Source of the DNA: Treponema sp.
Lineage (GTDB): Bacteria > Spirochaetota > Spirochaetia > Treponematales > Treponemataceae
Assembly (NCBI GenBank): GCA_024695475.1
Contig: JAILIC010000069.1
Coordinates: 1-41,659, forward strand
DNA length: 41,659 nt
Reading direction: 5' to 3'
The notes under the pieces were generated by a model. That model did not search any database and was not told the DNA's origin. It saw only the letters and a program-made list of their open reading frames with translations. Below are positions 1 through 41,659 of this stretch, in pieces; position 1 is the stretch's first letter; each line of letters starts with the position of its first letter. A program made the translations under genes and the position numbers.

Positions 1-865
1 TGATGAAATCATAGTTCCTGCAAACACCTACATTGCAACCATCCTATCCATAACAAAGAATAACCTTGTTCCTGTGCTGGTTGAGCCTACTTGGGAACAT
101 CTGGAGATTGATATTGACAAGATTGAGGAAGCTATTACTCCCAAGACCAAGGGTGTGATGATTGTGCACCTCTATGGCCGCATTGCCTACAATGACAAGC
201 TGGGAGAGATATGCAAGAAGCATAACCTGAAACTGATGGAAGACTGTGCTCAGAGTCATGGTTGTGCATGGAAGGGTGTTAAGACCGGTGCTCTTGGCGA
301 TGCGGCAGCTCATTCTTTTTATCCAGGAAAAAACCTTGGTGCCTTTGGTGATGCCGGTGCTGTTACTACAAATGATAAAGAAATTGCAGATGTTATCCGT
401 GCTTTGGCAAATTATGGTTCGACTAAAAAGTATGTTTTTAAATATATTGGTGAAAACAGTCGCATGAGTGAGATGGATGCGGCTGTTCTTGATGTTAAGC
501 TGAAATATCTTGATACTGATAATGACTTGCGAAGACAAGTGGCACGAAAGTATCTCGATGGTATAAAAAATCCTTTAATTACTTTTCCGAGCTTGTTACT
601 TGCTGAGCAAAATGTCTATCATCAATTCCCGATATTTTCAGAAAGGCGAGATGAGTTGCAACAGTATTTAAAAGATAATGGTGTAGGCACATTGATACAT
701 TATCCTATACCTCCCCACAAACAGGAGGCCTATAAAGAATGGAATGGGCGTTCTTATCCTGTCTCTGAAAAAATACATGCTACAGAATTGAGTATTCCTA
801 TGAGTCCATGTTTGACTGATGAGCAGATATCATATGTTTGTTCGGTAATCAATCAGTTTAAGTAA
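1..865 (+). CDS. DegT/DnrJ/EryC1-type sugar aminotransferase, 5'-truncated by the window edge
   Basis: The frame is open from base 2, so the start lies outside the window; GTG codons inside it are not the real start. The family transfers an amino group, using PLP, to a keto sugar bound to a nucleotide, in the cytoplasm, for surface glycan synthesis. The visible part begins with DEIIVPANTYIATILS, typical of the FdtB/QdtB branch. The PLP lysine is the K of SFYPGKNLGAFGDAG (about base 330), and the MEDCAQSHG segment that contacts PLP is present. The C-terminal part has the usual IHYPIPPHKQ and LSIPMSP motifs and ends normally. The stop is one base before the next ATG, so it is co-transcribed with the glycosyltransferase. 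Base composition changes inside the gene (see findings). The exact sugar substrate cannot be read from sequence. Confidence 0.9.
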   Translation, partial: DEIIVPANTYIATILSITKNNLVPVLVEPTWEHLEIDIDKIEEAITPKTKGVMIVHLYGRIAYNDKLGEICKKHNLKLMEDCAQSHGCAWKGVKTGALGDAAAHSFYPGKNLGAFGDAGAVTTNDKEIADVIRALANYGSTKKYVFKYIGENSRMSEMDAAVLDVKLKYLDTDNDLRRQVARKYLDGIKNPLITFPSLLLAEQNVYHQFPIFSERRDELQQYLKDNGVGTLIHYPIPPHKQEAYKEWNGRSYPVSEKIHATELSIPMSPCLTDEQISYVCSVINQFK

Positions 866-866
866 T

Positions 867-1835
867 ATGAATTATTATTGTACATTATTTGATTCAAATT
901 ATCTTACTCGTGGTCTTGCATTATATAACTCATTGGTGGCCGTAGGGGAAGAATTTACTCTTTATGCATTTGCTTTTGATGATGTGTGTTTTGATATTCT
1001 GGAACATTTGCAGCTGCCTTCATTGCATCCTATTTCGTTAGTGGAATTTGAGTCTGATCGTCTTTTACGGATAAAAAAAACGCGTACTCGAGGAGAGTAT
1101 TGTTGGACATGTTCTTGTTTTTCTATTTTACATGTTCTTACAAAGTATAAAGTACCAGAAGTAACCTATCTTGACTCTGACCTGTATTTTTTTAGTAAAC
1201 CGTCAATATTATTAGATGAATTTCATGATTCAGGAAAGGATGTGCTGATTACTCGTCATCGATATACTCCCGAATATGATCAATCGAAAACAAGTGGTGT
1301 TTATTGCGTGCAGTTTATGACTTTTAAGAATACCTATAAAGGTTTAGAAGTACTAAATTGGTGGTGTGATCGCTGTGATGAGTGGTGCTATAACCGAATG
1401 GAAGACGGTAAATTTGGTGATCAAAAGTATCTTGATGACTGGATGACGAGATTTGATTGTTGCCATGAGTTAGAGCATATAGGTGGTGGTGTAGCTCCTT
1501 GGAATGTGCAGCAGTATGAACTTAGGCAAGGTCCAACGGTAAACAATCAGCCTGTAATATTTTATCATTTTCATGGATTGAAATGGCATGCATTTCATAC
1601 ATACAATCCTCATGGTGGATATCGGTTGGATGAAAATGTAAAACATTTATTGTACACACCGTATGTACTTGCTTTGCAAGAGGCTTTACTGTTTGTACGT
1701 ACACATTTAGATAAGTCATTTAATCTTGGTTTTACACCAAAAGAGCAACACTCACTCATGTATTATATAAAATTACTGATTAAGTTGATAATCCGATATC
1801 ATGTTCCACAAAAAAAGCCTTTGTGGAAGGTGTGA
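867..1835 (+). CDS. Glycosyltransferase-like protein with a DxD motif
   Basis: A 322-residue cytoplasmic protein starting one base after the aminotransferase stop. The N-terminus (YYCTLFDSNYLTRGLALYNS) resembles GT8-like nucleotide-sugar transferases, where it forms the first Rossmann strand and sugar-nucleotide pocket. YLDSDLYFF near residue 108 is a DxD motif expected to hold the metal and the nucleotide diphosphate. A later DQKYLDDW segment and VIFYHFHGLKW are typical of the acceptor half of such enzymes. No signal peptide or membrane segment is seen. With the neighbouring sugar aminotransferase it probably belongs to an O-antigen or other surface-polysaccharide cluster extending to the left. 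The gene is AT-rich. The last codons (1804-1828) and the following bases form two consecutive hairpins. Donor and acceptor are unknown. Confidence 0.75.
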   Translation: MNYYCTLFDSNYLTRGLALYNSLVAVGEEFTLYAFAFDDVCFDILEHLQLPSLHPISLVEFESDRLLRIKKTRTRGEYCWTCSCFSILHVLTKYKVPEVTYLDSDLYFFSKPSILLDEFHDSGKDVLITRHRYTPEYDQSKTSGVYCVQFMTFKNTYKGLEVLNWWCDRCDEWCYNRMEDGKFGDQKYLDDWMTRFDCCHELEHIGGGVAPWNVQQYELRQGPTVNNQPVIFYHFHGLKWHAFHTYNPHGGYRLDENVKHLLYTPYVLALQEALLFVRTHLDKSFNLGFTPKEQHSLMYYIKLLIKLIIRYHVPQKKPLWKV

Positions 1836-1837
1836 AA

Positions 1838-1864
1838 GTAATCACATTATTATGTGATTGCTTT
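1838..1864 (+). terminator. Hairpin after the glycosyltransferase gene, possible terminator
   Basis: The arms at 1835-1847 and 1852-1864 pair over about 13 bases with one G-U pair and a four-base loop. A second perfect 9-base inverted repeat (1804-1812 with 1820-1828, TTCCACAAA/TTTGTGGAA) lies just upstream in the last codons. Only TTT ends the 3' arm, so there is no proper U-tract and termination is uncertain. Confidence 0.4.
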
Positions 1865-1891
1865 GAAGCTTCGCCTGCTTTATGATATTAT
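1863..1891 (+). promoter_or_regulatory. Promoter for the broken AAA-ATPase gene
   Basis: TTGAAG (1863-1868), a 17-base spacer, then TATTAT (1886-1891). The ATG at 1898 follows the -10 box by only six bases and there is no Shine-Dalgarno sequence, so any transcript would be leaderless. Confidence 0.45.
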
Positions 1892-1897
1892 ATTCGT

Positions 1898-3443
1898 ATG
1901 GGTATATACTTAAATCCAAGTAATGATAATTTCAAAGAAACGCTTACTCGAAAAATTTACGTTGATAAGACTATGATGATTAGTGTACTCAACGAATTTA
2001 TGAGTGAGGATAATAAATATATCTGTGTTTCGCGTCCACGTCGGTTTGGAAAAACTATTGCCGGAAATATGATTGCTGCGTATTACTCAAAGGGGTGTGA
2101 TTCCCGTGAGCTTTTTGCACCGTATAAAATTGCAAAAGATCAAAGTTTTGAGTGCAATCTGAATAGATTTAATGTTATAAAATTGGATATAAATAGTGAA
2201 TATCGCAATGCCCTTGATAAGAATAACTTGATTTTTGGTTTGACAAGAGATTTGCAACGTGAGTTTTCTGAACAATTTTCAGAAATTAAGTTTTTAGAAG
2301 ATGATTCTATTGCAAAATGCATTTTAAAAGTATTTTCTAAAACAGGTGAAAAGTTTGTCCTCATTTTAGATGAATATGACGTACTAGTTCGTGAGAATGT
2401 TAGTTCTGATTTATTCACACAGTATTTGGATTTACTTAACGGGCTTTTTAAGAGTGATACGCTAAAGCCTGCAATTGCACTTGCATACCTTACTGGGATT
2501 TTGCCAGTTGTGCGTGATAAAGTATAGTCTAAACTAAATAATTTTCGTGAATACACAATTTTGAATGCGGGTAAACTGAGTGAATATGTCGGTTTTACTA
2601 GTGAGGAGACACAAAGTCTTTGTAAACAATATGGTATTGATTTTGAGGAATGTAAACGCTGGTATGATGGTTACAGATTGAATGATTTTGAGCTTTACAA
2701 TCCAGAATCGGTTGTTTGTTGTATTGAAGATAATGATTTTGCAAATTACTGGAGTAAAACATCTAGTTACGAAGTTATCTCTGATCGTATCAGACAGAAT
2801 TTTGAAGGTACAAAAGACAATGTAATTAGGATGCTCTCAGGAGAATGTGTTGATGTAAATGTGACACGCTTTTTGAATACGATGAATTCCTTTGTGACCC
2901 GTAGTGATTTATTTACATATCTGATTCATTTGGGATATCTTGCTTATGACAGAATCGAAAAAACTTGTCATATTCCTAACAAAGAAGTGCGTCAGGAGTG
3001 GTTTAACGCTGTTGAATCATTGGATGATTATGCGGTGACAAACAAAATTATTCAGTCTTCACGTGAACTGCTCTCTTGCTAAGGCTTTGGATGTAAGCCA
3101 TATCCATGTAACAAGTAACCGCAGTTATAATAATGAAGATGCTTTACAGAGTGCCATTTATCTTGCATACATTTATGCACTTAACAAATATACGATTATA
3201 AAAGAAATGACCTCGGGCAAAGGTTTTGCTGACGTAGTGTTTATTCCATTTTTGCCGAAGCTTCCGGCAATGATTATTGAGTTAAAACGTAATGGTTCCG
3301 CAGAATCTGCATTGAATCAAAATCGGGAAAAACAGTATTTTGATTCGTTGTCTGCATATTCTGGTACAGTGTTGTTTATCGGTATCAATTATGATGAAAA
3401 ATTAAAAACTCATGAATGCAGGATTGAGAAGTTTACAAAATAA
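1898..3443 (+). pseudogene. AAA-ATPase-like / PD-(D/E)XK nuclease family protein, broken by a stop and a frameshift
   Basis: Three consecutive open segments together make one protein of the AAA-ATPase_like plus PDDEXK_9 (DUF1703) architecture, common and multicopy in gut bacteria and of unknown function. Segment 1 has the diagnostic P-loop SRPRRFGKT and Walker B FVLILDEYDVLV. It stops at a TAG (2525-2527), but the same frame continues at once as SKLNNFREYTILNAGKL, the expected family sequence, so one codon (perhaps CAG) became amber. The second segment runs to about 3082. There the frame shifts by one base near 3074-3079 and the third segment resumes as LAKALDVSH, carrying the nuclease core GFADVVFIPF...IIELKRNG (ExK). 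Removing one T there restores RELL-LAKALD. Two independent lesions argue for a true pseudogene. It has its own promoter and is unrelated to both neighbouring operons. Confidence 0.88.
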
Positions 3444-3481
3444 CTGTTATTTGGTTTTGCATTTCATTTATATTATTGTCA

Positions 3482-3519
3482 TTGTCCTAACTGCGCATGT
3501 GTGCTATACTATATAGCAC
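3482..3519 (+). promoter_or_regulatory. Promoter and palindromic operator candidate for the FtsX/LolA-like cassette
   Basis: TTGTCC (3482-3487), a 17-base spacer and TATACT (3505-3510) with an extended -10 TG form a good vegetative promoter. A 19-base inverted repeat, GTGCTATA (3501-3508), CTA, TATAGCAC (3512-3519), covers the -10 box and the predicted transcript start, the position where a dimeric repressor would block transcription. The ATG is at 3522, so the leader is a few bases at most. Confidence 0.6.
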
Positions 3520-3521
3520 TC

Positions 3522-4976
3522 ATGTTTTCATTGATATTAGCTTTAAAAAACGTTATTTCGCGAAAAAGTTCTTTTGTTATCGTGCTGTTTATAGCTTTTG
3601 CCATTGCCATGATGGTGGTGAGTAATGCTGTATTTGACGGTACGGGTAACGGTATTCAAAATACATTTGTCAATTCTTTTACCGGTGACATTGTAGTGCG
3701 TCCAAAAGCAGAATTTCCTTTAAGTCTGTTGGGGGATGAAACTCCTGGTACCGGTTCCTATTCTGAAATTCCTTTTTTGATCCCTTACACACAAGTACAT
3801 CAGGTTGTTCATGATACTCCTGGTATCCGTGCGTCTACTGCACAAGTAACGGGTGTTGCTGTCATGAATATCAATGAAGATAAGTTTGCATCGATTTTTT
3901 TTGGTGTGGACTCTGCATTATATACTGATATTATGCCTGGTATCCATATTTTAGATGGTCGTCCGTATGATCCTGATGAAAAGGGGATTATGCTCTCAAC
4001 GGCAATGTTGGACTACATCGAAGAGGATTGTGGTACTCGCCCTGCTATAGGAGACTCTATACAGATTGTCAGTACCAATGGACGGTCGTTTAATATGCGC
4101 TCTGCCCAATTGACCGGTATTTATGAGTATCCAACTGACAATGAAGTCCTCTCTCGTATTGTACTTGCAAGTCCTGAGGTTGTGCGTGAAGTGTGTGGTA
4201 TGGTACATGCAAGTACCTCTCTTGCCGATGACATCGCTCACGAAAATCAAAATTTGCTTAACGAAGACTTTGATATAGATGATTTGTTTGGTGATACGTT
4301 TACCGAAGCTGAAGAGTCGTTTTTAGCCACTGCCGATGAGAAAACAGATGAAGTTGTTGTAGCTGAAGATACTGAAATTAGTGAAGATACAATCTGGAAT
4401 TATGTTGTTTGTAGTGTACAGCCTGGAGTTCCTGTTGCAAAAGTAATAAAAGAGCTTAATGCTGAGTTTAAAAAGCAAGGGTGGGATGTTGAGGCTGTCG
4501 GTTGGCGTAGTGCAGCTGGATTAAGTGCAATGTATTTGTACTGGATGCGTCTCATATTTAATATAGGTATCATTGTCATTTTGGGTACAGGCTTTATTGT
4601 TGTGCATAATACACTTGTTGTCTCAGCCCTTGATCGTACTAATGAGACAGGAACCTTGCGTGCCATTGGGGCAGACCGTTCTTTTGTTGCTGTACAGTTT
4701 TTGCTTGAGACAGCGATTTTGACGGTGTTTGCTGGTATTATTGGTTGTATACTTGGAATGATTGGTACGAATGCACTGAGCTCTGTGCAGATTGTCTTTC
4801 ATAATAATTATCTTATCCAATTGTTTGGCGGTACTACACTGAGTATTTCTGTTACAGCCGCTAATATTATACAGGGATTTGTCGTGTCGGTTTTGCTTGC
4901 GCTTATTGGTTGGATTTATCCGGCTCATATTGCAACGCAAGTTAGTCCTGTTGAAGCTATGGTAGGGTTGCACTGA
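3522..4976 (+). CDS. FtsX/LolCE-family ABC transporter permease (first of pair)
   Basis: About 484 residues from ATG 3522. A GTG seven codons earlier (3501) lies inside the promoter, so I prefer the ATG. The layout is that of MacB/LolC/LolE permeases: one N-terminal membrane helix (SSFVIVLFIAFAIAMMVV), a large periplasmic domain, then three C-terminal helices with the cytoplasmic loop RTNETGTLRAIGA, the conserved FtsX contact with the ATPase. Such permeases move lipoproteins or other substrates from the inner membrane towards LolA. The periplasmic domain carries a strongly acidic stretch at about residues 235-290 that looks like an insertion. A second permease starts one base after its stop, followed by a LolA-like protein. 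No ATPase gene is adjacent. Lipoprotein release is an inference from family and context. Confidence 0.85.
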   Translation: MFSLILALKNVISRKSSFVIVLFIAFAIAMMVVSNAVFDGTGNGIQNTFVNSFTGDIVVRPKAEFPLSLLGDETPGTGSYSEIPFLIPYTQVHQVVHDTPGIRASTAQVTGVAVMNINEDKFASIFFGVDSALYTDIMPGIHILDGRPYDPDEKGIMLSTAMLDYIEEDCGTRPAIGDSIQIVSTNGRSFNMRSAQLTGIYEYPTDNEVLSRIVLASPEVVREVCGMVHASTSLADDIAHENQNLLNEDFDIDDLFGDTFTEAEESFLATADEKTDEVVVAEDTEISEDTIWNYVVCSVQPGVPVAKVIKELNAEFKKQGWDVEAVGWRSAAGLSAMYLYWMRLIFNIGIIVILGTGFIVVHNTLVVSALDRTNETGTLRAIGADRSFVAVQFLLETAILTVFAGIIGCILGMIGTNALSSVQIVFHNNYLIQLFGGTTLSISVTAANIIQGFVVSVLLALIGWIYPAHIATQVSPVEAMVGLH

Positions 4977-4977
4977 T

Positions 4978-6258
4978 ATGTTTTACTTTTGCTATGCATT
5001 CCGTTCTTTATTTGAGCGTTATCGTCAGTACCGTTCATTGTTTATTGTCTGTACGGTAGCTATCGGTATTATTTTTTCGGTCTTGTTGCTAACTGATGGT
5101 ATGATTGATGCGTTGCGTGGTAAAGCTAAGCAGTACTATGGTGGTGATGTGCAATTTTTGGGTGGCTTGCCCGATCATAAAGAGATTACTGATGACGTTT
5201 ATTTTAAGGTAAAATCAGTTGTCCCTGCACATATTAAGCTGTTCCGCCGTTTTGACTATAACGAAGATACTACTTTTTATTTTGAAGGGGTAAGTGTCAG
5301 TATCCGCATGATGAAAGGTGTGGAGTTTAGTGCTGAAAAAGACTTGTTTAAGCAGGTGACACTTGCAGAAGGTAAAATCCCTGAAACTACTGATGTTGGA
5401 GCATTACTAATCAGTCAGCCTGTTGCTCGTAAGCTTGGTGTACATATTGGTGATAGCATCACTGTGTTTACTAAAACAAAAGATCAGTATAATAATACCG
5501 GTGAGCTTATTGTCTATGGTATTTTTAAAGACAGCAGTATGTTTGGCATGTATACAGCCTATATGAATGCTTCTGATTTAAGTACGCTCTCCGGCTATAA
5601 GCAGGGGCATTTTGATAAGATTGGCTTTTTTAAGCCTCATGGGACTTTTTCCGTCCCGGAATTACGGTATTTATATAGCTCATTGAGCAAGCAGTTTGAT
5701 ATGGTTCCGCTGTATACTTTAAAGTGGGAACTTGATGATAACATCGATGACCATAAATACGATAAGGCAATGTATGGTTTGATTCCTCTCGAGTCAAATA
5801 ACGAGGAATTGTCCATGCTTATTTCTGCAATGCAATTGGTTGTAATGATGGTTATTTTGCCTTTGCTTTTGATTGTTGCTTTTGGTATTGGCAGCTCCTA
5901 TCGTGTTATTGTATTGAAACGTACGGTTGAAACGGGAACGCTCCGTGCTATAGGCATGCGTCCTAGCGGTATTATACGAGTTTTTGTAGTTGAGTCATTT
6001 TTGCTTTTAATGGCAGGTTTTGTTGCTGGTCTTGTTTTGAATGCCTGTATTTTGGCTGTAGTGTCTCGATTTAATTTGTCTTTTATTCCTGCATTTGATA
6101 TATTTTTACAGGGTGGTCATTTGATGCCTTGTTTTAATATTGGTAAAAATATTGTCATGGTTGTTACGATTCTTGTTACCACTTTGGGTTCTGTTTTGTT
6201 TACAGTACGGAACTTGATTCACACACCGCCAGTGTATGCCTTAAATACTACAGTATGA
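4978..6258 (+). CDS. FtsX/LolCE-family ABC transporter permease (second of pair)
   Basis: A 426-residue permease starting one base after the first. It has the same plan: an N-terminal helix (SLFIVCTVAIGIIFSVLLL), a periplasmic domain of roughly 240 residues, and three C-terminal helices. The ATPase-contact loop is RTVETGTLRAIGM, closely matching the RTNETGTLRAIGA loop of its partner, so both probably dock on the same ATPase as a LolCE-like heterodimer. It lacks the acidic insert of the first permease. The following LolA-like gene begins 28 bases downstream with its own ribosome binding site, so the four genes 3522-8355 look like one transcript. The cognate ATPase must be encoded elsewhere. 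Confidence 0.85.
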   Translation: MFYFCYAFRSLFERYRQYRSLFIVCTVAIGIIFSVLLLTDGMIDALRGKAKQYYGGDVQFLGGLPDHKEITDDVYFKVKSVVPAHIKLFRRFDYNEDTTFYFEGVSVSIRMMKGVEFSAEKDLFKQVTLAEGKIPETTDVGALLISQPVARKLGVHIGDSITVFTKTKDQYNNTGELIVYGIFKDSSMFGMYTAYMNASDLSTLSGYKQGHFDKIGFFKPHGTFSVPELRYLYSSLSKQFDMVPLYTLKWELDDNIDDHKYDKAMYGLIPLESNNEELSMLISAMQLVVMMVILPLLLIVAFGIGSSYRVIVLKRTVETGTLRAIGMRPSGIIRVFVVESFLLLMAGFVAGLVLNACILAVVSRFNLSFIPAFDIFLQGGHLMPCFNIGKNIVMVVTILVTTLGSVLFTVRNLIHTPPVYALNTTV

Positions 6259-6286
6259 TGGTTACACTGATTTGGAGGTTTTACTT

Positions 6287-7075
6287 ATGAAAAGAATTGT
6301 TACTATAGTTTTATCTTTATTTTTTGTGGCTTCTGGCTTTGTTTTTGCACAATCGGTAGATATGGCTGAAGCAGAAGCTCTGTTACGAAAGGCTGATGAA
6401 AATACTTCTTTTGAGGGTGTTGATTTTTCGGCAAATTATGCCATGGTACAGGATAGACCTGGACAGGGTAAATCATTAATCGAAGCTACGATGTATCGTA
6501 GAGATAGTATGGCTGCCTTTACGATTGTTATCACTGGTCCTGAAAATGATAAAGGTAAGGGATATGTACAGTTTGATAATGGTTTATGGTTTTATGATCC
6601 TCATGATAAGCAGTTTACGTTTACCAGTGCTAAAAATAAATTCCAGAATACCAATGCTAATAACAGCGACTTTTCACCGCAGCATTTTTGTCGTGATTAC
6701 AAAATTGAAAAGGCAACTCGTGTAAAACTGGGTAGCTTTGCCTGTGTTTTATTTGAGTTGAAGGCTGTCTCAAAAAATGTTGATTATCCAAGCTTAAAAC
6801 TATGGGTTACTGAGGACGATGGTTTGTTGCGTAAAAAAGAGGATTACAGCTTATCTGGTCAGTTGTTGAGAACAACCGCTATTCCTTCATATCAGCAGGT
6901 AAGTAACCGCTTTGTGCCTAACAGCATGCTTATTGTTGATAATTTGCGTGGAAAAAAGCTTGACGGTAAGATGCAGTATGAAAAAACTCAAGTTACGGTA
7001 ACAAATGTTTCATTTGCAAAACGTAGCGATCTCATATATACTAAAAAGTATCTTGAATTAATGGGACAACAATGA
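6287..7075 (+). CDS. LolA-like outer-membrane lipoprotein-sorting protein
   Basis: Start chosen at ATG 6287 because GGAGG (6274-6278) sits eight bases before it; an upstream TTG would precede that site and spoil the signal peptide. The 262-residue product has a clear Sec signal (MKRIVTIVLSLFFVASGFVFA, cut before Q). The mature protein resembles the LolA_like family of single-sheet carriers: an N-terminal Ala/Glu-rich helix, then long runs of beta strands such as KGYVQFDNGLWFYDP and LKLWVTEDDGLLRKKEDY. LolA-type proteins ferry acylated proteins or lipids through the periplasm. The position directly behind two LolCE-type permeases and before an outer-membrane barrel gene fits that role. Its stop overlaps the next ATG by four bases (ATGA), indicating translational coupling. 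The cargo is unknown. Confidence 0.8.
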   Translation: MKRIVTIVLSLFFVASGFVFAQSVDMAEAEALLRKADENTSFEGVDFSANYAMVQDRPGQGKSLIEATMYRRDSMAAFTIVITGPENDKGKGYVQFDNGLWFYDPHDKQFTFTSAKNKFQNTNANNSDFSPQHFCRDYKIEKATRVKLGSFACVLFELKAVSKNVDYPSLKLWVTEDDGLLRKKEDYSLSGQLLRTTAIPSYQQVSNRFVPNSMLIVDNLRGKKLDGKMQYEKTQVTVTNVSFAKRSDLIYTKKYLELMGQQ

Positions 7076-8355
7076 GACGTAAACGCGTAGGCTTTATTGC
7101 AGCCTGTATTATTTGTTCTGTAGTTGCGGTATTGCATGCGCAGGATTCTGATGTGGATTTGGTGGATCAAGTATCCATCGAAGATTTGGATTCTTTATTT
7201 TCAGGTGCGGTTGATACCGTTGTAGAGCCTGAAGATCATACTGAAGTAGGGGAAGCGGTAAGTAAATCCCTTGAAGGTATTGTTTCGTTTCCGTTGAAGT
7301 TTTCAGGCTCGTTTACCGGACAGTTAGGGGCTGCCTATTGGCCCACTGATGATAGCCATTCCGGTTACATGAATTTTGAAAATCATTTATATTTTAATGC
7401 CCGTCCTGTGACAGAGCTTACGTTGTCAGCTGATTTGCGGACAACGTATTATAATCGTTTTGGATTTGAGCTTTACCAGATTTATTACGATTATATCATG
7501 TTTAGTCACATGTTTTTAAGTGGCGGCAAAAAAAGTTTATCTTGGGGAGAACCTCATTTATACAGTAGTTCCGGTAATATCCTTAATGACAGTGTGTATT
7601 GTGCCAATATTGGTGCTACCTTTCCGTTTGGACCGATAAGTTTTAAGGGTGTTGCGTTAACTCCGATACATGAAATTGATGCAGAAGATACGTCTACCAA
7701 GGATACAGACCAGCAGACTACTGAAGATACAACTGGTAGTAAAATTTCTTATGCGGGTGCTGTTGAGTTTGTATGGCACTCTATGTCGTTGACTGCTTAC
7801 TATCGCCGGTGGCCGACTAACTGGCAGTATAAGCCAAGTGGTGCGGTGTATCATTATGATCAGGCGTTTGGCGCTCAGGCAAAACAGTCAATTTTTGATC
7901 ATATTGATGTATATGCGCAGGGATTTGTATATACCTACCCTGAAAAATACCGTATTGATAAAGAGTATACCGATTTTCAACAAACTCAGGTTATAGCAGG
8001 TATGTATGGCGTTTGGGATACTCCTAAATTCGGTTTTTCACTTGAATACATGTATTATCGAAATTATGACGAAAAGTTTTATAAAGGCGTAGATGTTGGT
8101 CATGAGCATAAGGTTGCCTATTCTGTTGGTCTGGGAAACTTGGTTGATGGACACCTGGCACTTGTGTGCACTGGTAACCATAATTTTACCCTTGATCAAG
8201 GATGTGTTACTCCTGGCTTTGTAATTAAGCGTGTCTTCCCAAGTGCTGATTTACAGTCTGGTGTCCAAGTGCAGTATAATGGTTATGATCGAAGCAAAGA
8301 GGGGGAAGTTGCTACCTGTGTTGCTTTGAAGCTTGTGTTTAGTATTGATTATTAA
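7072..8355 (+). CDS. Probable outer-membrane beta-barrel protein of the Lol-like cassette
   Basis: 427 residues with a Sec signal (MRRKRVGFIAACIICSVVAVLHA, cut before QDS). After an acidic stretch of about 60 residues (SDVDLVDQ...VEPEDHTEVGEAV) the sequence is rich in aromatic residues at alternating positions, for example SGYMNFENHLYFNARP, LTLSADLRTTYYNRFG and KLVFSIDY at the C-terminus, as in transmembrane beta strands of outer-membrane proteins. I do not recognise a named family; DUF1302-type proteins that sit beside LolA-like and transporter genes are a possible relative. It overlaps the LolA-like gene by four bases, so it probably works with it, perhaps as the outer-membrane acceptor or exit point. 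A strong terminator follows. Confidence 0.65.
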   Translation: MRRKRVGFIAACIICSVVAVLHAQDSDVDLVDQVSIEDLDSLFSGAVDTVVEPEDHTEVGEAVSKSLEGIVSFPLKFSGSFTGQLGAAYWPTDDSHSGYMNFENHLYFNARPVTELTLSADLRTTYYNRFGFELYQIYYDYIMFSHMFLSGGKKSLSWGEPHLYSSSGNILNDSVYCANIGATFPFGPISFKGVALTPIHEIDAEDTSTKDTDQQTTEDTTGSKISYAGAVEFVWHSMSLTAYYRRWPTNWQYKPSGAVYHYDQAFGAQAKQSIFDHIDVYAQGFVYTYPEKYRIDKEYTDFQQTQVIAGMYGVWDTPKFGFSLEYMYYRNYDEKFYKGVDVGHEHKVAYSVGLGNLVDGHLALVCTGNHNFTLDQGCVTPGFVIKRVFPSADLQSGVQVQYNGYDRSKEGEVATCVALKLVFSIDY

Positions 8356-8409
8356 ATACTCTGGTCAAGGCACGCTGACGCTTAAAGCCTCGACTTAACT
8401 TGAAATAAA

Positions 8410-8460
8410 ACCAGCTGATTGTGAAGTGTAGATTTGTCACAGTCAGCTGGTCTTTTTTTT
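8410..8460. terminator. Bidirectional intrinsic terminator
   Basis: Arms 8410-8424 and 8437-8451 pair over 15 bases (one G-U) around a 12-base loop. CTTTTTTTT follows on the plus strand and TTTTATTT on the minus strand, so it can end both the cassette (+) and the chemoreceptor gene (-). Confidence 0.9.
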
Positions 8461-8498
8461 ATTATAACTCCCTACCTGATGTTCGTGTTACTTCTTAC

Positions 8499-10583
8499 TT
8501 ATACTTTAAAGGCGTCTATTTCTGTACCGATATCATTGATTGAGTTGTTGAGTTTTGAAGTAACATCTTTGAGAGCAGCACCTGTTTCGTTAATTTTACG
8601 TGCACCCGCAGCCATTTCATTGATACTGTCTTTCATGGTCATTGTAGCTTCTTGTAAGTTGCGTACCTGTTGTAGTATCTGTTTGTTGCCTTGTGTCATT
8701 TCACGAGAGGCAGTTTTGACTTCAAGAGTGCTGTCATTCATGGCTCGGAGCGTGTCATTGATTTGGCGAGAGCCTATCTGTTGTTCTTCCATTGCGCCTT
8801 TAATTTGTATTACGAGCTGGTCGGTACCTTGAATCATAGTTGCGACATTTTTGAATGTCTGGCTTGACTCAGCACTGGCGGTAACAACACTGCTGATGGA
8901 GTCTCGGATCTTTGTCAATTGCTCACCGATTGTCTTTGATTGTGCGGTAGATGTTTCTGACAGCTTACGGATTTCGTCGGCTACGACGCTAAATCCTTTA
9001 CCTGCATCGCCTGCGTGAGCGGCTTCGATTGCAGCATTCATTGCCAGTAAGTTTGTCTGGCTTGCTATGTTTGCAATTGCCTGGTTGGCTTCTTGCAACA
9101 TATCTGACTGGCTTTCAATTTCTTCGATACGCTCATTTACATCGTCTTGTTTTTGACTGCCGTTTTGTGCATGTGTACGCAGCTCACTGAAACTTTCGGC
9201 CATTTTTTCGACAGATTGGTTGACAGAGGCTATGTTGCCGATCATTTGTTCAACAGCGGCAGATGCCTGTGAAACTCCTGATGATTGTGACTCAATCATG
9301 CGTTCCAGTGACTCGATATTGCTTGATATTTCGTTAACGGCACCTGCGGTTTCCTGTACGGAGTTTGACTGCATGTTGATTTGGTTTGTGACGCTTTCGA
9401 TATTATCAAGGATTTGAGTGATGGCAGAGCTTGTGTCCTCGCTGCTGGCACTTAAGTCTTCGCCTGCGATGCCAAGGTCGTTTTTTGAGTTTTTGATTTG
9501 TGTTATGATACTTTGCAGTTTTTCGATAAAACTGTTAAAGCCCTCGACAACAGCTCCAATTTCGTTATTTGATTTGATGTGGATGCGTTGTGTTAAGTCG
9601 GCATTGCCACTTGCAATGCCTTCGATTGTTTTTTGTACATGGATAAGTGGACGCAGGGCTTTGAGGATGATGACAATACTCATGCCAACTAATATGAGGA
9701 TGATTCCAATTGATGTTGTTGAAAGCGTTTTGATGAGAGTGACTGCAGACTCCATAATTTGAGATTGCTCAACCGAGAATACAACACTCCATGTGGTATT
9801 TGTAATTGGACTGTAAGCTACATATTGCTTTGTCTTGCCGACTGTAATTAAGTCTCCACCTGTTTGACCTTGTACCATTTTTTGTACGAGTTGTGACAGT
9901 TGTTTTTCAGTGTCGTCGGGATTAGTCAGAAAGTTTTTGTTCATGACGAGGTCTGTAACTTTGTGGGCTCCAACCATACCAGTGTTGTCGATGAGCCAGG
10001 CAAAACCTGTCTCTCCGAGTTTGATGGTGCCGATGTATTGTTGCAATGTGTTGAGTGTGTAGATGCCACAGAAGAGGCCAATTGTTTTGCCGTTGCGCTT
10101 TGCAGCTCGACAGATGTGTACACATGGTTTGCCGGTTGATTTTGCAATTGTTGGATTATCGATTGCAATATTTTTGCCATTTTTGACGATGTCCTTAAAA
10201 TAGGAGCGTTCCGTAATGTTACCGGTACCTCCGATATCGGTATAAAATGTGCCGGTGCTATCTGCATAGAGCATGTAATCAAAATCAGGTGCACGGTGTG
10301 AGGCGTGGTCCTTCATCCACTCAACAATTTGTTCGGTGTCACCGGTTTCGATAATGTCGGCTTCTGTGTAGTAGTACAGGTTGTTAAGTAGTGCTTCGAT
10401 TTTGTTTGCTATTGCACTTGAATACGCTGTGGTAAGTTCCTTTATGCTTTCGGAATAAATGTCTGATACCGATCTGCGTGTGTTGTAAATGACTAGTCCC
10501 ATCTGCATGGTATTTAGTGCTATGATGGTAAGTCCCAAGGCTATTGCAAAGAATGTGACAAGATGTCCTTTTTTGTTTTGCAT
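8499..10583 (-). CDS. Methyl-accepting chemotaxis protein with periplasmic Cache domain
   Basis: A 694-residue transmembrane receptor passing ligand signals to CheA/CheW. Order: first membrane helix at about residues 8-32; periplasmic sensor with dCache-like segments ([19 protein letters not shown], then [17 protein letters not shown]); second helix near residues 288-312 ([17 protein letters not shown]); HAMP domain; and a long cytoplasmic signalling coiled coil. The hairpin tip is highly conserved ([20 protein letters not shown], then [14 protein letters not shown]). There is no C-terminal pentapeptide for CheR/CheB tethering. The gene stands alone between its own sigma-70 promoter and a shared terminator. 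The ligand cannot be predicted; I do not see the canonical amino-acid-binding motif of dCache_1AA sensors, but the alignment is by eye. Confidence 0.95.
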
Positions 10584-10630
10584 AAGTGTCCGTCCTTATA
10601 CATGAATATTTTAAAATTACTCTTAATTTA

Positions 10631-10659
10631 ATTATCGTGTAGGGGCGTGAAAATGTCAA
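10631..10659 (-). promoter_or_regulatory. Sigma-70-type promoter of the chemoreceptor gene
   Basis: On the minus strand TTGACA (10659-10654), a 17-base spacer and GATAAT (10636-10631). The predicted start is near 10624, giving a leader of about 40 bases with AAGGAC as ribosome binding site. No sigma-28 promoter is needed for this gene. Confidence 0.7.
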
Positions 10660-10730
10660 TTAAAAGTAATGTTATAACCGAAGCGTCATCAAAAAAATAT
10701 AAAAAATTATAAAAAAACTTGTTTATGCTG

Positions 10731-10759
10731 TTGACATAATTTTGTGAAAAGTATATAGT
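10731..10759 (+). promoter_or_regulatory. tRNA-Phe promoter
   Basis: TTGACA (10731-10736), a 17-base spacer and TATAGT (10754-10759). The transcript would start near 10766, a few bases before the mature tRNA. A run of A-rich sequence lies just upstream, a typical UP-element composition. Confidence 0.75.
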
Positions 10760-10771
10760 AATATCCATCAA

Positions 10772-10844
10772 GCCGCTGTAGCTCAGTTGGTAGAGCAATG
10801 GACTGAAAATCCATGTGTCGTTGGTCCGATTCCAACCGGTGGCA
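10772..10844 (+). tRNA. tRNA-Phe (anticodon GAA)
   Basis: All arms fold: acceptor GCCGCTG/CGGTGGC, D arm GCTC/GAGC with the GG of the D loop, anticodon stem ATGGA/TCCAT with loop CTGAAAA (anticodon GAA), variable loop GTGTC, and T stem GTTGG/CCAAC. The discriminator is A and the 3' CCA is not encoded, so it is added by the CCA enzyme. The T loop reads TCCGATT, where almost all elongator tRNAs have TTCRANN; position 55 is therefore C and cannot be turned into pseudouridine. The rest looks fully functional. The tRNA has its own promoter and terminator. Confidence 0.96.
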
Positions 10845-10850
10845 AGTAAA

Positions 10851-10879
10851 AGCCGTACGTTAAGTACGGCTTTTTTTGT
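10851..10879 (+). terminator. Intrinsic terminator of tRNA-Phe
   Basis: Perfect 8-base stem AGCCGTAC (10851-10858) / GTACGGCT (10864-10871) with a five-base loop, followed directly by a run of T. Confidence 0.92.
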
Positions 10880-10914
10880 TTTAAATTGTTTTCAGCTTTT
10901 TTTTAAAATTTAAC

Positions 10915-10943
10915 TTGTTAACTGACGGGTAAACGCTTATAAT
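10915..10943 (+). promoter_or_regulatory. Promoter giving a leaderless mRNA for the ankyrin gene
   Basis: TTGTTA (10915-10920), exactly 17 bases, then a perfect TATAAT (10938-10943). The ATG at 10951 is where transcription should begin, and no Shine-Dalgarno sequence is present. Confidence 0.75.
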
Positions 10944-10950
10944 AGTACAT

Positions 10951-11880
10951 ATGAATTGGTTGCTCCTTAAATCAGATGCTCAAATTAAAGCGAATGTATC
11001 TTTGCTTTCAGAAACAATCCTTTTGAAATATAAAGATACTATAACTGTAGTCAACACTGATAAGATTATGACCGATGAGGCATTTGCTTCATGTTGTGGT
11101 ATTCTTACAAAGGGTGAACATGTCATTATTTGCGACGAGACTTTTGCAGTTGCAGAAAAAGATTCTGTTTTGGCAAATCGTCAAAATTTATTGCTTGGTA
11201 TTTTAATAGGTCGTAATATTCCTGTTTTTTCGGTTTCACCTGTTGTGACGCCGTTTGTTAATTACCAGATACGTGTATTTGATACTGAAGAGCAGATGGC
11301 TGCGGGTCTTAACTCTAGTTATAAGACGTTGCAGTTGCAGGATTTGCGTCAGTCTGCGTTTGGTGAGCTGATGCAAATGGGTATACCGTTTACACCTGAT
11401 TGTTTTGCAACTTATGTTGAAAAAGATAAGATAGATATCTGTCAGAAGTTCCTTGATGCCGGTATGGATGTTAATATCCGTGAAAGTTCCGGCACACCGA
11501 TGCTGAATATTGCAGTCCGTTCTGAGACGCCAGAAATAGTCGAATGGCTTTTGAAAAAGGGTGCTAATATCAATGCTATTTCTAAGGATCGTGGGTACTC
11601 GGCAGTTATGGATGCGGTCTGGAAAAAGAATGTGGATATCACGAAGATTTTGGTAGCTCGTGGTGCAGATTTGTCTTTTGTTAGTAAAGAAGGGCAGTCC
11701 ATTCTTGTTTTGGCAGTTGGTATCGGCGATGTTGAAGTGTGCCGCATATTGGCTGATCATGGTGCAGACCCTGACATTAAAGATCAGATGGGGATGTCGG
11801 CATACGAATACGCTGCGTTGTTTAAAAAAGATGATATTGTTGCTGTATTGGCACCTCATCATCGTGAGCGTGAAAATTAA
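10951..11880 (+). CDS. Ankyrin-repeat protein with an unassigned N-terminal domain
   Basis: 309 residues, no signal peptide, so probably cytoplasmic. Residues from about 160 to the end are ankyrin repeats (GMDVNIRESSGTPMLNIAV, VEWLLKKGANINAIS, ITKILVARGADLSFVS, VCRILADHGADPDIKD), which bind other proteins. The N-terminal 125 residues are not ankyrin. They alternate hydrophobic strands and helices (TITVVNTDKI, EHVIICDETF, LLLGILIGRNIPVFSVSP), a Rossmann-like pattern that I cannot assign to a named family. The gene is transcribed alone from a strong promoter just after the tRNA terminator, or may run into murG 67 bases on, which also has its own promoter. Partner and function are unknown. Confidence 0.75.
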   Translation: MNWLLLKSDAQIKANVSLLSETILLKYKDTITVVNTDKIMTDEAFASCCGILTKGEHVIICDETFAVAEKDSVLANRQNLLLGILIGRNIPVFSVSPVVTPFVNYQIRVFDTEEQMAAGLNSSYKTLQLQDLRQSAFGELMQMGIPFTPDCFATYVEKDKIDICQKFLDAGMDVNIRESSGTPMLNIAVRSETPEIVEWLLKKGANINAISKDRGYSAVMDAVWKKNVDITKILVARGADLSFVSKEGQSILVLAVGIGDVEVCRILADHGADPDIKDQMGMSAYEYAALFKKDDIVAVLAPHHREREN

Positions 11881-11892
11881 CAGCGTTATCTT

Positions 11893-11921
11893 TTGACGTA
11901 TCACTGACAAAACACTATACT
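11893..11921 (+). promoter_or_regulatory. Promoter of the murG operon
   Basis: TTGACG (11893-11898), a 17-base spacer and TATACT (11916-11921). Transcription should start near 11928, leaving a leader of about 20 bases that contains only a weak GAG before the ATG at 11948. Confidence 0.75.
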
Positions 11922-11947
11922 AAATTAAAAATATATCGAGTTTATTC

Positions 11948-13102
11948 ATGAGTACAATCGTTTTTACAGGCGGTGGCACCGGGGGACATATTTACCCCGG
12001 TTTAGCTATTGCAGATGAGCTTCATATCCTATCAGCTCAAAAAAATCAGTCTATGACGGTCTATTGGATTGGTAATGCCAAAGGAATGGATCGGCATATT
12101 GTCGAAAGTTTTACTGGTACTTATACCGGAGATGGCAATACAAAGGTTATTGAGCGTTTTTATGGTATTCCGTCTGGTAAGTTGCGCCGCTATCTGTCTT
12201 TGCAAAATTTTGTCGACGTGTTTAAGATTATTGCTGGCTGTATTGCTGCGTTTTTTATTTTGTTAAAGCTAAAACCTGCTGTTTTATTTTCAAAAGGTGG
12301 GTTTGTCAGTGTGCCTCCTTGTTTAGCTGCACGTCTGTTACATATCCCTGTATATACGCATGAGTGTGATTTTACACCGGGATTGGCTACACGTATCAAT
12401 GCACGCTCTGCAACAAAGTTACTGGTGTCCTATAAAGAGACGATTGAGTATCTGCATGGGGGACTTAAGGAGCGTGCTGTTGTTACTGGTAATCCTGTAC
12501 GTCCGGTATTTTATCATGCAGATCCTGCTATTGGTCGTCGTTTTTTAGGGCTTGATGGCACTTCTTCTAAACCTGTGCTGATGGTTGTTGGTGGAAGTCT
12601 TGGAGCCCGTCAGATAAATAAGCTCGTTGCTGATAATCTTGATTGGTTGTGTGAGCATTTTATTGTGGTTCATCAGACTGGTAAGAATACTGTAGATAAT
12701 GGTAGTGAAGGGCGTCCGATTCCTGCTGATTATAAACCATATCAGTTTATTTATGGCGAGATGCCACATGTGCTTGCTTGTGCAGATGTTATTTTAGGGC
12801 GTGCTGGTGCTAATTCCTTGTGGGAATGTGCAGTGCTTGGTAAACCGATGGTATTGATACCTTTATGTGGCTCTGGTACTCGTGGGGATCAAGTTGATAA
12901 TGCTGCTTTTTTTGCTTGTCACGATGCGGCGTTGTCTCTGGAAGGTGATGATGCTACCAGTGATAATATGAAAGAGGCATTATCAGTATTTTTTGATGCT
13001 GACAAGCGCCGAGCTTATGGAGATGCTGCCCGACAGCTTGCAGGTACTGAGCCTCCAGCTGAAAAAATTGCGTTACTGTTGCTTGCTGCGTGTGGAGTGT
13101 AA
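11948..13102 (+). CDS. murG: UDP-GlcNAc:lipid I N-acetylglucosaminyltransferase MurG
   Basis: 384 residues, usual length. MurG adds GlcNAc from UDP-GlcNAc to undecaprenyl-PP-MurNAc-pentapeptide (lipid I) on the inner face of the cytoplasmic membrane, giving lipid II. The N-terminal lipid I loop GGGTGGHIYPGLAIADEL, the second glycine loop VGGSLGARQINKL (about residue 212) and the UDP-GlcNAc site RAGANSLWECAVLGKPMVLIPL are all present. The segment SKGGFVSVPPCLAARL and HECDFTPGLATR match the conserved central part. It opens a run of five closely packed genes (cvpA-like, delta'-like, kinase, regulator) ending at 17441, an order I recall from Treponema pallidum. murC lies separately at 21260. Confidence 0.96.
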   Translation: MSTIVFTGGGTGGHIYPGLAIADELHILSAQKNQSMTVYWIGNAKGMDRHIVESFTGTYTGDGNTKVIERFYGIPSGKLRRYLSLQNFVDVFKIIAGCIAAFFILLKLKPAVLFSKGGFVSVPPCLAARLLHIPVYTHECDFTPGLATRINARSATKLLVSYKETIEYLHGGLKERAVVTGNPVRPVFYHADPAIGRRFLGLDGTSSKPVLMVVGGSLGARQINKLVADNLDWLCEHFIVVHQTGKNTVDNGSEGRPIPADYKPYQFIYGEMPHVLACADVILGRAGANSLWECAVLGKPMVLIPLCGSGTRGDQVDNAAFFACHDAALSLEGDDATSDNMKEALSVFFDADKRRAYGDAARQLAGTEPPAEKIALLLLAACGV

Positions 13103-13105
13103 GGT

Positions 13106-13588
13106 ATGAGTTTTACTGCCCTTGATTGCATATTTTTTATTGTTGTTTTATTTTTTGCTTTGCTAGCTTCGATACGAGGGTTTATTAATGAGATAATGGG
13201 CAAGATGGCGATGGTGCTGGCAATCGGTGTTGCCGTTTTGTTTTATCAAAAACTGGCACATGAAATTGTGTGGCTTATTCCTCATAAAGGATTAGGTGCT
13301 ATTGCTGCTTTTATCATGTTGTTTGTTATTACTTTTTTGGCAGTTAAGATTGTGCAGCTGATACTGAGTAAGATTTTTTCTGGTGCATTGTTAGGAAGCT
13401 TAAATCATGCACTGGGATTGTTGTTTGGTTGTGTTGAAGGATTGGTAGTTGTTCTTATTATTTTATACGTTTTGTGCCGACAGCCATTTTTTGATGTGCA
13501 GGGTATTGTAAAAGGTAGTCAATTTTTGCATTGGTTTGCTCCTTTTATTGCTGACCCGGAAGGAACGGTAAGGGGTATTATTGCCTGA
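13106..13588 (+). CDS. cvpA: CvpA-family membrane protein
   Basis: 160 residues with four predicted membrane segments (starting LDCIFFIVVLFFALLASIRGF, then MAMVLAIGVAVLFY, GAIAAFIMLFVITFLAVKIV and LVVVLIILYVL). The opening ALDCIFF...SIRGFINEI and the central GSLNHALGLLFGCVEGL glycine pattern mark the CvpA (colicin V production) family, an inner-membrane protein linked in some bacteria to envelope stability. It starts three bases after murG and its stop shares a base with the next ATG (TGATG), so translation is probably coupled. Its molecular role is not settled in any species. Confidence 0.85.
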   Translation: MSFTALDCIFFIVVLFFALLASIRGFINEIMGKMAMVLAIGVAVLFYQKLAHEIVWLIPHKGLGAIAAFIMLFVITFLAVKIVQLILSKIFSGALLGSLNHALGLLFGCVEGLVVVLIILYVLCRQPFFDVQGIVKGSQFLHWFAPFIADPEGTVRGIIA

Positions 13589-14793
13589 TGTTTGATAATG
13601 TACTTTTCCAACAGGCGGCACAGCAGTTTAAGTCTGATATTACCTCTGATACTCTACCGGGTGCCTTGTTGTTATCTGGTCCAGAGGCAAGCGGTAAGCT
13701 GACTTGTGCTCTGGAACTTGCTCGTATTGTGTCCTGCCAGAAGACTGGGGCAGAACGTGGGGCTTGGACATGTACGTGTCCATCTTGTTTGCAACATAAG
13801 GCTCTGGTACAAAATAATGTGCTGCTGTGTGGACCTCGTGATTGTTCTCTTGAAATTGCGGCCGCAAAAAAAACGTTTTTGCAGGCTGTTGCAGACAATG
13901 CCTCATATCAGAAAGCAACACGATATTTGTTTATACGTAGTGTCAAAAAGTTGACGTTGCGCTTTAGTCCTTTGTTATGGCAGGACGATGACAAGCTGTC
14001 TAAGATTGCACCGCATATGGCCGCAATTGATGAGATGCTGGAAGAACTGTATCCTCCTCGTGATTTGCCTGTTTTAGATACGTTGCAAAAATTGTGTGAT
14101 GATTTGGAAGAAGCATGTAAAAAGCTTGAACAGTCGTATTTGTATGCTTCTTTGCCTATTTTACATGTGCGTAATGCGGGCATATGGGCTCATATGTCTG
14201 CAACAACTGGCAAAAAGGTCATTATTATAGAAAATGCAGACCGTATGCTTGAGAGTGTGCGCAATGCTTTGCTTAAGATGCTCGAGGAGCCTCCAGAAGA
14301 AACGATTTTTGTACTTACAACGACACGTCGTAATGCTGTTATGCCTACGATCTTGTCTCGTGTACGTACGTATGCGTTTGGACAGCGTTCCTTAGAAGAA
14401 CAGAAGGTTGTACTGGAACGGGTGTTCCATGATCAGACTGGTTGTACTGCAATCAATGATTTTTTGCTTACGTATTTGCCGGTTGCTCCACAACAGGTAC
14501 AGCAGAGTGCACGTACATTTGTACAGGCGGTGAGTGGCGGGCATTTGCCTGATGTGGCACAATGTGTAAAAGATTGTGCGGACTTTGATCCGCGTATATT
14601 ATATCGCTTGTTTTTGCTTGAAATTATGCAGTGTAAGCATGATTTATTGTTGACGGCTTCTGGAGCATCCCATGCACTTAGGCTTGTTGATGCGGTACGT
14701 AAGGCGTGGCTTGATGTGACAGTATATAATCAAGCTCCTCGGGAAGCTCTGGAAGAATTGGTGCGTTCGTTGTCATTGGCATTAAGACGGTAG
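13588..14793 (+). CDS. DNA polymerase III delta'-like clamp-loader subunit
   Basis: 401 residues, longer than the usual 310-340 of HolB. The N-terminal ATPase fold has a P-loop GPEASGKLT (residues 31-39) and a zinc module CQKTGAERGAWTCTCPSC as in DnaX/HolB. The Walker B region is IIIENADRM rather than DEAD, and the sensor-like segment LEEPPEETIFVLTTTRRNAVMPTILSRVR follows the family. Between the zinc module and Walker B (about residues 95-205) there is extra sequence that includes a coiled-coil-like helix (LCDDLEEACKKLEQSY). The protein probably helps load the sliding clamp. Its place between a membrane protein and a kinase is unrelated to that role and reflects a conserved operon. DnaX itself is less likely because the C-terminal domain is short. 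Confidence 0.78.
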   Translation: MFDNVLFQQAAQQFKSDITSDTLPGALLLSGPEASGKLTCALELARIVSCQKTGAERGAWTCTCPSCLQHKALVQNNVLLCGPRDCSLEIAAAKKTFLQAVADNASYQKATRYLFIRSVKKLTLRFSPLLWQDDDKLSKIAPHMAAIDEMLEELYPPRDLPVLDTLQKLCDDLEEACKKLEQSYLYASLPILHVRNAGIWAHMSATTGKKVIIIENADRMLESVRNALLKMLEEPPEETIFVLTTTRRNAVMPTILSRVRTYAFGQRSLEEQKVVLERVFHDQTGCTAINDFLLTYLPVAPQQVQQSARTFVQAVSGGHLPDVAQCVKDCADFDPRILYRLFLLEIMQCKHDLLLTASGASHALRLVDAVRKAWLDVTVYNQAPREALEELVRSLSLALRR

Positions 14794-14811
14794 TGCAGGA
14801 AGGTAGGCGCA

Positions 14812-16074
14812 ATGCGCGGTTTTGTTAAACGAGTAACGAAGAAGATCAGTAAGTTATCTTCACCTCAGATTGAGGAGGTGTTGCAAGCTATTACCGATGA
14901 AAACGATATGTTTGACTCGGTATTTGAGTCCTTAACGTCTGGTTTGATTATTGTTGACGGTAAGTGGCAGGTTATTTCTAATAATAAAATGTCAGAGCGT
15001 CTGCTGCCTTTTAAGATTAGGCCTGATGACAGCCGGGCAGATGATGAGCCGCTGTGGAATTTAATCGATGATCCTGATATTGCTGCTTTTTTTAAGTCTA
15101 GCTATGAAAACGATCGTTTTAATGTGTGTTCAGAGTTTTCGATTGCAACCAGTGGAGGTTCTACACGGTTTATAACCGTAACTCTGACTCCTTTTGTGCA
15201 AAACCATCGGTCTGCTGGAACGGTTGTAACCATTGCTGATATTACTGAAAAGCGTAGTCAGGAAGTATTGCTGCATCGTATGGAGAGCCTTGCCAGTTTG
15301 ACGACTTTGGCGGCTAATGTCGCTCATGAAATAAAAAATCCTCTTGGTGCGATTAGTATTCATATCCAGCTGATACAAAAGGTGCTGCGCAAGGCGCGTG
15401 AAGGTGAGGGGACTCTGCCTGATAAAAAGTTTTTAGAGCATTATCTGGATGTCGTCACTGAAGAAATTGAAAACCTAAACAAGATTGTTGTTGACTTTTT
15501 GTTTGCGGTGCGTCCTGTACAGGCAAATCTCGAATTGATAAGTCCTGATGCATTGTTGAAACGCTTTGTTGAGTTTTTTAAGCCTCAGTTTGATGAAAAT
15601 AATGTGCAGGTTACCTTGTCGCTGTGTAATGATTGTCCGCGTTTATTGCTTGATGAAAAACTGTTTAGAGAGGTAACGGTCAATATTGCTCAAAATGCGC
15701 TTGCTGCTATTTTGGAGCGTCGTACGGCTCAAACAGGTGACTTTGGTGCCCGTTTTACCATTACGTCCAAGCTTGCTGGTGACAAATGTATTTTTACTTT
15801 TTCGGATACAGGTATTGGTATGAGTGAGACCACTGTCTCGCATATTTTTGAGCCATATTATACGACTAAGGCAAATGGTACTGGTCTTGGTATGACCATG
15901 GTATACAAGATTATAAAAGAATTACGTGGTGATATTTCTGTTACCTCTGAGCGTGGAAAGGGAACTGTGTTTACGATCGAGTTGCCGGTGCCTCAGACTG
16001 AAACAAAACTTTTGGCATCGCATGCTGATATGCAGCCACCGATGGCAACTGAACATCTTGTTGAGAATGTGTAA
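14812..16074 (+). CDS. Cytoplasmic PAS-histidine kinase, NtrB/AtoS type
   Basis: 420 residues without membrane segments. A PAS domain occupies about residues 30-145 (FESLTSGLIIVDGKWQVISN; TIADITEKR). The HisKA phosphoacceptor is H172 in NVAHEIKNPLGAISIHIQL. The HATPase domain has the N box EVTVNIAQNALAAI, G1 FSDTGIGM, and G2 GTGLGMTMVYKI, so it should be an active kinase. The response regulator starts five bases after its stop, so the two form a cognate pair. GGAAGG lies before the start. The signal is sensed inside the cell, perhaps nitrogen or energy status as in NtrB, but that is inference. Confidence 0.92.
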   Translation: MRGFVKRVTKKISKLSSPQIEEVLQAITDENDMFDSVFESLTSGLIIVDGKWQVISNNKMSERLLPFKIRPDDSRADDEPLWNLIDDPDIAAFFKSSYENDRFNVCSEFSIATSGGSTRFITVTLTPFVQNHRSAGTVVTIADITEKRSQEVLLHRMESLASLTTLAANVAHEIKNPLGAISIHIQLIQKVLRKAREGEGTLPDKKFLEHYLDVVTEEIENLNKIVVDFLFAVRPVQANLELISPDALLKRFVEFFKPQFDENNVQVTLSLCNDCPRLLLDEKLFREVTVNIAQNALAAILERRTAQTGDFGARFTITSKLAGDKCIFTFSDTGIGMSETTVSHIFEPYYTTKANGTGLGMTMVYKIIKELRGDISVTSERGKGTVFTIELPVPQTETKLLASHADMQPPMATEHLVENV

Positions 16075-16079
16075 AAGTT

Positions 16080-17441
16080 ATGAAGTTTACGATTTTAATT
16101 ATTGATGATGAAGAGAATATCCGTAATGGACTTGCCGCTGATTTTGAGATGGACGGCTATAATGTCAAAACGGCTGCCGATGGTAAAAGTGGTCTCGAGT
16201 TTATTGCAAAAGGTGATATCGATCTTGTTATAACCGATTTGCGTATGCCTGGGATTAGTGGTGAAGATGTGTTACGTAAGGTAACGACGGAAACTCCTGG
16301 TATTCCTGTAATTGTTTTGACTGGGCATGGCAGTATTGATGCTGCTGTAGATGCCATGCGCAATGGTGCCTATGATTTTATGACCAAGCCTCTTAATCTT
16401 GATCAGTTGGGACTTGTTGTGAAACGTGCCTTAAAAGGACGTGAGTTGTCATTGCAGCATCAGCAGTTGCAACAGGAATTAAATGGCATCCATGGTTTTG
16501 ACCGTATGATCGGCAAGAGCGCTGAGATGCAAAAGGTATTTACCTTGGTGCAAAAGGTTGCTCCGTCAAAGGCTTCTGTATTGATTACCGGCGAAAGTGG
16601 TGTAGGTAAGGAGCTTGTTGCTGATGCTATTCATAATCTGTCTCCACGTAAGGATAATTCATTTGTAAAAGTGCATTGTGCAGCTTTGACAGAAAGTTTG
16701 CTTGAATCTGAGTTGTTTGGCCATGAAAAAGGTGCTTATACAGGTGCTGATACGATGGTAAAAGGACGCTTTGAGCTTGCTCATGGTGGCACCATCTTTT
16801 TGGACGAAATTGGAGAGATCAATCAATCTGTACAGGTTAAGCTGTTGCGTGTCTTGCAAGAAAAAACTTTTGAGCGTGTAGGTGGATCACAGACTATTGA
16901 GGTTGATGTACGCATTGTTGCTGCTACCAACCGTAATCTTGAAGAAGAAGTAAAAGCAGGACGGTTTAGAGAGGATCTCTATTATCGTCTCAACATTATC
17001 CATATACAGGTACCACCACTGCGAGAGCGTAAGGATGATATTCCTTTGCTTATCAGTAATTTTATTGACCGTTTTGCTAAAGAAAACGGTAAGACTATTA
17101 CCGGTGTGGATGCTAAAGCTCGTAGTGCGTTGTATAAGTATGACTGGCCGGGTAATATACGTCAGCTGCAAAATTGTATTGAAAGTGCTGTTGTTATTTG
17201 CAGCGGTTCCGAAATTACGTTAGCGGATTTGCCCCCAACAATAAGCCAGGCTGATGCAGACGCACAGATTATGGTACCAATGGGAATTACCATGGACGAG
17301 GCCGAAAAGATCATTATACAAGAGAATTTGGCCGCTCTGAAGGGAAATAAAAGTAAGACTGCAGAAGTACTTGGGATTGGACGTAAAACATTGCATCGCA
17401 AGCTTAATGAGTATGGGCTTGCCGATGATGAAACGGAATGA
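16080..17441 (+). CDS. NtrC/AtoC-family sigma-54-dependent response regulator
   Basis: 453 residues, the standard three-domain layout. The receiver has acidic DDEE near residue 10, phospho-acceptor D53 (LVITDLRMPG), T/S in VLTGHGS and K in TKPL. The AAA+ domain has Walker A GESGVGKE (residues 171-178), the sigma-54-contact loop GAYTGA (218-223), Walker B GGTIFLDEIGE and the arginine-finger region REDLYYRLNI. The C-terminal Fis-type helix-turn-helix is NKSKTAEVLGIGRKTLHRKL. It activates sigma-54 promoters when phosphorylated, presumably by the adjacent kinase. I found no convincing sigma-54 promoter in the window, so its targets lie elsewhere or were missed by eye. A terminator follows. Confidence 0.94.
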   Translation: MKFTILIIDDEENIRNGLAADFEMDGYNVKTAADGKSGLEFIAKGDIDLVITDLRMPGISGEDVLRKVTTETPGIPVIVLTGHGSIDAAVDAMRNGAYDFMTKPLNLDQLGLVVKRALKGRELSLQHQQLQQELNGIHGFDRMIGKSAEMQKVFTLVQKVAPSKASVLITGESGVGKELVADAIHNLSPRKDNSFVKVHCAALTESLLESELFGHEKGAYTGADTMVKGRFELAHGGTIFLDEIGEINQSVQVKLLRVLQEKTFERVGGSQTIEVDVRIVAATNRNLEEEVKAGRFREDLYYRLNIIHIQVPPLRERKDDIPLLISNFIDRFAKENGKTITGVDAKARSALYKYDWPGNIRQLQNCIESAVVICSGSEITLADLPPTISQADADAQIMVPMGITMDEAEKIIIQENLAALKGNKSKTAEVLGIGRKTLHRKLNEYGLADDETE

Positions 17442-17468
17442 TGTTTAATTTTGAAGGTGCGATTGTTC

Positions 17469-17530
17469 AAAAGGGGAACCATCCCAGTGTGTTTTTACAC
17501 GACACAAGGATTGGTCCCCCTTTCTTTTTT
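17469..17530. terminator. Hairpin terminator between convergent genes
   Basis: AAAAGGGGAACCATCC (from 17469) pairs imperfectly with GGATTGGTCCCCCTTT (17508-17523), with a smaller GTGT/ACAC stem inside, and is followed by CTTTTTT. It should end the murG operon; the A-rich 5' arm gives U's on the minus strand for glgC. Confidence 0.7.
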
Positions 17531-17553
17531 CCCCTAAAGCTGTATGTCTGATG

Positions 17554-18849
17554 TTAGATGATGGTTCCTGATGGAACTATAGCACCTTTGCGTATGACGA
17601 TGATGCCGTCAGCGCTGTAGAACATGCCATGGTCTCCATCTTCGTATTTTTTTCCACTGACATTTATCTGGCAGTTATCACCGATGCATGAGTTTTTATC
17701 GATGATTGTTTTTGCAATATTGCAATTTTTGCCGATACCCATGAGTGGAATACCTTTTTTTCGTTTTTCGTTTTTTGTTTCTTCTGTTTCATAATAGTCA
17801 GCACCCATTGTGATGACACCATCAAAGCGTGTGCCTTTTTCGATGATGGTACGGATACCTATTACTGACTTATTTATTACTGCATCGGTAATGACACAAC
17901 CTTCTGCAGTGATTGATGAGTCCATAACTGCTTTGTTGAGTTTTGATGGAGGAAGGTTAAGTTGACGGGTGTAAATAGGTTGTTCCTCGTCATAAAAGTT
18001 GAAGGTTGGGTTTATATCTGTCAGTGCCAGTGTTGCTTCGTAGAAGCTGCGGATGGTACCGATGTCTTCCCAGTAGCCGTCAAATACATAGGAATTAATC
18101 TTTTTGGTTTTGATGGCCATAGGTATGATTTCTTTACCGAAGTCGGTGTAGGTATTGTTGAGGAGCTCTTCCATGACTGGGGCATTAAATACATATATAC
18201 CCATTGAGGCAAGATATTCTTTTTCTGGTGGTAGTTTACCTCTGGCTGAGGCTGGTATCTTCCACTCGGTGATATCGAGATCTGGTGCTGGTTTTTCCAT
18301 AAAAGCGGTGATGCGCTGCTTTGTATCTGTTTTCATGATACCAAAGCCGGAGGCATCATGACGATTGACGGCTATTGCAGCGATGGAAACATCGGCACCT
18401 GACTCAATGTGTTTTTCTACAAAATCTTTAAGATCCATGCGGTACAGTTGATCGCCTGAAAGAATGATGTAATGGGTTGGTTGCTGTGATTTAAAGTGTA
18501 TAAAATTTTTACGTACAGAGTCTGCAGTTCCTTCATACCAGCCGGAGTGTTCAAGTGTTTGTTCTGCAGCTAGCAATTGTACAAATCCGCCAGAAAAACG
18601 GTCAAAGTTATAGGTGTTTGCAATATGTGTATGAAGGGAAGCTGAATTGAACTGTGTTAACAGATAGATTTTTTTATATCCAGAGTTAATACAATTTGAT
18701 ATTGGGATATCTACGATACGATATTCACCGCCAAAAGGAACGGCTGGTTTTGATCGTTCTTTTGTTAATGGATATAATCGAGTGCCTTTGCCTCCGCCCA
18801 AAATAAGTGCCAGAACACGTGGTTTTGTTTTATCTTTTGATGCAGCCAT
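17554..18849 (-). CDS. glgC: Glucose-1-phosphate adenylyltransferase (ADP-glucose pyrophosphorylase)
   Basis: 431 residues. It makes ADP-glucose from ATP and glucose-1-phosphate, the committed step of bacterial glycogen synthesis. The nucleotide site LILGGGKGTRLYPLTKERSKPA is intact, the glucose-1-P region includes GTADSVRKN and IILSGDQLYRMD, and the C-terminal half shows the left-handed beta-helix hexapeptides (SSITAEGCVITDAVINKSVIG). The stretch NCINSGYKKIYLLTQFNSAS and the ending AIVPSGTII look like plant or cyanobacterial enzymes rather than the enterobacterial form, which has LSNCINSGI..I.VLTQYKSHSL. No other glycogen gene is adjacent. It has its own promoter (18903-18931) and is divergent from flgF. 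Confidence 0.95.
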   Translation of the reverse strand: MAASKDKTKPRVLALILGGGKGTRLYPLTKERSKPAVPFGGEYRIVDIPISNCINSGYKKIYLLTQFNSASLHTHIANTYNFDRFSGGFVQLLAAEQTLEHSGWYEGTADSVRKNFIHFKSQQPTHYIILSGDQLYRMDLKDFVEKHIESGADVSIAAIAVNRHDASGFGIMKTDTKQRITAFMEKPAPDLDITEWKIPASARGKLPPEKEYLASMGIYVFNAPVMEELLNNTYTDFGKEIIPMAIKTKKINSYVFDGYWEDIGTIRSFYEATLALTDINPTFNFYDEEQPIYTRQLNLPPSKLNKAVMDSSITAEGCVITDAVINKSVIGIRTIIEKGTRFDGVITMGADYYETEETKNEKRKKGIPLMGIGKNCNIAKTIIDKNSCIGDNCQINVSGKKYEDGDHGMFYSADGIIVIRKGAIVPSGTII

Positions 18850-18902
18850 AGAGAACGGATTTTCCCCCTTTTTATTATAAATACTTTAGTTGTTATATGA
18901 TT

Positions 18903-18931
18903 AGTATAAGTCAGTTATTTGAGATTTGCAA
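18903..18931 (-). promoter_or_regulatory. glgC promoter
   Basis: On the minus strand TTGCAA (18931-18926), a 17-base spacer and TATACT (18908-18903). The leader is about 47 bases and contains a GGGGGA purine run roughly 12 bases before the ATG. Confidence 0.65.
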
Positions 18932-18956
18932 ATTAATTATAAGACTATTTTTTGTC

Positions 18957-18983
18957 TAAACCCGTTCTTATTGTTACCGATAT
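18957..18983 (+). promoter_or_regulatory. Sigma-28 (FliA)-type promoter of the flgF operon
   Basis: TAAA (18957-18960), exactly 15 bases, then ACCGATAT (18976-18983), against the consensus TAAA-N15-GCCGATAA: four of four and six of eight matches. Placement 46 bases before a flagellar gene supports it. No good sigma-70 promoter was seen here. Confidence 0.65.
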
Positions 18984-19028
18984 TATATATAAGAGAATGT
19001 TATTGTATATCTGGGAGGAATACAAAAA

Positions 19029-19826
19029 ATGATTAGAGGATTATATACAGGCGCCAGCGGCATGAATGCTCAGCAGAATAGACTGGACGCTATTTCAAAC
19101 AATCTCGCAAATGTTGACACGGCTGCATACAAGCGTGATGTGAGTGTGTGTAAATCATTTCCTGAGTTGTTGATCCGTCGTACTAATGCAGATGGTGTAT
19201 ATAAGACTCCATTTGGTTGTTCGGATGCTGCTCCTGTTATTGGTAAACTTGGTCTTGGTGTTGAAACTAACGAAAATTACACTGATTTTGAGCAGGGGTC
19301 TTTTAGGGCAACTTCATCTAACACTGATATGGCATTGAGCGGTAAAGGCTTTTTTGTTGTACAGACTCCCGATGGTGAGCGTTATACTCGCAATGGTAAC
19401 TTCTTGATTGGTAAAGAAGGTATTCTTGAAACTAAGGAAGGTTATCCTGTTCTTGGTGAAAATGGTGTTATCCGTGTTGCCGATGATATGTATAAAGTGA
19501 GTGATGATGGCATGATCTATGGTAGCGAAGATAATGAAATTGTCGACCGATTTAAGATTGTCCGTTTTGACAATGAACGCTATCTGAAAAAGATTGGTAG
19601 CAGTTTATATATCGATAATGATATCTCTGGTCCAGCTCATATTGCTGAAGGTGAGGAACGACCTTTGATGATGCAGGGATATATGGAAACATCAAATGTT
19701 AATGTCGTTAACGAAATGGTACAGATGATTGAAGTTAATCGTGCATATGAAGCTGATCAAAAGACGATTACAAGTCAGGATGCTATGTTGGGTACATTGT
19801 GGCATGAAGTTGCCATTGCTCGATAA
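19029..19826 (+). CDS. flgF: Flagellar basal-body rod protein, FlgF type
   Basis: 265 residues. Proximal rod protein of the periplasmic flagellum, exported by the flagellar type III system without a cleaved signal. The N-terminal rod motif (ASGMNAQQNRLDAISNNLAN, residues 9-28) and C-terminal helix (MMQGYMETSNVNVVNEMVQM, then EVNRAYEADQKTI) are those of the FlgE/F/G family. The central domain (GFFVVQTPDGERYTRNGNF) is shared too. FlgF rather than FlgG is chosen because the next gene fits FlgG better and this order is known in treponemes, where some annotations call both flgG. Strong GGAGG precedes the ATG; a sigma-28-like promoter lies upstream. Confidence 0.85.
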   Translation: MIRGLYTGASGMNAQQNRLDAISNNLANVDTAAYKRDVSVCKSFPELLIRRTNADGVYKTPFGCSDAAPVIGKLGLGVETNENYTDFEQGSFRATSSNTDMALSGKGFFVVQTPDGERYTRNGNFLIGKEGILETKEGYPVLGENGVIRVADDMYKVSDDGMIYGSEDNEIVDRFKIVRFDNERYLKKIGSSLYIDNDISGPAHIAEGEERPLMMQGYMETSNVNVVNEMVQMIEVNRAYEADQKTITSQDAMLGTLWHEVAIAR

Positions 19827-19853
19827 ATTGGTGGGAATAAAGGGGAATAAAGT

Positions 19854-20648
19854 ATGGTAAGAAGTTTGTGGACAGCTGCAACAGGTATGAATGGCCAGCA
19901 GTCAAATATTGATGCTATTTCTAACAATTTGGCCAACGTTAATACGACTGGTTTTAAGCAGCAGCGTGTTGAGTTTGAAGATTTGTTGTATCAGAATGTT
20001 AAATTATCTGGTACTCCAGCTACTGAAGACACGGTAACTCCTGTCGGTATCCAGCAGGGCTCTGGTGTTAAGGTTGCAGCAACTCAGCGTGTGTTTACAC
20101 AAGGCTCTTTACAGAATACTGGTGTTGATACTGACGTTGCTATTGTAGGTGACGGTTTTTTTAGAGTGCAGCAATACGATGGTAGCTATGCATACACCAG
20201 AGATGGTTCTTTCAAGGTTGATATGAATGGTCAATTGGTTAACGCTAACGGATTACGTGTTATGCCTGAGATTATCTTGCCTGAAGGTTATGATATCCAT
20301 ACATTGACTATCAGTGATGATGGTCGCGTCAGTGTCCGTGTTAATGGTCAAAGTGATCCAACTCCTGTTGGTCAGTTGGAGTTATATCGCTTTCCAAATG
20401 CGGTTGGCTTAAAAGCTGTTGGTGACAACTTGTTTAAGGTTACTAATGCTAGTGGTGATGCAATTGCTGCCCGTCCTGGATATGAAGGAATGGGTGTTAC
20501 CAAGCATAAGTTTGTTGAAATGAGTAATGTATCTGTTGTTAACGAGATGGTACAGATGATTGTTGCCCAGCGTGCTTATGAGTTTAACAGCAAGGCAATC
20601 CAGACTACCGATACAATGTTGAATACAGCAGTAAACTTGAAACGGTAA
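19854..20648 (+). CDS. flgG: Flagellar distal rod protein FlgG
   Basis: 264 residues, the usual FlgG length. It builds the distal rod that joins the basal body to the hook inside the periplasm. N-terminal ATGMNGQQSNIDAISNNLAN, the following VNTTGFKQQRVEFEDLLYQ with GIQQGSGVKVAATQRVFTQG (typical FlgG), and the C-terminal EMSNVSVVNEMVQMIVAQRAYEFNSKAI are near-consensus. It begins 27 bases after flgF with AAGGGGA before the ATG, so both are one transcript. The coding end overlaps a second possible sigma-28 site, and a hairpin with a U-tract follows directly. Confidence 0.95.
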   Translation: MVRSLWTAATGMNGQQSNIDAISNNLANVNTTGFKQQRVEFEDLLYQNVKLSGTPATEDTVTPVGIQQGSGVKVAATQRVFTQGSLQNTGVDTDVAIVGDGFFRVQQYDGSYAYTRDGSFKVDMNGQLVNANGLRVMPEIILPEGYDIHTLTISDDGRVSVRVNGQSDPTPVGQLELYRFPNAVGLKAVGDNLFKVTNASGDAIAARPGYEGMGVTKHKFVEMSNVSVVNEMVQMIVAQRAYEFNSKAIQTTDTMLNTAVNLKR

Positions 20649-20659
20649 TAAACCGATAA
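20632..20659 (+). promoter_or_regulatory. Possible second sigma-28-type promoter before flgJ
   Basis: TAAA (20632-20635), 16 bases, ACCGATAA (20652-20659; seven of eight to GCCGATAA). The spacer is one base longer than ideal. Transcription would start near 20666, inside the hairpin that follows flgG. Confidence 0.35.
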
Positions 20660-20660
20660 T

Positions 20661-20702
20661 ATAAGGAGAACGGGCTTGTTCCTGGTTCTCCTTATTTTTT
20701 TA
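20661..20702 (+). terminator. Intrinsic terminator after flgG
   Basis: Perfect 11-base stem ATAAGGAGAAC (20661-20671) / GTTCTCCTTAT (20685-20695), 13-base loop, then TTTTTT. It separates flgFG from flgJ, or attenuates read-through. Confidence 0.85.
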
Positions 20703-20717
20703 TAGGCGGAAAATAAT

Positions 20718-21242
20718 ATGACTGTAAGTGGTATTGGTTCAGGTTTTTCTTCAGTTACAAGCGGTGTAGAGGCTATGCATGCAACCCAGATTTCGGGTGA
20801 ACATAGTAAGTTTGAAGATATGGTAAAAAGCCTTAAGGCTGAGCAAGAAGCTGTAAAATCTTCTAGTACCATAAATGTGTCAAGCAGTCAGATTTTGGAA
20901 GAAGGCCGTTTAACTGGTGATTATCGCACTAGTTTTAGTGGTACTTATACCAGTGAGGCAGATAAAAAAGCACTTCCTATGGGAGCTGCTGCAAATAGTG
21001 CTAAAATCGTAGATCAAAAGCCTATTGATCGTACCAGCAAATTATATGAAAAATCTATGGAATTGGAATCTTTTTTTGTTAAACAAATGCTTTCTGCCAT
21101 GAGAAAAACAATCGTACATACTCAGGAAAATAATTACGCTCAAAATATGTATGAGGATATGTTGTATGATGAGTATGCTACCAGTATGACCAAGAATGCT
21201 CATTTTGGTCTTGCTGATATGATTTACCAACAGCTGTCTTAA
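20718..21242 (+). CDS. flgJ: Rod-binding protein, FlgJ N-terminal domain only
   Basis: 174 residues. The second half (ESFFVKQMLSAMRKTI ... NMYEDMLYDEYATSM ... GLADMIYQQL) is the FlgJ rod-capping domain. The C-terminal muramidase found in enterobacterial FlgJ is absent, as is usual in spirochaetes, where a separate enzyme must open the peptidoglycan. The first 90 residues are polar, serine-rich and probably flexible. The ATG follows a weak GGCGGA. It lies 18 bases before murC, so flagellar and peptidoglycan genes may share a transcript from here to mutY. Confidence 0.85.
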   Translation: MTVSGIGSGFSSVTSGVEAMHATQISGEHSKFEDMVKSLKAEQEAVKSSSTINVSSSQILEEGRLTGDYRTSFSGTYTSEADKKALPMGAAANSAKIVDQKPIDRTSKLYEKSMELESFFVKQMLSAMRKTIVHTQENNYAQNMYEDMLYDEYATSMTKNAHFGLADMIYQQLS

Positions 21243-21259
21243 TGATACAATAAGCCATT

Positions 21260-22765
21260 ATGGCTACAGTATCTTTGCCCCAAGATGTACGTGGAGTACA
21301 TATTCATTTTGTCGGTATAAAAGGTACCGGTATGGCCGCTCTGGTTGAGATTTTACATGCCCGCGGAGCTGTTATTACCGGTAGTGATGTTAGTGAACGT
21401 TTTTATACTGATGCAATTCTTGAAAAGTTATCATTACAAGCAAAACCATTTAATGCTGAGAATATCACTGATACTATTCAGTTTGTCATTTATTCTTCTG
21501 CTTATTCACCGGAAAGTAATCCAGATTTAAAAGCTGCTAAGGAAAAACAGATACCTTGTCTGTTATATTCTGAGGCTCTTGGTTGTATTTCGCAGTTATC
21601 ATATAGCTGTGGTGTGTGTGGTGTCCATGGTAAAACAACTACTACTGGTTTTGTTGGTACTTTGTTAAAACAATGCAATTTACCAGCCCAGGTACTTGCT
21701 GGGTCTGTTATTTCTTCCTTTGGCGATAGCTGTACAATGACCGCTCCTAGTTGTACTACGGACGGACACTCTTATTTTGTTGCTGAAACATGTGAGTATC
21801 AGCGGCATTTTATGGCTTTTTGTCCGCAAAAAATTATTTTGACTTCTGTCGAAAGCGATCATCAGGATTATTATCCGACATATGAGTCCATACGGGATGC
21901 TTTTGTCGATTATATTTGTCGTTTGCCACTTGGTGGTCAGGTTATTTATTGTGCTGATGATGCAGGTGCAGTGGAAACAGTTGGTCTAGCACATGCAAGA
22001 CGAGCTGATATTGAGCTTATCCCCTATGGTGAAAACGCTGCAGGTGATTATCAGTTGGAGTTTGCTTCAGTTGGTGATGGTAAGCAACATTTTGTCGTAA
22101 AGGGGATTGGTCCTTTTGCAATACGAGTTCCTGGTAAACATATGGTGCGTAATGCCTGTGCCGCTATTGCTCTTACCTGTGAACTTTTAAAACTGCATGG
22201 TGAAAAGATTACGCCTCAGGTACGTAATGAAATGATTGCCCAGGGACTCTTGCAGTTTACTGGTGGTAAACGCCGTAGTGAGCTGATTGGAACTGGGCAT
22301 ATGGGTACTAATTCTGTAGTTGTTATTGATGATTATGGGCATCATCCAACCGCTATTAAAACAACGCTTGCCGGATATAAAGACTTTTATAAAGGTCGTA
22401 AGCTTATTGTTGATTTTATGTCGCATACGTATTCGCGTACACAGGCGTTATTGGATGAGTTTGCATCGAGCTTTGATAGTGCTGATGAGATTATTCTTCA
22501 CAAAATTTATTCGAGTGCTCGAGAAAAAGCATCTGATTTTACAATTACAGGAAAAACCTTGTTTGAGCAGGCTCAAAAGCATTATGGTGATAAAGTGCAT
22601 TATTTTGAAGAAGTAATGGATGCGCATGATTTTTTACGAAATGAGCTTACATCATGTGCTGGAAAAGATTTTAAGGATGGTTATTTGTTTGTTACGATGG
22701 GTGCCGGTGATAACTGGAAACTAGGTCGTGCAATTATGGACGATATGGTGTTGCAGGAGAAATAA
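21260..22765 (+). CDS. murC: UDP-N-acetylmuramate--L-alanine ligase MurC
   Basis: 501 residues, near the family length. It joins L-Ala to UDP-MurNAc with ATP, the first peptide step of peptidoglycan precursor synthesis, in the cytoplasm. Motifs: UDP-binding VHIHFVGIKGTGMAALVEIL, ATP loop GVHGKTTTTGFVGTL, VAETCEYQRHFM and LTSVESDHQDYYPTYESI (metal and UMAG site), and DDYGHHPTAI in the C-terminal domain. The acid/histidine residues expected for activity are visible. No clear ribosome binding site precedes the ATG, so it may depend on coupling with flgJ. yicC starts two bases after its stop. Confidence 0.96.
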   Translation: MATVSLPQDVRGVHIHFVGIKGTGMAALVEILHARGAVITGSDVSERFYTDAILEKLSLQAKPFNAENITDTIQFVIYSSAYSPESNPDLKAAKEKQIPCLLYSEALGCISQLSYSCGVCGVHGKTTTTGFVGTLLKQCNLPAQVLAGSVISSFGDSCTMTAPSCTTDGHSYFVAETCEYQRHFMAFCPQKIILTSVESDHQDYYPTYESIRDAFVDYICRLPLGGQVIYCADDAGAVETVGLAHARRADIELIPYGENAAGDYQLEFASVGDGKQHFVVKGIGPFAIRVPGKHMVRNACAAIALTCELLKLHGEKITPQVRNEMIAQGLLQFTGGKRRSELIGTGHMGTNSVVVIDDYGHHPTAIKTTLAGYKDFYKGRKLIVDFMSHTYSRTQALLDEFASSFDSADEIILHKIYSSAREKASDFTITGKTLFEQAQKHYGDKVHYFEEVMDAHDFLRNELTSCAGKDFKDGYLFVTMGAGDNWKLGRAIMDDMVLQEK

Positions 22766-22767
22766 GT

Positions 22768-23637
22768 ATGACTAGTATGACAGGTTATGCCTATAAAGAG
22801 GTTACTACAGAAAAAGCTTCTCTGGCTATTGAGATTAAATCTGTAAATTCGCGATTTTTGGATTTATCTTTAAATATGCCAGGATATCTAAATCCTCTTG
22901 AGGCTAAGTTTAGAACCTATATTTCAAGTCAGATTTTACGTGGTAAAGTTGATGTTAATATCCGTATTAAGAATCTGGTTAGTAATGAAAAAGTAACAGC
23001 TGATCCGGAGGCAGCTAAGTCGTTTTATGCCGCTATTGCTTGTGTTGCAGATGCTGTCGGTAAATCAAAAGATGATATTCCTCTGTCTCTCATTATCGGA
23101 CAACCGGGAGTACTTATTGTAGAACAGAGCTATGATATGGACTACTATGAGAGTCTTATTACGCCAGTGCTTAAGGAAGTTGTTGAGCACTATGTTGCTG
23201 ATTGTCGACGTGAAGGTGAAAATCTGTTTAAGGATTTGAGCGAAAAACTTGCTGTTCTTGATCGCTGTGCTGCTTTTTTTAAGGACTGGCAGCCTAAGAT
23301 GGAGTGCAAGTTTAAAGAGACTGTTACTGCAAAGTTTACAGAGCTTGTTGGCAGTCAGTTTGATGAACAGCGGGTTTTGACAGAGGTTGCTGCACTGCTG
23401 GTAAAATATACGATTAATGAAGAGGTTGTCCGTTTGCACAGTCATTTGTCTGCATTGCGTCAGGAGCTGAAGGATAATCCTGCACCTGGTAAGAAAATTG
23501 ATTTTTTGTGCCAGGAAATTAACCGTGAGATTAATACTATTGGCAGCAAGAGTGTGTTTACCGAAGTGAGTGATATGGTTGTTACTGCTAAAGATGCTCT
23601 TGAAAATATCAGGGAACAAGCAAAGAACGTGCAGTAG
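22768..23637 (+). CDS. yicC: YicC-family endoribonuclease
   Basis: 289 residues, standard length. The N-terminus MTSMTGYAYKEV with EIKSVNSRFLDLSLNMPG and the C-terminal QEINREINTIGSKS are signatures of the YicC/YloC family, recently assigned endoribonuclease activity in Escherichia coli and Bacillus. The central part (residues 100-230) is helical. Position directly behind murC and 42 bases before cmk fits a housekeeping operon; in many bacteria yicC sits next to a nucleotide kinase gene (gmk), here apparently replaced by cmk. The target RNA is not predictable. Confidence 0.92.
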   Translation: MTSMTGYAYKEVTTEKASLAIEIKSVNSRFLDLSLNMPGYLNPLEAKFRTYISSQILRGKVDVNIRIKNLVSNEKVTADPEAAKSFYAAIACVADAVGKSKDDIPLSLIIGQPGVLIVEQSYDMDYYESLITPVLKEVVEHYVADCRREGENLFKDLSEKLAVLDRCAAFFKDWQPKMECKFKETVTAKFTELVGSQFDEQRVLTEVAALLVKYTINEEVVRLHSHLSALRQELKDNPAPGKKIDFLCQEINREINTIGSKSVFTEVSDMVVTAKDALENIREQAKNVQ

Positions 23638-23679
23638 GTGCTGTACCAGATTTTATAGGGATATCTAAGGAGCTTAGTT

Positions 23680-24249
23680 ATGGCTGAATACAAAATTCCA
23701 AGTGGTAAAGAACTTCGTATTGCAATTTCTGGTAAGTCTGGGTGTGGTAATACAACTCTGAGTACCTTGCTTTCGCAAAAGTTGGGAATTACGTTGATTA
23801 ATTACACTTTTAGGCAACTTGCTGCAGAAAAAAATATGACTTTGGCTCAAGTTATCGAGGCTGCTAAAACGGATGACTTTTATGACACCTATGTTGATAC
23901 CAAGCAGGTTGAACTTGCTAAAAAAGAGTCTTGTGTATTGGGTAGTCGTCTGGCTATCTGGATGTTAAAAGAGGCAGATGTAAAGATTTATCTTTGGGCT
24001 AGTGATGAGTTGCGTGCTAAGCGTATTTTAAATCGTGAGGGTGGATCTCTTGAAGAGATAATGTCTTTTACCCAGATGAGGGATAAAGAAGATCATGGCA
24101 GATACTTAAAACTGTATAACATCGATAATGATGATTACTCATTTGTAGATATACTTTTGGATACGTCAAACTATGGTCCAGAAGCACTTGCTGAGCAGGT
24201 ATTGTCCCAGTTAGTAGAAAAGGGACTGGTGGAAAAGGTTGGCGAGTGA
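23680..24249 (+). CDS. cmk: Cytidylate kinase-like protein (short form)
   Basis: 189 residues, shorter than the 220-230 of classical Cmk and like the archaeal/spirochaetal cytidylate-kinase-like family. It should phosphorylate (d)CMP to (d)CDP in the cytoplasm. The P-loop reads AISGKSGCGNTTLS, with Asn where most P-loops have Lys; archaeal forms also deviate there (GTTT). The segment DDFYDTYVDTKQ and VLGSRLAIWML (substrate side) and the lid arginines in RAKRILNREGG and QMRDKEDHGRYLKLYNID are present. AAGGAG precedes the ATG by seven bases. Its 3' end overlaps the mutY start by eleven bases. CMP specificity is by family resemblance. Confidence 0.82.
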   Translation: MAEYKIPSGKELRIAISGKSGCGNTTLSTLLSQKLGITLINYTFRQLAAEKNMTLAQVIEAAKTDDFYDTYVDTKQVELAKKESCVLGSRLAIWMLKEADVKIYLWASDELRAKRILNREGGSLEEIMSFTQMRDKEDHGRYLKLYNIDNDDYSFVDILLDTSNYGPEALAEQVLSQLVEKGLVEKVGE

Positions 24250-25084
24250 GTATATAGGATATACAGCTGTCCCCGATGACGCTGAGTTTAAGCGTATAAT
24301 CTATGCGCATTTTAACGAAGCTGGCAGACAATTTCCTTGGCGTGAAACTAATGATCCGTATGCGATTTTAGTGTCGGAGATGATGTTACAGCAGACACAG
24401 ACATTGCGTGTGTTGCCTAAGTATGAGGCTTGGTTAAAGCGGTTTCCTTCTGTGCAGGATCTTGCAAAGGCTTCATTACAGGAAGTGCTGCAGTTTTGGA
24501 GTGGTTTAGGGTACAACCGCCGTGCGGTTTTTTTACAAAAAACTTGTAAGGCTTTGCTGTCAGATTTTGGAGGTGAGTTTCCTCGCGATGTTGCTTTGCT
24601 TGAGAAGTTGCCAGGTATTGGTCCCTATACCGCTCGTGCAGTGAGTACGTTTGCTTATAATCAGCCGGAAGTATTTATTGAGACAAATATCCGTTCTGTG
24701 TTTATCTATTTTTTCTTTAAGGATGCTACAGAAAAAGTGTCTGATTCTGTTTTGATGCCATTTGTAGAGCGTACACTTGACAGAGAGCAGCCACGATTGT
24801 GGTATTATGCCTTGATGGATTATGGTGCGGAATTAAAAAAACATATTGTTAATCCTAGTCGTCGTAGTACTGGCTATACCAAGCAAAGTACCTTTAAGGG
24901 GTCATTACGGCAAGCTCGTGGTGCTATTTTGCGACAGTTGGCAATGCAACCTGATCTTACATTGGATGTGATAGGCAAAATGGAGTCTATTGATGCTGAA
25001 CGCCTGCAGAAGGCTGCATCAAAATTAGTACAAGAAGGCTTGATTTGCAGTGATACAGAAGGGCGATATCGTATATCTTCATAA
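24239..25084 (+). CDS. mutY: MutY-like A/G-specific adenine glycosylase lacking the Fe-S cluster
   Basis: 281 residues from a TTG start inside the end of cmk; no other in-frame start fits the conserved N-terminus. MutY removes A opposite 8-oxoG. Seen: FPWRETNDPYAILVSEMMLQQTQ with the catalytic Glu, the helix-hairpin-helix LEKLPGIGPYTARAV, and MDYGAELKKHIVNPSRRS. The C-terminal region that normally holds four cysteines for a 4Fe-4S cluster contains none, and the NUDIX-like recognition domain is missing, explaining the short length. The position of the second catalytic acid (VDGNVxRV in E. coli-type MutY) reads IETNIRSV, Glu for Asp. Clusterless MutY proteins are known from anaerobes. A plain endonuclease III-like function is less likely. 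Confidence 0.85.
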   Translation: MASEYIGYTAVPDDAEFKRIIYAHFNEAGRQFPWRETNDPYAILVSEMMLQQTQTLRVLPKYEAWLKRFPSVQDLAKASLQEVLQFWSGLGYNRRAVFLQKTCKALLSDFGGEFPRDVALLEKLPGIGPYTARAVSTFAYNQPEVFIETNIRSVFIYFFFKDATEKVSDSVLMPFVERTLDREQPRLWYYALMDYGAELKKHIVNPSRRSTGYTKQSTFKGSLRQARGAILRQLAMQPDLTLDVIGKMESIDAERLQKAASKLVQEGLICSDTEGRYRISS

Positions 25085-25121
25085 TATGTTGAGCTAAGGC
25101 TGTACATTTTACCTCTGAAAT

Positions 25122-25172
25122 AAAAAAAGGCTGTTAAACACACGTTGTGGTGCATTTGACAGCCTTTTTTGT
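25122..25172. terminator. Bidirectional terminator between mutY and leuD
   Basis: AAAAAAGGCTGTTAAA pairs with TTTGACAGCCTTTTTT (one G-U) around a short loop. The T-run on each strand serves both convergent genes. Confidence 0.88.
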
Positions 25173-25185
25173 TTACATGCTTAGT

Positions 25186-25719
25186 TTAGTATTTTGAATC
25201 AGCATAACCGACCCAGCCTTCATTTTCGACAAGCGCTTTTTCAAAACCGTCCAATTTGAACGGATAGCTCTTAGACAGACTGCCGGCAATCAGTTTTACC
25301 TTTGCTGTTCCATCGTCATTAATAACGATCTTGCATTCTGTATCTTTTGATGCAAAAGTACGGAACATGTCATCTACTGATTTTTTGTCCATATCTATTG
25401 CCAATAAACCGCAATTGTACATATTCTGACGGAATATGCGTGCAAAGTTTATTGCAACAACAGTATAGATTCCATTGACTTCAAGTGCCCAAGGTGCATG
25501 TTCACGTGAAGATCCACATCCGAAGTTTTCTCGGGTAATAATCACCTTTTTACCGGTGATATCTCTTTTTGGATCAAACCCATCTAGTTTTAGATCTTCA
25601 AGAAGATACGGCTGCAATGCTTGCTTTGTATTTTCTGTCAGATACTTAGCAGGAATTATCTCGTCTGTGTTGATGTCAGATCGATCCAAAAAAAGTACTT
25701 CACCGCCAAACTGTTTCAT
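25186..25719 (-). CDS. leuD: 3-isopropylmalate dehydratase family, small subunit
   Basis: 177 residues, the short archaeal/anaerobe-type LeuD. It is the swivelling domain that completes the active site of the aconitase-like dehydratase. The active-site loop FGCGSSREHAPWAL, and the opening DRSDINTDEIIPAKYLT, are diagnostic. It lies 12 bases behind leuC with AGGAG before the ATG. The same family also includes homoaconitase and 2,3-dimethylmalate dehydratase subunits, so leucine synthesis is the default call, not proven. No leuA or leuB is in the window. Confidence 0.88.
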   Translation of the reverse strand: MKQFGGEVLFLDRSDINTDEIIPAKYLTENTKQALQPYLLEDLKLDGFDPKRDITGKKVIITRENFGCGSSREHAPWALEVNGIYTVVAINFARIFRQNMYNCGLLAIDMDKKSVDDMFRTFASKDTECKIVINDDGTAKVKLIAGSLSKSYPFKLDGFEKALVENEGWVGYADSKY

Positions 25720-25731
25720 CTCAAAGTTCTC

Positions 25732-27018
25732 CTAATCTTTATACAGAGGTGAGTTAGTTATTGTTCCTGCAATTGCTGTAGCAGCTGCAGTAGCAGGGCT
25801 CATCAGATGAACCATTCCGCCTTTTCCCATTCTACCATTAAAGTTGCGGTTTGTGGTAGAGGCACAGACCTCGCCTTCGGCAAGAACACCATTACTCATA
25901 CCGAGACAGGCACCGCATGTTGGATTTGTAACGCAGAATCCTGCTTCAAGGAAGGTTGTGATAATACCTTCTTCCAACGCCTTTTTATAAATCAGTGGAG
26001 TAGCAGGGCTAACTATACCACGAACGCCATCCGCAATGTGATGACCTTTCAGTACTTGTGCGGCAATGCGCAGGTCTGACAGGCGTCCATTTGTACAGCT
26101 TCCGATATATACCTGATCTACTTTTGTACCTTTCATTTCTGATACTTTTTTTACCTGATCTGGTTTATACTCTACTGTTACTACCGGTTCAAGATTTGAA
26201 AGATCATATTCATATACGTGTTCATAGGTGGCATCTGGATCATCGCGCCACTTACTGTAATCTTTGATTGCTTCTTCTTTTGAACTGTAGTCATCTTTGA
26301 TAAATTCCCATAAGTAGTCGACGGTCTTTTCATCTGGAAAACAAATACCTGAAGTACCACCAGCTTCGACGGCCATGTTACATAGTGTCATACGAGACTC
26401 CATGTCAAACTTGTCGATGATTGGACCTGTAAACTCTACTACACAGTTTGTAGCACCATTAACACCAATTTGACTAATGAGGTAGAGAATAACGTCTTTT
26501 GCATAGACTCCTGGCTTTAATGTACCGTTGAGTACAAACTTGATTGATTTTGGTTCTTTGAAAGCACAAACACCTTTTAAGATGCCAACTTCAAGGTCTG
26601 TTGTTCCCACACCTGCAGCAAATGCACCAAAAGCACCATGAGTACATGTATGAGAGTCACCCATTATGACGGTAAAGCCAGGACGTACAAATCCTTTTTC
26701 AGGAAATATGGCATGACAGACTCCATTTTGTCCAATGTCAAAAAAGTCTTTTATATTATTACGCTTAACCCAGTCACGAAGGATTTTACCTTGAGTTGCT
26801 GTTTTGCTGTCTTTTGCAGGAGTTACGTGGTCAATAACTGCTTTTATTTTTGTTGCGTCAAATACACGATCCTTATTGCGGTTTACCAAATCATTAATAG
26901 CAATAGGTGTGGTGATTTCATGACAGAATACCCGGTCAAGCTTAAGAACATATGTGCCTTCAAATGGTTGGTCTACCAAATGTTGTTCAAAAATCTTTTG
27001 TGCTATCGTTTTACCCAT
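25732..27018 (-). CDS. leuC: 3-isopropylmalate dehydratase family, large subunit
   Basis: 428 residues from ATG 27018, chosen because AAGGAG lies seven bases upstream and MGKTIAQKIFEQHL is the usual start; an upstream ATG twelve codons earlier would sit on the ribosome binding site. The enzyme interconverts 2- and 3-isopropylmalate using a 4Fe-4S cluster. The three cluster cysteines are in YIGSCTNGRLSD and NPTCGACLG. MGDSHTCTHGAFGAFA and TTNRNFNGRMG are also present. The length and sequence fit the archaeal-type LeuC/HacA branch. It has its own strong promoter just beyond rlmN. Confidence 0.9.
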   Translation of the reverse strand: MGKTIAQKIFEQHLVDQPFEGTYVLKLDRVFCHEITTPIAINDLVNRNKDRVFDATKIKAVIDHVTPAKDSKTATQGKILRDWVKRNNIKDFFDIGQNGVCHAIFPEKGFVRPGFTVIMGDSHTCTHGAFGAFAAGVGTTDLEVGILKGVCAFKEPKSIKFVLNGTLKPGVYAKDVILYLISQIGVNGATNCVVEFTGPIIDKFDMESRMTLCNMAVEAGGTSGICFPDEKTVDYLWEFIKDDYSSKEEAIKDYSKWRDDPDATYEHVYEYDLSNLEPVVTVEYKPDQVKKVSEMKGTKVDQVYIGSCTNGRLSDLRIAAQVLKGHHIADGVRGIVSPATPLIYKKALEEGIITTFLEAGFCVTNPTCGACLGMSNGVLAEGEVCASTTNRNFNGRMGKGGMVHLMSPATAAATAIAGTITNSPLYKD

Positions 27019-27086
27019 ACTGCTTCTCCTTGTTCTTATGCGATTTAAAATCAACGCTTACTTAAGAATATTTACTTCTGCTTAAG

Positions 27087-27115
27087 ATATTAAAGAGACC
27101 TACAGTATTTGTCAA
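27087..27115 (-). promoter_or_regulatory. leuCD promoter
   Basis: On the minus strand TTGACA (27115-27110), a 17-base spacer and TAATAT (27092-27087). The leader is about 60 bases. It contains two CTTAAG hexamers (27061-27066 and 27081-27086), one near the start site, a possible but unproven operator pair. No leader peptide or T-box was recognised. Confidence 0.72.
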
Positions 27116-27141
27116 GTGACTTGAATTATAATGCATTTTAT

Positions 27142-28149
27142 CTATGTTGTTTTGCCGAGCTGTCCACAGGCTGCCCCTACGGAACGTCCTCTGTGGGTAC
27201 GCAAGGTGACATTGAGACCTGCTTTTTCAAGTATTTGTACAAAATGATGACATTCAGCATTTGTTGGTTGTGTAAAAGGAAGCTCTGCAACAGGATTCCA
27301 TGGTATTAGATTGATGTTGACATCGATGCCTTTTGCAAATTCGATCATGTGACGGGCACTTTCGTCGCTGGTATTAACCCCACCCATGAGTGCGGCTTCC
27401 AGTGTAACACGTTTACCTGTCTTTGTTGCGTAATAATCAATTGCCTTGCGGAGTTCTGGCAGTGGATTGCCTTGTGTTACTGGCATGAGTTGGGCTCGCA
27501 ATGGAGCATCTGCGGTTGTCAATGAAACGGCAAGTCTCATAAGTGGACCTTTATCAGCAAGCTCATAAATGCCTTTGATGACACCTGATGTGGATAAGGT
27601 AATGCGACGTCCTGATAGTGCTCTGCCGTCTTTATGGGTCAAGACGGTAACAGCTTTACGAATGGCGTCAAGGTTTTGCATTGGCTCTCCCATACCCATG
27701 AAAACGATGTTGTCCAAGGTACCAGCTTCTTTTTCTAAAAAGAGGAATTCTTCAACGATTTCATATGGATGTAGACTGCGTGCTAATCCTAGCTGTCCAG
27801 TTTGGCAGAATGCACAATGCATGGCACAGCCAGCCTGACAAGATACACAAGCGGTTTTACGTCCGTGTGCATCTGTTAAGAGAACTGTTTCGATGGCAAG
27901 ATTATCTGCCAAGGTGATTTGTAATTTTATAGTGCCGTCAGGATCTTTGAGGATTTTTGTTACTTTTGATGTTCGTAGTACGGCTGTTTGTTTTAATTGT
28001 TCCCTCAGCTGTGTGCTGAGGTTGGTCATTTGATCAAAAGACTCGACCCCACTACCTATCCATTTGAATACCTGCTTTCCTCTGAAAGCAGGTGTCAATG
28101 AAAGGGTAAAGGCAAGCTCCTCTGGAAGTAATGCTGCTATCGGTATCAT
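27142..28149 (-). CDS. rlmN: Dual-specificity 23S rRNA/tRNA adenine-C2 methyltransferase RlmN
   Basis: 335 residues. A radical-SAM enzyme that methylates C2 of A2503 in 23S rRNA and A37 of some tRNAs. The 4Fe-4S motif is CAMHCAFC (C-x3-C-x2-C), with FMGMGEPMQN and LSTSGV around the SAM site. The methyl-carrying cysteines are expected in TACVSCQAG and in the C-terminal VGAACGQLG, both present. RlmN is favoured over Cfr because the protein is chromosomal and in a housekeeping setting. Its ATG overlaps the stop of the TPR gene by four bases (ATGA). Confidence 0.95.
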   Translation of the reverse strand: MIPIAALLPEELAFTLSLTPAFRGKQVFKWIGSGVESFDQMTNLSTQLREQLKQTAVLRTSKVTKILKDPDGTIKLQITLADNLAIETVLLTDAHGRKTACVSCQAGCAMHCAFCQTGQLGLARSLHPYEIVEEFLFLEKEAGTLDNIVFMGMGEPMQNLDAIRKAVTVLTHKDGRALSGRRITLSTSGVIKGIYELADKGPLMRLAVSLTTADAPLRAQLMPVTQGNPLPELRKAIDYYATKTGKRVTLEAALMGGVNTSDESARHMIEFAKGIDVNINLIPWNPVAELPFTQPTNAECHHFVQILEKAGLNVTLRTHRGRSVGAACGQLGKTT

Positions 28150-29318
28150 TTAGTATTTTGTAATTTAGCAATTGTTTCGTTTATTGCATTATTAAAGAAG
28201 CCTTGTTTTTGGTAATCCTGCAAAACTTGAATTGCTTTATCCTTTTTGCCCATTTTAACGTAACAATCTGCTACATCGATGTATGGACGGAAATTTTTGG
28301 GATCATTACGTATGAGACTCATGAGTCGTGTAATTGCATCCTCGTACTGACCTTTACCTTTACAGATAAGTGCCAGTCCTAGTGCTGCATAGATATCAAA
28401 ATCAATATCCATAGCTTTGTTATAATAGGTTTCTGCGGTATCATAATCTCCAGTATTGCGATATGCATCACCGGCACGTGTAAGTATAACTTTGTTTTGA
28501 GGATCCATTTCTAGAATCTTATTCCAGTATTCGATAGATCTAAACTGTTGGTTCATGCCACGGAAACAGTCTGCAAGACCAAAGAGCGCATAGAAATTAT
28601 TTGGATCCATTTTTAAGGCCCTCTCAAAGTAATAGACACCTTTATCAAAGGTCTTTAATTTGCGATGGCAGTTCCCGATTGAAGTGAGTACACGAATATC
28701 GACAGCTGCTTCATTAATCTCGAGCATTTTTGACCAGTAGAACAATGCATCTCGATATTCTTGAAAATCGTAGTGCAGGTGACCTAAACCGATAAGGGCA
28801 TAGGCATTGTTTTGTTCCATGTCGAGTACTTTTAGGTACAAGTCCTTTGAACGCTTAAAATCACGTATTTTACGATATGCATCTGCAACACGTGTTAATA
28901 CGGTAATGTTGCGGTCATCATGGATGAGATATTGTTCCCAGATCTCGATAGCCTTATGGTACTGATTGAGAGCTTTATAACAATCAGCCAGCCCAAACAA
29001 AGCGTAGTTGTTACCAGGATGGCAAGCGAGACAACGTGCATAATAACCTACTGCATCTTTGAAAAGATTTTGCTTGCGTCGGGAATCTCCTAAACCTACA
29101 AGTGCATAGTTATTATTTTCTTCGATACCCAGTATTTGATTGAATAGTTTTTCAGCTTCTGATAGCTTATTGTCCTTTAATGCCTGATATCCCTGTTTAG
29201 ACAGCTCTGAAATCTGTTTAGCAACAGGATCTTTTTCATCTTCAGAAAGGCCGTCTTGAAGGGGTGTTGGCATTATAGTATTAGTATTTTGTTCAAACTG
29301 CATTCCAGACTCATTCAT
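28146..29318 (-). CDS. TPR-repeat protein
   Basis: 390 residues made mostly of about nine tetratricopeptide repeats between residues 35 and 370. Repeats are unusually alike, with recurrent NNYALVGLGDSRRK, NNYALFGLADCYKA, NAYALIGLGHLHYD and NNFYALFGLADCFRG, and a repeat of 34-37 residues, suggesting growth by duplication. No signal peptide or membrane segment, so it is a cytoplasmic scaffold. AAGGAG lies seven bases before the ATG. It follows a small conserved gene and overlaps rlmN, an arrangement that fits a single three-gene transcript. The partner proteins are unknown; similar proteins occur in other treponemes. Confidence 0.85.
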   Translation of the reverse strand: MNESGMQFEQNTNTIMPTPLQDGLSEDEKDPVAKQISELSKQGYQALKDNKLSEAEKLFNQILGIEENNNYALVGLGDSRRKQNLFKDAVGYYARCLACHPGNNYALFGLADCYKALNQYHKAIEIWEQYLIHDDRNITVLTRVADAYRKIRDFKRSKDLYLKVLDMEQNNAYALIGLGHLHYDFQEYRDALFYWSKMLEINEAAVDIRVLTSIGNCHRKLKTFDKGVYYFERALKMDPNNFYALFGLADCFRGMNQQFRSIEYWNKILEMDPQNKVILTRAGDAYRNTGDYDTAETYYNKAMDIDFDIYAALGLALICKGKGQYEDAITRLMSLIRNDPKNFRPYIDVADCYVKMGKKDKAIQVLQDYQKQGFFNNAINETIAKLQNTK

Positions 29319-29364
29319 GCTCAGCTCCTTATTACTTTTTTAATACAATAAACATTTTAAATGG

Positions 29365-29703
29365 TTATCCCTTTAACATTGCAGAAATAACTCCTGCGGC
29401 TTGTTCGTACAAAGGCGTTGCTTTTTTGGTATTGTGTGCTAACACAAACATCTTTAAAGCATCAAGCGTACGTTTATTCTCAAGATATACATTACCAATA
29501 CGGGTTAATCCATCAGAATATCCCGTAGTTATGAATATCCTTTTTGCTGTTTCAATTTGGCCTTCGTTAAAAAGCACATTTCCTTTTCGATTTAATAAAA
29601 CCTTTTGTGAGTCTGATAGACCAGTTAGAGGTGCATCCGAGACTTTTATAAAGCCACCGACATCTTTTTTTTCGGAAATAGCATGTATTAAATCTTTTTT
29701 CAT
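29365..29703 (-). CDS. Small helical protein, upstream partner of the TPR protein
   Basis: 112 residues, no signal or membrane segment. After a charged start (MKKDLIHAISEKKDVGGFIK) it is helical, with a TPR-like unit (NRKGNVLFNEGQIETAKRIF followed by GLTRIGNVYLENKRTLDALKMFVLA), so it may be a degenerate TPR-fold protein. I do not recognise a family name. It has its own promoter, is followed after 46 bases by the TPR gene, and probably forms part of the same complex or process. The start is immediately preceded by AT-rich sequence without a ribosome binding site. Confidence 0.7.
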   Translation of the reverse strand: MKKDLIHAISEKKDVGGFIKVSDAPLTGLSDSQKVLLNRKGNVLFNEGQIETAKRIFITTGYSDGLTRIGNVYLENKRTLDALKMFVLAHNTKKATPLYEQAAGVISAMLKG

Positions 29704-29715
29704 TTAGTTAATTTT

Positions 29716-29743
29716 ATACTACCACATTTGAATGAAAAGTCAA
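29716..29743 (-). promoter_or_regulatory. Promoter of the small protein-TPR-rlmN operon
   Basis: On the minus strand TTGACT (29743-29738), 16 bases, TAGTAT (29721-29716); TATAAA at 29718-29713 is an alternative -10 with a 19-base spacer. The ATG is at 29703, so the leader is very short. A weak AAAACA/TGTTTT hairpin (29753-29772) upstream may end rsmD transcription. Confidence 0.5.
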
Positions 29744-29781
29744 GCAAAAGATAAAACATTTTTAAGTGTTTTTTAAGCAGA

Positions 29782-30327
29782 CTATTCTTTAGCAGTGTAA
29801 AAGTCTACAATAGACCTGCCATATTCTCTTTGATCACAACGATATAGGTTTTGTATTTGATCTGGCATAAAATGTTCTTCTGGTCTATGAACGATTATCT
29901 TACCACCTGGCAACAATAAATTCTTTTTTGCTGCTTTTGCAACCAAATCTTCATGAAACTTGTACGGGAATGGAGGATCAAAGAAAATAAAATCAAATTG
30001 ATCTTTACATCGCTGTATAAAATATTCAACTGGCATAAAATGACAGTGAATCTTGATACCCATTTCTTTTTCGGTCATAGAGACGTTTTCGAGGACTGTA
30101 TTGACTTTTATCTTGTCTTTTTCGCACAAGTCAACCCGAGTAGCTCCTCGTGATACGGCTTCGATAGCAATGGTGCCTGAACCAGAGAATAAATCTAAAA
30201 AGGATTTGCCAGTAATATCACCAAGTATGGCAAAAACAGACTCCCTCATTCTATCCATTGCTGGACGAATAACGCCGTCAGGACATTTTGTACTGCGACC
30301 GCATAATTGACCACCTGTAATACGCAT
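29782..30327 (-). CDS. rsmD: 16S rRNA (guanine966-N2)-methyltransferase RsmD
   Basis: 181 residues, standard size. It methylates G966 of 16S rRNA with SAM. The opening MRITGGQLCGR, RPAMDRMRESVFAIL, the SAM motif FLDLFSGSGTIAIEAVSRGA and the catalytic DPPF (FDFIFFDPPFPYKF) are consensus. It begins 23 bases after the ankyrin gene on the same strand, so it may be co-transcribed with it; no independent promoter was clear. Confidence 0.94.
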   Translation of the reverse strand: MRITGGQLCGRSTKCPDGVIRPAMDRMRESVFAILGDITGKSFLDLFSGSGTIAIEAVSRGATRVDLCEKDKIKVNTVLENVSMTEKEMGIKIHCHFMPVEYFIQRCKDQFDFIFFDPPFPYKFHEDLVAKAAKKNLLLPGGKIIVHRPEEHFMPDQIQNLYRCDQREYGRSIVDFYTAKE

Positions 30328-30350
30328 GCTTAAGACTAGTCTATTTTTAC

Positions 30351-31733
30351 TTATTTAGCAAGCATAAAATAAATATCATCGTGTACAAGGTTTTTATTTG
30401 CCTGTGCATAGTCATGAGCAGTAAATCCTTCAGGTGATTTTATTGCTGCATCTGCTCCGTTTTGCAGTAGGGTGCGTATGATATTAGTATTTGTATTGCT
30501 TGCGGCGGCTAGCATCAACGGGGTTTTTCCATTGTAAAAGCTGTTTACTGGTATATCACTGTCCAAGAAAGCTTGAATAATTTCACTTGGGCGCTCTGCT
30601 GTTATTGCATATATAAACGCTTCTTTATTTTCTTCAGAATTGCGGTGATTTACTAATTCAAAGATGATGTTTGGATTTGTGGTTACCATTGCTGCATATT
30701 TGATGGCGGTAGCTCCAACTTTGTTTTTTGTATCACGATTTGCACCGTAAGCAAGAAGTAATTTGGTCATTTGCAAATCATTATTGAAACGCACTGCATA
30801 CATGAGAGCGGTCCATCCATCTTTGTCCTGTGCTTCAATTTCTGCTCCAGCAGCAATAAGTTTACGTGCTGTTTCAAGATCACCTTTTTTGACGGCTTTC
30901 ATGAGCATGGTGACATTATTTTTGTCGGCACTATTTGCCTCGTCATAAGTCATCATTGGTGTTGAAGAAAGAAGCATTACGGAATTATCTTCATATTCTG
31001 GTACATCAAATAGATAGACTGGAATAACTGTTCCGGTAATGTCTACAGTTGGCTTTGCAACAGTACTTGCTGTATCAGTTGTGAGCGATAATACCTTTTC
31101 TGGTTGCTCTGGTTCTGCTTCAACAATAGGATCTGGCTCTTTTACAGGAGCTGGTTCGTCTACTATAACGGTGGAGGCTTCAGCTTTAGCCTGTTCTTCA
31201 GCAGCAATCTGACGTTTTATTTGTTCGTATGCATCTACCGCAGCTTGTACTTCTTTAGGTGCGTATTTTTGTAAGACGGTGATCATTTCCGTTTTACCCA
31301 GAGCATAATCAATTGCAGTCTTACCGGCTTTATCTTTTAAGAGTATGCGTTTTTTTGTACCTAAATTGAACACTGTACCTGAAGTGATGAGCAAGTCAAG
31401 TACCTGTGCATTATTGGAATTTTGGCAAAGTTGCATGATAGGAGTTTGTTTTTCATGGTTCTTTTCGGTAGGACTGATACCTGCATTGAGCAACAATTTG
31501 ATAATATCAATTGGACGATCATTTTGTACGGCAATATGTAACCACGTATCTCTTGATGATGGTTGTATATAATCAACGAGATTTTTATTTTTTTTAAGTG
31601 TCTGTACTAATTCCTCTTTAGTTCCTGATGTGACTGCACGTTCGAAGATCTCTGTTTTTGTTTGTGCAAAAAGCGTAGCTACAGCGAGAATTGTTACAGT
31701 AATACTGATAGCATATTTTTTAAAATAAAACAT
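30351..31733 (-). CDS. Secreted ankyrin-repeat protein
   Basis: 460 residues with a Sec signal (MFYFKKYAISITVTILAVATLFAQ), so it acts in the periplasm or beyond. Ankyrin repeats occupy residues 30-160 (DTWLHIAVQNDRPIDIIKLL, LLNAGISPTEKNHEKQTPIM) and about 270-460 (TMLMKAVKKGDLETARKLIA, DKDGWTALMYAVRFN, KTPLMLAAASNTNTNIIRTL). They are separated by a linker of about 70 residues rich in Pro, Glu and Val (EEPAPVKEPDPIVEAEPEQPE-like), probably disordered. The ATG follows a TATAAT box by five bases, so the mRNA is predicted leaderless. The ligand is unknown. Confidence 0.85.
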   Translation of the reverse strand: MFYFKKYAISITVTILAVATLFAQTKTEIFERAVTSGTKEELVQTLKKNKNLVDYIQPSSRDTWLHIAVQNDRPIDIIKLLLNAGISPTEKNHEKQTPIMQLCQNSNNAQVLDLLITSGTVFNLGTKKRILLKDKAGKTAIDYALGKTEMITVLQKYAPKEVQAAVDAYEQIKRQIAAEEQAKAEASTVIVDEPAPVKEPDPIVEAEPEQPEKVLSLTTDTASTVAKPTVDITGTVIPVYLFDVPEYEDNSVMLLSSTPMMTYDEANSADKNNVTMLMKAVKKGDLETARKLIAAGAEIEAQDKDGWTALMYAVRFNNDLQMTKLLLAYGANRDTKNKVGATAIKYAAMVTTNPNIIFELVNHRNSEENKEAFIYAITAERPSEIIQAFLDSDIPVNSFYNGKTPLMLAAASNTNTNIIRTLLQNGADAAIKSPEGFTAHDYAQANKNLVHDDIYFMLAK

Positions 31734-31738
31734 ACTTT

Positions 31739-31770
31739 ATTATATATCGTGATAGTCGTTGCGTCTATCA
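31739..31770 (-). promoter_or_regulatory. Promoter and inverted repeat for the secreted ankyrin gene
   Basis: On the minus strand TAGACG (31767-31762), 17 bases, TATAAT (31744-31739), ending five bases before the ATG at 31733. An inverted repeat TGATAG (31750-31755) and CTATCA (31765-31770) with nine bases between overlaps the -35 box and spacer, a possible operator or part of a weak hairpin after the upstream amidohydrolase gene. Confidence 0.55.
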
Positions 31771-31779
31771 GTACATTTT

Positions 31780-33084
31780 TTACGAAGCTATGTTACTGTT
31801 AAATAATTCGGTTGCCTGTTCGTAGTTTTTTACAAGAGATGAATAATCTGTCATAGTGAGTTGCCGGTTTTGTACTACCTGAGTTCCATTTATCCAGAGA
31901 TGCTTCACGTTTTGAGCTTGTGCACTGTAAACGATGACTGCATAAATGTCATGAATAGGAATCATGTTTGGCATTCTGGTCTCGAGTACCAGTATGTCTG
32001 CCTTGTAGCCCGCTTTAAGCTGTCCTATCGGTGCTTTTAGTACTTTGCCGCCATTGGAGGTGGCAAGTTTTACAATTTCTTTTGCACTCATGGCAGATCG
32101 ATCCTGCAATAAATTTTTTTGTAAGATAACGGCACTTTTCATTTGAGTAAACATATCAAGTGTATTACCACTTGACGGTCCGTCGGTTCCTAAAGTGACT
32201 GGTATGCCGTGTTTAATCATGGCATCGATGGGTGCTACACCTTTTGCCGCCTTTGCATTCGAAACGGCACAATGAGAGACGCTGCAACCACTGGTATGTA
32301 TTGGATCCATGTCTGCATCATCAGTAAAGATGCAATGTGCAGCGATGAGGTTGTCGTCAAGAATGCCACAGTTGGCAAGGTGGCGGATAGGAGATACTCC
32401 ATATCTTTCTCTGCTTTTTGTATTTTCAGAGGGCATCTCTGAAACATGCATGCTCCAGAGTAGGTTATTGGCTTTGCAGAATGCTTGTACTTTTTTGAGA
32501 TTATCCTCACAAACGCTGTAAGGGGCATGCGGTGCTGCAACGACATGTATCATGTCTGACTGTAACGGAAGCATTTCGTTTATATATGCCATTCCTGCTT
32601 CAAAGCCATCACCATCACAATGGGGGGCATCGAGCAGCGTTTCGCCAGCCCAGAGCCTAAAATGCATGTCTGACGCGCTTTTTATTGCCTCTTTTTCAAA
32701 ATAATACATATCCAGCGCTGTTGATGTACCTGAAAGCAGCATTTCTGCAATACTAATACAAGAAGAAGCGTACACCAGATCTTTTGTCATGCATTTGTTT
32801 TCTAAAGGAAATAAAAACCGCGTCAGGCGGTCTTTCATGTCATCACCAAGGGAACGAAAGGAAGTCATTCCCAAGTGAGTATGTGTATTGATAAAAGACG
32901 GCATTACAATGTCACCGTGCATATCATATTCGTATGTCGCACCTTGAGAGATTGTTACATTGTATGATGATTCTTCTCCTACTGTACGTATGGTATCATC
33001 TTCGAATACCAGATAACCGTCGGGATAGTAATCCAGACTGTCATTCATACATAATACACGTGCGTGTCGTAATACCGTTTTCAT
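31780..33084 (-). CDS. Amidohydrolase of the 5'-methylthioadenosine/S-adenosylhomocysteine deaminase type
   Basis: 434 residues, a metal-dependent TIM-barrel hydrolase. Metal ligands: NTHTHLG (HxH, near residue 65), the H in WSMHVSEMP, the H in AAHCIF and the D in LGTDGPSSGN. The combination HVSEMPSE and GVSPIRHL fits the MtaD/SsnA branch, which deaminates MTA, SAH or adenosine to inosyl products; guanine or other aminopurine deaminases are close alternatives. It starts ten bases after the binding-protein gene, so it is the last gene of the transporter operon. That suggests the imported compound, or a polyamine by-product such as MTA, is its substrate, but this is inference. Confidence 0.8.
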   Translation of the reverse strand: MKTVLRHARVLCMNDSLDYYPDGYLVFEDDTIRTVGEESSYNVTISQGATYEYDMHGDIVMPSFINTHTHLGMTSFRSLGDDMKDRLTRFLFPLENKCMTKDLVYASSCISIAEMLLSGTSTALDMYYFEKEAIKSASDMHFRLWAGETLLDAPHCDGDGFEAGMAYINEMLPLQSDMIHVVAAPHAPYSVCEDNLKKVQAFCKANNLLWSMHVSEMPSENTKSRERYGVSPIRHLANCGILDDNLIAAHCIFTDDADMDPIHTSGCSVSHCAVSNAKAAKGVAPIDAMIKHGIPVTLGTDGPSSGNTLDMFTQMKSAVILQKNLLQDRSAMSAKEIVKLATSNGGKVLKAPIGQLKAGYKADILVLETRMPNMIPIHDIYAVIVYSAQAQNVKHLWINGTQVVQNRQLTMTDYSSLVKNYEQATELFNSNIAS

Positions 33085-33094
33085 AGTTATATGA

Positions 33095-34135
33095 TTATTG
33101 ATTCATCAATTTGTTAAAACGTTCAACCCAACCAGAGAGTAATGGTCGGATATAGTTGAAGTCAACCATTTTTGCACGTTTTGCAATATCACCAACAGTC
33201 ATATTTGCTGCAAGTGCAGGATCAATTTTAGCCTTTGTGTTAACAGGAGTATCGTTTACAGCTACGGCTGTTCTTTCTTCTGTTTCTGCCATCATACGAT
33301 AGTTGATGTATGCAATAGCAGCATCGCGATTTTTTGTATTTTTGTTGATGTTGATTACATTGAAGTTAGCATAAGTGCAGCTTGCTGGTACAACATACTG
33401 TGCATCTGGATCTGCTTTTTTCATTACAGGAATACCAAAGTCACCGACGATTGCAACTGCAACTTCGCCTGTTTTGAGGAGGTTTGCAGCATCACTTGCT
33501 TTTGCATAGGTGAGCATGACATTTGGCTTAAGGTCAGCAAGTGCTTTGAAAGCTGTTTCACCCTTATCGGTTGTGATGTCTACGCCGTATACATCACTTG
33601 CCATGCACATAACTGCTGGACCAAAAGTAGTTGTGATTGCAGGAATGGCAATTTTGCCTTTCAGGGCTGGATTCCAAAGGTCTTTCCACTCGGTAATTTT
33701 CATACCGGCTGCTTTTTCATCATAGATGATACCGATGCTGTTGATTGTGTAAGGTACACCAGCGCCACTTTTTATCAAGTTCTGTGCTGCAGGAATAAGA
33801 TTGTTGAATTCCTTGATTTCTTCTGGCTTAATTACAGAAAAAGCACCTTCTGCAACTCCGTCTGCAACGTTTTTCTGAGCAAGTTCGATAACATCAATTG
33901 TGGAATTTGGATCAGAAACCATCTTTGTATAACGTTCTTGAGCATTACCTGTATCGAGTACAACAGTGATGTTGCTCTGTTTTTGCAAAGGTTCATATAC
34001 TTCTGACCACAGTGAGTCTTCGGATAAACCCCATGTTGAAACTACGAGATCTGTTGCCTCTTTTTTTCCACTGGCACAAACAAAACTGATTGCTGCAAGT
34101 GCCAAAACCATAGCGCATACTGTGCTTTTTTTCAT
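33095..34135 (-). CDS. potD: ABC transporter substrate-binding lipoprotein, PotD-like
   Basis: 346 residues. Signal peptide MKKSTVCAMVLALAAISFVCA with a probable lipobox SFVC, non-ideal by enterobacterial rules but acceptable among the looser spirochaetal lipoboxes. The mature protein resembles family 1/6 solute-binding proteins of polyamine-type importers (VVSTWGLSEDSLWSEVYEPL, IPAITTTFGPAVMCMASD, VNDTPVNTKAKIDP). It would deliver its ligand to PotB/PotC in the periplasm. AGGAG precedes the start; it lies 30 bases behind potA. Specificity for putrescine or spermidine is not shown: I could not align the polyamine-contact acids with confidence. Confidence 0.8.
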   Translation of the reverse strand: MKKSTVCAMVLALAAISFVCASGKKEATDLVVSTWGLSEDSLWSEVYEPLQKQSNITVVLDTGNAQERYTKMVSDPNSTIDVIELAQKNVADGVAEGAFSVIKPEEIKEFNNLIPAAQNLIKSGAGVPYTINSIGIIYDEKAAGMKITEWKDLWNPALKGKIAIPAITTTFGPAVMCMASDVYGVDITTDKGETAFKALADLKPNVMLTYAKASDAANLLKTGEVAVAIVGDFGIPVMKKADPDAQYVVPASCTYANFNVININKNTKNRDAAIAYINYRMMAETEERTAVAVNDTPVNTKAKIDPALAANMTVGDIAKRAKMVDFNYIRPLLSGWVERFNKLMNQ

Positions 34136-34165
34136 TGGAAACTTCTCCTCTATTTATATAAAACC

Positions 34166-35164
34166 TTAGCGGTTTAAATAAACAATTTTATTGCTTTTGA
34201 AAACAAGTCCTGCCGATTGTCCTACGTTATAGGCGGGTTCCTTAGTACTAGAAACAGTCATGACGGCTTGTCCAACATGAATTTCATATTGATAGCCTGT
34301 TCCAAGATAGGTGCGTACTTCAACGGTTCCTTTTATGGAAGAATCATCAGAAAGCTCTATGTCATTTGGTCTGATACAAATCTGTTTGTAGCCTTCTGGA
34401 AGGGTGATGCCTAATTGTGCTGCTTGATCTGCAGTAAAAAAGTTTTTAAAGCCGACAAAGCGTGCTACCATTTCGCTTGCTGGTTTGTTATATATTTCTT
34501 CTGGGGTACTGCACTGGACTATAATACCTTTATCCATGACTGCAACACGGTCAGAAATAGAAAAACACTCTTCCTGATCGTGGGTGACAAATACCATGGT
34601 AATTCCCAGTTGCTGCTGAATGCGTTTAATCGAAGTACGCATTTGTATACGTAGCTGTGCATCAAGATTGCTGAGTGGTTCATCAAGCAATAACAGTTTT
34701 GGTTCTGTCACTAAGGCGCGGGCGAGGGCAACACGTTGTCTCTGTCCCCCTGAAAGTTGTTTTGGAAAACGATTGAGGTATTCGGAAATACCACAGATTT
34801 CTGCCATGTTTTTTACTTTTGAATCAATGGTTGCACTGTCTATCTTTTTCATTTTTAAGCCAAATGCGATGTTATTATAAACACTCATATGCGGAAACAA
34901 TGCATAGCTTTGAAATACCAGACCAAAATCACGCTTATGAACAGGCACATCTGTAATATCCTTTTCTTCTAATGTAAAGGTTCCAGAGTCTGGCTGGATA
35001 AGACCTGCAATAATGCGCAATGTTGTTGTTTTGCCACAACCAGAAGGTCCTAGCAAAGACAAGAGCTCTCCTTTATAAATTTCGAGATTTAAGTTCTTTA
35101 ATATGTAATTTTTTTTGTCATAGGTAAGATTTATGTCAGAAAGTTTTCCAAGAATATCATGCAT
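34166..35164 (-). CDS. potA: ABC transporter ATP-binding protein, PotA-like
   Basis: 332 residues. Walker A GPSGCGKTT (about residue 38), Q-loop LVFQSYALFPHMSV, signature LSGGQRQRVALARAL, Walker B LLLLDEPLSNLD and the switch His in VFVTHDQEE are all canonical. The C-terminal part (ICIRPNDIELSDDS) is a TOBE domain as in PotA/MalK. It powers the adjacent PotB/PotC permease. AAGGAG is seven bases before the ATG; potC ends three bases earlier. Confidence 0.93.
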   Translation of the reverse strand: MHDILGKLSDINLTYDKKNYILKNLNLEIYKGELLSLLGPSGCGKTTTLRIIAGLIQPDSGTFTLEEKDITDVPVHKRDFGLVFQSYALFPHMSVYNNIAFGLKMKKIDSATIDSKVKNMAEICGISEYLNRFPKQLSGGQRQRVALARALVTEPKLLLLDEPLSNLDAQLRIQMRTSIKRIQQQLGITMVFVTHDQEECFSISDRVAVMDKGIIVQCSTPEEIYNKPASEMVARFVGFKNFFTADQAAQLGITLPEGYKQICIRPNDIELSDDSSIKGTVEVRTYLGTGYQYEIHVGQAVMTVSSTKEPAYNVGQSAGLVFKSNKIVYLNR

Positions 35165-35167
35165 GGG

Positions 35168-35950
35168 TTACTCCTTGTTGTTTTTTTTATCATCTGCTTG
35201 ATCGCTTACTACCATAAAAATGAGTGTCAAGAGCATAAGCATGACAGACAATGCACTTACGGTTGGATCGTAATTATATTCAATGTAATTCATCATTGAG
35301 TATGGCAAAGTATTCATACCAGGAGCCTTGAGATACATTGAAACGGGGATATTATTGAAAGAGTTAATAAATGCCAGCATAAATGATGTGAGCATGGCTC
35401 CTTTTAACTCTGGCAGTACTACTTTTATAAAGGCTTGTACAGGGGTACAGCCTAGTGTGCGGGCTGCCTCTGCCAAACTGGGATCTATGTTTTTTAGACT
35501 GGCACAAATGATACGCACGGTATAAGGGAGAACGATTAAAAAATGTCCTGTTACTAGCGCAAGTGCAAGTGGCATTTGGATAAAGACAACCATAAAACGG
35601 AATAAGATATATCCTGTTACAATTCCTGGAATAAGGGAAGGTGAAAGAAATATATTGTAGATCGCGTTTGATACCTTGTTGTTAGTACGGACAATGGCTA
35701 TTGACGAGGTGAGTCCGATAAGGGTACCAATTGCAGCTGAGATGATAGCAAGAATAAAACTTGACTTGAAGCTACCGACCAAAGCTCTTGATTTAAATAC
35801 TTTTGCAAACCATTTGAGACTAAATCCTGACAGGGGCAGTGAAATAGAGTCTGCACTATTGAATGCTGTTAATACTATAAGAAATAACGGACAGAACAAA
35901 AAAACAAAAACTAAAAATGAAATGATAGATACAGTTCTATGTTTATACAT
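35168..35950 (-). CDS. potC: ABC transporter permease, PotC-like
   Basis: 260 residues, six membrane helices beginning SIISFLVFVFLFCPLFLIVL. The coupling-helix EAA motif is SLAEAARTLGCTPVQAFIKV (residues ~172-191). Overlaps the end of potB by eight bases and precedes potA by three, so all three are translationally coupled. The C-terminus is short and lysine-rich. Confidence 0.92.
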   Translation of the reverse strand: MYKHRTVSIISFLVFVFLFCPLFLIVLTAFNSADSISLPLSGFSLKWFAKVFKSRALVGSFKSSFILAIISAAIGTLIGLTSSIAIVRTNNKVSNAIYNIFLSPSLIPGIVTGYILFRFMVVFIQMPLALALVTGHFLIVLPYTVRIICASLKNIDPSLAEAARTLGCTPVQAFIKVVLPELKGAMLTSFMLAFINSFNNIPVSMYLKAPGMNTLPYSMMNYIEYNYDPTVSALSVMLMLLTLIFMVVSDQADDKKNNKE

Positions 35951-36785
35951 GGGATTCTCTCCTGTCTAGCTTTGAAGAGATTGTTGTAAAGATTTTCATA
36001 ATGCCTAAGCTAACGATTATCATGATAAATGAAATGACTGCTGCACTGTTCCAATCAGACAATACACTGCTTTGTTGATAGAGCAAGGTTGCAAGCATCA
36101 TGTTTTTGTTGCCACCAAGGAGTGTAGGTGTGGTATAGGCACTTATGGTACCGGCAAATACCAGTACACTGCCTGTAATGACACCTGGAATTGCCAAAGG
36201 AATAATTATTTTTATAAAAACTTGCAATACATTTGCTCCAAGAGTGTGGGCGGCTTCTTCAAGATCAACGCCGATTTGTTCCATGACTGAAGTTAATGAA
36301 GAAATCATTACTGGTAAAAATAGATAGACGGAACCGACTACGATGGCTCCCTCGGTATATAGCATCTGCACTGGTTGAGAAATGATGTGGCTTTTGACGA
36401 GTAGATCATTAAGCAGACCGTTTTTACCAAGTATGCTGATCCATGCAAATCCGCGGACAACTGCATTGGTAAGTAAAGGAAATAATATAAGGGAGTTGAG
36501 AATTCGCTTTTTGTTTCCTGTTAAGCGGCTCATGTAGTATGATGTTGGAATACCTAAGATCATACAGATACAGGTGGTGAGTACACTCAGTTTTATTGAT
36601 CTAAAAAATATGGTCCGGTTAAAGGAATCTGCAAAAAAGTTTTGATACTGTGAACAAGAAAAGCCCTCTGGAAAGAATGTCGGAATAATATTCTGCAGCA
36701 GGGGTATAAATAGAAACAGAATGACAATAGATAAAGGAAGAAGCAAAGCAGTGCCAGTAAGATACTTTATAGTTTTCTGCTTCAA
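35943..36785 (-). CDS. potB: ABC transporter permease, PotB-like
   Basis: 280 residues from a TTG start at 36785. GGAGGT lies six bases before it and the product then opens MKQKTIKYLTGTALLLPL; an ATG ten codons upstream would bury that binding site. Six helices; EAA motif LEEAAHTLGANVLQVFIKI. First gene of the operon potB-potC-potA-potD-amidohydrolase, transcribed from 36854-36882. Confidence 0.9.
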   Translation of the reverse strand: MKQKTIKYLTGTALLLPLSIVILFLFIPLLQNIIPTFFPEGFSCSQYQNFFADSFNRTIFFRSIKLSVLTTCICMILGIPTSYYMSRLTGNKKRILNSLILFPLLTNAVVRGFAWISILGKNGLLNDLLVKSHIISQPVQMLYTEGAIVVGSVYLFLPVMISSLTSVMEQIGVDLEEAAHTLGANVLQVFIKIIIPLAIPGVITGSVLVFAGTISAYTTPTLLGGNKNMMLATLLYQQSSVLSDWNSAAVISFIMIIVSLGIMKIFTTISSKLDRRESHV

Positions 36786-36853
36786 AATCGAACCTCCATT
36801 TGTGTATAAGGACACCGTAAAAGGTATATAACGAATAGAACTAGAATATGAAG

Positions 36854-36882
36854 AATATAAGTGTTCTTTTTATTTTTATCAA
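36854..36882 (-). promoter_or_regulatory. Promoter of the pot operon
   Basis: On the minus strand TTGATA (36882-36877), 17 bases, TATATT (36859-36854). The leader is about 60 bases and ends with GGAGGT. No riboswitch was recognised. Confidence 0.7.
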
Positions 36883-36960
36883 GTATTAATACGCATTTTT
36901 TTAGAAAAATATGCACTAAAATGAAAATATATACAGTATGAATGAAATCTTTTTGTATGT

Positions 36961-36975
36961 ATATGCAAAGCATAT
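36961..36975. promoter_or_regulatory. Inverted repeat in the divergent pot/glycerate kinase region
   Basis: ATATGC, AAA, GCATAT: a perfect 6-base inverted repeat with three central bases, about 50 bases upstream of the predicted glycerate-kinase start and about 80 upstream of the pot promoter. It may bind a dimeric regulator; AT-rich chance is the alternative. TATAAT at 37011-37016 is the likely -10 for the kinase gene, with a poor -35. Confidence 0.3.
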
Positions 36976-37033
36976 CTAAAATATTCCTGTTAAATTGTGT
37001 TGGAAACGGCTATAATCCAATAAGGAGTTAGGT

Positions 37034-38180
37034 GTGAAATTATTGTTTGTATCCGATTCATTTAAAGGTACTATAACCAGTGAAGAGTCTGCTGCTATGC
37101 TTGCCAAAGCTGCAACTGAAGTATTTGGACCTGTCGAGTGTAAAGGTATTCCTGTTGCAGATGGTGGCGAAGGTACTACTGATGCGGTTATAAAAGCCTG
37201 TAACGGTACAAAAATAGTTACTGAAGTTCATGATCCACTCATGAATCAGATTACAACCTACTATGGAAAATTAAGTGAAAACAGTGCTGTCATGGAAATG
37301 GCTTGTGCTTCAGGATTGCCTTTGGTTCCTGATCATTTACGTAATCCTCTTAATACGACTACCTATGGTACTGGTGAATTAATAGCACATGCCCTTGCAG
37401 AAGGTTTTACTAATATCAGTATTGCTATCGGGGGCTCTGCAACCAATGATGGAGGTATGGGTTGTATCCGTGCTTTGGGTGGACGCTTTGTTGATAAGCA
37501 TGGTAATGAGTTGGAAGGTAGAGGTTGTGATCTTGAAAGAGTTTATGATATTGATGTGTCACATCTGAACCCTTTATTAAAAAATGCTCACGTAACTGTT
37601 ATGTGTGATGTTACCAATCCGTTATGCGGTACCAATGGAGCTACCTATACCTTTGGAAAGCAAAAAGGAGGTACACCTGATATTCTTGAACGACTGGAAG
37701 CAGGTATGCAGAATTATCGTGATGTCATTATAAAAACCTTTGGCATTAATCCTGATGCGATTGCAGGTTCTGGTGCGGCAGGTGGTTTGGGGGGCTGCCC
37801 TCATGGTCTTTTTGCATGGCACACTCAAATCTGGTATTGAGACTGTTTTAGATTTGACACAGTTTGATCACTATCTTGAAGGTGTTGATCTTGTAATTAC
37901 TGGTGAAGGTCGTACTGACTGGCAGTCTTGTTTTGGAAAAGTAGTGCAAGGTGTAGGCGACCGCTGTAAAAAATATGGTATTCCAGCCGTTGCCTTAGTC
38001 GGTTCAATGGGTAAAGATGCTGATAAAATATTTGAACACGGCATTGTATCTATGATGCCGACTGTAAGTGATACTATTACATTACAGGAAGCTTTAGCTT
38101 GTGCAAAAGAGTCGTATTATGAAGCTGCATTACGACTATTTCGTTTTATAAAGGTAGGTATGCAGATATCTGTGAATTAG
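37034..38180 (+). pseudogene. glxK: Glycerate kinase (GlxK/GarK family), frameshifted in a G6 run
   Basis: GTG start with AAGGAG six bases before it. The protein would phosphorylate glycerate with ATP in the cytoplasm. Seen: DSFKGTITSEESAAMLAKAA, VADGGEGTTDAV, GTGELIAHAL, IAIGGSATNDGGMGC and, after the break, VDLVITGEGRTDWQSCFGK and VALVGSMG, all typical of the type I family. The frame is broken at 37789-37794: six G's give GLGGCPHG and a stop at 37840, whereas five G's give GLGAALMVFLHG and the frame continues to 38180 for about 381 residues, the family length. Everything else is intact, so the change is either a sequencing or assembly error, a phase-variable tract or a fresh mutation. It is divergent from the pot operon. 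Confidence 0.88.
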
Positions 38181-38188
38181 TTGGAGTT

Positions 38189-38219
38189 GTACCACTGGCG
38201 TTGCTGGGCCAGCGGGTAC
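38189..38219. other. Hairpin between glycerate kinase and the SPFH gene
   Basis: GTACC (38189-38193) with GGTAC (38215-38219) and CTGGC (38195-38199) with GCCAG (38208-38212), one small internal loop. It lies between convergent genes but no U-run follows directly, so a role as terminator is uncertain. Confidence 0.4.
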
Positions 38220-38227
38220 ATCATAAC

Positions 38228-39148
38228 TTAGTGTTTTTTTGCTATTTCAGAAACAGAAGCGACTACACCTGCCAGATTTTGGAAGTCTGCCGGTACAATC
38301 AGCTTTGTAGCCTGTCCATCAGCGGCTTTTTCAAGAGCTTCGAGGCTGCGGAGTTTTATGACGCTTTCGTCAGCACCAGCTTCCTTTATCATTTTGAGAC
38401 CGTCTGCAGTTGCCTGCTGTATATTACGAATGGCGGTAGCTTCACCTTCTGCCTTACGGATTTTAGCTTCTTTTTCAGCTTCTGCCTGTAAGATTGCTGC
38501 CTGTTTATCAGCTTCGGCTTCGAGAATTTTAGCCTGCTTTTTACCTTCGGCAACCAAAATCTCACTTTGTTTTTGACCTTCAGCAACAAGAATCTTTTCG
38601 CGACGCTCGCGTTCTGCTCGCATCTGTTTTTCCATTGCTTCGCGGATCGCTTCTGGTGGCATAATATTCTTTACTTCAACACGTGTCACTTTGATGCCCC
38701 AAGGATCTGTTGCCTCGTCAAGTATGGCACGCATCTTTGTGTTTATGACATCACGACTGGTAAGGGTAGCATCGAGTTCCAGCTCACCAATGATGTTACG
38801 CAATGTTGTTGCAGTAAGCGTCTCGATTGCTGTCATTGGGTTTTCTACACCGTAGGTGTACATTTTTGGATCTGTTATTTGCATGTAGACAACGGTATCA
38901 ATTTCCATGGTAACATTATCTTTTGTAATAACTGGCTGAGGTGGAAAGTCCAAGACTTTTTCTTTAAGGGATACATGGTTTGCAACACGATCAATGAAAG
39001 GTACTTTTACGTGTAATCCTGTTTGCCATGTTGCGGCATAGGTTCCTAATCGTTCAATAATACATGCATGTGACTGCGGTACGATGCGGATGTTCGTGAT
39101 TATCAAAAGCATCACGACCAATACTAGAGCTCCTATAAGTAATTCCAT
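38228..39148 (-). CDS. qmcA: SPFH-domain membrane protein (QmcA/stomatin-like)
   Basis: 306 residues. One N-terminal membrane helix (LLIGALVLVVMLLIITNI), then the SPFH/PHB domain (SHACIIERLGTYAATWQTGLH, KVLDFPPQPVITKDNVTMEI, TTLRNIIGELELDATLTSRD) and a long coiled coil from about residue 170 to 245 built of AEG/AEA repeats (VAEGQKQSEILVAEGKKQAK). Such proteins form ring-like assemblies on the membrane and control proteases or membrane microdomains. The upstream NfeD gene is the usual partner. Strong AAGGAGG lies eight bases before the ATG. A 24-base perfect palindrome sits between the two genes. Confidence 0.92.
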   Translation of the reverse strand: MELLIGALVLVVMLLIITNIRIVPQSHACIIERLGTYAATWQTGLHVKVPFIDRVANHVSLKEKVLDFPPQPVITKDNVTMEIDTVVYMQITDPKMYTYGVENPMTAIETLTATTLRNIIGELELDATLTSRDVINTKMRAILDEATDPWGIKVTRVEVKNIMPPEAIREAMEKQMRAERERREKILVAEGQKQSEILVAEGKKQAKILEAEADKQAAILQAEAEKEAKIRKAEGEATAIRNIQQATADGLKMIKEAGADESVIKLRSLEALEKAADGQATKLIVPADFQNLAGVVASVSEIAKKH

Positions 39149-39186
39149 ATGAAAGCCTCCTTTTTTTATATATTGTTATTATAGTT

Positions 39187-39210
39187 ATTGACAGTGCATG
39201 CACTGTCAAT
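39187..39210. promoter_or_regulatory. 24-base perfect palindrome between nfeD and the SPFH gene
   Basis: The half-site ATTGACAGTGCA is exactly mirrored over 39187-39210. It begins two bases after the nfeD stop (39213) and lies 38 bases before the SPFH ATG. As RNA it forms a 10-base stem with a four-base loop but no U-tract follows. TTGACA in each arm could serve as -35; the nearest -10 (TATATA, 39183-39178 on the minus strand) is 20 bases away, too far for a standard promoter. Confidence 0.6.
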
Positions 39211-39212
39211 GG

Positions 39213-39665
39213 TTATGCCTTTTTTACTATGGCAGTTACGCCTTGAATATCTGTTACTGTACATTCTGTGCCGACTGCAATTTCTGAACCATCTACACTG
39301 GTAGCTGTCCAGACTATACCATTTACTTTTATGGCACCTTTTTTAAGTGAGGTTATAGATTCTGTTACCACAACTTTTTTACCTATAAGAGCATCACTGT
39401 TTAGTGCTGGTCTTTTTAAGTTAAAGTGATGGAGTGCAACAGGACGCGTGTAAAACAGCAGTGAGCAGGAAATGAGCAAAAAGAGTAAGACTTGCCAGCT
39501 CAATGGAATCGGGAGCAGTGAAATAAAGATGAGTGCAAAAGCCCCACAGGCAAACCAAATTGTTGTCAGGGCAAGCGTCAGTGCTTCTATCACGATAAAG
39601 AAAATAAATAATCCAAACCACAGCCACGGCAAGTGATTTAAAATATATAGTGGTATACTACTCAT
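39213..39665 (-). CDS. nfeD: NfeD-family membrane protein (short form)
   Basis: 150 residues from ATG 39665; a TTG at 39683 lies upstream of the promoter -10 and is rejected. Three or four membrane helices (LPWLWFGLFIFFIVIEALTLAL, ACGAFALIFISLLPIPL, WQVLLFLLISCSLLFYT) and a C-terminal OB-fold of about 60 residues (ALIGKKVVVTESITSLKKGA, IVWTATSVDGSEIAVGTE). This is the short NfeD form that pairs with stomatin/QmcA-type SPFH proteins, encoded directly downstream. The extended -10 TGGTATACT ends six bases before the ATG. Confidence 0.9.
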   Translation of the reverse strand: MSSIPLYILNHLPWLWFGLFIFFIVIEALTLALTTIWFACGAFALIFISLLPIPLSWQVLLFLLISCSLLFYTRPVALHHFNLKRPALNSDALIGKKVVVTESITSLKKGAIKVNGIVWTATSVDGSEIAVGTECTVTDIQGVTAIVKKA

Positions 39666-39671
39666 ACGTGC

Positions 39672-39680
39672 AGTATACCA
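39672..39680 (-). promoter_or_regulatory. Extended -10 promoter of nfeD
   Basis: TGGTATACT on the minus strand (39680-39672) preceded by TTG; no clear -35. The -10 box ends six bases before the ATG at 39665, predicting a leaderless mRNA. Confidence 0.5.
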
Positions 39681-39714
39681 CAAAGCAGATAAAAATGCAC
39701 GATTCGTCCTTTAT

Positions 39715-39743
39715 TTGACAAAAGGCTGCTTTGATTTTAAAAT
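39715..39743 (+). promoter_or_regulatory. Promoter of the lipoprotein gene
   Basis: Perfect TTGACA (39715-39720), 17 bases, TAAAAT (39738-39743). The leader of about 27 bases contains AGAGGA (39755-39760), unusually far (16 bases) from the ATG. Confidence 0.65.
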
Positions 39744-39776
39744 AATTACAGCAAAGAGGAATAAAATATATTATAA

Positions 39777-40538
39777 ATGAAACTAAAACTAAAAATTACT
39801 TGTGCGATTATGCTGTGCTGTCTTCTGACATGCCTTTTTTCGTGTTCGAATCTGCTAGAAGAGTCTGATGAGGGATCCACACTTACCCTGTGTTTTAATG
39901 GTGCCGGTTTAAATGGGGGAGTAAGAAATGTTGTTGCAAATGATGATGATCCTGATGCAACTTGGTTAATCGTTGCACTTTCTGGAGATTACACTGCTAC
40001 CAAAACGGTTAATCTGTCAGATATACCTGATACGTATCAAATGGTTTTTGATGATATATCCGTTGGTGCCAGTATTGTTATACAGGCAAATGTCTATAGC
40101 AATCCTAGTACTGGTACATCAGACTTTTACCATTTATATACAGGAAGTTCATCCTTAGATGTCGTGGCAGGACAGAATACCGTAAATTTGGCAATGACAA
40201 ACGTTTCTTCAGCTGGTACACTTCGCTCAAGTCTTTCAGCATCAGCTGATAATACTGCTATTGGTAGTGTTGTTTTTATCCAGCTTTATGATAAAAAATA
40301 TATAATAGAGTGTGATGGGAAAATTGTTTCCGAGGGAATATGGCAAGGAAATTTGTCAGAACCTGGAACTCTCTATTTTACAGAATATGTATATAAAAGT
40401 AATTCTCTATCTTTTGATACGGTGATACTGACTGACTATCCGCACACGGTAGCAGTTGACTATTCCTGTGAGGCTGATGGATCTCTACCAAATTTCAGTT
40501 TTACCAGTGCAAATGGTGTCACCTTTACTGTACCTTAG
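39777..40538 (+). CDS. Putative lipoprotein of unknown function
   Basis: 253 residues. Signal peptide MKLKLKITCAIMLCCLLTCLF with lipobox LFSC (cysteine about residue 23) and a following acidic SNLLEESDEG linker, as in many treponemal lipoproteins. The rest is beta-rich with repeated Ser/Thr/Val stretches (TWLIVALSGDYTATKTVNLS, LDVVAGQNTVNLAMTNVS, GTLRSSLSAS), suggesting immunoglobulin-like or carbohydrate-binding-type sandwich domains; I do not recognise a family. It stands between two divergently or separately promoted genes and probably sits on the periplasmic or outer surface. Confidence 0.75.
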   Translation: MKLKLKITCAIMLCCLLTCLFSCSNLLEESDEGSTLTLCFNGAGLNGGVRNVVANDDDPDATWLIVALSGDYTATKTVNLSDIPDTYQMVFDDISVGASIVIQANVYSNPSTGTSDFYHLYTGSSSLDVVAGQNTVNLAMTNVSSAGTLRSSLSASADNTAIGSVVFIQLYDKKYIIECDGKIVSEGIWQGNLSEPGTLYFTEYVYKSNSLSFDTVILTDYPHTVAVDYSCEADGSLPNFSFTSANGVTFTVP

Positions 40539-40584
40539 TATATTTGTATCAGCCAGGCATAAAATGGTATCTGTTAGTGTTTTG

Positions 40585-40593
40585 TGCTATACT
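40585..40593 (+). promoter_or_regulatory. Extended -10 promoter of the response-regulator gene
   Basis: TTTGTGCTATACT at 40581-40593 has TG one base before TATACT, the same TGTGCTATACT sequence as at 3500-3510. The ATG is ten bases after the box. No good -35 is visible. Confidence 0.5.
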
Positions 40594-40602
40594 TGCAGGT
40601 AA

Positions 40603-41659
40603 ATGGATACATTATTTTCCTGTGTAATTGCTGATGACGAACCAGCAATTGTGTCAAATCTCAAATGTGCCTCATTTTGGAAAACGTTAGGCATTTCTAT
40701 TATTGCAGAGTGTAGTAATGGTGAGCTTGCGTATCAAGCAATACAAAATTTAAAGCCTGATTTTGCCGTAATTGATATCCGTATGCCCTTATTGACAGGA
40801 CTTGAAGTTTTAAGAAAGTGTCGTGAAAATGGATCGTCCACACAGATACTCATTATATCGGGATTTGATGATTTTTCGTATGCTAAGCAAGCTCTCAAAT
40901 ATGGAGCTAAAGCATATGTGCTTAAGCCGATTGATTTTACGGAACTGGCTGAAGAATTACAGCATTTGATACTTACGTTGGAACATGAGCGCAAGGTTAT
41001 TAACCAGTCTTTTTCGGCAACGACTTTTTTTACAGATTTAATCGAGGGGCGTATTATTGATTCTTCCATAATACGGCGCATGTTACCATCTTTAGAGACA
41101 GAGCTTACCGATACTGCGTGCTATACTGTTATTTTTTCTTTTGCTGCGGAACTATCTAACGAGCAATATAAGCAGGTTATACCATTGCTGGATAGTGGCC
41201 TTACGCACATACGCCATAGATTCTGGTTTAAGAATGCAAAATCGCTCGTTGGTATTTTAAATGTAAGTGATAAAACTCCGTTTGAAGTCGTACACGCTCT
41301 TTTAGATAGTTTTGACAGCAAGGGGTATAACTCTGTTATTGCAGGTATTGGTGATGTAGTACCAGGATTGTATCAAAGTACCTATTCCTACGGTACTGCA
41401 CAGACTGCACTAACGTATCGTATTTATAACAGCAAGGAACGAGTGTTTTCTTCGTTGCATATCTGTACGGATGCTCCTCCTTCAAATGAAAATCCGTTGC
41501 ATAAAGTGGACATGATAAAAGCTCTTATGACGCTTAATAAGGAAACAGTTTCGATTTGTATACGTGTTTTTTTAGATGCAGTTTTATATGTTCCTACGCC
41601 CAGTCCAACCTATCTATATTCGCTTTCTAATGCGTTTATTGCAAATACCAGTGCAGGAG
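40603..41659 (+). CDS. YesN-like response regulator (receiver plus unknown middle domain), 3'-truncated
   Basis: The frame is open from ATG 40603 to the window edge (352 codons), so the C-terminus is missing. Residues 1-125 are a complete receiver: acidic DDEPAI (residues 12-17), phospho-acceptor D in FAVIDIRMPLLTG (about residue 60), S in IIISGFDDFSYAKQAL and K in VLKPIDF. The spacing FDDFSYAKQALKYGAKAYVLKP is typical of the YesN/AraC two-component regulators, whose DNA-binding AraC domain would follow beyond the window. The middle 200 residues are not clearly related to a named domain. The partner kinase, usually a YesM-type sensor in this family, is not in the window. Confidence 0.88.
   Translation, partial: MDTLFSCVIADDEPAIVSNLKCASFWKTLGISIIAECSNGELAYQAIQNLKPDFAVIDIRMPLLTGLEVLRKCRENGSSTQILIISGFDDFSYAKQALKYGAKAYVLKPIDFTELAEELQHLILTLEHERKVINQSFSATTFFTDLIEGRIIDSSIIRRMLPSLETELTDTACYTVIFSFAAELSNEQYKQVIPLLDSGLTHIRHRFWFKNAKSLVGILNVSDKTPFEVVHALLDSFDSKGYNSVIAGIGDVVPGLYQSTYSYGTAQTALTYRIYNSKERVFSSLHICTDAPPSNENPLHKVDMIKALMTLNKETVSICIRVFLDAVLYVPTPSPTYLYSLSNAFIANTSAG

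Follow-up and report, generated by a model that had tools for sequence, protein, structure and literature searches.

A candidate second Lol-like system of Treponema, with a beta-barrel in place of LolB and an acidic motif at both membrane ends

Background

The closest described relative of the locus reported here is the LolCDE-LolA pathway of Escherichia coli, with LolDF/LolF in other Gram-negative bacteria. Two further systems resemble it in composition. The BBJ23-29 cluster of Borrelia combines a predicted MacB/Lol-like ABC pump, a LolA-like protein and an outer-membrane barrel in one spirochaete cluster; the barrel is of the Omp85/BamA type, the permease is single (homodimeric), TPR proteins are also encoded, and the seven-gene cluster was found only in Borrelia by its authors (PMC13078400). 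The AmeABCD system of Castellaniella consists of an RND transporter of the HAE3 type, a DUF1329 protein of the LolA superfamily and a DUF1302 outer-membrane protein (PMC6394551).

The window analysed here is a stretch of 41,659 nucleotides from Treponema sp. (contig JAILIC010000069.1) and contains a cassette of four genes, named P1, P2, LA and BB (Table 1). Together with the ATPase described below, the cassette shares with LolCDE-LolA an ATPase, two FtsX-type permeases of the LolC/LolE fold and a LolA-superfamily carrier. It differs in that the carrier belongs to PF17131 and not PF03548, that P1 and P2 reach only 42 and 48 bits against the lolCE model (cut-off 362), that P1, unlike LolF, appears to have a short turn at the Hook hairpin and carries a disordered, motif-bearing insert, that a barrel would take the place of LolB, and that the genome also encodes a standard set. 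Pump, LolA-like protein and barrel are common to the cassette and to BBJ23-29, a likeness of composition, whereas the permease number differs and the barrel type appears to differ. The AmeABCD system likewise joins an inner-membrane exporter, a LolA-superfamily carrier and an outer-membrane protein, but its pump is of the RND and not the ABC type. Contig 90 of this genome also encodes a cassette of the AmeABCD kind (MMPL, LolA_like and a DUF1302-like barrel with a sub-threshold score), whose barrel has no tail with the acidic-LF motif described below. In the open-access literature, to which our search extended (subscription papers being outside its scope), no earlier description of the cassette or of the motif was found.

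Results

Table 1. Features of the cassette and its surroundings in the window
Feature	Position	Strand	Description
DegT/DnrJ sugar aminotransferase	74..865	+	PF01041, 239 bits; the domain's N-terminal portion lies outside the ORF; upstream of the cassette
P1	3522..4976	+	first FtsX/MacB-type permease, 484 aa; LolC/LolE/MacB fold; disordered acidic periplasmic insert
P1 acidic insert	4206..4394	+	about residues 229-291; disorder predicted; LolF and LolE have nothing equivalent
Acidic-LF motif DIDDLF in P1	4272..4289	+	residues 251-256
P2	4978..6258	+	second FtsX/MacB-type permease, 426 aa; has neither acidic insert nor motif
LA	6287..7075	+	LolA_like periplasmic carrier, 262 aa; signal peptide present
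BB	7072..8355	+	secreted porin-like beta-barrel, 427 aa; disordered acidic N-terminal tail
Acidic-LF motif DLDSLF in BB N-terminal tail	7183..7200	+	residues 38-43

The four genes are intact ORFs, tightly packed on a single strand, with a gap of 1 nt between P1 and P2 and of 28 nt between P2 and LA, and an overlap of 4 nt between LA and BB. As the arrangement was found again in more than 100 loci, it is not due to chance. P1 and P2 are paired in nearly all complete loci and BB accompanies P1, P2 and LA in nearly every locus, which rules out the barrel as a chance neighbour. A sequence-only reading of the window had described a four-gene Lol-like cassette with its own barrel and had proposed to check the co-occurrence of the genes in relatives; the description is confirmed by intact ORFs and recurrence, and the barrel does travel with the other three. 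That reading had named, as evidence against itself, a standard lolCDE-lolA set elsewhere combined with a barrel that does not co-occur. The first half applies, since lolCDE and lolA are present, but the second does not.

Both permeases match the FtsX family (P1 55.5 bits, P2 37 bits; cut-off 25.5), and for MacB_PCD P1 lies over the cut-off with 33.3 bits and P2 just below it with 25.3 bits. They are 30% identical across the whole C-terminal 148 residues, and their ATPase-contact loops are nearly identical, as had been remarked from the sequence (NETGTLRAIG in P1, VETGTLRAIG in P2), unlike the loop of the standard LolE-like permease of the same genome (KEIAILKSVG). The AF2 model of P1 (m83ce8bfad4b5) matches LolCDE subunits, best LolE 9rld_E (Z 23.8, rmsd 6.1, 386 aligned residues) and also 7mdx_A of LolCDE (Z 22.4, rmsd 4.0, 366 aligned), and has the predicted LolC/LolE permease fold; P1 is also similar to MacB and HrtB. 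At the position of the LolF Hook hairpin the turn of P1 is six residues shorter than in LolF, as judged from the sequence alignment only. Neither permease is assigned to the lolCE equivalog TIGR02212 (P1 41.7 bits, P2 47.5 bits), a cut-off under which the standard pair on contig 29 of the genome also falls with 213 and 200 bits, so that the contrast between the pairs outweighs the cut-off itself.

LA belongs to the LolA_like family PF17131 (103.2 bits; gathering cut-off 30), has no match to the LolA family PF03548, and resembles the LolA-superfamily structure 3BUU (E 1.3e-13). Within the LA group R72 is invariant and K89, K57 and K253 are present in more than 90% of the sequences; the genome's four remaining LolA_like proteins mostly lack these basic residues.

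For BB an 18-strand porin-like barrel is predicted (AF2 model m9d17c864602f, mean pLDDT 80), and the protein has no match in Pfam or NCBIfam. The best folds for the model are MOMP, LamB, OprD and AlgE, with Z values of 19-20 for MOMP/OprD/AlgE-like structures and 17.5 for Wzi; the fold resembles generic porins (MOMP, OprD) as much as AlgE. BB thus shares its barrel fold with AlgE/Wzi-type and OprD/MOMP porin barrels, but the sequence identity is 5-12% and fold alone gives no function. PF06980 (DUF1302) gave no match at E<=0.1 in BB or in any of the 41 members of alignment A2, nor was a Pfam match to Omp85 obtained in BB or its relatives; membership in the DUF1302, Wzi or Omp85 family is without Pfam support.

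No ATPase adjoins the cassette, and the sole ABC ATPase of the window (34166-35164) belongs to a binding-protein-dependent importer operon. The sequence-only reading had suggested that a LolD-type gene be sought elsewhere. On contig 128 of the same genome, beside ruvA-ruvB, lies a LolD/MacB-type ATPase gene with intact Walker A, Walker B, signature and H-loop motifs. It is the second-best LolD match of the genome (208 bits, compared with 240 for LolD of contig 29), and its 208-210 bits against TIGR02211 are under the equivalog cut-off of 307.75. The genome encodes only four FtsX permeases, of which the window holds two and the LolD locus the other two, and this leaves the contig 128 ATPase otherwise unpaired. 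Within the genus its ortholog (66-71% identity) is a direct neighbour of the cassette in 34 of 40 loci, and among 48 distant Spirochaetia loci 43 have it at the head of an operon in the order ATPase, P1, P2, LA, BB. In 15 of the 16 genomes with high-scoring P1/LA the ATPase scores at least 347 bits, the exception being at a contig edge, while the best match in the 10 genomes without P1/LA does not exceed 181 bits. These comparisons show one conserved unit encoding a predicted ATPase, two FtsX-type permeases, a LolA_like carrier and a porin-like outer-membrane barrel. The ATPase gene missing from the cassette is, judging from synteny, a local accident, the gene having apparently moved elsewhere in the genome, and the contig 128 ortholog, linked in most relatives, is the predicted dedicated LolD-type ATPase. 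The earlier claim that no LolD-type ATPase is present therefore holds for the immediate surroundings, but an ATPase-free export is ruled out by the orphan ortholog, its linkage and its co-occurrence. In a mirror-tree comparison the distances of the unlinked ATPase of the window species to its orthologs do not follow the P1 distances (r 0.24, with r 0.76-0.90 for the families overall); as the relatives are all about equally far, this test has little power for the window species, and its row alone lends no support to the pairing.

The periplasmic insert of P1, correctly recognised from the sequence as strongly acidic and lacking in its partner, has a net charge of -20 over 63 residues. Its pLDDT is below 50 at residues 229-253 and 257-289, and the alignment of P1 to LolF/LolE structures breaks there. 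Within it F256 shows no variation in alignment A1, where L255 reaches at least 90% conservation. A motif profile (PSSM) trained on P1 only and then applied to BB tails matched 82 of 95 tails at p<=0.05 and 72 of 95 at p<=0.01, with control values of 7.5% for P2, 2.9% for LA and 4.2% for the barrel body. The motif expressed as a regular expression occurred in 1 of 1073 and 0 of 1096 other ORFs and in none of the P2 proteins. Furthermore, the motif is more alike in P1-BB partners than in shuffled pairs. The P1 insert and the BB N-terminal tail thus bear the same acidic-LF motif at the level of primary structure; as the motif recurs on the barrel tail, the insert carries more weight than was first thought.

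A standard lolCDE set is encoded on contig 29 and lolA (PF03548 matches) on contigs 103 and 146, and standard LolC is also present in 29 of 30 cassette genomes. As these components exist separately, the cassette represents a parallel system and not the Lol pathway, which bears out the proposal of a route distinct from standard Lol. The reported absence of LolB likewise held, with 0 matches to PF03550 in the genome, although this model found only the E. coli protein among the controls and may miss distant LolB proteins.

The aminotransferase ORF upstream marks the edge of a surface-sugar locus and is given as context only. Surface-polysaccharide genes were neighbours of 13 of 20 cassette loci and of 0 of 20 standard lolCDE loci, in a comparison whose gene classes were chosen from the cassette neighbourhoods, and were near only 12 of 48 distant loci. 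No recognised lipoprotein gene was prominent among the top neighbour clusters. The polysaccharide neighbours suggest a glycolipid cargo.

Discussion

We regard it as rather probable that the five proteins constitute a second, dedicated Lol-like system working as follows. The ATPase-P1-P2 pump would extract an amphiphile from the inner membrane, and the motif of P1, instead of a LolC-type Hook, would recruit the LA carrier. LA would take the cargo, cross the periplasm and dock on the barrel through the corresponding motif of its tail; the barrel would replace LolB and deliver the cargo into or across the outer membrane. The earlier suggestion of an inner-to-outer-membrane route with the barrel as receiving end is partly supported, without its ATPase-free element. 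We infer that both membrane ends may dock the LA shuttle via one motif, and, more weakly, that the cargo may be a lipid-linked surface saccharide or glycolipid. The full version, in which a single acidic-LF motif at both ends is read by LA at loading and unloading, replaces both the LolC Hook and LolB, and serves the delivery of a glycolipid or lipid-linked surface polysaccharide, is put forward tentatively.

Less likely, in our estimate, is that the cassette is a second Lol system for a subset of lipoproteins which the barrel passes to the cell surface. The LolC/LolE fold of P1, the LolA-superfamily membership of LA and the lipoprotein cargo proposed for BBJ23-29 of Borrelia, with its ABC pump, LolA-like protein and barrel (PMC13078400), would fit, but bulk sorting is already covered by the standard LolCDE and LolA, and the neighbours are sugar genes and not prominent lipoprotein genes.

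We likewise give a minor share of probability to a trans-envelope bridge instead of a shuttle, in which the motif makes a direct link between P1 and the barrel, or is bound by some other periplasmic factor, for instance a chaperone. A motif that is present on P1 and BB and closer in partners than in shuffled pairs would equally be expected from direct contact or from a third partner common to both; two acidic peptides of like charge, however, should repel rather than bind each other, and a soluble LolA-like carrier, whose conserved basic residues are mostly missing in other LolA_like proteins, is encoded between P1 and BB. The acidic tails might also bind a different periplasmic partner.

The resemblance of P1 to MacB and HrtB brings to mind drug or haem efflux by an ordinary MacB-type pump, but this is very unlikely, as the conserved unit has no MacA adaptor or TolC gene and keeps the LolA-like carrier and the porin-like barrel throughout. 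Least probable of all is that the standard LolD of contig 29 powers P1-P2 while the contig 128 ATPase serves something else: LolD-type ATPases are alike and none adjoins the cassette in the window species, but the contig 128 ATPase is orthologous to the linked gene and is lacking in genomes without P1/LA, there are no further FtsX permeases with which it could work, and P1 and P2 have coupling loops unlike that of the standard LolE-like permease.

Conclusion

The five-protein machine is widespread in spirochaetes, and its probable task is to move a lipid-anchored molecule out of the inner membrane and on to the outer one. It provides a defined five-gene unit across Spirochaetia, including the cultured Treponema bryantii, for the study of how lipids and surface glycans are transferred to the outer membrane in spirochaetes, where no LolB is recognised. 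The case also illustrates how gene order in related genomes can decide whether a component that one genome seems to lack is really missing. A periplasmic shuttle with one short peptide shared by its donor and its acceptor would direct carrier traffic in a manner unlike the Hook/LolB logic of Lol.

The cassette and the standard Lol pathway

The four genes lie where the sequence-only reading had placed them, with all ORFs intact and overlapping or almost so. Profile searches identified the permeases P1 and P2 as FtsX/MacB-type and the carrier LA as LolA_like (PF17131), and gave no family match for the secreted protein BB. Its AF2 model is an 18-strand barrel, in agreement with the earlier barrel-like call, with MOMP, LamB, OprD-family porins and AlgE as closest folds (Z about 19–20); structure comparison of the AF2 model of P1 gave the fold of LolC/LolE/MacB.

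Coordinates of the cassette and of further features (contigs 44 and 90 belong to the window genome)
Feature	Location	Position	Strand
P1, permease	window	3522-4976	+
P2, permease	window	4978-6258	+
LA, carrier	window	6287-7075	+
BB, barrel	window	7072-8355	+
Predicted AAA-ATPase_like gene (PF09820), three ORFs	window	1898-3443 (1898-2527, 2561-3082, 3063-3443)	
514-aa secreted protein and nearby LolA_like gene	contig 44 (L051)	6034-7578 and 8188-9060	
MMPL/RND pump, LolA_like, DUF1302-like barrel	contig 90 (L049)	9119-13549	
Recurrent neighbour of about 600 aa	locus L089	10169-11998	

The two permeases on contig 29, which reach 213 and 200 bits against the lolCE profile, lie on either side of a LolD (240 bits, TIGR02211), so that we assign this set to the standard LolCDE. 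The window genome also has a PF03548 LolA; a profile search of this genome found no LolB, which had likewise not been seen in the window. As standard LolC is present alongside the cassette in 29/30 cassette genomes, the suggestion of a route different from standard Lol holds, and the cassette forms a parallel system, separate from the Lol pathway.

Relocation of the ATPase gene

The cassette had been read as ATPase-free, but the system has an ATPase. Exactly four FtsX permeases were detected in the window genome (3.17 Mb, 96% complete), namely P1, P2 and the contig-29 pair, and the gene for its second-ranking LolD-type ATPase, with all ATPase motifs, stands alone on contig 128, flanked by ruvA-ruvB-queA and by a gene which, from our reading of its sequence, we take to be ribose-5-phosphate isomerase B-like. 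The ortholog adjoins the cassette in 34 of 40 same-genus loci, mostly convergent with BB and in some loci divergent from P1 or upstream of it; among 48 more distant Spirochaetia loci, 43 have it directly upstream on the same strand (ATPase>P1>P2>LA>BB). It is present in 15 of 16 genomes with high-scoring P1/LA, the exception (G028) having its cassette at a contig end, and in 0 of 10 without P1/LA. This linkage and co-occurrence argue that the gene belongs to the system and has moved to another locus in the window species. It has also left the cassette in three related genomes (G145, G021, G085), a further case of relocation, and the ortholog there lies elsewhere at 69–71% identity.

Of 393 sampled Spirochaetota genomes, 142 have a P1 homolog at E<=1e-30, and other classes gave weaker matches; none at this cut-off was found in a 1.1 Mb genome from the window genome's family. 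Named organisms with the cassette include Treponema bryantii and Rectinema subterraneum.

An acidic-LF motif common to pump and barrel

The acidic periplasmic insert noticed earlier in P1 comprises 63 residues with a net charge of -20, is predicted to be disordered and lies between the periplasmic domain's porter part and the strand leading into the second subdomain. Its core is DIDDLF (residues 251–256), with F256 invariant and L255 and D261 nearly invariant family-wide, and the mature N-terminus of BB has DLDSLF (residues 38–43) in a predicted disordered tail with one short helix. A regular expression derived post hoc from these motifs matches 32/37 P1 and 23/41 BB proteins, compared with 1/1073 other ORFs from the same and other fetched loci and 0/1096 from a second locus set, backgrounds that include few other outer-membrane proteins. 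To avoid circularity, a 13-column profile was trained on P1 inserts alone and barrel tails were scored against their own shuffles: 82 of 95 reached p<=0.05 and 72 p<=0.01 (controls: P2 7.5%, LA 2.9%, barrel body 4.2%). In distant lineages the core is D/E-x-D/S-LFG in P1 and BB alike, and several distant loci (L158, L173, L171, L175) have duplicated copies in both. True P1-BB partners share 5.5/14 motif-window positions versus 4.5/14 when shuffled (0/2000 shuffles), to which common ancestry of the loci contributes.

LolA of E. coli is recruited by the LolC Hook, a hairpin (PMC10865981). Alignment to solved LolF and LolE showed that the P1 turn at this position is six residues shorter than LolF's, and gave no counterpart of the P1 insert in either. 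Basic residues of LA are conserved in >90% of the 101 sequences compared (R72 in every one; K89, K57, K253) and are mostly absent from the window genome's four other LolA_like proteins. The simplest reading is that the acidic-LF peptide would recruit LA at the pump and again at the barrel.

Related systems

Borrelia BBJ23-29 likewise combines a pump, a LolA-superfamily carrier and an outer-membrane protein, although the barrel there is Omp85 (PMC13078400); the same holds for AmeABCD, whose pump is RND (PMC6394551). The contig-90 cassette, beside a TetR-type regulator, is of the AmeABCD kind: it shows the three-part theme with an RND pump, and the acidic-LF tail is absent. The N-terminal tail of the contig-44 protein is acidic and rich in Phe (DDGFDFG...DLDFGDDGFAFDAGDSFG); with its neighbour, this protein may represent another case in which an acidic-aromatic tail is paired with a LolA_like carrier. 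The open-access literature searched contained no earlier description of the five-gene ABC unit with porin-like barrel and double motif.

Neighbouring genes and cargo

The AAA-ATPase_like gene of the window looks broken. In 11 loci (L089 and 10 others) the cassette has as neighbour a protein of roughly 600 aa that matches no Pfam family; it could be an additional component, either of the outer membrane or related to sugars.

When neighbouring genes were clustered, those near the cassette included Wzz-like, RmlA/B/C/D, Wzx, WecA, DegT, glycosyltransferase, UDP-sugar dehydrogenase and ABC-2 (Wzm-like) genes; the names rest on Pfam matches, apart from RmlB/C/D, which are assigned from our own reading of the sequences. 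The Wzz-like gene, its Pfam match just below cut-off, lies a median 10 bp from the cassette where present, and the DegT sugar aminotransferase gene is upstream in the window. In 20 matched genomes polysaccharide-type genes occur at 13 cassette loci versus 0 standard lolCDE loci (Fisher p 1.3e-5, optimistic since the gene classes were picked from cassette loci). Because of these sugar genes we tentatively prefer a glycolipid or lipid-linked saccharide as the cargo to lipoproteins, which seem rather unlikely.
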